In this document: one piece after another, positions 1 through 44,382 of the stretch
Layout: each line of letters begins with the position of its first letter
Position numbering within the stretch: the stretch's first letter is position 1
DNA from: Bacteroidota bacterium
GTDB taxonomy: Bacteria; Bacteroidota; JABWAT01
Reading direction: 5' to 3'
Length of the DNA: 44,382 nucleotides
NCBI GenBank assembly: GCA_017303995.1
Contig: JAFLBE010000035.1
Location: 1 to 44,382, forward strand
Position numbers and translations under genes: made by a program
Notes under the pieces: model-generated
What the model was told of the DNA's origin: nothing
Seen by the model: only the letters and a program-made list of their open reading frames with translations
Databases searched by the model: none

Positions 1-26
1 GGGTATTATGTTTAAAATAAAAAAGA

Positions 27-103
27 GACGGGGCACCGAAGGCAACAAAATTCAAATTCTGTTACCTTTAAATTTTCTCTCACAAAAATTTAGGAGCCCC
101 GTC
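27..103 (+). promoter_or_regulatory. Inverted repeat masking the transposase ribosome binding site
   Basis: GACGGGGC at 27-34 is the exact reverse complement of GCCCCGTC at 96-103, which ends at the base before the transposase ATG (104). The pairing continues past one A/A mismatch (CC 36-37 with GG 93-94). It therefore covers the whole GGAG ribosome binding site at 93-96. A transcript entering from outside would form a roughly 10-bp stem closing the site, while a transcript starting inside the 61-base loop would not. Inhibitory hairpins of this type are known for IS10 and IS50. Using one here is an inference. Confidence 0.55.
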
Positions 104-1162
104 ATGGACAAGAATACAAAACCGGACTTTAAGGATCAATTCATTCACGTCGGACTTGATACTCACAAAAACTCCTGGAAAGTAACGGAACGAAACAATA
201 AAATGGAACTGAAGACTTTTTCAACAGACCCTGGCGAAAAGAAATTGTTGACTTCCCTAAATAACCGGTATCCCGGAGCAAAAATTGTAGTTGCCTATGA
301 AGCCGGTTTTACAGGATTTTCCACTTACAGAAAGTTCAAAGAACTTGGCGTAGACTGTTTAGTGGTTCATCCCGGCCATATTCCAACTAATTCTGCTGAG
401 CGGATACAAAAAACAGATCAGCGTGACAGCCGGAAGATTGCCCGCGAACTTGAAAACGGATCACTGAAGTCCATCTTTATTCCGGATGAAGCTGACGAAG
501 CTTTTCGGAGTCTGGTTCGGAGCCTGGGTGATCTAACAACGAAGACAACAAGAGTAAAAAATCAGATTTCTTCCTTTTTGCTTTGTCATGGACTGCTGAG
601 TTCAAAACCAAAATCAAATGGCTGGAGTATTCAGTTCCGAAAAGAACTCCGGCAAATGAAATTGAGTTCTGTTTGTCTCAGAGTGAAACTGAACCTGTTG
701 CTTGACGAACTTGATTTTTTTATTCAGCAGAAAAGAACGCTCGACAAACAACTGAAAGAACTTAATCAGGACAATCAGACCATAGATGCTTTAATGTCGG
801 TTTCCGGCATCGGCTGGATTTCAGCGCTTAAACTCAAAAGTGAACTTATTTCCATGGATCGTTTCCCAAATAACGATCATTTGGCTGCGTTTGTCGGTCT
901 TGTTCCGGCTACCCACTCTTCCGGGGAACACGAACGGACATTGGGTCTCGTTTCTTCCGGACATTCTGAACTTCGGTCCTTACTGGTTGAAGCGGCCTGG
1001 ATCGCGGTCCGGAAAGATCCGGCCATGACCCTCTATTTCTCAAAAACTGCTGCCCGGAAAGAAAGAAACAAAGCCATCATTCAGGTTGCACGAAAACTCC
1101 TGAACCGAATCCGGGCTGTCTGGATTTCCGGAAAGGATTATCAGTTTAGTAAAACAGCTTAA
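104..1162 (+). CDS. IS110-family (DEDD) transposase
   Basis: This is a 352-residue transposase/recombinase of an IS110-type insertion sequence. The N-terminal RuvC-like domain carries the DEDD residues: D19 (in GLDTH), E66 (in AYEAG), D105 and D108 (in KTDQRDSRKIA). The C-terminal Transposase_20 domain has SVSGIG at 232-237, and a Ser-rich SSGHSELRSLL segment near 284-294 where the catalytic serine of this family is expected. In-frame translation can be extended upstream to position 8. The start at 104 is chosen because GGAG lies 7 bases before it and homology begins only after it. The gene looks intact. IS110-type elements move without classical terminal repeats and are guided by a structured RNA encoded in the non-coding end. 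The left end of the element may lie outside the window. Confidence 0.93.
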   Translation: MDKNTKPDFKDQFIHVGLDTHKNSWKVTERNNKMELKTFSTDPGEKKLLTSLNNRYPGAKIVVAYEAGFTGFSTYRKFKELGVDCLVVHPGHIPTNSAERIQKTDQRDSRKIARELENGSLKSIFIPDEADEAFRSLVRSLGDLTTKTTRVKNQISSFLLCHGLLSSKPKSNGWSIQFRKELRQMKLSSVCLRVKLNLLLDELDFFIQQKRTLDKQLKELNQDNQTIDALMSVSGIGWISALKLKSELISMDRFPNNDHLAAFVGLVPATHSSGEHERTLGLVSSGHSELRSLLVEAAWIAVRKDPAMTLYFSKTAARKERNKAIIQVARKLLNRIRAVWISGKDYQFSKTA

Positions 1163-1213
1163 TTATCTTTTTATTTACTTGTTCTTTGAATACTTTTTCA
1201 CCGGCAGACTGTT

Positions 1214-1405
1214 TTGTCATCCCTGCAAAAGTTGTTTTTCAACTTTGCTATTCGCGAGGTTACAGCTGCCACCTTTTTGAATTGATAATACTTTGCGGCA
1301 AAGTCTGACTTTGACCGCTGATAGCGGTTTCGTATTCAATTAACTCGTATTTATTTGCCTTTTTTGTACTCCCTTAACTTGCATTTTAACATAGCGGGAT
1401 GACAA
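1214..1405 (+). ncRNA. Candidate structured RNA in the transposase 3' flank (bridge/seekRNA-like)
   Basis: The 391 bases after the transposase contain no convincing gene but have clear folding signals. TTGTCATCCC (1214-1223) pairs with GGGATGACAA (1396-1405) and encloses three hairpins: GCAAAAGTTG/CAACTTTGC (1225-1248, one bulge), CTTTG/CAAAG (1291-1303) and ACCGCT/AGCGGT (1314-1328). IS1111-group members of the IS110 family encode their guide RNA downstream of the transposase gene, so the position fits. The outer arms also resemble the TGTCATTCCCGC repeat at 1441, so a dispersed repeat is an alternative. No guide loops could be assigned without the ends of the element or target sites. Confidence 0.3.
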
Positions 1406-1440
1406 TATTGAAGCTCTTTGGCAAATTGAATTTGAAAGGG

Positions 1441-1470
1441 TTGTCATTCCCGCGAAGGCGGGAATCCATG
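1441..1470. repeat. REP-like palindrome
   Basis: ATTCCCGC (1446-1453) and GCGGGAAT (1458-1465) form a perfect 8-bp stem with a GAAG loop, inside a TTGTCATTCCCGCG-type sequence common as a dispersed intergenic repeat in many bacteria. It lies downstream of lysS and of the insertion sequence. The bases from here to the lysS stop hold nothing else that I recognise. Confidence 0.6.
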
Positions 1471-1553
1471 CCTTTTCCTAAAACCTTACACCTTATTCCT
1501 TATGCCTTTTCGTTCCCACGTCCCTCGTCACTCGTCCCAGGTCCCCGGAAGTT

Positions 1554-3089
1554 TTATTCCGGCCTCATAGTTGGGAAGAAGAGTACGTCACGAATGGATT
1601 CCTGATCGAGCAAAATCATTGTCAGGCGGTCGATACCGATTCCAAGTCCGGCAGTCGGTGGCATGCCGTATTCAAGCGCACGGATGAAATCTTCATCCAT
1701 CACCATGGCTTCATCATCGCCTCTTTCGCCAAGGCGGCCTTGTTCTTCAAACCGTTCTTTCTGATCGATCGGATCGTTCAGTTCTGAGAAAGCATTGCAC
1801 ATTTCTTTTCCGCCAACAATGGCTTCAAAACGTTCAACCAGACCTTCTTTTGTCCGGTGTTTTTTTGCCAAAGGTGACATTTCAACCGGATAGTCAGTGA
1901 TGAACGTTGGGTTGATGAGCGTTTTCTCTACAAAATTTCCGAAAAACTCATCGATGATTTTTCCGACACCCAATTTCGGATCGAGATCCAGATGTTTTTC
2001 CTTGGCGATTTTCCGGAGTTCTTCTTCTGATTTTCCTTCCAGATCCACACCAATTTTTTCTGCGATAGATTCAAACATAGTCACCCGGCGCCAGGGTGTT
2101 TTGAAATCAACATCCTTGCCCTGATACTTGATTTTGGTGGTTCCGTGCAGATCAAGACAAACTTTCTCAACGGCTTTTTCAACAAATTCCATCATCCAGT
2201 TGTAGTCTTTATAGGCTACGTAAATTTCAACCTGAGTAAATTCGGGGTTATGAAACCGGTCCATTCCCTCATTCCGGAAGTCACGTGAAAATTCATAAAC
2301 GCCGTCAAATCCGCCAACAATCAATCTTTTCAGATAAAGTTCGTTGGAAATTCTGAGGTACAACGTCATTCCCAATGCATTGTGAGTTGTGGTAAAAGGA
2401 CGGGCTGCAGCACCACCATAAATGGGCTGAAGAATTGGAGTTTCAACTTCGAGATATCCGAAAGAATTGAAGTAATCACGAAGTGACTGCACAATCCGGC
2501 TTCTCATCTGGAAAACTTTCCGTACATCAGGGTTTACAACCAGATCGACGTACCGCTGACGGTAACGGGTGTCTTTATCAGAAAATTCATCATAAACCAC
2601 TTTTTCACCATCAACTTCTTTTTCTTTGGCGATGGGGATCGGGCGAAGTGTTTTCGTGAGGATTTCAATCTGTTCAGCATGGACGGAAATTTCACCGGTT
2701 TTGGTTCTGAACACATAACCCTTTACGCCGACGATATCACCCAGATCATACATTTTGAACTGGCCATATTTTTCTTCGCCAATGTCATCTTTTCTGAGGT
2801 AAACCTGAATCCGCCCGTCAGAATCCATCAGATGAAAAAAGGCAGCCTTTCCCATTTGTCTGATGGCCATGATGCGGCCGGCAAGGGAAACGGTTTCTTT
2901 GGTTGGTGCATCAACGGTTTCACCGGCTTCGTTGGTTGCCTTCGTGAAAAATTTTGCAAAATTGGTAAGAATATCGGCGGACTTTGCCGTGATATCCCAC
3001 GAATAGGCAAAAGGATTAACACCGGCTGTGCGGAGATCATCAAGATATTTCCGCCGTTGAATCATCTGATCGTTCATTTGCTCAGACAC
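1554..3089 (-). CDS. lysS: Lysyl-tRNA synthetase, class II
   Basis: Charges tRNA-Lys with lysine in the cytoplasm. The protein has 511 residues (E. coli LysS has 505), with an N-terminal OB-fold anticodon-binding domain and a class II catalytic domain. Motif 2 is visible as [18 protein letters not shown], and motif 3 as GIGIDRL close to the C-terminus, followed by the usual [12 protein letters not shown] end. The start is a GTG at 3087-3089: GAGG sits 5 bases upstream, whereas the next in-frame ATG (3075-3077) would be 17 bases from it. It is the most downstream gene of a minus-strand group with alr and prfB, separated from alr by a 264-base region filled by a nested palindromic repeat, so cotranscription is uncertain. 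Confidence 0.97.
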
Positions 3090-3193
3090 AGGAACCTCGA
3101 ATTGCTAATGTTGAATTTTGAATTTTAAATTTTGAATGATGAAAACAAGAAGTTAGAAGGAAGAAGATAGAAGTTAGAAGTTTTATCCAAATT

Positions 3194-3306
3194 CCCCTCC
3201 TTTTTCAAAGGAGGGGTTAGGGGAGGTTTGGCTGTAATCGTCAAACCCAAAGAAAACCTCCCCATCAGTCTTACGACTGATTTCCCCTCCTTTGAAAAAG
3301 GAGGGG
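3194..3306. repeat. Nested palindromic (BIME-like) repeat
   Basis: Two 23-base near-palindromes, 3194-3216 and 3284-3306, are exact reverse complements of each other; each is itself a CCCCTCC...GGAGGGG hairpin. Between them, GGGGAGGTTT (3220-3229) pairs with AAACCTCCCC (3254-3263), and ATCAGTC/GACTGAT (3264-3281) makes a further hairpin. The unit can fold either as one long cruciform or as several small hairpins. It occupies most of the alr-lysS gap. This is the structure of a bacterial interspersed mosaic element or small MITE; no second copy is present in the window. Confidence 0.75.
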
Positions 3307-3353
3307 AGTTTAATTTTACTACCCACTTATAACTTGTAACTTTTAACTGACTA

Positions 3354-4469
3354 CTACTTTCCACCCGCCCGATACACCCTCGGAACCCGGCCGGTAATTC
3401 CGCATAGAACTTCCCAGGTGATCGTGTTTGTCCAATCGGCAACGGTTGAAGCTGAAATTTGATCGTTTCCGAAAATCGTTACTTCATCAAATTTTTTAAC
3501 AGAATGAATAAGACCAAGGTTGACTACGATATTATCCATTGTCACGTTTCCAACCTGCTGATAGGGGTTTCCGCCAATCAAAACTTTCATACGGTTCGAA
3601 TTGGCACGGGTAACACCATCTGCGTACCCAATCGGAATAACCGCCAGTTCTGTATCCTGGGTTGCAATCCAGCGGCTGCCGTAAGAAACGGTCGTTCCCT
3701 TTGTAACCGGTTTAATCAGGGAAACATGTGAAACAAGTGACATGGCTGGTTTTAACGTAATCGGCGACTTTTCAGGTCCTTCTGGTGAATATCCGTAAAG
3801 CAAAAGTCCCGGTCGGACCATATCAAAATGTGCTTCCGGATAGTATAAAGTTGCTGCCGAATTGGCAATGTGTTTCATTTCCACATCAACTTTGATTGAA
3901 CCGGCAAATTCGAGACAACGGTTAAATTCACTGAGCTGATTCAGAGTAAATTCCCGTGCCGTATCATCTGCATTCGGAAAGTGACTCCAGATGGATTTCA
4001 AATGGATGGATTTCAGTGATGCAATTTCCGGTAAGGCTTTCTGGAATAAATGGTAATGAAGTCCGTACCGGCCCATTCCTGTATCCACCTTCAGATGAAC
4101 GTCGATCTGTTTTCCCCGGTGCTGTGCAGCAGAATTCAGGAAAATGGCAGTTTCCACATCAGAAACACTGGCATCCAGATCAAAATCAAAATAATCATCG
4201 ACACACATTGGATCCGGATTCCCAAAAACCAGAATGGGACAATTAATTCCCTCTTTTCTGATTTTTCTGGCTTCATCCGTATTGGCAACTGCCAGATAAT
4301 CGGTGCCGGATTCAACCAGTTTTTTGCTGATCACTTCGATGCCGTGTCCGTAGGCATTTGCCTTCACAACCGACATGATTTTCGTTTTGGACGGAACCCA
4401 GTTTCTTACACTTTCAAAGTTGAAGCGGATTGCATCCAGACTGATTTCAGCACAGGTTCTGATGTCCAC
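3354..4469 (-). CDS. alr: Alanine racemase
   Basis: Pyridoxal-phosphate enzyme that interconverts L- and D-alanine, supplying D-Ala for peptidoglycan. It has 371 residues, normal for the family. The PLP lysine is K36 in VVKANAYGHG, and the catalytic tyrosine of the C-terminal beta domain is Y263 in TTVSYGSRW. The AVIPIGYADG and VGNVTMDNIVVNLG signatures follow. The ATG lies one base downstream of the prfB stop codon, so the two genes are surely cotranscribed and probably translationally coupled. The gene is complete. The 3' side runs directly into the palindromic repeat at 3194-3306, which may act as a terminator or mRNA stabiliser. Confidence 0.97.
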   Translation of the reverse strand: MDIRTCAEISLDAIRFNFESVRNWVPSKTKIMSVVKANAYGHGIEVISKKLVESGTDYLAVANTDEARKIRKEGINCPILVFGNPDPMCVDDYFDFDLDASVSDVETAIFLNSAAQHRGKQIDVHLKVDTGMGRYGLHYHLFQKALPEIASLKSIHLKSIWSHFPNADDTAREFTLNQLSEFNRCLEFAGSIKVDVEMKHIANSAATLYYPEAHFDMVRPGLLLYGYSPEGPEKSPITLKPAMSLVSHVSLIKPVTKGTTVSYGSRWIATQDTELAVIPIGYADGVTRANSNRMKVLIGGNPYQQVGNVTMDNIVVNLGLIHSVKKFDEVTIFGNDQISASTVADWTNTITWEVLCGITGRVPRVYRAGGK

Positions 4470-4470
4470 G

Positions 4471-5575
4471 TCAGCCTGCTTTTCCTGTTTTCAACAGATA
4501 AGCTTTGATAAATCCATCAAGATCACCATCCATCACACCCTGAACATCACTGGTTTCAAAATCAGTGCGAAGATCTTTTACCAGATTGTAAGGATGGAAA
4601 ACGTAAGAACGGATTTGTGATCCCCACTCGATTTTCTTTTTTGTTCCTTCAACAGCATCCAGACGGGCCTGTTCTTCATCTCTTCTCTGCTGATACAAAC
4701 GGGCTTTGAGCATTTTCATGGCCCGTTCACGGTTCTGAAACTGACTTCTTTCCTGCTGGCAGGCGACCACAATTCCCGATGGAATGTGCCGTAAACGAAC
4801 AGCAGTTTCAACCTTGTTCACGTTCTGACCACCTTTTCCGCCAGAACGGAAAGTATCCATTTCGATGTCAGCAGGATTGACGGTAATTTCTACATCATCA
4901 TCAAGTTCAGGGAAAATAAAAACTGAGGAAAAAGACGTGTGGCGACGGGCATTTGAATCGAAAGGTGAAATTCTGACCAGGCGGTGAACCCCGATTTCTG
5001 CCTTCAGATAACCATAGGCAAAGTTGCCTTCAATTTCGAGTGTACACGATTTGATTCCGGCTCCGTCACCATCCAGAACATCGGCAACTGAAACGTTATA
5101 GCCCCGTTTTTCACCCCAGCGGATGTACATTCTCATGAGCATTTCAGACCAGTCCTGAGCTTCGGTACCACCTGCACCGGCGTTAATCACCAGCTGGCAG
5201 TTCCGGCTGTCATCCGGACCTGAAAGCATTTGCTTCAGTTCAAGGTCGTTGAGTTCTTTATCAAGCTTGTTAAGTTCTGCGTCGATTTCAGGACCAAAAC
5301 TCTCTTCCTCTGATTCAATTGCCAGATCAAAAAGGGTCTGTGAATCGTCTAGAAGCCGTTGAATAATTTTAAATCCGTTCACCCAGGTTTTGATGTCATC
5401 AATTGACTTCATGTGGGCTTTGGCTTTCCGGTTATCTTCCCAGAAGCCGGGTTCTTCAGTTTTTGCTTCGAGTTTGGCTAACAGAGAAATCTTGTTATCC
5501 AGGTCAAAGAAACCTCCGGAGTTTGGAAACCTGATCGGTGTAAATCTTTAATTTGTCTTTTTGCAGGTCGAGCAT
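4471..5575 (-). CDS. prfB: Peptide chain release factor 2 (programmed +1 frameshift)
   Basis: Recognises UAA and UGA stop codons and triggers peptide release. The gene is read in two frames. Codons 1-23 start at ATG 5573-5575 ([12 protein letters not shown]...) and end at an in-frame TGA (5504-5506). The slippery CTT TGA C (5503-5509) is preceded three bases upstream by a Shine-Dalgarno-like CGGAGG (5513-5518), as in E. coli prfB. A +1 shift gives [15 protein letters not shown] and continues to the stop at 4471, for a product of 367 residues (E. coli 365). The codon-recognition motif SPF is at 203-205 and the catalytic GGQ at 248-250. Frameshifting rises when RF2 is scarce, so the gene is autoregulated. 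Without the shift, only a 23-residue peptide is made. alr follows after one base. Confidence 0.97.
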
Positions 5576-5609
5576 GGAAATCTTTAATTTAGAGTTTATT
5601 TAAAGGGTG

Positions 5610-5641
5610 CGAAGATACCCGAAAAGATCGTTTAAATCAAT
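5610..5641 (-). promoter_or_regulatory. Candidate Bacteroidota-type promoter of prfB-alr
   Basis: On the minus strand, ATTG (5641-5638), 20 bases, then TATCTTCG (5617-5610), close to the TTTG / TAnnTTTG consensus of the Bacteroidota primary sigma factor. It would place the transcript start about 30 bases before the prfB ATG. One mismatch in each box. Confidence 0.45.
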
Positions 5642-5809
5642 TTGAGGACGGAGGGATAAATACATTTACCACAGAGGGACACAGAGTTACAATTCAGGGA
5701 GGTTCACTGAGAAATTCATTTTTAAAGGGAATACAATTCAATTCGAAATCATGGGATAATTTTGATTGGATAAAATGCTGGAGAAAACCGAATCAAATAA
5801 AATATCAAA

Positions 5810-5977
5810 GACGCGATGAAATGGATTAAACACGGAGACGGGTCTGAGACCCGTCTCTACCAAAATTCTGAATCCCTTTAATTTACAACCCGACCCACTG
5901 GTCGCCCCTACGATATCCTGCATTTCAATAAAAAATATCCCCCCGCTTTGCGTTTTCTTAGCGTCTTTGCGTCTCAG
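5810..5977. repeat. Composite repeat, copy A (with an inserted palindrome)
   Basis: The block 5810-5873 holds the perfect hairpin GAGACGGGTC / GACCCGTCTC (5835-5857) and aligns with 6719-6782. The block 5923-5977 (ataaaaaatatcc followed by ccgctttgcgtttt and gcgtctttgcg) aligns with 6783-6832. In this copy the two halves are separated by about 49 bases (5874-5922) containing another interrupted palindrome (GACC...GGTC). The rest of the gap between prfB and the outer-membrane gene (5650-5809) contains a cacagagggacacagag-type repeat remnant and no gene that I can support. Confidence 0.7.
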
Positions 5978-6008
5978 CGGTCTCCCCATCCAAATTTGTT
6001 CCCGAAAA

Positions 6009-6647
6009 TCAAAACAATATTCCCATCGAAACAAAAATTGGATTGGCAATCTGCCGAAAACGGTCATTCCCTTTCTGAACTTCTGTTTTTGTTTTCTGTT
6101 CTGCGAAATGGTGATTAAATCCGCCCTTGAAATACAAATTTTCTTTCCAGTTCCACCTGAGGTAAAATTCTGAGTTTAACGTGCCGATATCACGGGTTCC
6201 AACCAGCAGCAAATTAAAAGGAGTCGGACTGGTTTCTGTTTTAATCCCTGAAATGGTTCCGGTTTGGGAAGATCCAAATGATAATCCAGCCAGATCAATA
6301 TTAAATCCTGACGACCAGTTTTCTGCCAGTTTAATTTCAAATCCGGCCATCAGATTCAATGATCCCAAAGTGGATTTGCCGATTGATAGTGTATCAGATT
6401 TTGATTTGGAGGTAAATTCCGGCGGAGCAGAAACAAAAACACCATCAGAAGTCAACCAGATTCCTGATCGTAGTCCACCATAAACGGTAATTTTGTCATC
6501 CCAAAAGGAAACCAGATTTCGGTTCATTGCGACATTTAATCCGAAACTCTTTTTTGCCCCAAGGATTGAAAAATCGGCATGGAAATTTTGACCAACTGCC
6601 AAAAATGATTGAATTAAAAACAGGGAAACAATCAAAATAAACCGCAT
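6009..6647 (-). CDS. Small outer-membrane beta-barrel protein, unknown function
   Basis: A 212-residue exported protein. Residues 1-19 form a signal peptide ending in AVGQ, a cleavage context typical of this phylum. The rest alternates hydrophobic and polar residues in short strands and ends with a C-terminal phenylalanine (SMGILF), the usual outer-membrane barrel signal. No specific family is recognised; its size suits an 8-stranded barrel. A strong AAGGAG ribosome binding site precedes the ATG. The gene stands alone between two copies of a composite repeat (5810-5977 and 6719-6832). This could mean acquisition or duplication by recombination between the repeats, or simply repeat insertion on both sides. 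Confidence 0.75.
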   Translation of the reverse strand: MRFILIVSLFLIQSFLAVGQNFHADFSILGAKKSFGLNVAMNRNLVSFWDDKITVYGGLRSGIWLTSDGVFVSAPPEFTSKSKSDTLSIGKSTLGSLNLMAGFEIKLAENWSSGFNIDLAGLSFGSSQTGTISGIKTETSPTPFNLLLVGTRDIGTLNSEFYLRWNWKENLYFKGGFNHHFAEQKTKTEVQKGNDRFRQIANPIFVSMGILF

Positions 6648-6718
6648 TTAAATTCTCCTTTATCTGGTTGGTCGTATAACCATGCAAAAAACTTACAAAA
6701 TCCGTTAATAATTCCGGA

Positions 6719-6832
6719 GATGCGATGAATCGGATCAAACGAAAGAGACGCGATAAATCGCGTCTCAACCAAATTTCTGAATTTCAAATAAAAAATATCC
6801 CTCCGCTTTGCGTTTCCTTTGCGTCTTTGCGC
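6719..6832. repeat. Composite repeat, copy B
   Basis: Direct repeat of 5810-5977 without its inner insertion. It carries the perfect hairpin GAGACGCGAT / ATCGCGTCTC at 6745-6766, followed by the AT-rich block and ctttgcgtt/cctttgcgtctttgcg motifs. The stem sequence differs from copy A but remains fully paired, showing compensatory change. It lies just upstream of the thioredoxin-like gene and fills most of that intergenic space. Confidence 0.7.
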
Positions 6833-6872
6833 CTTTGCACGCAAATTTGTATGTAATTATTCAGGATAAAAA

Positions 6873-7355
6873 ATGAAATCACTCCTTTTCGCCTTTCTCC
6901 TCATCCCTGTTATCGCATTTTCACAGGATAAACCTAAAATTTACAACCCTTCCGCCGATGCCAAGAAAGAAATTACCGAAGCTGTTGCCCTTGCCAAAAA
7001 GGAAGGAAAACACGTTTTTATTCAGGTTGGCGGAAACTGGTGTTCCTGGTGCCTCAGATTTCACAAATTAACGACTGAAGATACCCAGCTGGATTCTGCA
7101 TTTAATGCAAATTTCATCCGGGTGAAACTGAATTATTCCGAAGAAAATAAAAACCTTCCTGTTCTGGCTGAACTAGGCTATCCGCAACGGTTCGGATTCC
7201 CCGTTTTTGTCATTCTGGACGGAAATGGAAAGTATCTGCATACCCAGAATTCTGCCTATCTTGAGGAAGACAAAGGATACAGCAAAAAAGTCATTCTCGA
7301 TTTTCTGAAAGGATGGAGTTCTAAAGCGTTGAATCCGAAGGAATACAAGGAGTGA
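6873..7355 (+). CDS. Secreted thioredoxin-like protein
   Basis: A 160-residue protein with a signal peptide (residues 1-18, ending IAFSQ) and one thioredoxin-fold domain. The redox motif is WCSWC with C57 and C60, in the context NWCSWCLRFHKLTTED, which resembles the Thioredoxin_7/DUF255 group rather than classical WCGPC thioredoxins. A cis-proline region follows at RFGFPVFVILDGNGK. It probably acts as a periplasmic thiol reductase or isomerase; the substrate is unknown. The ATG has a weak AGGAT site upstream. It stands alone, with composite repeat copy B before it and hairpin repeats after it. Confidence 0.85.
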   Translation: MKSLLFAFLLIPVIAFSQDKPKIYNPSADAKKEITEAVALAKKEGKHVFIQVGGNWCSWCLRFHKLTTEDTQLDSAFNANFIRVKLNYSEENKNLPVLAELGYPQRFGFPVFVILDGNGKYLHTQNSAYLEEDKGYSKKVILDFLKGWSSKALNPKEYKE

Positions 7356-7422
7356 TGAGGGGGAACCTATCATTAACCTGTTTGTAGATAGATAGATTTT
7401 ACACGAATTTAGCTGCAGAGCA

Positions 7423-7522
7423 GCGACCTGTTGTTTTGCAAGATGCAGAACAGGTCGCTCTTACAGAGCTTTTAAAAGGGTTTTAAGTTTGCAGGTCTAC
7501 AAATGGGTCGCACCGATGGTGC
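7423..7522. repeat. Intergenic hairpin repeats between the thioredoxin-like and tatD-like genes
   Basis: GCGACCTGTT (7423-7432) pairs with AACAGGTCGC (7449-7458) around a 16-base loop, and GCACC/GGTGC (7510-7522) forms a shorter hairpin within a ggtcgcaccgatggtgc sequence. Both are of the dispersed-palindrome type seen elsewhere in the window. There is no T-run after either, so they are not convincing terminators. The rest of 7356-7644 contains no gene that I can support. Confidence 0.55.
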
Positions 7523-7644
7523 TTCAAAATTACACCATTTTTTGCCTGCAATTTCCTTGTCGAATAATCCATAAATGCTTGTAATATGCACTTTCAAGCA
7601 ATATTGTGTGGATCCAAAAAAAAAGAAAAAATTCATCTTCCACA

Positions 7645-8310
7645 ATGCCAACTCCCTTCATCGACATTCATTCCCATCATTTAATATCCATCCCGGATAT
7701 TTTTGTCATCCAAAGCCGGTTTGTTCATGAAGTTGATGAAAAATCTGAGCAACCATTTTCCTCTGGAATCCATCCATGGCATCTGAATTCACGTCCCCTT
7801 GAGACAGATTTTTCAAAACTGGAAGAAATCGCAAAACTAAAATCCTGTATCGCCATTGGTGAAACCGGACTCGACCAGGCAATCGGCACTTCAATCGATG
7901 TGCAGAAACAGTGGTTTATCCGTCACCTCGAACTTGCTGAAGTTTTTAAAAAGCCAGTCATCATTCATTGTGTGCGGGCTTATTCTGATCTGATTCAGAT
8001 CCGTAAAACAGGAAAATTTAAAACACCCTGGATTATTCACGGATTCAATGAGAATGCAAAAGTTGCACGGGATCTGATTCTGCTGAATTGCTGGCTTTCA
8101 GTGGGTCACCGGTTGCTTCAGGAAAATTCAAAAGTTGCAGCTTCCTTCCCCAAAATCCACATTGACCGGATTTTTCTGGAATCAGATGATTCAGCACTTT
8201 CAGTTTCAGAGGTTTATGAAAAAGCCTCACTACTTTTGCAAATTTCACTCAACGATTTAAAATTGCAGATTCATCAAAATTTTGTTCACCTATTTGGGAA
8301 GTTGGTATGA
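7645..8310 (+). CDS. TatD-family metal-dependent hydrolase/nuclease
   Basis: A 221-residue amidohydrolase-fold protein, somewhat shorter than E. coli TatD (260). Metal-ligand motifs appear in order: HSH at 9-11 (FIDIHSHH), the glutamate in IGETGLD, histidines in VIIHC and WIIHG, and an aspartate in LESDD near the C-terminus. Family members are 3'-5' DNA exonucleases or deoxyribonucleases; the exact substrate is not established here. A GTG at 7606 would add 13 basic residues, but the ATG at 7645 is preferred because homology starts there. No clear ribosome binding site is seen. The stop overlaps the tcdA start by four bases (ATGA), so the two are coupled. Confidence 0.88.
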   Translation: MPTPFIDIHSHHLISIPDIFVIQSRFVHEVDEKSEQPFSSGIHPWHLNSRPLETDFSKLEEIAKLKSCIAIGETGLDQAIGTSIDVQKQWFIRHLELAEVFKKPVIIHCVRAYSDLIQIRKTGKFKTPWIIHGFNENAKVARDLILLNCWLSVGHRLLQENSKVAASFPKIHIDRIFLESDDSALSVSEVYEKASLLLQISLNDLKLQIHQNFVHLFGKLV

Positions 8311-9038
8311 TTCCGGAATGGCAGGGGCGAACTGAGCTTTTACTCGGTCAGGACATATTAAAAGGGCTGGCACAAAAACATGTTCTTGTTGTCGGATTGG
8401 GCGGGGTTGGCTCTTTTGCTGCAGAGTTTATCTGCCGGGCAGGAATCGGGAAAATGACGATTGTGGATGGCGATCAGGTTGTTCCATCCAACCGAAACCG
8501 TCAGCTCCCGGCATTGGTAAGTACAACCGGAAAATTAAAAGCCAAAGTGATGGAAGAACGTCTGAAGGATATTAATCCGGATGTGGAGCTGGTTGTGTTA
8601 ACTGATTATCTGAAGGATGAACGGATGGTTCAGGTGCTTCACATGGCCGATTATGACATGGTTGTCGATTGCATCGATACGCTTGCACCCAAAACATTTT
8701 TTCTTTACCACGCCCGGCAAAGAGGATTTAAAATCGTAAGTTCGATGGGTGCAGGTGGTAAAACCGATCCTGAGAAAATCAAAATCACCGATATCTCAAA
8801 ATCATACAACTGCAAACTGGCAAAAATGGTGAGAAAAAGGCTTCATCATCTCGGAATCAGAAAAGGAATCAAGGTTATTTTTTCACCGGAAGAAATTGAC
8901 AAATCCAGAGTGATTCCAAACCTGACCGATCAAAATAAAAAATCTACCATTGGGACCATTTCCTACATGCCACCCTTATTTGGCGGGTTTGTTGCGTCGG
9001 TGGTAATCAGGCAGTTGATAGAGGAATGCGGGAAATAA
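8307..9038 (+). CDS. tcdA: tRNA threonylcarbamoyladenosine dehydratase
   Basis: A 243-residue E1-like (ThiF/MoeB superfamily) enzyme that uses ATP to cyclise t6A at position 37 of tRNAs reading ANN codons into ct6A. The nucleotide-binding loop GLGGVGS is at 30-36, and the NRNRQLPAL segment follows the acidic strand of the adenylation site. The SSMGAGGKTDPEKIKITD segment and the following MVRKRLHHLGIRKGIKVIFS are typical of TcdA (formerly CsdL/YgdL), as opposed to MoeB or ThiF. There is no zinc-binding CxxC pair, as expected for TcdA. Cotranscribed with the TatD-like gene through a 4-base overlap; the pairing of a nuclease and a tRNA modifier has no obvious pathway meaning. Confidence 0.93.
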   Translation: MIPEWQGRTELLLGQDILKGLAQKHVLVVGLGGVGSFAAEFICRAGIGKMTIVDGDQVVPSNRNRQLPALVSTTGKLKAKVMEERLKDINPDVELVVLTDYLKDERMVQVLHMADYDMVVDCIDTLAPKTFFLYHARQRGFKIVSSMGAGGKTDPEKIKITDISKSYNCKLAKMVRKRLHHLGIRKGIKVIFSPEEIDKSRVIPNLTDQNKKSTIGTISYMPPLFGGFVASVVIRQLIEECGK

Positions 9039-9113
9039 GTTAAAAGTCGAGTGAAACAAGATCCCCGGACCAGCTTTTAAAAAGATCAAAAAACCAAACC
9101 ATCGCTGCAATTA

Positions 9114-10934
9114 TTACCGGTCCCTCACTAACCGAACTGAAAGCAGACTTGTTTTTTTATTACTATTGCGTTTGATACTTTGGTCAGTTTCAGAGACGTC
9201 CCTGCTCCAGGCACCGGTATCGTTACTTGTTGAAGTCCACCAAAATCCACGAAAACCAAGGTAACCAAAGGTTCCAATCGTGCCAAAACATCCGCCACCT
9301 GGAAGTAAATTCAATCCGAAATGATCTGAACCATTTCCGTTTTCCTGCCAACCTGATTTCGATTTCAACTTTGAGTCTGCATCAGATTGACCGCCAATAA
9401 AATCAGTCAGTTTAGCCCAGTCTTCATCGGTTGGGACACGCCAGCCACTTTTACCTGATACAATTTTTCCATCAGCAACCGCAAACCAGTTATACAGATA
9501 ACCATAAGTCTGCCCAATTTTTGAATTGTTTTCATAATGGGTAAGAACACCATTGGTAATGTTATCCAAACCTGTGGTTTCATTTACTTTTTCTATTGAA
9601 GTTCCATCAGAATACCGGGTAACCCGAAGGTTTTCTGCAAGCCACTCCTGATTTCCAATAAGTATGGTTTTGTACACATTTCCGTCAATATCAAAATATA
9701 AACCCGTTTTGGCCGGATTTAACAAATCAATAACTTGAATGAAATTACCATTTTCAGTAAGGTCCGCCTGAAACTGATAACTTTTAAATCCTTCCTTTTT
9801 CAACATGATTTCTGTTTGACCCACAGGTAACTGATCTTCAAACGGAGTAAAACCAAGTACCTTTTCTTCGCCATCCTGAAGCACAGTAACTGATGCACCT
9901 TCGGGAATTGTGGAGAGACTAAATTGAACCAGTACAGGTTCAAAAACTGGTTCCCAGTTGATAACATCACCCTTTTTAACAGAAAATGAAAAGGTCTCAG
10001 ATTTGAAACCTGTTCTTTTCACCCTTGCAGTAAAACTTCCTTCGAAAAATTCAAACGTCTGAGGACCCTTTTTCTTGTTCCAGATACTGCCATTGATATC
10101 AACTTCGAATGCATCCGGGTGATTAATCCGTAAGAATCCACTTCGTTTTTTCAAAGGTAATTCTACGACTTTGTTGTCACCTGATCCAAGTCTGATGGTT
10201 TCACTGAAGGGTTCAAACCTTGAATCGTTCACTGCGAGTGTGTAATTGCCTTCGGGGAGTTTTTGGCTGACAAATTCAGATCCTGTTTCAACCGGAAGGT
10301 CATTGATCAACACCAACACAGTTAGTGGTGCTTTAATTAAAAGTGTCCCAAACATGGAGCGTAACCGGAATAATCCGCTTTGTTTCATTCCTGGCCGGAT
10401 TTCAAGTAACGTATCCAACGGATGATAATCGGGTTTGGTGAGATTAATTTGGTATTTTCCGGCTTTAAAGTCCTTCAATTCAAACGGAGTAACTTCACGA
10501 AAGGAAGGAATACCATCAATTTTAAGCATCACACCATCAGGTACTGTATTGACCTTAAAACTTCCTTTTTCAGAACTATATTTTTCCTCTTTCGGGTTTA
10601 ATCTATAAAATTTCGCCTGTTTTGCGGAAAGATTTTCCATTGCCAGTTTTTTCTCGATGAATCCTGGCGCTTTTAAAGTCAGAATCTGGCGTTCGGGTTT
10701 GAGAAATATGGTTGACTTGGTGGCTTCATTTTGAATTTTAGAAATTCCACCGGTGTTGGACTCAATCGTAAAGCCGGTGATTGCGGTATAAATAACCAGT
10801 GCTGCTTCATTTGGGTGGTCAACAAAAACCGGAATCTGCTGTTCAGCCATCTCCTGAAGATCGAATTCCCGGAGGGATTGGGAAAAGAGCAGATCAGGGA
10901 GAAAAAGGGTAAAGAGTAGGAGTAGACTTTTCAT
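9114..10934 (-). CDS. PEGA-repeat and FISUMP-domain exported protein (second paralogue)
   Basis: A 606-residue exported protein. Residues 1-18 are a signal peptide (MKSLLLLFTLFLPDLLFS), followed by the SLREFDLQEM segment it shares with its neighbour. The middle (about 100-400) contains several PEGA-like beta repeats, and about residues 425-605 form a Fibrobacter succinogenes major paralogous (FISUMP) domain: IGNQEWLAENL, GYLYNWFAV, GWRVPTDEDW, GFWWTSTS, SVRLVRD. Function is unknown; FISUMP domains are presumed surface binding modules with a C-type-lectin-like fold. An upstream start at 10967 is possible, but the ATG at 10934 has the signal peptide directly after it and overlaps the stop of the preceding gene (ATGA). 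Codon use in the C-terminal 60 codons is ordinary (14 of 62 end in C), unlike its neighbour. Confidence 0.88.
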   Translation of the reverse strand: MKSLLLLFTLFLPDLLFSQSLREFDLQEMAEQQIPVFVDHPNEAALVIYTAITGFTIESNTGGISKIQNEATKSTIFLKPERQILTLKAPGFIEKKLAMENLSAKQAKFYRLNPKEEKYSSEKGSFKVNTVPDGVMLKIDGIPSFREVTPFELKDFKAGKYQINLTKPDYHPLDTLLEIRPGMKQSGLFRLRSMFGTLLIKAPLTVLVLINDLPVETGSEFVSQKLPEGNYTLAVNDSRFEPFSETIRLGSGDNKVVELPLKKRSGFLRINHPDAFEVDINGSIWNKKKGPQTFEFFEGSFTARVKRTGFKSETFSFSVKKGDVINWEPVFEPVLVQFSLSTIPEGASVTVLQDGEEKVLGFTPFEDQLPVGQTEIMLKKEGFKSYQFQADLTENGNFIQVIDLLNPAKTGLYFDIDGNVYKTILIGNQEWLAENLRVTRYSDGTSIEKVNETTGLDNITNGVLTHYENNSKIGQTYGYLYNWFAVADGKIVSGKSGWRVPTDEDWAKLTDFIGGQSDADSKLKSKSGWQENGNGSDHFGLNLLPGGGCFGTIGTFGYLGFRGFWWTSTSNDTGAWSRDVSETDQSIKRNSNKKTSLLSVRLVRDR

Positions 10935-12787
10935 TGTTGGACATCCCTGACCAGGCGGACGGACCACCCGTAACTCTTACTGCCGTTGCCTCTGGCCAAA
11001 AGGGCGTTATTGTACCCCATGCTGCGGACCCAAGCGTTATTCGTATCGATAGGAGTTGAACTCCACCAGTAGCCGTAGTAGCCAACGTCGTCGCCTAAGA
11101 CTCCATAGTAGTAACGGACACCACCCGGAAGGGCGCTGAAGCCGTAGTCATCACTTCCATTTCCATTACTATTCCAGCCTGTTTTGGCTTTCAATTTTCC
11201 CCCGGCATTTCCTTCACCCCCAACATAATCAGTTAGTTTCGTCCAGTCTGCATCCGTTGGTACCCGCCAGCCTCCGGTTTTGGGTGCCAGTTTTCCTGTG
11301 TTCACTGCATACCAATTGTACAGATATCCGTAAGTGGTTACATTCTTTTCTGTGTTATCATTAGCACAATAGGCACCAGTTGTCGTATTGCTCCATGCTG
11401 ACCCATCGGTGATTTTGGTAATTGCAGTCCCGTCATTGTATCTGGTAGTGTTTAAATTTTCAACCGTCCATTCCTGAGTGCCAATTACGACAGTTTTGTA
11501 GGTAAAGCCGTTGTATTCCAATTGTCCATATTTTATTACCTTAACCACCTTATATTCATTGGCTAATGGATTGGCAAGATTGATGTTTTTCTTGAATGGC
11601 TTCTCTGCTTCCAGCTTTGCCTTCAAAGTGAAATCATTAAACCCTTCCCTTTTGATCAAAAACTCCACATCGCCAACTGCAACCTGCTCTTCAACGGGAC
11701 TAAAGCCAAGTAATTCAGTAGAAGTACCCCGAATCAATTGAATGGTAGCTCCCGCCGGTGCAGTCTGAATGCTAACTTTTACTGTTACCGGCGTGAACAC
11801 GGGTTCCCAGTTAATAACATCGCCTTTTTTAACCAGAAATGAATAGGTTACCGGTTGAAACCCAGGACGTTTCACTTCTACCCGGTAACTGCCATGGAAT
11901 AATTCCATCATATCGGGTCCCGGTTTTTTTACCCTTGTTTCCCCATTAATGGTTAATTCAAAGCCATCCGGGTGAAGGATCTGCAGATATCCCGCCTTTT
12001 TAATCAGGGGTAAATCCACAATTTTAACGCCACCGGATGGAACGGTTACTGTTTCCCTGTAATATTCAAATCGAGGATCATCTACATTTAGGGTGTAAAC
12101 CCCCTCAGTTAACCTGAGGCTTTTAAGTTCCGGTCCAATCTCTTGCGTTATTGAATTCACCTTGACTTTTACAGGTAATGGGGCTTTTAGTGACAGTGTT
12201 CCATACATGGATCTAAGTTGAAAAAGTCCGCTTTGCTTAATTCCCTGACGGATTTCAATGAGGGTGTCCAGCGGATAATAGTCTGGTTTGGTAATGGCAA
12301 TCCGATATTTTTTAGCCTCAAAATCTTTGAGTTCGAAGGGTGTCAGTTGTTTGAATGTCGGGAATCCATCAATCCTTAGCATGGCTCCTTCCAGTTGGGT
12401 ATTAACCAGGAAAGTTCCCTTTTCAGCCGTGTAGGTCTCTGTCAGGGTATTCAACCTGTAAAACTTTGCTTGTTTAGCAGAGAGGTTATCTATTGATAGT
12501 TTTTTCTCAATAAAGCCCGGTGCTTTTAACTTCAGGATCTGCCGTTCCGGTTTTAAAAAAACTGTGAATTTAGAACCATCACTTTGAGTGCTAACGACTC
12601 CGCCAGTGCTTGACTCAAGAGTCAACCCGTTAATTGCAGTGTAAAAGATTAAAGCAGCATCGTTGGGATGGTCTATAAAAACCGGAATTTGTTGCTCACT
12701 CATTTCCTGAAGGTCAAATTCCCGAAGGCTTTGGGAGAAAAGCAGGGCTGGGAGGAAAAAGAGTGACAGGAAGAGTAGGGTTTTCAT
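10931..12787 (-). CDS. PEGA-repeat and FISUMP-domain exported protein (first paralogue)
   Basis: A 618-residue exported protein, parallel in design to its downstream neighbour: signal peptide at 1-19, conserved N-terminal SLREFDLQEM domain, about four PEGA-like repeats between residues 115 and 405, and a FISUMP domain at about 425-615 (VIGTQEWTVENLN, GYLYNWYAV, GWRVPTDADW, GYWWSST, GWSVRLVRD). PEGA repeats act as surface spacers in other proteins. The last 72 codons are strikingly rich in codons ending in C (36 by my count), with runs of TAC, GAC, GGC and GTC, and end in a GC-rich stretch, unlike the rest of the gene. A short VQQ tail follows RLVRD. The stop overlaps the next ATG (ATGA). Specific ligand unknown. 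Confidence 0.9.
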   Translation of the reverse strand: MKTLLFLSLFFLPALLFSQSLREFDLQEMSEQQIPVFIDHPNDAALIFYTAINGLTLESSTGGVVSTQSDGSKFTVFLKPERQILKLKAPGFIEKKLSIDNLSAKQAKFYRLNTLTETYTAEKGTFLVNTQLEGAMLRIDGFPTFKQLTPFELKDFEAKKYRIAITKPDYYPLDTLIEIRQGIKQSGLFQLRSMYGTLSLKAPLPVKVKVNSITQEIGPELKSLRLTEGVYTLNVDDPRFEYYRETVTVPSGGVKIVDLPLIKKAGYLQILHPDGFELTINGETRVKKPGPDMMELFHGSYRVEVKRPGFQPVTYSFLVKKGDVINWEPVFTPVTVKVSIQTAPAGATIQLIRGTSTELLGFSPVEEQVAVGDVEFLIKREGFNDFTLKAKLEAEKPFKKNINLANPLANEYKVVKVIKYGQLEYNGFTYKTVVIGTQEWTVENLNTTRYNDGTAITKITDGSAWSNTTTGAYCANDNTEKNVTTYGYLYNWYAVNTGKLAPKTGGWRVPTDADWTKLTDYVGGEGNAGGKLKAKTGWNSNGNGSDDYGFSALPGGVRYYYGVLGDDVGYYGYWWSSTPIDTNNAWVRSMGYNNALLARGNGSKSYGWSVRLVRDVQQ

Positions 12788-12901
12788 TAGTAAGATTTAT
12801 TATTTGATGTTAGTTTAAAAAATAGAATCTGTTGGAAAGTTTTTCCTGTTTCGTTCGGAATTCCGGAACATCCCCCGTTCGTCCAAAAGCATGGTCGAAC
12901 T

Positions 12902-12917
12902 CCCCCTTCAAAGGGGG
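12902..12917. repeat. Short G/C hairpin repeat
   Basis: CCCCCTT / AAGGGGG with a two-base loop, in the 218-base gap between the NTF2-like gene and the first PEGA-FISUMP gene. It resembles the dispersed ctcccccttcaaagggggac-type repeats. It may end or weaken transcription between the two halves of the cluster; no T-run follows on the minus strand. Confidence 0.5.
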
Positions 12918-13005
12918 ACTATCGAAATCTTAAATCAAAAACAATTTTTTTTAGGTTCATTTTCCAGTTTTGTGTTCTTTGTGGTAAAAAGTGTTCTCCC
13001 ATCCC

Positions 13006-13983
13006 CTACTGCAAAATAAACTGATCAAGGGAAAGCACTTCTTCCTTCTTTGTAAATTCGGCAGGTTGCCAGGATCTCACCCAAACCAAAGGTTCCGTTT
13101 CATTCCGGAAGTCTATAAGAAGGAACAAATACCCGCTGTCTGAGTATCCCGAAGACGTCCAACTCTGGAGCAGGTTGACTCCATAAAAATCGGGTTTGCT
13201 TTTGTGCTGGTAAATCTGAATATCATCAAACCCAATTTTAATAAAGGCATTCTTTGTAAAAACCTTTGTCAGTCCGTCAAGATATTGCCGTTTGTTTAAC
13301 CGCAGAAGTTCAACCTTCTGGCTTGTAAGGCTTTTGTTCAAGAATTCAGCATCGGTTTTGGTTTCTTTGACCACGTGACCCACAATTATCAGGGCATTAT
13401 CACTGAAGACCTTTTCCAAAAACTGAATATCCTTCCGGTTGTAAGACGTTCTGAAGTTTTCAACAAAATCCAGAATGATCTGGCGTCGTCTGAGATCCTG
13501 AATATCCAGTCCGGCCATGACCTGTTTATACTGATGCTCGGGTAACCCAAGATAAAAGTTCTGAAGACTTCCATCCGAAGAAAAAACCAGCAGTCCTTCC
13601 TCAAACGATTTATCCGTATCATCCGCTTTGCCAAACAGAAGCGGAATTCCCCTTACTTCAAATTCACCATTCATTCGCCGGATTGCAGAAAGAAACAACT
13701 GGGGTTCCGGACAAATAAAAGGTTTGTTATCCCAAATCGCCTGAATATTGCTCTTTGCAGTATCCGGAATTGACGAATCCGAAAAATTGGGTACCCGCTT
13801 TGTTGCGAAAGCCTCGTTGATTTCATTCAGAAGCCGGTTTGCCACCTTCTCTGCTTTTATCCGGGCTGACGTGTTACTGAAATGTTTAATTTTCAGATCC
13901 ACTTTATTCTGTGCAAAACCTATGGAAGTCAGACTCAGAATAAAACCAAACAGAATTGAATTTTTTAAAAAACCTGCACCCAT
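13006..13983 (-). CDS. Exported protein with a probable NTF2-like domain
   Basis: A 325-residue protein of unknown function with a signal peptide (MGAGFLKNSILFGFILSLTS then IGFAQ). Roughly residues 165-310 resemble an NTF2/SnoaL-like cone: a helix followed by FRTSYNRKDIQFLEKVFSDNALIIVG, then strands ending in DSGYLFLLIDFRN and PLVWVRSWQPAE. Such domains can bind small ligands or serve as scaffolds, so catalysis is not implied. The ATG lies 19 bases inside the end of the upstream LPP20/PKD-like gene, indicating cotranscription and coupling. The domain assignment rests on pattern recognition only. Confidence 0.7.
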   Translation of the reverse strand: MGAGFLKNSILFGFILSLTSIGFAQNKVDLKIKHFSNTSARIKAEKVANRLLNEINEAFATKRVPNFSDSSIPDTAKSNIQAIWDNKPFICPEPQLFLSAIRRMNGEFEVRGIPLLFGKADDTDKSFEEGLLVFSSDGSLQNFYLGLPEHQYKQVMAGLDIQDLRRRQIILDFVENFRTSYNRKDIQFLEKVFSDNALIIVGHVVKETKTDAEFLNKSLTSQKVELLRLNKRQYLDGLTKVFTKNAFIKIGFDDIQIYQHKSKPDFYGVNLLQSWTSSGYSDSGYLFLLIDFRNETEPLVWVRSWQPAEFTKKEEVLSLDQFILQ

Positions 13984-15485
13984 ATAACAATTTGTCCTTT
14001 AAACTGGTCGGAGACGGATGTGATTTCCTGATTATTTTTTTGGTTCACCCAACCTGCTCCCTGCTTTTCTAGAACTGCGAGGACCTGTCTGGTTTTACTG
14101 TCAACAGCAGCAATCAGGCAATCATCGGGTCTGGTAAATTGGGATTCCTTGCCGAAGGTTAACCGGCCAGTATTTTTTGCTGCATTCAGGTAGTCAAATA
14201 ATAACTCACCACTGGTGATTTCGGCTAGATCCTTTTTAACTTTCTGGAAGGTATTCCCTTTTGCAATGCCAGTAGAAGGTGCAGGTGAAGGGAAAAGTTC
14301 AATGGGTCTGTCAGGGTGTGGGGTTTTTCTGGGTTCCAATGTTCGTTTTGATGAAAAAACCTTTCCGGTCTGATCAATTTCCTTAATGACTTTATATTCA
14401 CCATTTACTGCCAGAGTAACTTTGTAGCGGCCATTTTTTTCAAATTTATGAGCGGGTCTGGGCTCAATGGCCTGATAACCGTCTCCGAAATCCCATTCCA
14501 GTTTGCTGATGCTGAAATTCCGGATCTGTGGAGTAAAATCAAGATAGCCGTCAGATTTTCCATCTATCCTAAAATCCATCGTAATGATGGGCAGATAATC
14601 AATATCAATTTTTCTGGACGCAAGAAGTGAATTTGTTGCTTCAATTCTTGCCGCCGCCTGATCATTTTCGGGCAAAGGCGGGAGTAATATCAATTCTATG
14701 GTTTCGGTGGGTGAACCGGGTATTCTGTGAATATGCAGTTTACCCGATCCATCAATGATAGGTTTTGCATCTATTGACGGATCCTTTGATGCGAGCCTCA
14801 GAGTTCTGACTGACTTCCCTCTGTACGAACCCCTGACCTGTGCCGTATAATGTGCTTCCATTTCTTCAGCAATGCCCGCATTCTCAATTTTTAAGTCGTT
14901 GAGAAAATCAGTCAGTTTTTTTCTGATGTAAGTTTTTGCAATAACAGTATCGGGTGAATCTGCAGGTTTATACCGGATCAGATCAGGCACTGAAAAGGTT
15001 TTTAGCCAGGCATCATAATAGAACAAAGAAGCGTCTGCCAATCCATTTGTTTTTTCAGTTAAGTCTGCCGTTTTCAGGATGGAAATGATTTCTTCTGCTG
15101 ATCTTCTCACGGAAGCCTGATAATCTTCAACAGAAATATAGGCTATCATGACCGGTTGACCCTGTTTGTTTATTGCAGATAAAAACCGGAGTCCACCCAG
15201 ATTAATACTCGAAAACGATTCCAGATTAATGTTCATTTTGTCTGAAATGAAAGTGTTGGTTTCATTGATTTCATAAACCTGATTCATGACAACCGTTTGA
15301 AAGATGGACTGAACAAGATCTTTCTTGGCCAGTTCTTTTGCTGCCGCTTCATTACCGTTTGAAATAAAGGATTCTCCAGTGAGGTAATCCCCTGAACGGA
15401 TTTCGAATTCAGTCTGAGCCACCAGAAAACAGGAATAAAATAAAATCAGAAACGAAGTGAGAAAAAAAGTTTTGGTTACGGACAT
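13965..15485 (-). CDS. Exported LPP20-like and PKD-domain protein, unknown function
   Basis: A 506-residue protein beginning with a signal peptide (cleavage near LVAQ at 21-24). Residues 45-140 (GNEAAAKELAKKDLVQSIFQ onward) look like an LPP20-type domain, in which a repeated-Ala helix precedes beta strands. Residues 300-370 contain a PKD beta-sandwich with the hallmark WDFGDG at 331-336 and a following GRYKVTLAV strand. A basic and proline-rich linker (375-410) leads to a C-terminal domain that I do not recognise. It starts a run of four exported proteins (15485 to 9114), suggesting a shared envelope or surface role. C19 does not sit in a good lipobox, so a soluble periplasmic or surface protein is more likely than a lipoprotein. 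Confidence 0.72.
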   Translation of the reverse strand: MSVTKTFFLTSFLILFYSCFLVAQTEFEIRSGDYLTGESFISNGNEAAAKELAKKDLVQSIFQTVVMNQVYEINETNTFISDKMNINLESFSSINLGGLRFLSAINKQGQPVMIAYISVEDYQASVRRSAEEIISILKTADLTEKTNGLADASLFYYDAWLKTFSVPDLIRYKPADSPDTVIAKTYIRKKLTDFLNDLKIENAGIAEEMEAHYTAQVRGSYRGKSVRTLRLASKDPSIDAKPIIDGSGKLHIHRIPGSPTETIELILLPPLPENDQAAARIEATNSLLASRKIDIDYLPIITMDFRIDGKSDGYLDFTPQIRNFSISKLEWDFGDGYQAIEPRPAHKFEKNGRYKVTLAVNGEYKVIKEIDQTGKVFSSKRTLEPRKTPHPDRPIELFPSPAPSTGIAKGNTFQKVKKDLAEITSGELLFDYLNAAKNTGRLTFGKESQFTRPDDCLIAAVDSKTRQVLAVLEKQGAGWVNQKNNQEITSVSDQFKGQIVIWVQVF

Positions 15486-15880
15486 TATCTTTCCACTTTC
15501 ATTTTTAGATCCGGGAATACGAGTTTAAAGCAAAAAGGTTATCAAATTATGATTTTACCTTAAAATATACTTACAAACAACCTATTGTGGCTCTTTTAAT
15601 TGCTCGGTAAAACTGGTAGGCCTTTTAATTTGGCTGTGCGAGAGTCGGTGACAATTAAAGTAAAATTCAAAAATGGAATTAAAACCCAATTAAGAAAATG
15701 TCCAGTTTTGCGTTACTGTTTGAATCCAAATCTTCTTGAGGTAAAAAGTTCATCAAAAATCATTCAACCTATGAATTCTTAGTTTTTGTAATTTCTCTTT
15801 TCCCACCAAAGTTAAATTGCATTTTTTGATTCCTTAATGCGCAAAAAGTTCAAAATAAACCGTGTTCCTTCCCCCATAAA
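15486..15880. other. Non-coding gap upstream of the exported-protein cluster
   Basis: About 395 AT-rich bases between the LPP20/PKD gene and the rho terminator. I see no gene. CTTTTAATTG (15592-15601) and CAATTAAAG (15651-15659) can pair with one bulge, with CTCG/CGAG just inside, so a folded RNA is possible but weakly supported. The promoter of the minus-strand cluster should lie in the right part of the cluster's leader; no box convinced me. Confidence 0.3.
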
Positions 15881-15913
15881 ACAAAAAAACCCGGATTAAC
15901 CGGGTTTTTTTGT
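15881..15913 (-). terminator. Rho-independent terminator after rho
   Basis: ACCCGG and CCGGGT arms around ATTAA, flanked by A-run and T-run on opposite sides (AACAAAAAAACCCGG and CCGGGTTTTTTTGTT). It works on both strands by symmetry, but lies 9 bases after the rho stop codon, so the minus strand is the relevant one. Confidence 0.92.
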
Positions 15914-15921
15914 TTACTTTC

Positions 15922-17196
15922 TTAGCCGTTCATTGAGCGCAGAAACTCTTTGTTGCTCTTGGTTCCCCGCATTTTCTCAAGCAGGAATTCCATCGCTTCA
16001 ACCGGATTCATATCCGACAGGATTTTTCTTAGAATCCAGATCCGGTTCAGATCTTCAGGCGGAATTAGAAGTTCTTCTTTCCGTGTTCCTGAACGAAGCA
16101 GATCAATGGCAGGGAAAATACGACGGTCGGATAAACGACGGTCGAGTACAATTTCCATATTTCCTGTACCTTTAAACTCTTCAAAGATTACATCATCCAT
16201 ACGTGAACCGGTATCAATCAGAGCGGTTGCAATAATGGTAAGTGATCCGCCTTCTTCAACATTCCGGGCAGCACCGAAAAACCGTTTTGGTCTGTGAAGT
16301 GCGTTGGAATCCAAACCGCCGGAAAGAATTTTGCCGGAGTGTGGAACCACGATGTTGTAGGCACGGGCAAGACGGGTAATCGAATCCAAAAGAATAACCA
16401 CATCTTTCTTGGCTTCAACCAGACGGCGGGCTTTTTCAAGCACCATGTCTGAAACCTGAACGTGTCTTTCGGGTGGCTCATCAAATGTTGAAGCAATAAC
16501 TTCAGCATTTACCGTACGTTCCATATCAGTCACTTCCTCCGGACGTTCGTCAATCAGAAGCACAATCAGAATTGCTTCCGGATTGTTACGCAGAATGGCA
16601 TTTGCCATCTTTTGCATCAGAACCGTTTTACCGGTTTTAGGCTGGGCGGTAATCAATCCCCGCTGACCTTTACCAATCGGAGTAAACAAATCCATAATTC
16701 TTAAAGAATAATCGCCGGGAGCAGATTCAAGACTCAACCGCTTGTTAGCATAAAGTGGCGTCAGGTTGTCAAACAAGACACGGTCACGGGTACGATCGGG
16801 ATCCAGTTCGTTGACCTTATCAACACGAAGCAAAGCAAAGAAACGTTCACCTTCTTTTGGCGGACGAACCTGACCTAAAACCGTGTCACCGGTACGAAGG
16901 TTGAATCTTTTAATTTGGGATGGGGATACATAAATATCATCCGGACTTGGCAGATAGTTATAATCCGGGCTGCGTAAAAAGCCATATCCATCAGGAAGAG
17001 TTTCAAGAACTCCCGAGTTCAGAATAACACCGGTTTCCTGATTTTCAGTATCCTTTTTGGACTGAGCTTCAACAATTTTGAAAATGAGTTCTTGCTTTCT
17101 CAGGTCATTGTAAGCCTGAAGACCCATGTTCTTTGCCAGCTCATGAAGCTCAGCAATTTTTTGTAATTTAAGAACATTAATGTCCATCGTCGACAT
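15922..17196 (-). CDS. rho: Transcription termination factor Rho
   Basis: Hexameric RNA-dependent ATPase that ends transcription of untranslated RNA. The protein has 424 residues: an N-terminal Rho_N helical domain (about 5-45), the RNA-binding cold-shock-like domain with the RNP1 motif YGFLR at 71-75, and a RecA-type motor. Walker A is TAQPKTGKT (about 183-191), Walker B is [16 protein letters not shown], and the Q- and R-loop segments are [20 protein letters not shown] and [11 protein letters not shown]. The first of two near ATGs is chosen because AGGAG lies 8 bases upstream. The length matches Proteobacteria and Chlorobiota; many Bacteroidota Rho proteins carry a long N-terminal insertion that is absent here. 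A clear intrinsic terminator follows. Confidence 0.98.
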
Positions 17197-17442
17197 ATTA
17201 GTGTCTCCTATAAGATAAATCTGAAACGGGTAAATTCACCCCGGTTTTCGGGTTCATTGAATTTGGGTATGAGAGTAGTTTAATAATAGAAGTTTTGAAA
17301 TGGTAATTCTGGGTGTTTGCAATCTGGCAGTCTTCAATTCAGGAACAACATCATGTAGTTGTCAGTGAAAAATTTGTGGAGATAAGTTCAGAAGATAGTT
17401 AAGGAACCACCAGGTTTGAATGGTTAATACAAAAATTGGATT

Positions 17443-18678
17443 TCAATGATTGATTGTCAAGCCCGAGGGTGAAAATTTTACCATTTTAAGAGTTGAAAAC
17501 AAAGAAAAAGCTTCACCGAGCAGGTAAAGACTCCCACAAACGATAAGGGGTTCCCTTTTTTTCTCACTAAATGACGCTTTGAATGCTTTATCGAAAGAAT
17601 CAAATTCCTCAACCGAGAAGCCAGCACTTTTTGCCTGGTTGCCCAGAAGTTGGGTTGTATTTCCACGATTCAATGATGGAACAGTAATCTTGACTGAGTC
17701 AGAAAGTGTTCTGAGATTCGCCAACATAGCAGGAGCATCTTTTCCTGCAACACAACCAAAGATGATTTCCGGCTTCTGATCACCAAAGAAAAACCGGTAA
17801 ATTTCAACCAGTGCTTCTGTACCATCAGGGTTGTGGGCAGCATCCAGAATGATTTCACGTCCATCTTTCGAGAATCGCTGAAACCGGCCGTTTAATCCTG
17901 AATTCTCAGGCATGTTCTGGATTCCAGACTGAATTTTATCGCCCTGAATGGCAATTTTTAATCTTTCAAGAGCAAAAACTGAAGTTCTGACGGCAAGATC
18001 TGCATTGCGGTTTAAATAACCGGGAACGGCTGACTGACACGAAATAAGCTGACTTCCTTTTTCTTCTGCAATTTGCCGGATTGTCAGTTCTGCTTCTTCA
18101 GGAAGGTTCCCTGCAAAAACTGGAATTCCAGGTTTAATTACTCCTGCTTTTTCAAAGGCAATTTTATTTAGCGTTTCACCTAAATGTTCAACGTGATCAA
18201 AGCCAATTGAAGTAATAACAGAAACCAGCGGTTGCACAACATTGGTAGCATCAAGCCTGCCACCCATGCCAACTTCAATGACGGCTGCATCTACTTTCAT
18301 TTCCCTGAAATATAGGAAGGCTATTGCCGTCACCGTTTCAAAGAAAGTTAACTGATGAGCTTCTGCAAAAGGACGGATGTGTTCGGCAATCCGTACAAAA
18401 TCATCATCTGAAATGGGGATGCCATTGATAGCAATTCTTTCACTCAAATAAACAAGATGGGGTGAGGTATAAATTCCGGTTTTCAGGCCATGTTCCTGAA
18501 AAATAGAAGCAATAAATGAAGATGTACTTCCTTTTCCGTTGGTGCCTGCAACATGAATGACCGGATAGGTCAAATGCGGATTTCCTTCTTCATTCATCAG
18601 GGCAATCATATTATCCAGGCCGGGTTTAATTCCGAATTGGGTTCTTTGCTTCAGAAATTCGATGACCTGATTTACCAT
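17443..18678 (-). CDS. folC: Folylpolyglutamate synthase / dihydrofolate synthase
   Basis: Mur-ligase-type enzyme that adds glutamate to dihydropteroate and to folates, needed for tetrahydrofolate synthesis and retention. The protein has 411 residues. The ATP-binding P-loop is HVAGTNGKGST near residue 46, followed by YTSPHLVYLSERI and VIEVGMGGRLDATNV; the ligase domain shows ILDAAHNPDG. Length and motifs are normal. The ATG lies inside the end of the TPR gene (7-base overlap), making it the third gene of the cobB-TPR-folC operon. The 246 bases between folC and rho hold no gene; they probably carry the rho leader. Confidence 0.95.
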   Translation of the reverse strand: MVNQVIEFLKQRTQFGIKPGLDNMIALMNEEGNPHLTYPVIHVAGTNGKGSTSSFIASIFQEHGLKTGIYTSPHLVYLSERIAINGIPISDDDFVRIAEHIRPFAEAHQLTFFETVTAIAFLYFREMKVDAAVIEVGMGGRLDATNVVQPLVSVITSIGFDHVEHLGETLNKIAFEKAGVIKPGIPVFAGNLPEEAELTIRQIAEEKGSQLISCQSAVPGYLNRNADLAVRTSVFALERLKIAIQGDKIQSGIQNMPENSGLNGRFQRFSKDGREIILDAAHNPDGTEALVEIYRFFFGDQKPEIIFGCVAGKDAPAMLANLRTLSDSVKITVPSLNRGNTTQLLGNQAKSAGFSVEEFDSFDKAFKASFSEKKREPLIVCGSLYLLGEAFSLFSTLKMVKFSPSGLTINH

Positions 18679-21131
18679 GTAAGTGAAATTTTTGGCTGAC
18701 GTTTAAATCTTTGCGGAAGGTTTGGAGTAATCACAAATTTCATTTCTTCACGTTTACCCTTTATAGTGGGCGTCCCTGGCCCGGCAGGAACTTCGCCGGC
18801 AACTGCAACATCGGGTGCTGCCGACTCTTCCTTTGCTGCTGGCTTAGTTCCAACTGGTTTTGTTCCACCGGATGCGGTTCCAAAATCAATCTGGGTAATC
18901 AGTGCTTTTGAAATAGGGTGAGCTGGAAAAGAAGTTACAATTTTGCTGTACCACTTGAAAGCCTCCGGCCAGTTACGATCCAGTTTTTCAGAAACATAAC
19001 CTTTGGCGTAAAGAATTCTTGGATAAACAGAAAAGGTTGAATCTGTTTTCAGAAGACTGTTTATACTTTGCTTTGCTGAATCCAAAGATCCTTTTTCAAT
19101 CCATTTAATGACATTGAGAAAACTGGCTTCAACTGATAGTTGCAAAATTCCTAAAGAATCTGGAATTCCCAATCTTTTCTTTGCCTCGACACCATAGGGT
19201 GATGTTGGATATTGCATTGCAAGGGTTTTTAGCTGCAGATCAGACTCACCAATCTGATTTTTTTCGGTAAGGGCTGCAGATTTTGCATAAAGAATACGGG
19301 GAATTCTTTTCGATTCAGGAAATTGAGCAACAAATTGGTCTGAAAAAAGAATAACTGAATCCATTTGCTGGCTAGTGAAATAAAAGTGTTCGACCTTTTT
19401 CTCTGAGAGCATTTCATAAGACTCCCGAAGTTTTCTGAAGGAATTTGAATCAACCGCCTGATTGTATTTGGATTTATATTTTAAGTTCAGGTAAGTTTTT
19501 GAAATAACCTCTTCTGAGAACGGATTCACCTTCACTGCAGATTGGCCTGCGCTGGGTCTGGTCATCGAAGCCTGGCTATTCTGAGAAGGGGGAGGTATAC
19601 CACCAAAGTCAGATTCTGTCGGCGGAAACATCGAGTCATTCTGCGGGAACTGGTTTTCTGTTTGAGGAAATTGGTTATCACCTTCCCCTGGAGTATTAAA
19701 TTGGGGGGTTTGCATGGGTTGCATTTGCGGAAATACTGGAAAACCAGACGGCTGAGTTTGCTCCTGTGGGAAATCAACAGCCAACTCTGTTCCCGCTGCA
19801 GGAAGGGGAACTGCAGTTGAATCTGATGCTATGAATTGAAGTGAATCAGATTCCTGACTCTTTAAAGAGTCGGTTTTTTGTTTAATTAGTGAATCAGCAA
19901 TTACCGGTTTTTGTTTAATAATGCCAAGATAAATAAGATTTTTAAGATCAATTATTTCATACGAAAGTTCGAGATAAGTCTTAAGTTCAGTTTCTTTTAG
20001 TTTCGCTTTTGCAACCACCGTATCAGGAACCGAAGCCTGACTGGCTTTTTCAAAATAATACCTTGAAAGCTCAAGATCCTTTTGTTCTGAAAGAATCAGT
20101 TCACCAAGTTCATACCAACCGGAAGCGATAACCTGACTGGATGGATTATCAAGAATAAATTCCTGATAGGCCAGTATAGCTTCGTCATTCTCCTTTTTGG
20201 CTTTATAGATCCTGGCCTGTTCAATTTTCAGAGGTCCGAAAAAACCTGCCAGATCATCATCATCCTGCATGACAGACAGATAGTCTTGTGCTTCATCAAT
20301 CTTTCCGGTTTGAATCATGCACTCGAGCGTTCTTACCCCGCTCCAGTACCAGACGGCAGGAAGCGATGAAGATTTACGGGCCCCTGCAAAAAAGGTAATA
20401 GCTTCTTCAAATTGCTGCTTCTTCATTAATGCTTTTGCAATCAGATAAGAAGCTCTTGCATCTGCCTCCTGATCATCATAAAGTTCAATTCCCTGAATAA
20501 AAAGGGGGATAGCAGTCTCAATCTGACCCTCCAGAAAATACCGTTCACCCAGCATGAGATTCGCTTCACCTTTTACTTGATCTGGAACGTCATCCCTTTT
20601 AATCAAATCCTGCACAAGTGAAAGTGCTTCCTCATTTTTATTCTGTTCAAGAAATGCCCGGGCAAGAAAAAGGGTTGCCTCAAAAACAACATCCGGATGA
20701 TCGTAATTTGAAATGACTTCACGAAATTTTCGTTCAGCGGGTGCTAGATCACCCATGTAATAATAGGCTTTTCCAACAAGTAAAAGGGCATTATCTGCAA
20801 GATCTGATTCCGGATGGTTTTGAATAATGGTGATCGCTTTGTTAGAAACCTTCTGCAAATCAGCCCGGCCTGTACTTCCCTTTTTAAAAACCGGAAAAAC
20901 AGTTGAAATTTCATTTCCGTTCTTCAGGTTGTCTTCATAAAATAGCTGAATGGTGCGATCATAAAGGCGGGTCGCATTATAGTAGACATTGAAGTAACTA
21001 ACAAAATTACCCCACCAGACAGAAAAAAAGCCTGGTTTTTCATCTTTTGTTACTTCAGGATTTGGTGTCTGGGAAAAAACAACCGAAAAACTAAGTGTTA
21101 AAATTAAAATACTGAAAAAGGATTTAACCAT
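18672..21131 (-). CDS. Large exported TPR protein, PorW/SprE-like
   Basis: An 819-residue protein with a signal peptide (MVKSFFSILILTLSFSVVFSQ). Residues 45-400 contain tandem TPR-like helical repeats. The early WWGNFVSYFNVYYNATRLY followed by SDLADNALLLVGKAYYYMGD resembles the start of PorW/SprE proteins, TPR lipoproteins tied to gliding and type IX secretion in Bacteroidota. About residues 440-545 are a Pro/Gln/Asn-rich low-complexity linker, followed by a second TPR block (560-760) and a basic tail. No lipobox cysteine is visible, and no type IX core gene is in the window, so the function remains open. It overlaps cobB upstream by 8 bases and folC downstream by 7. Confidence 0.75.
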   Translation of the reverse strand: MVKSFFSILILTLSFSVVFSQTPNPEVTKDEKPGFFSVWWGNFVSYFNVYYNATRLYDRTIQLFYEDNLKNGNEISTVFPVFKKGSTGRADLQKVSNKAITIIQNHPESDLADNALLLVGKAYYYMGDLAPAERKFREVISNYDHPDVVFEATLFLARAFLEQNKNEEALSLVQDLIKRDDVPDQVKGEANLMLGERYFLEGQIETAIPLFIQGIELYDDQEADARASYLIAKALMKKQQFEEAITFFAGARKSSSLPAVWYWSGVRTLECMIQTGKIDEAQDYLSVMQDDDDLAGFFGPLKIEQARIYKAKKENDEAILAYQEFILDNPSSQVIASGWYELGELILSEQKDLELSRYYFEKASQASVPDTVVAKAKLKETELKTYLELSYEIIDLKNLIYLGIIKQKPVIADSLIKQKTDSLKSQESDSLQFIASDSTAVPLPAAGTELAVDFPQEQTQPSGFPVFPQMQPMQTPQFNTPGEGDNQFPQTENQFPQNDSMFPPTESDFGGIPPPSQNSQASMTRPSAGQSAVKVNPFSEEVISKTYLNLKYKSKYNQAVDSNSFRKLRESYEMLSEKKVEHFYFTSQQMDSVILFSDQFVAQFPESKRIPRILYAKSAALTEKNQIGESDLQLKTLAMQYPTSPYGVEAKKRLGIPDSLGILQLSVEASFLNVIKWIEKGSLDSAKQSINSLLKTDSTFSVYPRILYAKGYVSEKLDRNWPEAFKWYSKIVTSFPAHPISKALITQIDFGTASGGTKPVGTKPAAKEESAAPDVAVAGEVPAGPGTPTIKGKREEMKFVITPNLPQRFKRQPKISLTW

Positions 21132-21870
21132 TCAATTTCTTTTTTAAGGCATTTACCAGTTGAGGAAGGAAAATACCGGATTTTTCAAAAACATGAAAAT
21201 CAGAGACAACAGAAACTGGTGTCTCGTCAGGATTGATCACAATGAGTGTGGCGCCGTTCTTTGAAGCCTCATAAGGCAAACGTGCAGCAGGGAAAACTTC
21301 AGCAGATGTTCCAACGACCATAAAAATCGTACATTCTTCTGATTTTTGCCATGCAATTCGAAGTGCATCCTCCGGGAGGTTTTCACCAAACCAGACAACG
21401 TCAGGACGGACGAGCCCGCCACAAGACTCACATGTTGGTGGTAACTCTTCAATTTCAATTTTGAAACGGCCGCATTTGATGCAATAATTCCGTTCAATAT
21501 TTCCATGAAGTTCAATAATTTTGGCCGATCCGGCACGCTGGTGAAGGTTGTCAATATTCTGAGTCACCAGGGTAAAATCTGAAAATAAGTTTTCCATCTC
21601 AACCAAGGCAAAATGTCCAGGATTTGGCTGGACGGTATGAATTGCCTGCTTCCGGAAGTCATACCAGTCCCAAACCAGCTTTGGATCTTTCAGAAATGAG
21701 GTAAAATTTGCAAGTTCCTTCGGATTAAATCTGGACCACAATCCCGTTGTTTTATCCCGGAAGGTTGCAACTCCGCTTTCAGCAGAAACACCGGCACCCG
21801 TCAACACAACAACTTTGGAGTTAGGTGAAAATAATGAGGCAAGTTCTTCAGGGGAAGGGTTTATTTTCAA
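21124..21870 (-). CDS. cobB: NAD-dependent protein deacylase (sirtuin)
   Basis: A 248-residue Sir2-family enzyme that removes acyl groups from lysines using NAD+. The NAD-binding motif is GAGVSAESGVATFRD (25-39), TQNIDNLH is at 103-110, the catalytic histidine is H122 in ELHGN, and the zinc cysteines are C130, C133, C147 and C150. Y70 and R73 (WYDFR) form the YxxR pair that in SIRT5 and CobB reads acidic acyl groups, suggesting desuccinylase/deacylase activity in addition to deacetylation. It is the first gene of an overlapping operon with the TPR protein and folC. It lies directly after the atpC terminator, so it should have its own promoter, which I could not pick out. Confidence 0.95.
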   Translation of the reverse strand: MKINPSPEELASLFSPNSKVVVLTGAGVSAESGVATFRDKTTGLWSRFNPKELANFTSFLKDPKLVWDWYDFRKQAIHTVQPNPGHFALVEMENLFSDFTLVTQNIDNLHQRAGSAKIIELHGNIERNYCIKCGRFKIEIEELPPTCESCGGLVRPDVVWFGENLPEDALRIAWQKSEECTIFMVVGTSAEVFPAARLPYEASKNGATLIVINPDETPVSVVSDFHVFEKSGIFLPQLVNALKKKLNG

Positions 21871-21900
21871 TCTGGATTCATGGTTAAATGTTCCTGAAAT

Positions 21901-21929
21901 AAAAAACCCCGTCCGGCAAGGACAGGGTT
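21901..21929 (-). terminator. Rho-independent terminator after atpC
   Basis: On the minus strand, AACCCTGTCC pairs with GGACGGGGTT (one U-G wobble) around TTGCC, followed by a run of Ts (TTTTTTATTT). On the plus strand the wobble becomes a mismatch, so it favours the atp operon direction. It lies 5 bases after the atpC stop. Confidence 0.9.
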
Positions 21930-21933
21930 AATG

Positions 21934-23855
<1,922 letters not shown>

Positions 23856-23881
23856 TTAAGACTAATTGGGTTCAAAACAAG

Positions 23882-23954
23882 AGCCACTAAGCGGGCTCGA
23901 ACCGCTGACCTGCTGTTTACGAAACAGCTGCTCTACCAACTGAGCTATAGTGGC
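23882..23954 (-). tRNA. tRNA-Thr (anticodon CGT)
   Basis: A full cloverleaf of 73 bases: acceptor GCCACTA/TAGTGGC, D arm GCTC/GAGC with AGTTGGTA loop, anticodon stem GCTGT/ACAGC with loop TTCGTAA (anticodon CGT, reads ACG), T arm AGCGG/CCGCT with TTCGAGC. CCA is not encoded (TC follows the acceptor stem). It lies directly upstream of atpD on the same strand. Confidence 0.97.
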
Positions 23955-23990
23955 AAATCACAATTGACGGCGATTAAAATTTACAGACTG

Positions 23991-24022
23991 CAAAGGTAGA
24001 AAAATGGAAGAAGAAAATCAAA
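23991..24022 (-). promoter_or_regulatory. Bacteroidota-type promoter of tRNA-Thr-atpDC
   Basis: On the minus strand, TTTG (24022-24019), 20 bases, then TACCTTTG (23998-23991): an exact match to the TTTG-N19-21-TAnnTTTG consensus of the Bacteroidota primary sigma factor. The expected transcript start is about 30 bases before the mature tRNA 5' end. Confidence 0.65.
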
Positions 24023-24074
24023 AATTAGTGGTAAGTTATAAGTTACAAGTGGTAAGTGATATTAAAAACCGGAC

Positions 24075-24160
24075 ACTGAGCGTGTCATCCTGAGTGATTT
24101 TTCACTTTGTGAAAAATTTTATCGAAGGACGCCGCGCCCCGGACCTTCGGGGAAGTGCCC
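24075..24160. repeat. Dispersed repeat remnant with hairpin
   Basis: TTTTTCAC/GTGAAAAA (24098-24116) within a tgtcatcctgagtgatttttc...atcgaaggacg sequence of a kind widely dispersed in bacterial genomes. Nothing coding is supported in 23955-24254 apart from the tRNA promoter. Confidence 0.45.
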
Positions 24161-24254
24161 AGTTTTTAAAAAAGACATTTACTAAACTGAGAAACATATC
24201 TGACTTCAGAAAAATTCAAAGTAAAAACACTTATAACTTACCACTTATAACTTG

Positions 24255-24740
24255 TTACTTATTCCCCAGCCCAATCATCATTTGTCTGATTTCGACAATA
24301 AGTTCAACTTCAACGGGTGCGTTTCTTGGCAGTTCAGAAAGGCCAACAGCTGAACGTGCATGTTTGCCTGCGTCACCAAAAACTTCAACCAAAAAATCAC
24401 TTGCGCCATTAATTACAGCAGGTTGATTGGTAAAACCAGGAGCAGAAGCGACGAAACCCGTTAATTTAACAATCTGAACAATTTCATCAAGCGATCCGAG
24501 CTCAGCTTTCATGGCTGCAAGTCCGGCAATCATACATTGCTTTGCACATGCTTTGGCAGTTTCTTCAGAAACTTCGACGCCCACTTTTCCTTCTGCCATT
24601 AATTTACCGTTCAGCATGGGAAGCTGACCTGATAAAAACAAAAGGGAACCTGCCCGTTTTGCCGGGACATAATTGGCTAAAGGTTTTGTAGCTTCGGGCA
24701 ATTCAATACCCAATGATTTCAGTCTGGATTCATGACTCAT
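24255..24740 (-). CDS. RidA-family protein (YjgF/YER057c/UK114)
   Basis: A 161-residue member of the enamine/imine deaminase superfamily. It begins with the longer N-terminal form (IELPEATKPLANYVPAKRAG) and has LLFLSGQLP, then the conserved arginine in GKHARSAVGLSELPRNAPVEVE, where archetypal RidA uses its arginine to bind the substrate carboxylate. RidA hydrolyses reactive 2-aminoacrylate and related enamines released by PLP enzymes. The length and N-terminus place it in the longer cd02199-like group, whose activity is less well established, so no symbol is given. It lies 30 bases after ltaE, a PLP enzyme gene, which supports a metabolic partnership. AAGGAT is present upstream. Confidence 0.9.
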   Translation of the reverse strand: MSHESRLKSLGIELPEATKPLANYVPAKRAGSLLFLSGQLPMLNGKLMAEGKVGVEVSEETAKACAKQCMIAGLAAMKAELGSLDEIVQIVKLTGFVASAPGFTNQPAVINGASDFLVEVFGDAGKHARSAVGLSELPRNAPVEVELIVEIRQMMIGLGNK

Positions 24741-24770
24741 ATTTTATCCTTTAAATTTTAAATCACTAAA

Positions 24771-25829
24771 TCAATTTCCGGTTCCCAGTGATTCAAGTAC
24801 ATCCACGACCCGTTCAACCTGATCAGGATGAACATCACGGTGAGTAACAAACCGAACAGTTGTTGCTGAAAATGGTGAAATCAGAATGTTTTGATTTTTC
24901 AGAAGTTCGGTCCATTCTGCGGCAGATTTTCCAGTTTCAGAAACATCGGCAATCAGAATATTGGTTCTCACTGTATCCCAATCAATCTTAACACCCTTGA
25001 TTCCCGAGAAAGCTTCTGCAATCATTCCAAGATGAAGATGGTCCTGTTTCAAACCGGCAAGGTGATGTTCGTAAGCATATATGCAAGCTGCAGCAAGTCC
25101 GCCAGCCTGTCTCATCCCGCCACCCCACATTTTGCGGTAACGATGTGCTTTTTTAATAAAATCTGCAGATCCGAGAATGACAGAACCGATGGGGGCACCC
25201 AATCCTTTTGAAAAACAAACCGAAAGAGAATCGAAGTACTGGGCATACTCATTCAGGGAAACACCAGTTTCAACGTGTGCATTCCACAATCTGGCGCCGT
25301 CGAGGTGGGTTTTAATTCCGGCTTCCCGGGAAAATTCGTAGATTTCTTTGATGCGTTCGATGGGATAAATCGTTCCGCCGGCTTTGTTTCCGGTATTTTC
25401 GAGGGCAATCAATTTCGTCCATGGATTCCAGTAAGCTTTATCCCGGACGGCTGATTTGATCTGATCAACTGACAAAATACCGTGTTCACCATGAAGTGGA
25501 TGAAGCTGAACCTGACTTAAATTTCCAGCAGCACCTGATTCGTAATTAAAAATGTGGGCTTTGTAATCGCAAATCACTTCATCACCCGGTTCAGAATGTG
25601 TTCTGAGGCAAAGCTGATTCGCCATCGTACCGGAAGGAACATAAAGTGCAGCTTCCTTTCCAAAAACGGAAGCCATTAAAGTCTGAAGCTGATTGACTGA
25701 AGGATCTTCGCCATAAACATCATCACCAACGGGAGCTGATCTGATAACTTCGAGCATTTCGGGCGATGGTTTTGTAACCGTATCTGAACGAAGATCAATC
25801 TGGGGTAATACGGACTGAGTAGACAACAT
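24771..25829 (-). CDS. ltaE: Low-specificity L-threonine aldolase
   Basis: Fold-type I PLP enzyme splitting threonine or allo-threonine to glycine and acetaldehyde. It has 352 residues, starting at LRSDTVTKPSPEM, the hallmark of the family, with GDDVYGEDPSV, HLDGARLWNA and the PLP lysine in CFSKGLGAPIGS. Full length. It lies 18 bases after an outer-membrane gene and 30 before the RidA-family gene. The four genes from 28263 to 24255 are therefore likely one transcript. The last enzyme could clear reactive by-products of the first; this is inferred from gene order only. Confidence 0.95.
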   Translation of the reverse strand: MLSTQSVLPQIDLRSDTVTKPSPEMLEVIRSAPVGDDVYGEDPSVNQLQTLMASVFGKEAALYVPSGTMANQLCLRTHSEPGDEVICDYKAHIFNYESGAAGNLSQVQLHPLHGEHGILSVDQIKSAVRDKAYWNPWTKLIALENTGNKAGGTIYPIERIKEIYEFSREAGIKTHLDGARLWNAHVETGVSLNEYAQYFDSLSVCFSKGLGAPIGSVILGSADFIKKAHRYRKMWGGGMRQAGGLAAACIYAYEHHLAGLKQDHLHLGMIAEAFSGIKGVKIDWDTVRTNILIADVSETGKSAAEWTELLKNQNILISPFSATTVRFVTHRDVHPDQVERVVDVLESLGTGN

Positions 25830-25847
25830 GAGAAATACCGGAAATGG

Positions 25848-27059
25848 TTAAAAAGTGTAATTAACTCCGGCTTTTAAATGGGTCTGGGTTCGGTATTTGC
25901 CGGATGAAAGATGGTTATCTGCAAGTGCCAGATCGATGGTAATATTCTGCCAGACAAAGTTAACGCCTGCGGTAAGAAAAAAGGAACGATATCCTGACGA
26001 TTTTACTTTAAATATTTTGTAATAAAATTCCGAATAGTTGTCATTTTGGGTGTCTGAATAAAATCCACCAGTCACTCTGAGATTTTCTGTGATCGGGATT
26101 CCAACATTTCCTGCCACATTAAACTGATTTTTATAAGCTATCCAGGTTTGATCCATCCAGATATAAGAACCTTGTAAAGAAAAAGAAAAATTCTCTGGTG
26201 TGGTGAGTTCCAACCCACCATGAAGCCGGTCAGGAAAATCAGCGATCATTGGCCAGGATTTGGGGGTTAAATATCTAACAGGAATTTTCCCGTTATTGCC
26301 TGTTGTATCATCATCAAATTGCTTATTCTCATCCTGCCCAGAAACATATTTAACCGTTGCATCGATTTTGGATCCTTTTTCGAAAAACAATCCTGATTTT
26401 ATTTTATACTCATTGTCAAAGTTAATCACATACTGAAGTCCTGCTGCCCATGACCACCCGTTAGAAAAGGATTCGGCAGTTTCAGAAAATACTTTTTCAT
26501 GAAAGTATAACTGGTTAAATCCAAGTTGAACTCCTGCTGAAAACTGATCAGAAGCGAACAGGATATTTTCAATTTTCCAGGCACCGGATAGTGAGAAATA
26601 ATGGTGAACGGTTTTTTCTTCCCAGGTAAAGAACTCACCTGTTCCCTCAGGATATTCCAGGGTCGAAATTGGTATCTTTTCAGATACAAGTGCAAAGTTG
26701 AACTTTTGAACGTAACCAAGGGCAAAAACAAAAGAATTTACCGGAAAAACAAAACCAGCTGAAGCCGGAATGAATGGTTGAGTCTGACCAAATTCTTTTA
26801 CCCTGATATCCGTTTCCAATTTTGAAAAAATCCGCCAGGAAATTCCGGTTTGCATAGATTTAAAATCTGAAAGTGCAGCCGGATTCTGATCAGCAAGATT
26901 CGTAACAGATTCCGGAAAAAGAGGATTATATCCCTTGCTGTCGAAAGCAGGAATTTGCAATCCGACGGGTTTCATGTAAAAGTAAGATTTGGTGCCGGAT
27001 TGGGTAAAGGCACATAATGGCAGAAACAGAGCCATAAAAAGGAAAAAAGTATTTTTCAT
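25848..27059 (-). CDS. FadL/OmpP1-like outer-membrane beta-barrel protein (second of two)
   Basis: A 403-residue exported protein with signal peptide MKNTFFLFMALFLPLCAFTQ, an NPAAL motif near residue 61 (DQNPAALSDFKSMQTGISW), strongly strand-patterned sequence throughout, and a C-terminal phenylalanine (AGVNYTF), all as in FadL/OmpP1 transporters of hydrophobic compounds. Its ends match the neighbouring paralogue (LALADNHLSSGKYRTQT versus LALANNHLLSGKYRKQT), pointing to tandem duplication. Substrate unknown. It is followed 18 bases later by ltaE. Confidence 0.82.
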   Translation of the reverse strand: MKNTFFLFMALFLPLCAFTQSGTKSYFYMKPVGLQIPAFDSKGYNPLFPESVTNLADQNPAALSDFKSMQTGISWRIFSKLETDIRVKEFGQTQPFIPASAGFVFPVNSFVFALGYVQKFNFALVSEKIPISTLEYPEGTGEFFTWEEKTVHHYFSLSGAWKIENILFASDQFSAGVQLGFNQLYFHEKVFSETAESFSNGWSWAAGLQYVINFDNEYKIKSGLFFEKGSKIDATVKYVSGQDENKQFDDDTTGNNGKIPVRYLTPKSWPMIADFPDRLHGGLELTTPENFSFSLQGSYIWMDQTWIAYKNQFNVAGNVGIPITENLRVTGGFYSDTQNDNYSEFYYKIFKVKSSGYRSFFLTAGVNFVWQNITIDLALADNHLSSGKYRTQTHLKAGVNYTF

Positions 27060-27075
27060 ATCAAATCCATTTCAA

Positions 27076-28263
27076 TTAAAATTCATACCCGACACCGGCA
27101 GTCAGAATGGTTTGTTTTCTGTATTTACCAGATAGGAGGTGGTTGTTGGCAAGAGCGAGATCAATCAAAAACCCATTAAACCCGGCATGAATACCGGTCG
27201 TAAGAAAAATAGAACGAAAATCACTGTTCTTTAACGAAATTCCAGAATCCTTATTTGTATACCAGGAATCCCAAAGCAATCCGCCCGAAACTTTAACAGA
27301 TTCAAATACCGGATAAACAACCGATCCTGAAAGTTCTGTCTGGTTTTTGGCAAGAAATCCGGCCGTTTCCCACATAAGAAGTGAACCCTGAAACAATGTC
27401 TGAATTCCGGATTGATAAGTTATCTCTGTTCCAAAGTGAACACGGGTCGGCAAGTTAGCTTCAAACTTGATTGGACCCGAAATAAGAATACTACTGAACT
27501 TTGCAGGTAAATACCCTCCGTTTACATTCGGTTTGTAAAATCCAGTTCCCGAATAACTTTCTTTGGTTTCGCAAAATATACCAACCCGAAGTTTTTCTGC
27601 AAATTCAGGATTTGCTGAATAAATTGCGCCAAAAGCAAAGGAAATAATATCATCTTTAGAATCATAAACTTCTTTGTCAATTGCGCTCTTGACTTTCAAT
27701 TTGCCATATTTAACTGTAAATCCATAGGCTAATTTTGAAAAATCGACTTTTGAGAGCATAAGATTCCCCGAAACTGTGAAGGAATAAATATCAAGACGGG
27801 CATCATCATAATAATCAAAAGTACTGCCTGAACCATTTGGATCATCTGGTGATGTCCTGGAAATATCTTCAGAGTAAAGTGTATAATTTATTGATCTGGT
27901 AAATCCTGCTGTAACTGATAACCCAAGGACCGGAATTGATACCCCAATTCCGGACGGGATTTCCGGTTTTAGTTGTCTGCAACCCATTCCAAACCAGGCA
28001 TTTTTAATTTCAGAATTTTTCGCCCACTTTCCCCAAATGTGAATTTTTTCATCGTTTGAGAAACCTGCCGGATTACTTGTAGCCGGATTTCCGGAAAAGG
28101 ATGAAAATACTGGGTTGTACCCGTTCTGATCCAGGTAAATTGAATTAAACCCATTGGAAGTAAATAAAAACGGCTTGGAGGCAACCCCTTGTCCACTAGA
28201 AGATTGAGTCAAAAGTGATGAAAAGGATAATATCGCTAACCCAAAAATGAATACTTTTTTCAT
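27076..28263 (-). CDS. FadL/OmpP1-like outer-membrane beta-barrel protein (first of two)
   Basis: A 395-residue exported barrel protein. An upstream start at 28314 would prefix 17 residues before the signal peptide, so the ATG at 28263 (MKKVFIFGLAILSFSS, cleavage around SSSGQ) is preferred. It has the SNPAGFSNDEKI motif of FadL-type proteins, beta patterning throughout and a terminal Phe (GVGYEF). Paralogous to the following gene, 16 bases away. It faces the lipoprotein pair across a 142-base intergenic region that holds a perfect 10-bp inverted repeat. Confidence 0.8.
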   Translation of the reverse strand: MKKVFIFGLAILSFSSLLTQSSSGQGVASKPFLFTSNGFNSIYLDQNGYNPVFSSFSGNPATSNPAGFSNDEKIHIWGKWAKNSEIKNAWFGMGCRQLKPEIPSGIGVSIPVLGLSVTAGFTRSINYTLYSEDISRTSPDDPNGSGSTFDYYDDARLDIYSFTVSGNLMLSKVDFSKLAYGFTVKYGKLKVKSAIDKEVYDSKDDIISFAFGAIYSANPEFAEKLRVGIFCETKESYSGTGFYKPNVNGGYLPAKFSSILISGPIKFEANLPTRVHFGTEITYQSGIQTLFQGSLLMWETAGFLAKNQTELSGSVVYPVFESVKVSGGLLWDSWYTNKDSGISLKNSDFRSIFLTTGIHAGFNGFLIDLALANNHLLSGKYRKQTILTAGVGYEF

Positions 28264-28332
28264 TGTTTTCCCGGAATTTTTAAAATGAATGTCCCCTGAT
28301 AGTGGTAAAATCAAAACCTTACCCCATTCAGA

Positions 28333-28368
28333 TTTGCTAATTTTAATATTATTCCATTAATTAGCAAA
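28333..28368. promoter_or_regulatory. Inverted repeat in the divergent FadL-lipoprotein promoter region
   Basis: TTTGCTAATT (28333-28342) and AATTAGCAAA (28359-28368) are exact reverse complements 16 bases apart, between two divergent operons of envelope genes. The spacing suits a dimeric regulator binding site, or a hairpin in the leader of one transcript. No promoter box matched well. Confidence 0.45.
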
Positions 28369-28405
28369 CGGTCACAATAAAATTTTCCTTCAGAAAGATC
28401 ATGCT

Positions 28406-29245
28406 ATGAAAACCCTGCTGAGTTTATTAATTCCGGTTTTGGTGCTTTTTTCATCCTGCGAAGACAATTCAACGGATTCCAGTGAAGAAACCGTAACCTG
28501 GGTTGGTGATTGGATAATGACTGAAAACAAAGATTATACACCTTATCCGCTCTATTATGGATTCAGAATAAGTGAAGAAAATAAAATAGCAGAAATCGGG
28601 TTAAGGCATGAAACGGGTAGATTTGATTTTCTCGCCCCTTATAACAGGTTTGAGACTTTTACTCCAAATAATGAAACCTCTGCCATTATTAAACTTAATT
28701 TCGGACTTAACAATAGATTTGAAGCATCTGCAACACTCAAAAAAGCTAATAAATCAATTACGATTACCTATCCGGATGGAGATACATTTGTTTTCTTTTA
28801 TTCTGATCCGGGAAAAAAAATTCATAACACTGTTACTTCTACGGGTTCTTTTTCTTTTAATTCGAGTGTATATTCATCTCCCTCAGTCAGCCCCTCTGTA
28901 CCATTCTGGGCATTGGAATATCAGGACACGTTAACTATCAACCTGAATACAATGGGTATTTCGGGGAAGGGAGCCTACCTTAGTCTGAGAATTCCGGCAT
29001 TCACAGGTTCTGCTTCCTATTCTGTTTTAAAATCAATGGGCACTCTGAGGATCATAGGTGGAGGTATGTCCGACATTTTTGTTGTCCACAATTATAGCGT
29101 TGAAACTCCAAATATCAATGCCATTACCATCACCCAAAATGGTGACCAATTAACCGGAACTTTTCAACTTACGATGCAGGATTGGGCAGGATATGTTTAC
29201 GAAGTAACCAACGGCTCTTTTTCTGTCCCCTTAATCAAAAGGTAA
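28406..29245 (+). CDS. Lipoprotein, unknown function (first of two)
   Basis: A 279-residue protein with a lipoprotein signal (LLIPVLVLFSSC, Cys18). It is followed by an acidic/Ser stretch (EDNSTDSSEE), and then TWVGDWIMTENKDYTPYP and a strand-rich body. Two segments resemble each other in the paralogue next door: GDW...GFRIS.ENKI..IGL near the N-terminus, and a FTGSASYSVLKS-type strand (TGSGTYSVSKK there) around residue 205. No family recognised. The acidic stretch right after the Cys is compatible with a surface-exposure signal, though this is speculative. Confidence 0.75.
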   Translation: MKTLLSLLIPVLVLFSSCEDNSTDSSEETVTWVGDWIMTENKDYTPYPLYYGFRISEENKIAEIGLRHETGRFDFLAPYNRFETFTPNNETSAIIKLNFGLNNRFEASATLKKANKSITITYPDGDTFVFFYSDPGKKIHNTVTSTGSFSFNSSVYSSPSVSPSVPFWALEYQDTLTINLNTMGISGKGAYLSLRIPAFTGSASYSVLKSMGTLRIIGGGMSDIFVVHNYSVETPNINAITITQNGDQLTGTFQLTMQDWAGYVYEVTNGSFSVPLIKR

Positions 29246-29251
29246 ACCGTC

Positions 29252-30103
29252 ATGAGTAACTATTTGGCTTTTATATTTTTATTTTTCTTTGTTACAGTCA
29301 GTGGTTGCAAAGACAATTCAACTGAACCTAAAGAAGAAATTCCTACTTCACCCTGGGAGGGTGATTGGGTTTATTACACCACATTAATGGATGGTTCACT
29401 TTTTTATTTAAATGGATTTAGAATTTCAAGTGGAAATAAAATTAAATCGCTGGGATTAAATACAAAAACTGGATTTCCAGACACATTAAGTGTTGGTCCG
29501 ACTGTTTTTTTCACTCCAAAAACGGATACGACTGCAACGATTTTAATAGATCTTTCGATTTTAGAAGGAAATGAATTTGAAGTTTCAAGAAATCCTAAAA
29601 CAAAAACCATTACAATAGAAAACTATTTTCCTTATTCGCCAAATGTTTTTACCTTTTCACCAAAAGAAAAAAAGTATCCAATTCCGCCCGCCCAGCCCTT
29701 TTCATTTACTTTTCTAAATAAATTCTGGAGTTTTCCAGTCATAAGAAATTCAACAAACAGTGGTGGGACGTCATTAAGTGGTGACACCCTCTCTTTCTTT
29801 TTTTCTATCGGAACTGAATCAAATGAAACAGGAAGGCTTACATTTGAGATTACAGGATACACGGGTTCAGGTACCTACTCGGTTTCGAAAAAGAATGTCC
29901 ATTTAACCTACTCTTCAAAAGAAGGCATTTTCGTTTACTTTGGAGAATCCGAACCGGGTGGTTCAGTAACCGTTGAAGAAACGTTTCGTGACGTTTTTAT
30001 TTACGATCTTACAGGATCTTTTCAGTTTGACTTAACAGATTCCAAAGGAATACTTGCTCCGCTTACAAACGGAACCTTTAAATCAAGTTTTTTCAGATTT
30101 TAA
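29252..30103 (+). CDS. Lipoprotein, unknown function (second of two)
   Basis: A 283-residue lipoprotein (signal ending VTVSGC, Cys19; then KDNSTEPKEE), paralogous to the gene 6 bases upstream and surely cotranscribed. It shares the WEGDWVYY...NGFRISSGNKIKSLGL and ITGYTGSGTYSVSKK patterns. No recognised domain; it is probably a beta-rich envelope module. AGGT lies near the upstream stop and can serve as ribosome binding site. It ends only 6 bases from the end of the convergent CDF transporter gene. Confidence 0.75.
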   Translation: MSNYLAFIFLFFFVTVSGCKDNSTEPKEEIPTSPWEGDWVYYTTLMDGSLFYLNGFRISSGNKIKSLGLNTKTGFPDTLSVGPTVFFTPKTDTTATILIDLSILEGNEFEVSRNPKTKTITIENYFPYSPNVFTFSPKEKKYPIPPAQPFSFTFLNKFWSFPVIRNSTNSGGTSLSGDTLSFFFSIGTESNETGRLTFEITGYTGSGTYSVSKKNVHLTYSSKEGIFVYFGESEPGGSVTVEETFRDVFIYDLTGSFQFDLTDSKGILAPLTNGTFKSSFFRF

Positions 30104-30109
30104 ATGATT

Positions 30110-31039
30110 TCAATCCAGTTCCGGGTGTTTTTCGTGAAATCCCGTTGGGATACGGGTTCCATCCGGTTGTACTTTGACCGGATCAACATGGACAAAGGCT
30201 TTTGAAACTTCATCAATCGCTTCGATCGAGGCTTCAACTTCATCTGAAATGTGGTGAGAATCTTCAGTCGTGAGTTTGTAGTCCACTTCAATATGAATCT
30301 CAACATGAACTTTATTCCCGACATAATGCGAGCGAAGCGTATTTAACGCCAAAACGCCACGAACTGAAAGTGCAGCAAACCGGATTTTCCTCAGCATTTC
30401 TTCGTCAGCAGTTTTTCCCATGAGATAATCAATATTTTCAATGCCGATTTCCCAGCCACCTTTGAAAATGAAAATGGCAACAACAATTCCCGCCAACGCA
30501 TCAAAATATCCAAGTCCAAGATCGGCAACAATAACGCCAAGAAGTGCAACTGAGGTTGCCAAAACATCATTTTTTGAATCGATTGCCAAAGCTTTGATGG
30601 ATGAAGAGTGAACCTTCTTTGACAATCTTCTTAAATACCACGCCATAACCAGTTTCGTTGCAATTGTAACAACCAAGGCAATAATGGCAAGTCCGGCGAT
30701 TAATTCCTTTTTTTCTTCAAAAAGAGACGACACCGCATTTTGAACGACTTCAACAGCTAAAATACCTGCGATAACGGCAATGATGAGTCCGGCAATAGGT
30801 TCTGCCCGGTGGTGACCAAACGGATGTTCTTTATCCGGATTTTCTCTGCCAACTTTAATTCCGACAGCAATAACAATCGTCGCAACCACATCCATCAACG
30901 AATGAATTGCATCTGAAATCACAGCGATAGAACCCGACATGATTCCCAAAATCAGTTTGGTGAAAAAGAGAAAGGTGTTTCCTGCGAATGCAAAAATCGT
31001 TGCTTTTCGTTTTGCGGATTCCTGAAGTAAGTTGGCCAT
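30110..31039 (-). CDS. Cation diffusion facilitator transporter
   Basis: A 309-residue CDF-family transporter exporting divalent metal ions by proton exchange. Six membrane helices are visible. The metal-site pairs are H46 and D50 (DAIHSLMD) in TM2, and D154 and D158 (AIDSKND) in TM5; HPFGHHRAEP at 72-81 is the conserved cytoplasmic loop. The C-terminal ferredoxin-like domain (about 215-300) includes VEIHIEVDYKLTTEDSHHIS. The mixed H-D/D-D site does not settle the metal (Zn, Mn or Fe). An upstream start at 31072 overlaps uvrC; the ATG at 31039 lies 2 bases after the uvrC stop and starts the family homology. Confidence 0.92.
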   Translation of the reverse strand: MANLLQESAKRKATIFAFAGNTFLFFTKLILGIMSGSIAVISDAIHSLMDVVATIVIAVGIKVGRENPDKEHPFGHHRAEPIAGLIIAVIAGILAVEVVQNAVSSLFEEKKELIAGLAIIALVVTIATKLVMAWYLRRLSKKVHSSSIKALAIDSKNDVLATSVALLGVIVADLGLGYFDALAGIVVAIFIFKGGWEIGIENIDYLMGKTADEEMLRKIRFAALSVRGVLALNTLRSHYVGNKVHVEIHIEVDYKLTTEDSHHISDEVEASIEAIDEVSKAFVHVDPVKVQPDGTRIPTGFHEKHPELD

Positions 31040-31041
31040 AT

Positions 31042-32892
31042 TTATTCCGATACCAGTTGTGTGGAAAACCACGTCAATAATTCTGCTGCAGACTTCACAC
31101 CCACCAACGGCTCAAGCTGTTCACGGGTTGCAGTTCTTACCCCATCAACAGAGCCTAATTCTGTAAGCAATTTCTTCGCCTTCCCGGGTCCGATTGACGG
31201 AATTTGGGTTAACTCAGTTTGAAGAGTTCTCTTATCACGAAGATCACGGTGGAAGGTGATGGCAAAACGGTGCGCTTCATCCCGTGTCTGCTGAAGCAAT
31301 TTCAACCCGGAAGATGTTTTGGGAAGGTTGTACGGATCTTTATCACCGGGCAGAAACACTTCTTCGAGTTTTTTGGCAAGACCGATGACTGAAACCCCGG
31401 CGGCTTTGGTTTTTTTCAGAACTTCAACCGCATGTGAAAGCTGACCTTTTCCGCCATCAATCACGATCAGGTCAGGCAGAGGCAATTCCAGACTTAAACT
31501 ACCGTTGTACCGGCGTTCCATAATTTCTGCCATCGTTGCAAAATCATCGGGGCCAACAACGGTTTGCACTTTGAATTTTCTGTATTCTGATTTTTTGGGT
31601 TTACCATCGACGAAACAAACCATCGAAGAAACCGGGTCGGTTCCCTGAATGTTCGAGTTATCAAAACATTCGATTCGCTTCGGAAGGGTTGGCAGACGTA
31701 AATCCCGCTGAAGGGCTTTAATTGAAGCCGGTACAAAATCTTCGAACCGTTTTTGTTTCTGAAGCAGCAAATCGGATAATAAATGGGATGCGTTTTTCTC
31801 TGCCATTTCAAGCAGTTTCAGTTTTTCACCGATTTTCGGATGAACAATTGAAATTTTCCGTCCGGCCTGTTTTCTAAGAAATGCTTCAAGTCCTTTAAAA
31901 TCAGCTTCTTCGGTTTGCTCTAAAATCAGTTCAGAGGGAATGAACGGATTGTTCTGATAATATTTAAAAAGAAACGATTCAATTTCATCTGTTTTCAGGT
32001 CCACACTGAATTTTTCAAGATAAAAATGCTGGCTCCCTATCATCTTCCCTTCTCTCACCTGCAAAACTACACACGAAGCTTCTTCAGGTCCGAAAGCAAA
32101 TCCGAAAAAATCCCGGTCGCCAAAATCATCATTCACAATTTTCTGTCGTGATTCGTACACATCGAGAGCATTCAAACGGTCACGAAGCAAAGCAGCCGTT
32201 TCAAATTCCAGATTTTCAGCTTTCACTTCCATCGCTTCACGGATAATCTGTTTCAGGGTAGTGGTTTTGCCGTTGATGAGCTGTACAACCTGAGCAATCA
32301 TGTCATTGTAATCAGCTTTCGACTGATGCCCGGCACACGGACCCAAACATTTCTTGATGTGATAATCAAGGCAAACTTTCCATTTTCCCTGAGAAATATT
32401 GTCTTCAGTCAGCGGAAGGTGACACGATCTCACCATGAACAGGTCTTTGATCATCTTCAAAGCTTGTTTCATGTTCCCGACGTTCGTGTACGGACCAAAA
32501 TACAAATTTCCGTTTTTGATCATTTTTCTCGTCGTGTAAACTTTCGGGAATTCTTCCTTCGTCACCACGATATACGGAAAGGTTTTGTCATCTTTCAGGT
32601 TGATGTTATACTTCGGTTTGAACTCTTTTACCAGATTGTTTTCGAGGATGAGAGCTTCCATCTCTGAATCTGTTTTGATGAATTCAACATCTTCAATGTG
32701 ACTCACCAGCGACAACGTTTTAGCATCTCTTGGCCGGTTTTGCTGGAAGTAACTTTTTACCCGGTTTTTTAAATTTTTTGCCTTCCCCACATAAATCACC
32801 TTCCCGGTACTGTCGTGATATTGATACACGCCAGGACTGGTTGGAATATTTTCCAGTTTTTCGAGAAGGGTTGGTTTTATGAAGTCAGACAT
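31042..32892 (-). CDS. uvrC: Excinuclease ABC subunit C
   Basis: Makes the two incisions in nucleotide excision repair. The 616 residues show, in order: the GIY-YIG domain (TSPGVYQYHD, VIYVGKAKNLKNRV), a cysteine cluster (CHLPL...CLDYHIKKCLGPC), the UVR motif binding UvrB (about 205-240), the RNase H-like 5' endonuclease core (ECFDNSNIQGTDPVSSMV, LPDLIVIDGGKGQL, RDEAHRFAITFHR), and a C-terminal helix-hairpin-helix pair (IPSIGPGKAKKLL, LVGVKSAAELL). Full length. It follows purK by 6 bases and is followed by the CDF gene after 2. Confidence 0.97.
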   Translation of the reverse strand: MSDFIKPTLLEKLENIPTSPGVYQYHDSTGKVIYVGKAKNLKNRVKSYFQQNRPRDAKTLSLVSHIEDVEFIKTDSEMEALILENNLVKEFKPKYNINLKDDKTFPYIVVTKEEFPKVYTTRKMIKNGNLYFGPYTNVGNMKQALKMIKDLFMVRSCHLPLTEDNISQGKWKVCLDYHIKKCLGPCAGHQSKADYNDMIAQVVQLINGKTTTLKQIIREAMEVKAENLEFETAALLRDRLNALDVYESRQKIVNDDFGDRDFFGFAFGPEEASCVVLQVREGKMIGSQHFYLEKFSVDLKTDEIESFLFKYYQNNPFIPSELILEQTEEADFKGLEAFLRKQAGRKISIVHPKIGEKLKLLEMAEKNASHLLSDLLLQKQKRFEDFVPASIKALQRDLRLPTLPKRIECFDNSNIQGTDPVSSMVCFVDGKPKKSEYRKFKVQTVVGPDDFATMAEIMERRYNGSLSLELPLPDLIVIDGGKGQLSHAVEVLKKTKAAGVSVIGLAKKLEEVFLPGDKDPYNLPKTSSGLKLLQQTRDEAHRFAITFHRDLRDKRTLQTELTQIPSIGPGKAKKLLTELGSVDGVRTATREQLEPLVGVKSAAELLTWFSTQLVSE

Positions 32893-32898
32893 GATAAG

Positions 32899-34035
32899 TT
32901 AAAGGTCAACTGGCGGAATTTTAAGGATTTGGCGGATACGGTCAAAATCAGAAAAATCTGTACCCGGGTTTGTTTTCACCACGTGACCCATTTTTCGGCC
33001 CGGTTTTGGGTCCATTTTACCGTAGAGATGCAGATTAACAAAATCCATCGAAAGCAGATATTTCCAGTTGGGTTCGCCACCATTCCAGGAATCACCCAGA
33101 ATATTTACCATTATACCGGGAGAGTAAGGTTCTGTATTTCCCAGTGGAAGCCCACAAATTGCCCGGATGTGCTGCTGAAACTGGCTGGTTGCACAAACAT
33201 CAAAAGTGATATGACCTGAGTTATGGGGTCGTGGAGCAATTTCGTTGATCAGAAGCTGACCATCGGCGGTTAAAAACATTTCGATGGTGAGAAGTCCGAT
33301 CAGTTTGATCTTTTCGGCCATGGTTTTAGCCATTTCACGGGCTTTCCGCTTGATGTCTTTTTCCATTCTGGCCGGGAAAATTGTCGTATCGAGAATATGA
33401 TTCCGGTGAATATTTTCAAAAACCGGGTAGGTTACGATTTCACCCGATTCATTCCGGGCAACGATCACTGAAATTTCGTGATCAAATTCGACCCATTTTT
33501 CAATAATGGCTGATTTTACACCGATTTGTTTCCAAACCGCCTGAAAATCAGATTCCAGATCAACTTTGGCCTGGCCTTTACCGTCGTAACCCAGAGTCAG
33601 AGTTTTTACAACTGCTTTTGATTTCCATTTTTTGACGACCGATCCAATTTCTGAGGCAGATTTCACTTCTTCGAAGGGCGTTGTTGGGAAACCGTTGGCT
33701 TCAAACCAGTTTTTTTCACCCAGCCGGTTTTGCGAAATTTCCAGCACAAACGGATCGGGGTGAATGGGAGTTACAGCCCTTATTGCCTCAAGGGAAATGG
33801 CTGGAATATTTTCAAATTCAAAGGTAAGCACATCACACCCATGAGCAAATTGCTTCAGTTTGTCGATGTCATCATAATCACCTTCAACTTCAATATCAGA
33901 AACCTGACCGGCAGGCGTTTCAGTTCCGGGACCATAAACATAAACCGTGTAACCCATCTTCTTGGCTTCAATAGCACTCATCCGGCCAAGTTGTCCGTTA
34001 CCGATAATTCCAATAATTTTTCCGGGTTTTATCAT
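32899..34035 (-). CDS. purK: 5-(carboxyamino)imidazole ribonucleotide synthase
   Basis: ATP-grasp enzyme converting AIR and bicarbonate to N5-CAIR in purine biosynthesis. It has 378 residues: [13 protein letters not shown] at the N-terminus, TFEFENIPA, the ATP-grasp loop [10 protein letters not shown], and the carboxylate cluster [23 protein letters not shown]. Complete. Its ATG overlaps the purE stop by four bases, so PurE and PurK are made together as consecutive enzymes. Confidence 0.97.
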
Positions 34036-34514
34036 TCAAGCGTGTCGTTTAGTACAGAATCAGTTTGTTGATCACGGAATTTTCTGAGGTTTTCTCTGAA
34101 ATCCGGATATTTATTTCCTAAAATTGAGGCAGCAAGGATGGCTGCATTTTTTGCACCTGCTTCACCGATGGCCAGTGTTCCAACTGGGATTCCGCCCGGC
34201 ATCTGAACTATGGAAAGCAAAGAATCCAGGCCGCTCAGGGCCTTTGACTGAACCGGAACACCAAGAACAGGAAGAACTGTCATCGAAGCCACCATTCCGG
34301 GAAGATGGGCAGCACCGCCGGCACCGGCAATAATCACTTCCAACCCACGTTTTTCAGCAGATTTTGCATACTCAACCAACAAATCAGGCGTTCTGTGGGC
34401 AGAAACAATTTTGGATTCGTGGGGAATTCCGAAAGCAGTCAGAATCTCTGAAGCAGCATTCATTGTTATCCAATCAGACTTGCTTCCCATGATAATGCCG
34501 ACAAGTGGTTTCAT
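34032..34514 (-). CDS. purE: N5-carboxyaminoimidazole ribonucleotide mutase
   Basis: Converts N5-CAIR to CAIR, the step after PurK. The 160 residues contain the signature IIMGSKSDW (7-15), [20 protein letters not shown] and VLGVPVQS. It is a class I PurE, consistent with the linked purK. It is the first gene of the purE-purK-uvrC-CDF operon. The 325 bases between it and the KASIII gene start contain a short CCGGA/TCCGG palindrome (34699-34715) but no gene or promoter that I can support firmly. Confidence 0.97.
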
Positions 34515-34839
34515 AAAATTTGTTTGTTTTTTGGATTTTATTGTGCTAACCTAAAGGCATAACTGAATGAAGGTAGCTCAGCTTTTCATCGTAAGTTAAA
34601 AAAAAACAGGTTCAAATAGAAAAGATAAACCATTTTAAAGCTAATTTCCCCTGCGAAAAGGTTGAGTAAAACGACAAATCTATCTATTTTTATCCTGACC
34701 GGAATTTAAATCCGGCCACCGGCATAACATCCGAAAGCGGATTGAACGATGCGAAGGGTGTTGAGTTGGTCTGCAAATGAAGCCGAAATTGGCCCATTTT
34801 CAAAATAAACAAATCGACATTGCATTCAGTGAGGTTTAT

Positions 34840-35922
34840 ATGTCAGCTCAAATTTATTCAGTTCTTGCTGCAACCGGATCGTATCTCCCCGAAAATAAAA
34901 TCCCCAACTCCCATTTTCAAAATCACGAATTTTATGATCTGGATGGGAAAAAACTGCCAAATGCAACGGATGATGTCATCCGGAAATTTGTAAAAATCAC
35001 GAATATTCAGGAACGCCGGTATGCTTCTTCAAACCAGATGGCTTCTGATTTGGGTGCTTTAGCTGCTGAAAATGCTTTTGAGTCTTCTGGTATTGACCGT
35101 GAAAGTCTTGACTACATCATTTGTGCCCACAATTTCGGTGACATCCGTGATGGATCTTTCCGGATTGATATTGTTCCTTCCCTTGCCTCAAGAATCAAAC
35201 ATAAACTCGGAATCAAAAATCCAAAAACTGTTGCCTACGATTTGCCGTTCGGTTGTCCGGGTTGGCTGCAGGGTGTAATTCAGGGCAATTATTTCATCAA
35301 ATCGGGTGATGCAAAGCGGGTGATGGTTGTCGGGACTGAAACCCTTTCCCGCATCGTTGATCCGCATGACCGGGATACCATGATTTACTCGGATGGTGCC
35401 GGTGCTGTCATTCTTGAAGCGGTTGAAAGTGAAACTCCGGTCGGCATTCTTGCCCAATCAAGCCGTTCTGATACGGTTACAGAAGTTGATTTTCTCTGGA
35501 TGGGACCTTCGAATAAACCAGGTTATGCACCCGGCGACCTGTTTCTGAAAATGGACGGGAAAAAACTGTATGAATATGCTTTGAACACCGTTCCGGGCGT
35601 CATCACTGAAACTGTTGAAAAATCAGGATTCCAATTTAACCAGATTAAAAAAGCACTCATGCATCAGGCCAACGGAAAAATGAACGAAGCCATTCTGAAA
35701 AGAGTTTTTGAGCAAGCCGGTCACGATACGATTCCGGAAGGATTTATGCCGATGGCCATTTCCTGGATGGGAAATAATTCAGTTGCAACCATTCCGATCG
35801 TTCTTGACCTGATTTCTAAAGGCAAGTTTGAAGGACAATCCCTGAATAAAGGTGAAACGATTGTCTTTGCCTCGGTTGGTGCCGGAATGAATGTGAACTC
35901 GGTGGTTTACAGAATACCTTAA
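34840..35922 (+). CDS. 3-oxoacyl-ACP synthase III family protein (KASIII/FabH-like)
   Basis: A 360-residue thiolase-fold condensing enzyme. The catalytic triad is visible: C139 (DLPFGCPGW), H275 (LMHQANGKM) and N312 (WMGNNSVAT). A start at 34777 would add 21 unrelated residues; the ATG at 34840 has GAGG 5 bases upstream. Compared with FabH it has a longer N-terminal region (NHEFYDLDGKKLPNATDDVIRKF). No acyl carrier protein or other fab gene is nearby, so it may serve branched or special fatty-acid priming, or an olefin/polyketide-like condensation, rather than bulk synthesis. It stands alone, convergent with recQ. Confidence 0.88.
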   Translation: MSAQIYSVLAATGSYLPENKIPNSHFQNHEFYDLDGKKLPNATDDVIRKFVKITNIQERRYASSNQMASDLGALAAENAFESSGIDRESLDYIICAHNFGDIRDGSFRIDIVPSLASRIKHKLGIKNPKTVAYDLPFGCPGWLQGVIQGNYFIKSGDAKRVMVVGTETLSRIVDPHDRDTMIYSDGAGAVILEAVESETPVGILAQSSRSDTVTEVDFLWMGPSNKPGYAPGDLFLKMDGKKLYEYALNTVPGVITETVEKSGFQFNQIKKALMHQANGKMNEAILKRVFEQAGHDTIPEGFMPMAISWMGNNSVATIPIVLDLISKGKFEGQSLNKGETIVFASVGAGMNVNSVVYRIP

Positions 35923-35972
35923 TGTTTATGGTTACGGGTCACATATCACGGGTTACAGAAAACTGGTTGTCA

Positions 35973-36032
35973 TGTAACACCGACCTCCCGGTCGTTGTAT
36001 TGAATTCAACCGACCCGGAGGTCGGTGTTACA
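35973..36032. repeat. Dispersed palindrome, copy 1 (overlaps recQ stop)
   Basis: TGTAACACCGACCTCC at the left is mirrored by GGAGGTCGGTGTTACA at the right, with the loop containing GGTCG...CCGACC and GAATTC. The same palindrome occurs at 44164-44230. It sits between the convergent KASIII and recQ genes and includes the recQ stop codon TAA (36028-36030). It could form a bidirectional transcript-end hairpin. Confidence 0.8.
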
Positions 36033-37491
36033 AAATTTCCCCATCCCCAATTTCTTCGCAAAAATCACAGTTGCCGCAATTTTCTCCGCCGGTGAATCCG
36101 AAATAATCTTCAATGCTGATCCGGCGGCATTTTTCATCTCTCACATACGTCACCATTGAATACAATTTGTTCTGATCCCTGATCAGTTTTTTCTTCAGAT
36201 AATCCTCATCATCCAACTGTTCAGGCAACTCTTCAACCACTTCCAGATTTCGTTTTTCAAGTGATCCTTCAATCACGCCGTACCGGTCAAGAATTCCGAG
36301 CACCGTTTCAATCCGGAAATCTTTTTTCGATTTGAAATGAAGCTGTTCCCTGAGATAATCAATTCCCATGGCATTCACTTCCATTTGGTAATGAGCCAGC
36401 AACTGATAAACCCGGTGATAAAATTCAGAACCTGGATTCGCCCACCTCACAAATTCATGCTGGATGGCCAGATCTTCCTGCTGATATAAAAGCTGACACA
36501 AAGACGGCAGTCCGTCACGGCCTGCACGTCCGATTTCCTGATAATAACTTTCAAGTGAACCCGGGGTTTCTGCATGAATCACAAACCGGATGTCAGATTT
36601 ATCAATTCCCATTCCAAAAGCATTGGTGGCCAGAATCAGAGACGGATTTCCCTTGATAAAATGAGTCAAAGCCTGATTTCGTTGACGATCCTGTAATTTG
36701 CCATGATAAACGCCATGGTAAATACCTTTTGTCTGAAGCCATTCACTGTACTTTTCCAGCGTTTGAATCAGGGAAAAATAAATAATTCCTGAACCGTTGT
36801 ACGTTTTGATGGTTTCGAGAATCTTTTCCTTCTTAACTTTTTCATCCCAGATTTCAACAGCTTCCATCCGAAGATTTTCACGGCGGATTCCTTCGGAAAA
36901 GATTTTCATTTCTGTCGGATTCAGATTCAGCTTGTCGATGATATCTTTCTGAACAGGCGGTGTTGCCGTTGCAGTCAAAGCAATCGTGAGTGGATTCCCG
37001 ATCAGCGTGCGGAACTCTCCAAGCCGGGAATAATCCGGACGGAAGTCGTGTCCCCATTCCGAGATGCAATGCGCTTCATCAATGGCGAGCAGGTCAATTT
37101 TTGCAGATTTTATCGCTTCAACAAACTCAGGTTTTCGGAACCTTTCGGGGGTCACGTACAGCAATTTTATTTTTCCGGAAACAAACTGCTTCAGCCGTTT
37201 TTCACGGTCTTCTCTTGAAACTGTCGAGTTGATGTAGGCCGCTGCAATGTGTTTTCGTTTCAATGCTTCAACCTGATCCTGCATGAGCGCAATCAACGGA
37301 CTGATGACCAATGTTCCGCCCTCCAGACAAAGCGCAGGAACCTGATAGCATAGTGATTTTCCGCCACCGGTCGGCATGAGAACAAGTGCATGCTGCTTTT
37401 TATCAAGCAAATGCTGAATGATCGGTTTCTGTTTGCCACGGAAGTCTGAAAAACCAAAAACAGTGGTTAAAATATCGTGTGGAGTTGGCAT
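36028..37491 (-). CDS. recQ: ATP-dependent DNA helicase, RecQ family (short form)
   Basis: A 487-residue superfamily 2 helicase unwinding DNA 3' to 5' in recombination and repair. Motif I is MPTGGGKSLCYQ, motif II AIDEAHCISEWGHDFRP, motif III LTATATPP, motif VI QEIGRAGRDG. The zinc-binding cysteines are at the extreme C-terminus (C...NCGNCDFC). The winged-helix and HRDC domains of E. coli RecQ (609 aa) are absent. The reading frame ends 10 residues after the zinc site, and its stop is supplied by the palindromic repeat at 35973-36032. Short forms ending in this region are known, so it may be functional; alternatively the repeat truncated the gene. Confidence 0.92.
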   Translation of the reverse strand: MPTPHDILTTVFGFSDFRGKQKPIIQHLLDKKQHALVLMPTGGGKSLCYQVPALCLEGGTLVISPLIALMQDQVEALKRKHIAAAYINSTVSREDREKRLKQFVSGKIKLLYVTPERFRKPEFVEAIKSAKIDLLAIDEAHCISEWGHDFRPDYSRLGEFRTLIGNPLTIALTATATPPVQKDIIDKLNLNPTEMKIFSEGIRRENLRMEAVEIWDEKVKKEKILETIKTYNGSGIIYFSLIQTLEKYSEWLQTKGIYHGVYHGKLQDRQRNQALTHFIKGNPSLILATNAFGMGIDKSDIRFVIHAETPGSLESYYQEIGRAGRDGLPSLCQLLYQQEDLAIQHEFVRWANPGSEFYHRVYQLLAHYQMEVNAMGIDYLREQLHFKSKKDFRIETVLGILDRYGVIEGSLEKRNLEVVEELPEQLDDEDYLKKKLIRDQNKLYSMVTYVRDEKCRRISIEDYFGFTGGENCGNCDFCEEIGDGEIL

Positions 37492-37764
37492 AGCCCGTAT
37501 CGGATAAATTTAAAAAGAGCGAAAATACATATTTCAACTTCTGATTCAGAATTGAAAATGTATTTATAAAGTTTCCACCTGTCTTTCTGACCACAGAAAA
37601 TTTGGTCTGGTTATTTTACTCTCCATCCGACAGTTCCTTCATTTCATCCGAAAAAGCAAACCGGTCAACTGGTTTTTACTGACCTTTGTTTTGTTAACGG
37701 AATCAAGGGTCATTCACAGATTAGGTTCATTTTTTCACCCTTTTTACAAAAAACAATAAACACC
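37492..37764. other. Intergenic region between recQ and the TetR gene
   Basis: About 270 AT-rich bases. TATTTTCG (37527-37520, minus strand) is a weak promoter-like box for recQ with no good partner box. I see no gene or repeat in it. Confidence 0.3.
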
Positions 37765-37796
37765 ATTGACAAACTAAACACTGTTTAGTAATTTTG
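37765..37796 (+). promoter_or_regulatory. Promoter with embedded operator for the TetR regulator
   Basis: ATTG (37765-37768), 20 bases, TAATTTTG (37789-37796) fits the Bacteroidota promoter pattern; TTGACA (37766-37771), 17 bases, TAATTT also fits a sigma-70 pattern. The space between the boxes is filled at 37774-37788 by the perfect 15-bp palindrome CTAAACACTGTTTAG. A dimer bound there would block RNA polymerase, so the regulator should repress itself. The start codon follows 20 bases after the downstream box. Confidence 0.75.
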
Positions 37797-37815
37797 TAAA
37801 AAAGTAGAGTGACCC

Positions 37816-38433
37816 ATGGGAATATCAGAAAGAAAAGAACGGGAACGCCAGGAAATGAGAGATCTGATTGTCGAAAAGGCAACTCAGGTTTTCATTGAAC
37901 TTGGTTACGAAAAAGCCTCCATCAGAACCATTGCGGAAAGAATTGAATACAGTCCGGCAACGATTTACCTGTATTTTAAAGATAAAGATTGGTTGTTTCT
38001 AGAAGTCCAGTCAGTTTCATTCGGACTTCTGCTGAAGGAATTTGAAAAAACCCAAACCATCGAAGACCCGATTCAACGGCTTCATGCTTTGGGAAAAGCG
38101 TATCTCGATTTTGGAATTGCCAATCCGGCACATTACGAACTCATGTTCATCAACAAGGAACCCGTTAATTGCATTCAAAAAGATGAGGTTGAATGGCACA
38201 ACGGCATGAAGGTGATGGAACTTTTCAGAAGCACACTTCAATCCTGTATCGATGCAGGAAAATTGAAGATTACCAACATTGACATTGCAGCTTTTGCGAT
38301 CTGGGGAATGGTTCACGGTATGGTTTCTCTTTATGTGACGAATCATTACCAAGTTATGGATATCCCGGATGAGGTCGCACGAATGATGGTTTATCAGTCA
38401 CTCGATGCAACAATGGAATTACTAAAAGCTTAA
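37816..38433 (+). CDS. TetR/AcrR-family repressor of the efflux operon
   Basis: A 205-residue regulator. The N-terminal helix-turn-helix lies around residues 34-56 (KASIRTIAERIEYSPATIYLYF), typical of TetR. The C-terminal ligand-binding domain is of the WHG-like kind (AIWGMVHGMVSLYVTNH). By analogy with AcrR, binding of a toxic small molecule should release it from DNA and induce efflux. Its own promoter contains a palindrome, and a near-identical site lies 18 bases after its stop, before tolC, supporting control of both itself and the pump genes. The inducer is unknown. Confidence 0.92.
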   Translation: MGISERKERERQEMRDLIVEKATQVFIELGYEKASIRTIAERIEYSPATIYLYFKDKDWLFLEVQSVSFGLLLKEFEKTQTIEDPIQRLHALGKAYLDFGIANPAHYELMFINKEPVNCIQKDEVEWHNGMKVMELFRSTLQSCIDAGKLKITNIDIAAFAIWGMVHGMVSLYVTNHYQVMDIPDEVARMMVYQSLDATMELLKA

Positions 38434-38450
38434 AAAAATTTCCATCAAAA

Positions 38451-38465
38451 CTAAACACTGTTCAC
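38451..38465 (+). promoter_or_regulatory. Second operator, upstream of the efflux tolC gene
   Basis: CTAAACACTGTTCAC matches the palindrome CTAAACACTGTTTAG (37774-37788) at 13 of 15 positions; with the preceding AAA, 15 bases in a row are identical. It lies 10 bases before the first possible tolC ATG. A bound repressor could block a local promoter or act as a roadblock to transcripts coming from the TetR promoter. Confidence 0.7.
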
Positions 38466-38475
38466 ACTATAACCA

Positions 38476-39828
38476 ATGATCACTATGCGTAAAACTGTCA
38501 TTTTAATTTTACTCCTCAACAGTCTGAACGGTTTTGGGCAGACTCCCGTTTTGGATCAGTATTTAAAAACTGGACTTGAAGGAAATAAAAGCCTGAAACA
38601 GTCGGTTGCTCTTCTCGAAAAGGAAAAATATGGTCTCCGGGAAGCCAATAGTCTTTTCCTTCCAACTGTGGAATTTACGGGTTCCTACTTAAAATCGGAT
38701 GGCGGAAGAACAATTGACCTCCCTCTTGGTGATTTGATGAATCCGGTTTACACAACTCTGAACCAGTTAACCGGAACGAATTCCTTCCCACAGATTAAAA
38801 ATGAATCGGTTCAGCTGAATCCCGATAATTTCTATGATGCCAAATTCAGAGTCAGTGTGCCACTTATTAATAATGAAGTGTGGTACAACCGGCAGATAAA
38901 ATCCGGAATTCTTGATATTCAGGAAGCAGATCACAGCCTGAATCAGAAAATTGTGATTCAGCAGATTAAAACCCGGTACTTTCAGGTTCTTCAAGCTGAA
39001 AAAGCAGTTTCAATTCTTGAAAATGCACTGAATCTGGTCAAAGAAAATGAAAGAGTGAACCAAAGTCTTGTGAAAAACGGACTTGCAACACCCTCTGTTG
39101 TCACCCGTGCAAAAAGTGAAGTCAGCAAAATGACAACTTCACTTCAGGAGGCAAAAAACAATCTGGTGAATGCCAGGTCTGCATTTAACCTGACCATTGG
39201 ACAATCCATTGATTCACCCGTTCTGGTTGACAGTTCACTTTATAATGAAACCCTTCCCTTTCCTGACGCCTCATCAACAGGTTATACCCGGGAAGAAGTC
39301 AGAAAACTGAAAGCAGTTGTTGATGTAAAATCCAGTCTCAACCGACTGAATTCCACTTTCTGGATTCCAAAACTATCTGCTTTCGCTGATCTGGGATCAC
39401 AGGGAGAAGACTGGAAATTCAACAATAAAACCCGTTACACGATGGCTGGTCTGACGTTGTCATGGTCACTGAATTCTGGACTTGGCGATTTCTGGAAAAT
39501 CGGACAAACTTCAGCAGATGCTGAAGCTGCTGGCTGGCAACTGGCTGATCTTTCAGAACAACTCGATCTGGAAACTGATATTGCACGGAAAAACTACAGG
39601 TTGGCGATCGACCAATACCAAAGCAGGAAACTCGAGAATTCTTCTGCCTGGGACTATTACACCGATATGAAGAAAAAATATCAGGCCGGGTCTGCACTTT
39701 ATATTGAATTGCTCGATGCGCAGAATCAGGCGGTTTCTGCCGACTTGCAGCAGGCGATCAGCTACTATCAGGTATTAATCCGCCTCGCTGAAGTCAGACG
39801 CCTTACCGGATTAGATGAAACACTTTGA
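38476..39828 (+). CDS. TolC-family outer-membrane efflux channel
   Basis: A 450-residue outer-membrane channel of a tripartite pump. A signal peptide (MRKTVILILLLNSLNGFGQ after an optional MIT) is followed by two outer-membrane efflux repeats with long helices: LEGNKSLKQSVALLEKEKYGLREANSLFLPTVEFTGSY in the first half, and a matching helix ending DAQNQAVSADLQQAISYYQVLIRL in the second. Two ATGs (38476 and 38485) are possible; the second gives a cleaner signal peptide and more leader after the operator. A typical opening of Bacteroidota and Chlorobiota efflux operons. It is separated from the adaptor by 112 bases containing a hairpin repeat. Confidence 0.9.
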   Translation: MITMRKTVILILLLNSLNGFGQTPVLDQYLKTGLEGNKSLKQSVALLEKEKYGLREANSLFLPTVEFTGSYLKSDGGRTIDLPLGDLMNPVYTTLNQLTGTNSFPQIKNESVQLNPDNFYDAKFRVSVPLINNEVWYNRQIKSGILDIQEADHSLNQKIVIQQIKTRYFQVLQAEKAVSILENALNLVKENERVNQSLVKNGLATPSVVTRAKSEVSKMTTSLQEAKNNLVNARSAFNLTIGQSIDSPVLVDSSLYNETLPFPDASSTGYTREEVRKLKAVVDVKSSLNRLNSTFWIPKLSAFADLGSQGEDWKFNNKTRYTMAGLTLSWSLNSGLGDFWKIGQTSADAEAAGWQLADLSEQLDLETDIARKNYRLAIDQYQSRKLENSSAWDYYTDMKKKYQAGSALYIELLDAQNQAVSADLQQAISYYQVLIRLAEVRRLTGLDETL

Positions 39829-39834
39829 ATAATA

Positions 39835-39884
39835 CCCCCTCCGACGGAGAGCCTGTCCCGAGCGCTTTCGGGAGGGAAAGGGGG
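39835..39884. repeat. Hairpin repeat between the tolC and adaptor genes
   Basis: CCCCCTCC (39835-39842) pairs loosely with the GGGAAAGGGGG arm (to 39884) around an inner perfect hairpin TCCCGA/TCGGGA (39856-39873). It has the structure of a REP/BIME unit. Located inside the operon, it may attenuate or protect the downstream mRNA rather than end it. It would account for the reading frame seeming to extend upstream of the adaptor start. Confidence 0.6.
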
Positions 39885-39940
39885 TGGGTTTTGTCCCCCG
39901 TCCCTCATCAACAGAAATTTTAAACCAGGGAAGTTACAAT

Positions 39941-41047
39941 ATGAACAATGCAAAAAAAGGAATGACCCGCTTCACCGGTTCTTTTCCAAAACTGAAACCC
40001 ACAATGATTCTTTATACTATGGCAATCCTTCTCGCAATAGTTGGTGTTACCTGTCTGACAGCCTGTGGCGGAAAGAAAACCGAAGCAGCGATTGATGAAT
40101 CCACCACCGTGGCCGTTCAACTGGCACCTGTTCAATCGGTTACCCAGGAAGAACCGGTTTCGGTTTCCGGACTGATTTCCGGAAAAAACGAATCAAAACT
40201 TTCTTTCAAAACCGGCGGAATAATCCAGAAAATTCTGGTCAGAGAAGGTGAAAATGTTCAGGCTGGACAGCTTCTGGCCTCACTTAACCTCACCGAAATC
40301 GGAGCCATGACCGGTCAGGCTGAAGAAGCAGTTGCCAAGGCGGAACGTGATCTTCAACGTGCAGAAGCATTGTTTAAAGATTCTGTTGTATCAAAAGAAC
40401 AGCTCGACAACGCCAGAACCGGTTACACCATTGCCAAACAAAACGCCGATATCGCCGGCTTCAATAAAAACTATTCTGAAATCCGTGCACCATTTGCCGG
40501 AACCGTATTATTCAAACTGATGAATGAAGGTGAACTGGCAGGTTCCGGAACTCCCGTCCTGGTTTTGTCTTCCGGAAATTCAACTCAATGGATTTTTAAA
40601 GCCGGCCTGACTGATAAATTCTGGTCAAGGTTGAAAGTTGGCAATTCTGCAGAAATCCGTTCTGATCTCGCTCCAGATTCACCGGTCAAGGCAAAAGTGA
40701 CCAGCCTTTCTGCCGGTGCCGATCCGTACACAGGCTTGTATCAGGTTGAGCTTTCTCTTGAACCTTCATCTGTCCGGCTTGCATCCGGTTTGTTTGCCAG
40801 GGCTGTCATTCAGGCGGGTTCTGCAAATTTCAAATCGGTTCCAATTGATGCGCTTGTTGAAGGAAATCTGAATGAAGCATTTGTTTTTCATGTTCAGGAA
40901 GGAAAAGCTCATCGTATTTCGGTTAAGGTTGCCTGGCTGACGGATAGTAAAGCCATTATTTCTTCCGGTTTGGACGGTGTGAATCAGGTTGTTAAAGCCG
41001 GTTCTGCCTTTCTTACTGATCAATCACCCGTTTTGGTAAAACCCTGA
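39941..41047 (+). CDS. RND efflux periplasmic adaptor (membrane fusion protein)
   Basis: A 368-residue adaptor linking the RND pump to TolC. After an N-terminal stretch, a membrane segment (MILYTMAILLAIVGV) leads to a lipobox-like LTACGGK, so it is probably a lipoprotein. The biotinyl-lipoyl-like domain shows KLSFKTGGIIQKILVREGENVQAGQLLASLN, and the short alpha-hairpin carries AEEAVAKAERDLQRAEALFKDSVVSKEQLDNA. The second lipoyl half begins at EIRAPFAGTVLFKLMNEGELAG, followed by a beta-barrel domain and the membrane-proximal domain. A GTG at 39884 would add 19 residues from the hairpin repeat, so the ATG at 39941 with AGGGAAG upstream is preferred. It is followed by the pump after 15 bases. 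Confidence 0.92.
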   Translation: MNNAKKGMTRFTGSFPKLKPTMILYTMAILLAIVGVTCLTACGGKKTEAAIDESTTVAVQLAPVQSVTQEEPVSVSGLISGKNESKLSFKTGGIIQKILVREGENVQAGQLLASLNLTEIGAMTGQAEEAVAKAERDLQRAEALFKDSVVSKEQLDNARTGYTIAKQNADIAGFNKNYSEIRAPFAGTVLFKLMNEGELAGSGTPVLVLSSGNSTQWIFKAGLTDKFWSRLKVGNSAEIRSDLAPDSPVKAKVTSLSAGADPYTGLYQVELSLEPSSVRLASGLFARAVIQAGSANFKSVPIDALVEGNLNEAFVFHVQEGKAHRISVKVAWLTDSKAIISSGLDGVNQVVKAGSAFLTDQSPVLVKP

Positions 41048-41062
41048 GCTGAAAGTTAACCG

Positions 41063-44000
41063 ATGAAACTTACTGAATTTTCCGTTAAAAATTACCGGTT
41101 CACCCTGATCATGTTTCTGGGTGCCTTAACTGTCGGGTTATTTGCCCTTTTCACCATGCCTCGTGGCGAAGACCCTGAAACCCATGCACCGTCTTACCTC
41201 ATTACCGTTGTGTATCCGGGTGCTTCACCTGCTGATATGGAAGAGCAGGTTGCTGAACCCATCGAAAATAAACTACACGAACTTAAAAATGTCACCAAAC
41301 TGACGAGTGACAACTTCGACGGACTTTCAGTCATTTATATTGAATATACTTTTGGCGTTGATACCGATGAAAAATTCCAGGAAGTAACCCGGGTCGTTAA
41401 TTCCGTCAGAAATGATCTCCCGAAAGAACTGGCTGCCCTGCAGATTTCTCAATGGTCACCCCTTGATGTGAGTATTTATCAAATCGGATTGATCAGCGAA
41501 ACCATGTCCTGGGCAGACCTGAAAAACAAAGCTGATAAATTAAAAGACAAACTCGAAAAAGTTCAGTCCATCCGGAATATTAAAATCTGGGGTCTGCCCG
41601 AACAGGAAGTCAGAGTTGAACTGAATCTTGAAAAGATGGCTCATCACCACATTCCTGCCAACGCCGTTATCGGTGCGCTTCAGAGTGAAGCAGTAAATAT
41701 TCCCGGCGGAAGTATTGCCATCAGCAACCGGAAGTTCAACGTGAAGACCTCGGGCAATATGAAATCTGCTGATGAAGTTGCGAACACGGTTATTCTTGCA
41801 AACGGACCCAAAGTTGTTTTGCTGAAGGACATTGCTTCAGTTACACTTCAATATGAAAATCAGACTCACATCACCCGTCAGAATGGAAACCGGGCAATTT
41901 TTATCACGTTGAATCAAAAAGAAGGACAAAACATTCTTTCGGTGGAAGATGAAGTTGAGCCGGTTCTGGCTGATTTTTCTGCTTCCCTGCCGCCTTCTGT
42001 AAAATTTGAAAAAATCTTTGTTCAGAGTGAAAGTGTAAAAGAAAGACTTCTTCGGTTGGGAACTGATTTCAGTATTGCAATCCTTCTGGTTTTGCTGACT
42101 TTACTTCCGCTTGGGGGTCGTGCTTCTGCAGTGGTTATGATTTCAATTCCGCTTTCCCTGGCTATCGGACTTACCCTGCTGAATCTGTTTGGTTTTACGA
42201 TCAACCAGCTTTCCATTGTCGGGATGATAATTGCCCTTGGACTTCTGGTTGATGACAGTATAGTTGTCGTTGAAAATATTGAACGGTTTCTCAGATCGGG
42301 AAGTACGCCCTTCGAAGCAGCAATCAAGGCAACCAGTCAGATCAGTTCTGCCGTTGTGGGTTGTACAATTCTGCTGATTCTCTCCTTTATGCCTCTCGTG
42401 TTTCTCCCGGGTGGTGCCGGTGATTTTATCAGAAGCCTGCCGGTTGCGGTCATTTCTACCGTTTTTGCTTCCATGCTGGTTTCGCTTACCGTGGTTCCGT
42501 TTCTTGCCAGTAAATTGCTTGTAAAACATGAAAATCCGGAAGGAAACGTATTTCTCCGTGCTTTGAAAAGAGGAATTTCAGGAAGTTATTCGAAAGTCCT
42601 TGACCGTTCCCTTCTTCAACCAAAGACCACTTTATTAATTGCCGGAGTGATCTTTTTCGGTGCGATGGCATTGATTCCCATTGTCGGAACCAGTCTTTTC
42701 CCCAAATCTGAAAAACCGATGTTTATGGTCAACATCAGAACCCCTGTTGGAACCAACATTTCTGCGACTGATTCAGTGACCCGTTATGTAGAATCGGTTT
42801 TAAAAAAGGAACCGTTGATTAAATCCTTTTCTTCAAATGTTGGTAAAGGAAATCCGCAGGTTTACTACAACGTCCTTCAGGATAATGAAGCTGAAAACAT
42901 TGCTGAGCTATTTATTCAGCTTCAACCTGTTGATCCGGCAGAAAAAAATGAAATTATTGATCGTTTGCGGGAAGAGTTGAAATTTTACCCGAATGCCAAA
43001 ATTGAAGTCAAAGATTTCGAACAGGGTCCGCCCGTTGAAGCACCCGTTGCCTACCGGATTTTTGGTGAGAATCTGGACACCCTCAGAAAAGTTGCGGCAG
43101 ACATCGAAACGATTCTGAAAGAAACAGAAGGTATGATTTACGTCAACAATCCTGTCAACATTCAGCCGACCGATCTCAAAGTTGCTATTAATAAAGAAAA
43201 AGCCGGGTTACTGGGAGTAGCATCTTCAGATGTTGATCTTGCGGTCAGGATGGGTGTTGCAGGACTTCCGATCGGGTTTATCCGGAATGAAAAAGGTGAT
43301 GAACACCAAATTATTGTGTCACTTCCCAAGCAGGGACGAACCCCTGATTTGTCAGTTTTTGATCAGCTTTACATCGGAACAATGGCAGGAAATTCAATTC
43401 CGCTGAAACAGGTCGCTGACGTGAGAATGGAAACATCACCCAACCAAATCCGCCATTATCTGAAACAACGGTATGTAACGGTTTCTGCTTTTGTAAAACC
43501 CGGTTTCAATGTGGCTGAGAAAAACTCAGAAATCATTTCCAAACTGGAAATTTACAACTGGCCGCCTGAATTTACCTATCAGGTTGGTGGTGAGCAGGAA
43601 AGCCGGGATGAAAGTTTTGGCGGAATCGGCACCATCGTTCTGCTGACTATTTTCGGGTTTATCGGTGTGCTGATTCTGGAGTTCAAAACCTTTAAAAGTA
43701 TCCTGATTGTACTTTCTGTTGTTCCGCTGGGGATGGTGGGTGCCATTCTGATGCTGCTCATTTTTGGCGAAACTTTTTCGTTCACTGCCACCATCGGTAT
43801 GATTGCCCTGGTTGGACTTGAAATCAAAAACTCTCTGTTACTGGTTGATTTTACCAATCAGCTCAGGTTGCAGGGAAGAACCATTGAGGAAGCCATCCGT
43901 GAATCGGGTGAAATCAGATTTGTTCCGATTTTACTCACAACAGTGACTGCAATCGGTGGACTTCTACCTTTGGTTATTGAGTATAATCAGCTTTATTCCC

Positions 44001-44107
44001 CGCTTGCACTGGTTCTCATCGGGGGACTGATCAGTTCAACGTTTCTTGCAAGATTGATTACCCCGGTCATGTACAAACTGCTTCCACCGGAAGTAAATGA
44101 GGGGTAA
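41063..44107 (+). CDS. RND-family efflux pump (inner-membrane permease)
   Basis: A 1014-residue proton-driven transporter with the two-fold repeat of 12 membrane helices and two large periplasmic loops. Conserved RND features include the first helix and PRGEDPETHAPSYLITVVYPGASP at the N-terminus; proton-relay aspartates in TM4 (LGLLVDDSIVVVENIERF, near residue 400); and the second-half GMIALVGLEIKNSLLLVDFTNQ. It exports small molecules from the periplasm or inner-membrane leaflet. Substrate class cannot be set from the sequence; it looks like a hydrophobe/amphiphile pump rather than a metal exporter. It is the last gene of the TetR-regulated operon. Confidence 0.95.
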   Translation: MKLTEFSVKNYRFTLIMFLGALTVGLFALFTMPRGEDPETHAPSYLITVVYPGASPADMEEQVAEPIENKLHELKNVTKLTSDNFDGLSVIYIEYTFGVDTDEKFQEVTRVVNSVRNDLPKELAALQISQWSPLDVSIYQIGLISETMSWADLKNKADKLKDKLEKVQSIRNIKIWGLPEQEVRVELNLEKMAHHHIPANAVIGALQSEAVNIPGGSIAISNRKFNVKTSGNMKSADEVANTVILANGPKVVLLKDIASVTLQYENQTHITRQNGNRAIFITLNQKEGQNILSVEDEVEPVLADFSASLPPSVKFEKIFVQSESVKERLLRLGTDFSIAILLVLLTLLPLGGRASAVVMISIPLSLAIGLTLLNLFGFTINQLSIVGMIIALGLLVDDSIVVVENIERFLRSGSTPFEAAIKATSQISSAVVGCTILLILSFMPLVFLPGGAGDFIRSLPVAVISTVFASMLVSLTVVPFLASKLLVKHENPEGNVFLRALKRGISGSYSKVLDRSLLQPKTTLLIAGVIFFGAMALIPIVGTSLFPKSEKPMFMVNIRTPVGTNISATDSVTRYVESVLKKEPLIKSFSSNVGKGNPQVYYNVLQDNEAENIAELFIQLQPVDPAEKNEIIDRLREELKFYPNAKIEVKDFEQGPPVEAPVAYRIFGENLDTLRKVAADIETILKETEGMIYVNNPVNIQPTDLKVAINKEKAGLLGVASSDVDLAVRMGVAGLPIGFIRNEKGDEHQIIVSLPKQGRTPDLSVFDQLYIGTMAGNSIPLKQVADVRMETSPNQIRHYLKQRYVTVSAFVKPGFNVAEKNSEIISKLEIYNWPPEFTYQVGGEQESRDESFGGIGTIVLLTIFGFIGVLILEFKTFKSILIVLSVVPLGMVGAILMLLIFGETFSFTATIGMIALVGLEIKNSLLLVDFTNQLRLQGRTIEEAIRESGEIRFVPILLTTVTAIGGLLPLVIEYNQLYSPLALVLIGGLISSTFLARLITPVMYKLLPPEVNEG

Positions 44108-44163
44108 GAGGATGGTGTAAGGCGTAAGGTTTAAGGAATAAGCTAAATTTCCGTTATTTAAAA

Positions 44164-44230
44164 TGTAACACCGACCTCCCGGTCGGTTATTCGAATTCAA
44201 AAATTCACCGACCGGGAGGTCGGTGTTACA
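44164..44230. repeat. Dispersed palindrome, copy 2
   Basis: TGTAACACCGACCTCCCGGTCGG is mirrored by CCGACCGGGAGGTCGGTGTTACA around an AT-rich loop with GAATTC. It is the same element as 35973-36032, 8 kb apart, here intact and with longer perfect arms. It lies 56 bases after the pump gene, possibly as part of its 3' end. Confidence 0.85.
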
Positions 44231-44260
44231 AAAAACTCTCCATTTTCCACTAAACAAAAA

Positions 44261-44296
44261 GGGGCTGTCTCAAAAGGACGGCCCCGTTATTTTTAT
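44261..44296 (+). terminator. Intrinsic terminator of the efflux operon
   Basis: GGGGCTGTC (44261-44269) pairs with GACGGCCCC (44277-44285) with one U-G pair, followed by GTTATTTTTAT. Location after the pump gene and palindrome fits an operon end. The remaining 86 bases of the window show no gene. Confidence 0.75.
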
Positions 44297-44382
44297 AGAA
44301 TAGTCAGAAATTAGCAAAAGAATTCAATTTTGAGGATGGGATTTCAGTCTGGTGATAATTTGGGTTGGGATTATTTTACAGA

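Follow-up and report, generated by a model that had tools for sequence, protein, structure and literature searches.

The window, a 44,382-nucleotide stretch of DNA from a Bacteroidota bacterium, carries two PEGA-FISUMP genes in tandem, designated g1 and g2. The features discussed below are as follows.

9114 to 10934, (-) strand: g2, tandem PEGA-FISUMP paralogue of g1, 606 aa (Pfam)
10931 to 12787, (-) strand: g1, open reading frame for an exported PEGA-FISUMP protein of 618 aa, carrying the variable region
N-terminus of g1, (-) strand: signal-peptide-like stretch MKTLLFLSLFFLPALLFSQS, judged by eye
11573 to 11782, (-) strand: PEGA domain, g1 residues 336-405 (Pfam PF08308, E 2e-17)
10946 to 11491, (-) strand: FISUMP (Fib_succ_major) domain, g1 residues 433-614 (Pfam PF09603, E 3e-37)
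10943 to 11140, (-) strand: orphan DGR-type variable region, probably a fossil (NNC codons at template-AAC columns; TR/VR boundaries)
10943 to 10963, (-) strand: GC-rich 3' end of that region, SVRLVRD codons (alignment to seven TR/VR pairs at their 3' ends)
10931 to 10934, (-) strand: ATGA overlap of the g1 stop and the g2 start (sequence)

The Pfam scan placed both PEGA and Fib_succ_major in g1 above the cut-off, the latter with 129 bits against a PF09603 cut-off of 33.9. The variable region stops four codons short of the stop codon, at the 3' end of the gene, and the ATGA overlap comes directly after it. A lectin-like fold is predicted for the FISUMP domain. The best PDB fold match is the C-terminal domain of Legionella Lcl, and the match is weak (E 0.017). 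The AlphaFold model reached a pTM of 0.81, was good in one of five models only, and had low confidence within part of the variable region, and a PDB sequence search yielded no credible relative. The predicted lectin-like fold is therefore weakly supported, and we infer that g1 would serve as an exported lectin-like recognition domain.

Diversity-generating retroelements (DGRs) are bacterial systems that randomly rewrite a single site within a gene. An earlier note on this DNA had suggested that the tail of g1 is the variable region of such a system, on the ground that 36 of its last 72 codons end in C. The count is exact, as compared with 111 of 546 in the rest of the gene (Fisher p=2.3e-7). 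In 10,000 codon shuffles of g1, 36 C-ending codons were never reached in any 72-codon window, and synonymous shuffles with the protein fixed gave 20.5 +/- 3.3 in the tail, with 0 of 5,000 reaching 36. The tail of g2, which lacks the signature, served as the internal control; its matching part has 14 C-ending codons of 62, as had been counted. When the g1 tail was compared with the upstream part of the domain for NNC versus NNT codons, the difference was not significant (p=0.14). Composition alone is thus thin evidence, and it is the position of the C-ending codons that decides.

Subsequently, sibling copies were compared. Twelve FISUMP domains occur in the genome containing the window, a 98% complete assembly of 4.31 Mb in 127 contigs. 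In the congener G002 (a draft of 40 contigs, 94% complete), a single contig carries more than 20 FISUMP tails, many of them in PEGA genes resembling g1. The signature is common to about a dozen FISUMP copies from the genome of g1 and one congener; other copies look eroded, and most copies in these genomes are without it. The codon alignment contains columns in which the third base is frozen, mostly as C and in a few columns as T, and the first two bases differ among the copies. Ordinary protein evolution produces the opposite pattern. When the 12 signature copies were pooled, departures at codon positions 1, 2, and 3 were 62, 45, and 23%, versus 67, 54, and 66% in the other copies, and AAT columns tended to keep T. 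The 12 copies had been chosen by the rank of their C signature, so that these pooled figures are partly circular; the contrast between AAC and AAT columns and the external definition of the columns are safer evidence than the pooled shares. On the congener contig (C31, 0.3-101 kb; L068-L071), PEGA-FISUMP and other FISUMP genes form a large expansion, with its more than 20 tails against the two PEGA-FISUMP genes of the window.

As the reference, genuine FISUMP DGRs were collected. A template was written from the frozen columns of the genus copies, with AAC or AAT at the variable positions, and a scan of the genome collection for an AAC-bearing template gave 12 loci, ten of which were taken as template references. 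DGR-type reverse transcriptases (RTs) with GRYVDD and GLPIGN motifs were found in six pieces (L109, L110, L111, L112, L114, and L116), and a FISUMP target paired with its own template in seven (L107, L110, L111, L112, L115, L116, and L117); RT, template, and target occur together in four (L110, L111, L112, and L116). In the seven pairs, template and target agree at 98-100% of the non-adenine positions and differ at 38-65% of the template adenines, and every AAC codon retains its C. The genus-derived template matches the real template of L110 at 85% over 190 bp and is closer to it than to any genus copy (80% at best). In L109 (4753-6231) and L114 (1388-3004), the template repeat lies in frame inside the RT open frame. 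DGRs that target Fib_succ_major have been published (PMC4159848; PMC8143477), and the earlier note had named FISUMP among the DGR target families.

With the AAC columns defined solely by these external FISUMP-DGR templates, g1 keeps C at 15 of 17 columns, as compared with 14 of 42 codons elsewhere in the tail (p=1.3e-4). This value is the joint highest among the 35 tails scored, and one further copy, C31_31511, likewise keeps C at 15 of these 17 columns; g2 has C at 4 of the same 17. At 13 of the 17 columns, the residue in g1 is not Asn. The first and second bases at template AAC codons are thus substituted in g1 while the third base is kept, as expected of a variable region.

The boundaries point in the same direction. 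In known FISUMP DGRs, the homology between template and variable region opens in a TTYACAGCCCTTCCGGGTGGC-like sequence and closes at about AGGGAT, and both edges coincide with the edges of the C-rich tract of g1, at 11140 and 10943. The region runs from TTC-AGC-GCC-CTT-CCG-GGT-GGT (11140) to GTC-AGG-GAT (10943). The template-like tract thus begins slightly later than described previously, at TTC-AGC-GCC, and the GC-rich end is the SVRLVRD codons TCC-GTC-CGC-CTG-GTC-AGG-GAT (10943), where FISUMP TR/VR homology ends. This tract shares its position and a similar sequence with real TR/VR 3' ends, but its codons are also conserved in FISUMP domains. It occupies the position that the initiation site has in FISUMP DGRs, and a role in initiation is putative.

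We then looked for the machinery. An RVT_1 search of the genome of g1 returned a single protein, which Pfam identified as an RT-Cas1 fusion (789 aa, RVT_1 and Cas_Cas1; L011 11321-13690, that is, C74:27321-29690). Its gene lies downstream of RAMP-like ORFs, and L011 is probably a type III CRISPR locus. A profile of seven DGR-RT sequences recovered this protein (E 3e-24) as its sole hit in the genome, had no match in G001 or G002, and hit one 793-aa frame in G003, probably another RT-Cas1. The RT-Cas1 was rejected as the mutator because it is fused to Cas1 and no template was found in the genome.

The template repeat was absent from the assembly of g1 and from three relatives, which together are the only four genomes of the order; the best match was 80%, in FISUMP genes. 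No template was found in phage and plasmid collections and no template pattern in viral contigs, and none of 80 viral DGR loci matched the tail or the template. In a phylum sample of 394 genomes, only the genome of g1 and G002 matched at E<=1e-15, a strict threshold that distant real templates could slip past. Neither a DGR-type RT nor a matching template repeat was found in the drafts. The earlier note was right that RT and template are missing from the window, and the same holds for the assembly as a whole, a 98% complete draft. The genome search that the earlier note had recommended, for a near-identical template and a DGR-type RT, turned up neither (best match 80%; only the RT-Cas1). Since both were sought and not found, the locus is filed as an orphan DGR-type variable region and not as a DGR.

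Next, departures outside the template adenines were examined. The g1 tail departs from the genus consensus at 11 of 98 non-adenine template positions, of which 4-5 sit at an extra g1 codon, in a stretch of uncertain alignment. The consensus merely stands in for the true template, and this and the other departure figures are therefore upper estimates of decay. Among the remaining departures are F to W and V to L, which mutagenesis at adenines would not produce. In intact pairs the non-adenine departure is 0-2%, and it is 4-6% in the C74 copy and the best copies of the congener. Departure is as low as 4-5% in some tails of the congener, so the activity may have been recent.

Taken together, these findings suggest that the g1 tail most likely remains from hypermutation in the past, and we consider it probable that it is a DGR variable region now orphaned, written by an RT in the past and left behind when RT and template were lost. 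The variable region would be the last ~66 template-matching codons of the FISUMP domain. A past DGR RT would have copied a template repeat with AAC or AAT codons at the variable positions, misincorporating bases opposite the template adenines, and the cDNA would have replaced the 3' end of g1 (mutagenic retrohoming). The outcome would be NNC codons, coding for Y, S, D, G, N, and other residues, interspersed with framework codons left unchanged, for example TGG-TGG-AGT. One template family may have written FISUMP tails, about a dozen in all, both here and in the congener; after the loss of RT and template, the tails would drift as parts of ordinary genes for exported lectin-like domains. The DGR origin is indicated by the scrambled first two bases and frozen third base at AAC columns, the shared boundaries, and the many siblings. 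The DGR reading proposed before thus stands as to origin and not as to a working DGR at this site, where RT and template are missing and non-adenine drift is seen; its fallback, a DGR lost or acting from a distance, was the right reading, with loss the likelier.

Loss is favored since the machinery is missing in two species; its chief competitor is a mobile element that escaped assembly. According to this explanation, which we regard as unlikely, a DGR RT and template located on a plasmid, a prophage, or an unassembled contig continue to rewrite the variable region in trans. Trans diversification has been published (PMC10907252), C retention at AAC columns is high in g1 and C31_31511, and both signature-bearing assemblies are drafts (98% and 94% complete; 127 and 40 contigs) from which a mobile RT or template could be missing. 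Against this, RT and template are absent from both species and two further relatives, the phage, plasmid, and viral DGR sets contain no match, and g1 has drifted at non-adenine sites, F to W and V to L among them.

A further explanation, which appears very improbable, is that recombination between FISUMP paralogues has since exchanged an old tail of DGR origin, giving diversity without reverse transcriptase. The large tandem array of the congener does hold many different tails, and silent identity among signature copies is slightly higher in the tails than upstream (0.57 vs 0.49); however, this excess is marginal, its 95% interval includes 0, no long identical tail segments were seen between copies, and within its own genome the g1 tail is matched at 79% at best. 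A combined scheme also seems improbable, though slightly less so: one off-stage or recently lost DGR might have served at least a dozen unlinked FISUMP surface proteins, including part of the congener array, whose diversity would now be kept by recombining stored tails without RT. Finally, codon bias or convergent NNC use in a naturally variable domain, with no DGR at all, is hardly credible, for although most FISUMP copies lack the signature and the NNC/NNT comparison was not significant, this reading is largely refuted by the confinement of C to certain columns and T to others in agreement with independent templates, by the shuffles and pooled codon positions, and by the patternless tandem paralogue.

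The g1 tail shares with the Fib_succ_major/DUF1566-target DGRs (PMC4159848, PMC8143477; L107-L118) the target domain, the variable columns, the start and end, and the adenine-linked NNC codons, whereas in those systems an RT and/or a template lies close by, the template agreeing with the target at 98-100% of the non-adenine positions, and their targets end in SVRC(L/V)RD instead of SVRLVRD. Relict variable regions have already been published, and the g1 tail adds another instance. Treponema denticola isolates carry leftover target genes without the core DGR (PMC4891356), with several adenine-linked variable regions in genomes lacking RT and template, as here; there, however, a sister isolate retains the core DGR and the template is known, whereas no such relative was found in the present case. 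RT-less DGR fragments in Nanoarchaeota, read as fossil or remotely diversified (PMC4372165), likewise show the signature without RT, but those genomes hold other complete DGRs and the targets are orphan genes, not FISUMP. A DGR remnant in a cyanobacterium (PMC7517822) and trans action in Thiohalocapsa (PMC10907252) similarly involve targets distant from, or without, a complete cassette, but in most of those genomes RT and template lie elsewhere, and here none was found. A DGR target can thus be recognised by its codon pattern against the templates of other organisms when RT and template are absent, and standard RT-first searches miss such orphan target genes. Across the two congeners the tails grade from near-template to fully eroded, which makes them suited to asking how hypervariable surface proteins fare once the mutator is gone.

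Elsewhere in the genome of g1 (C74; L010 2308-9336), a 2342-aa protein with a type IX-like sorting tail at its end contains two tandem internal FISUMP domains, and both show the DGR-type codon signature at positions that are not gene-terminal.
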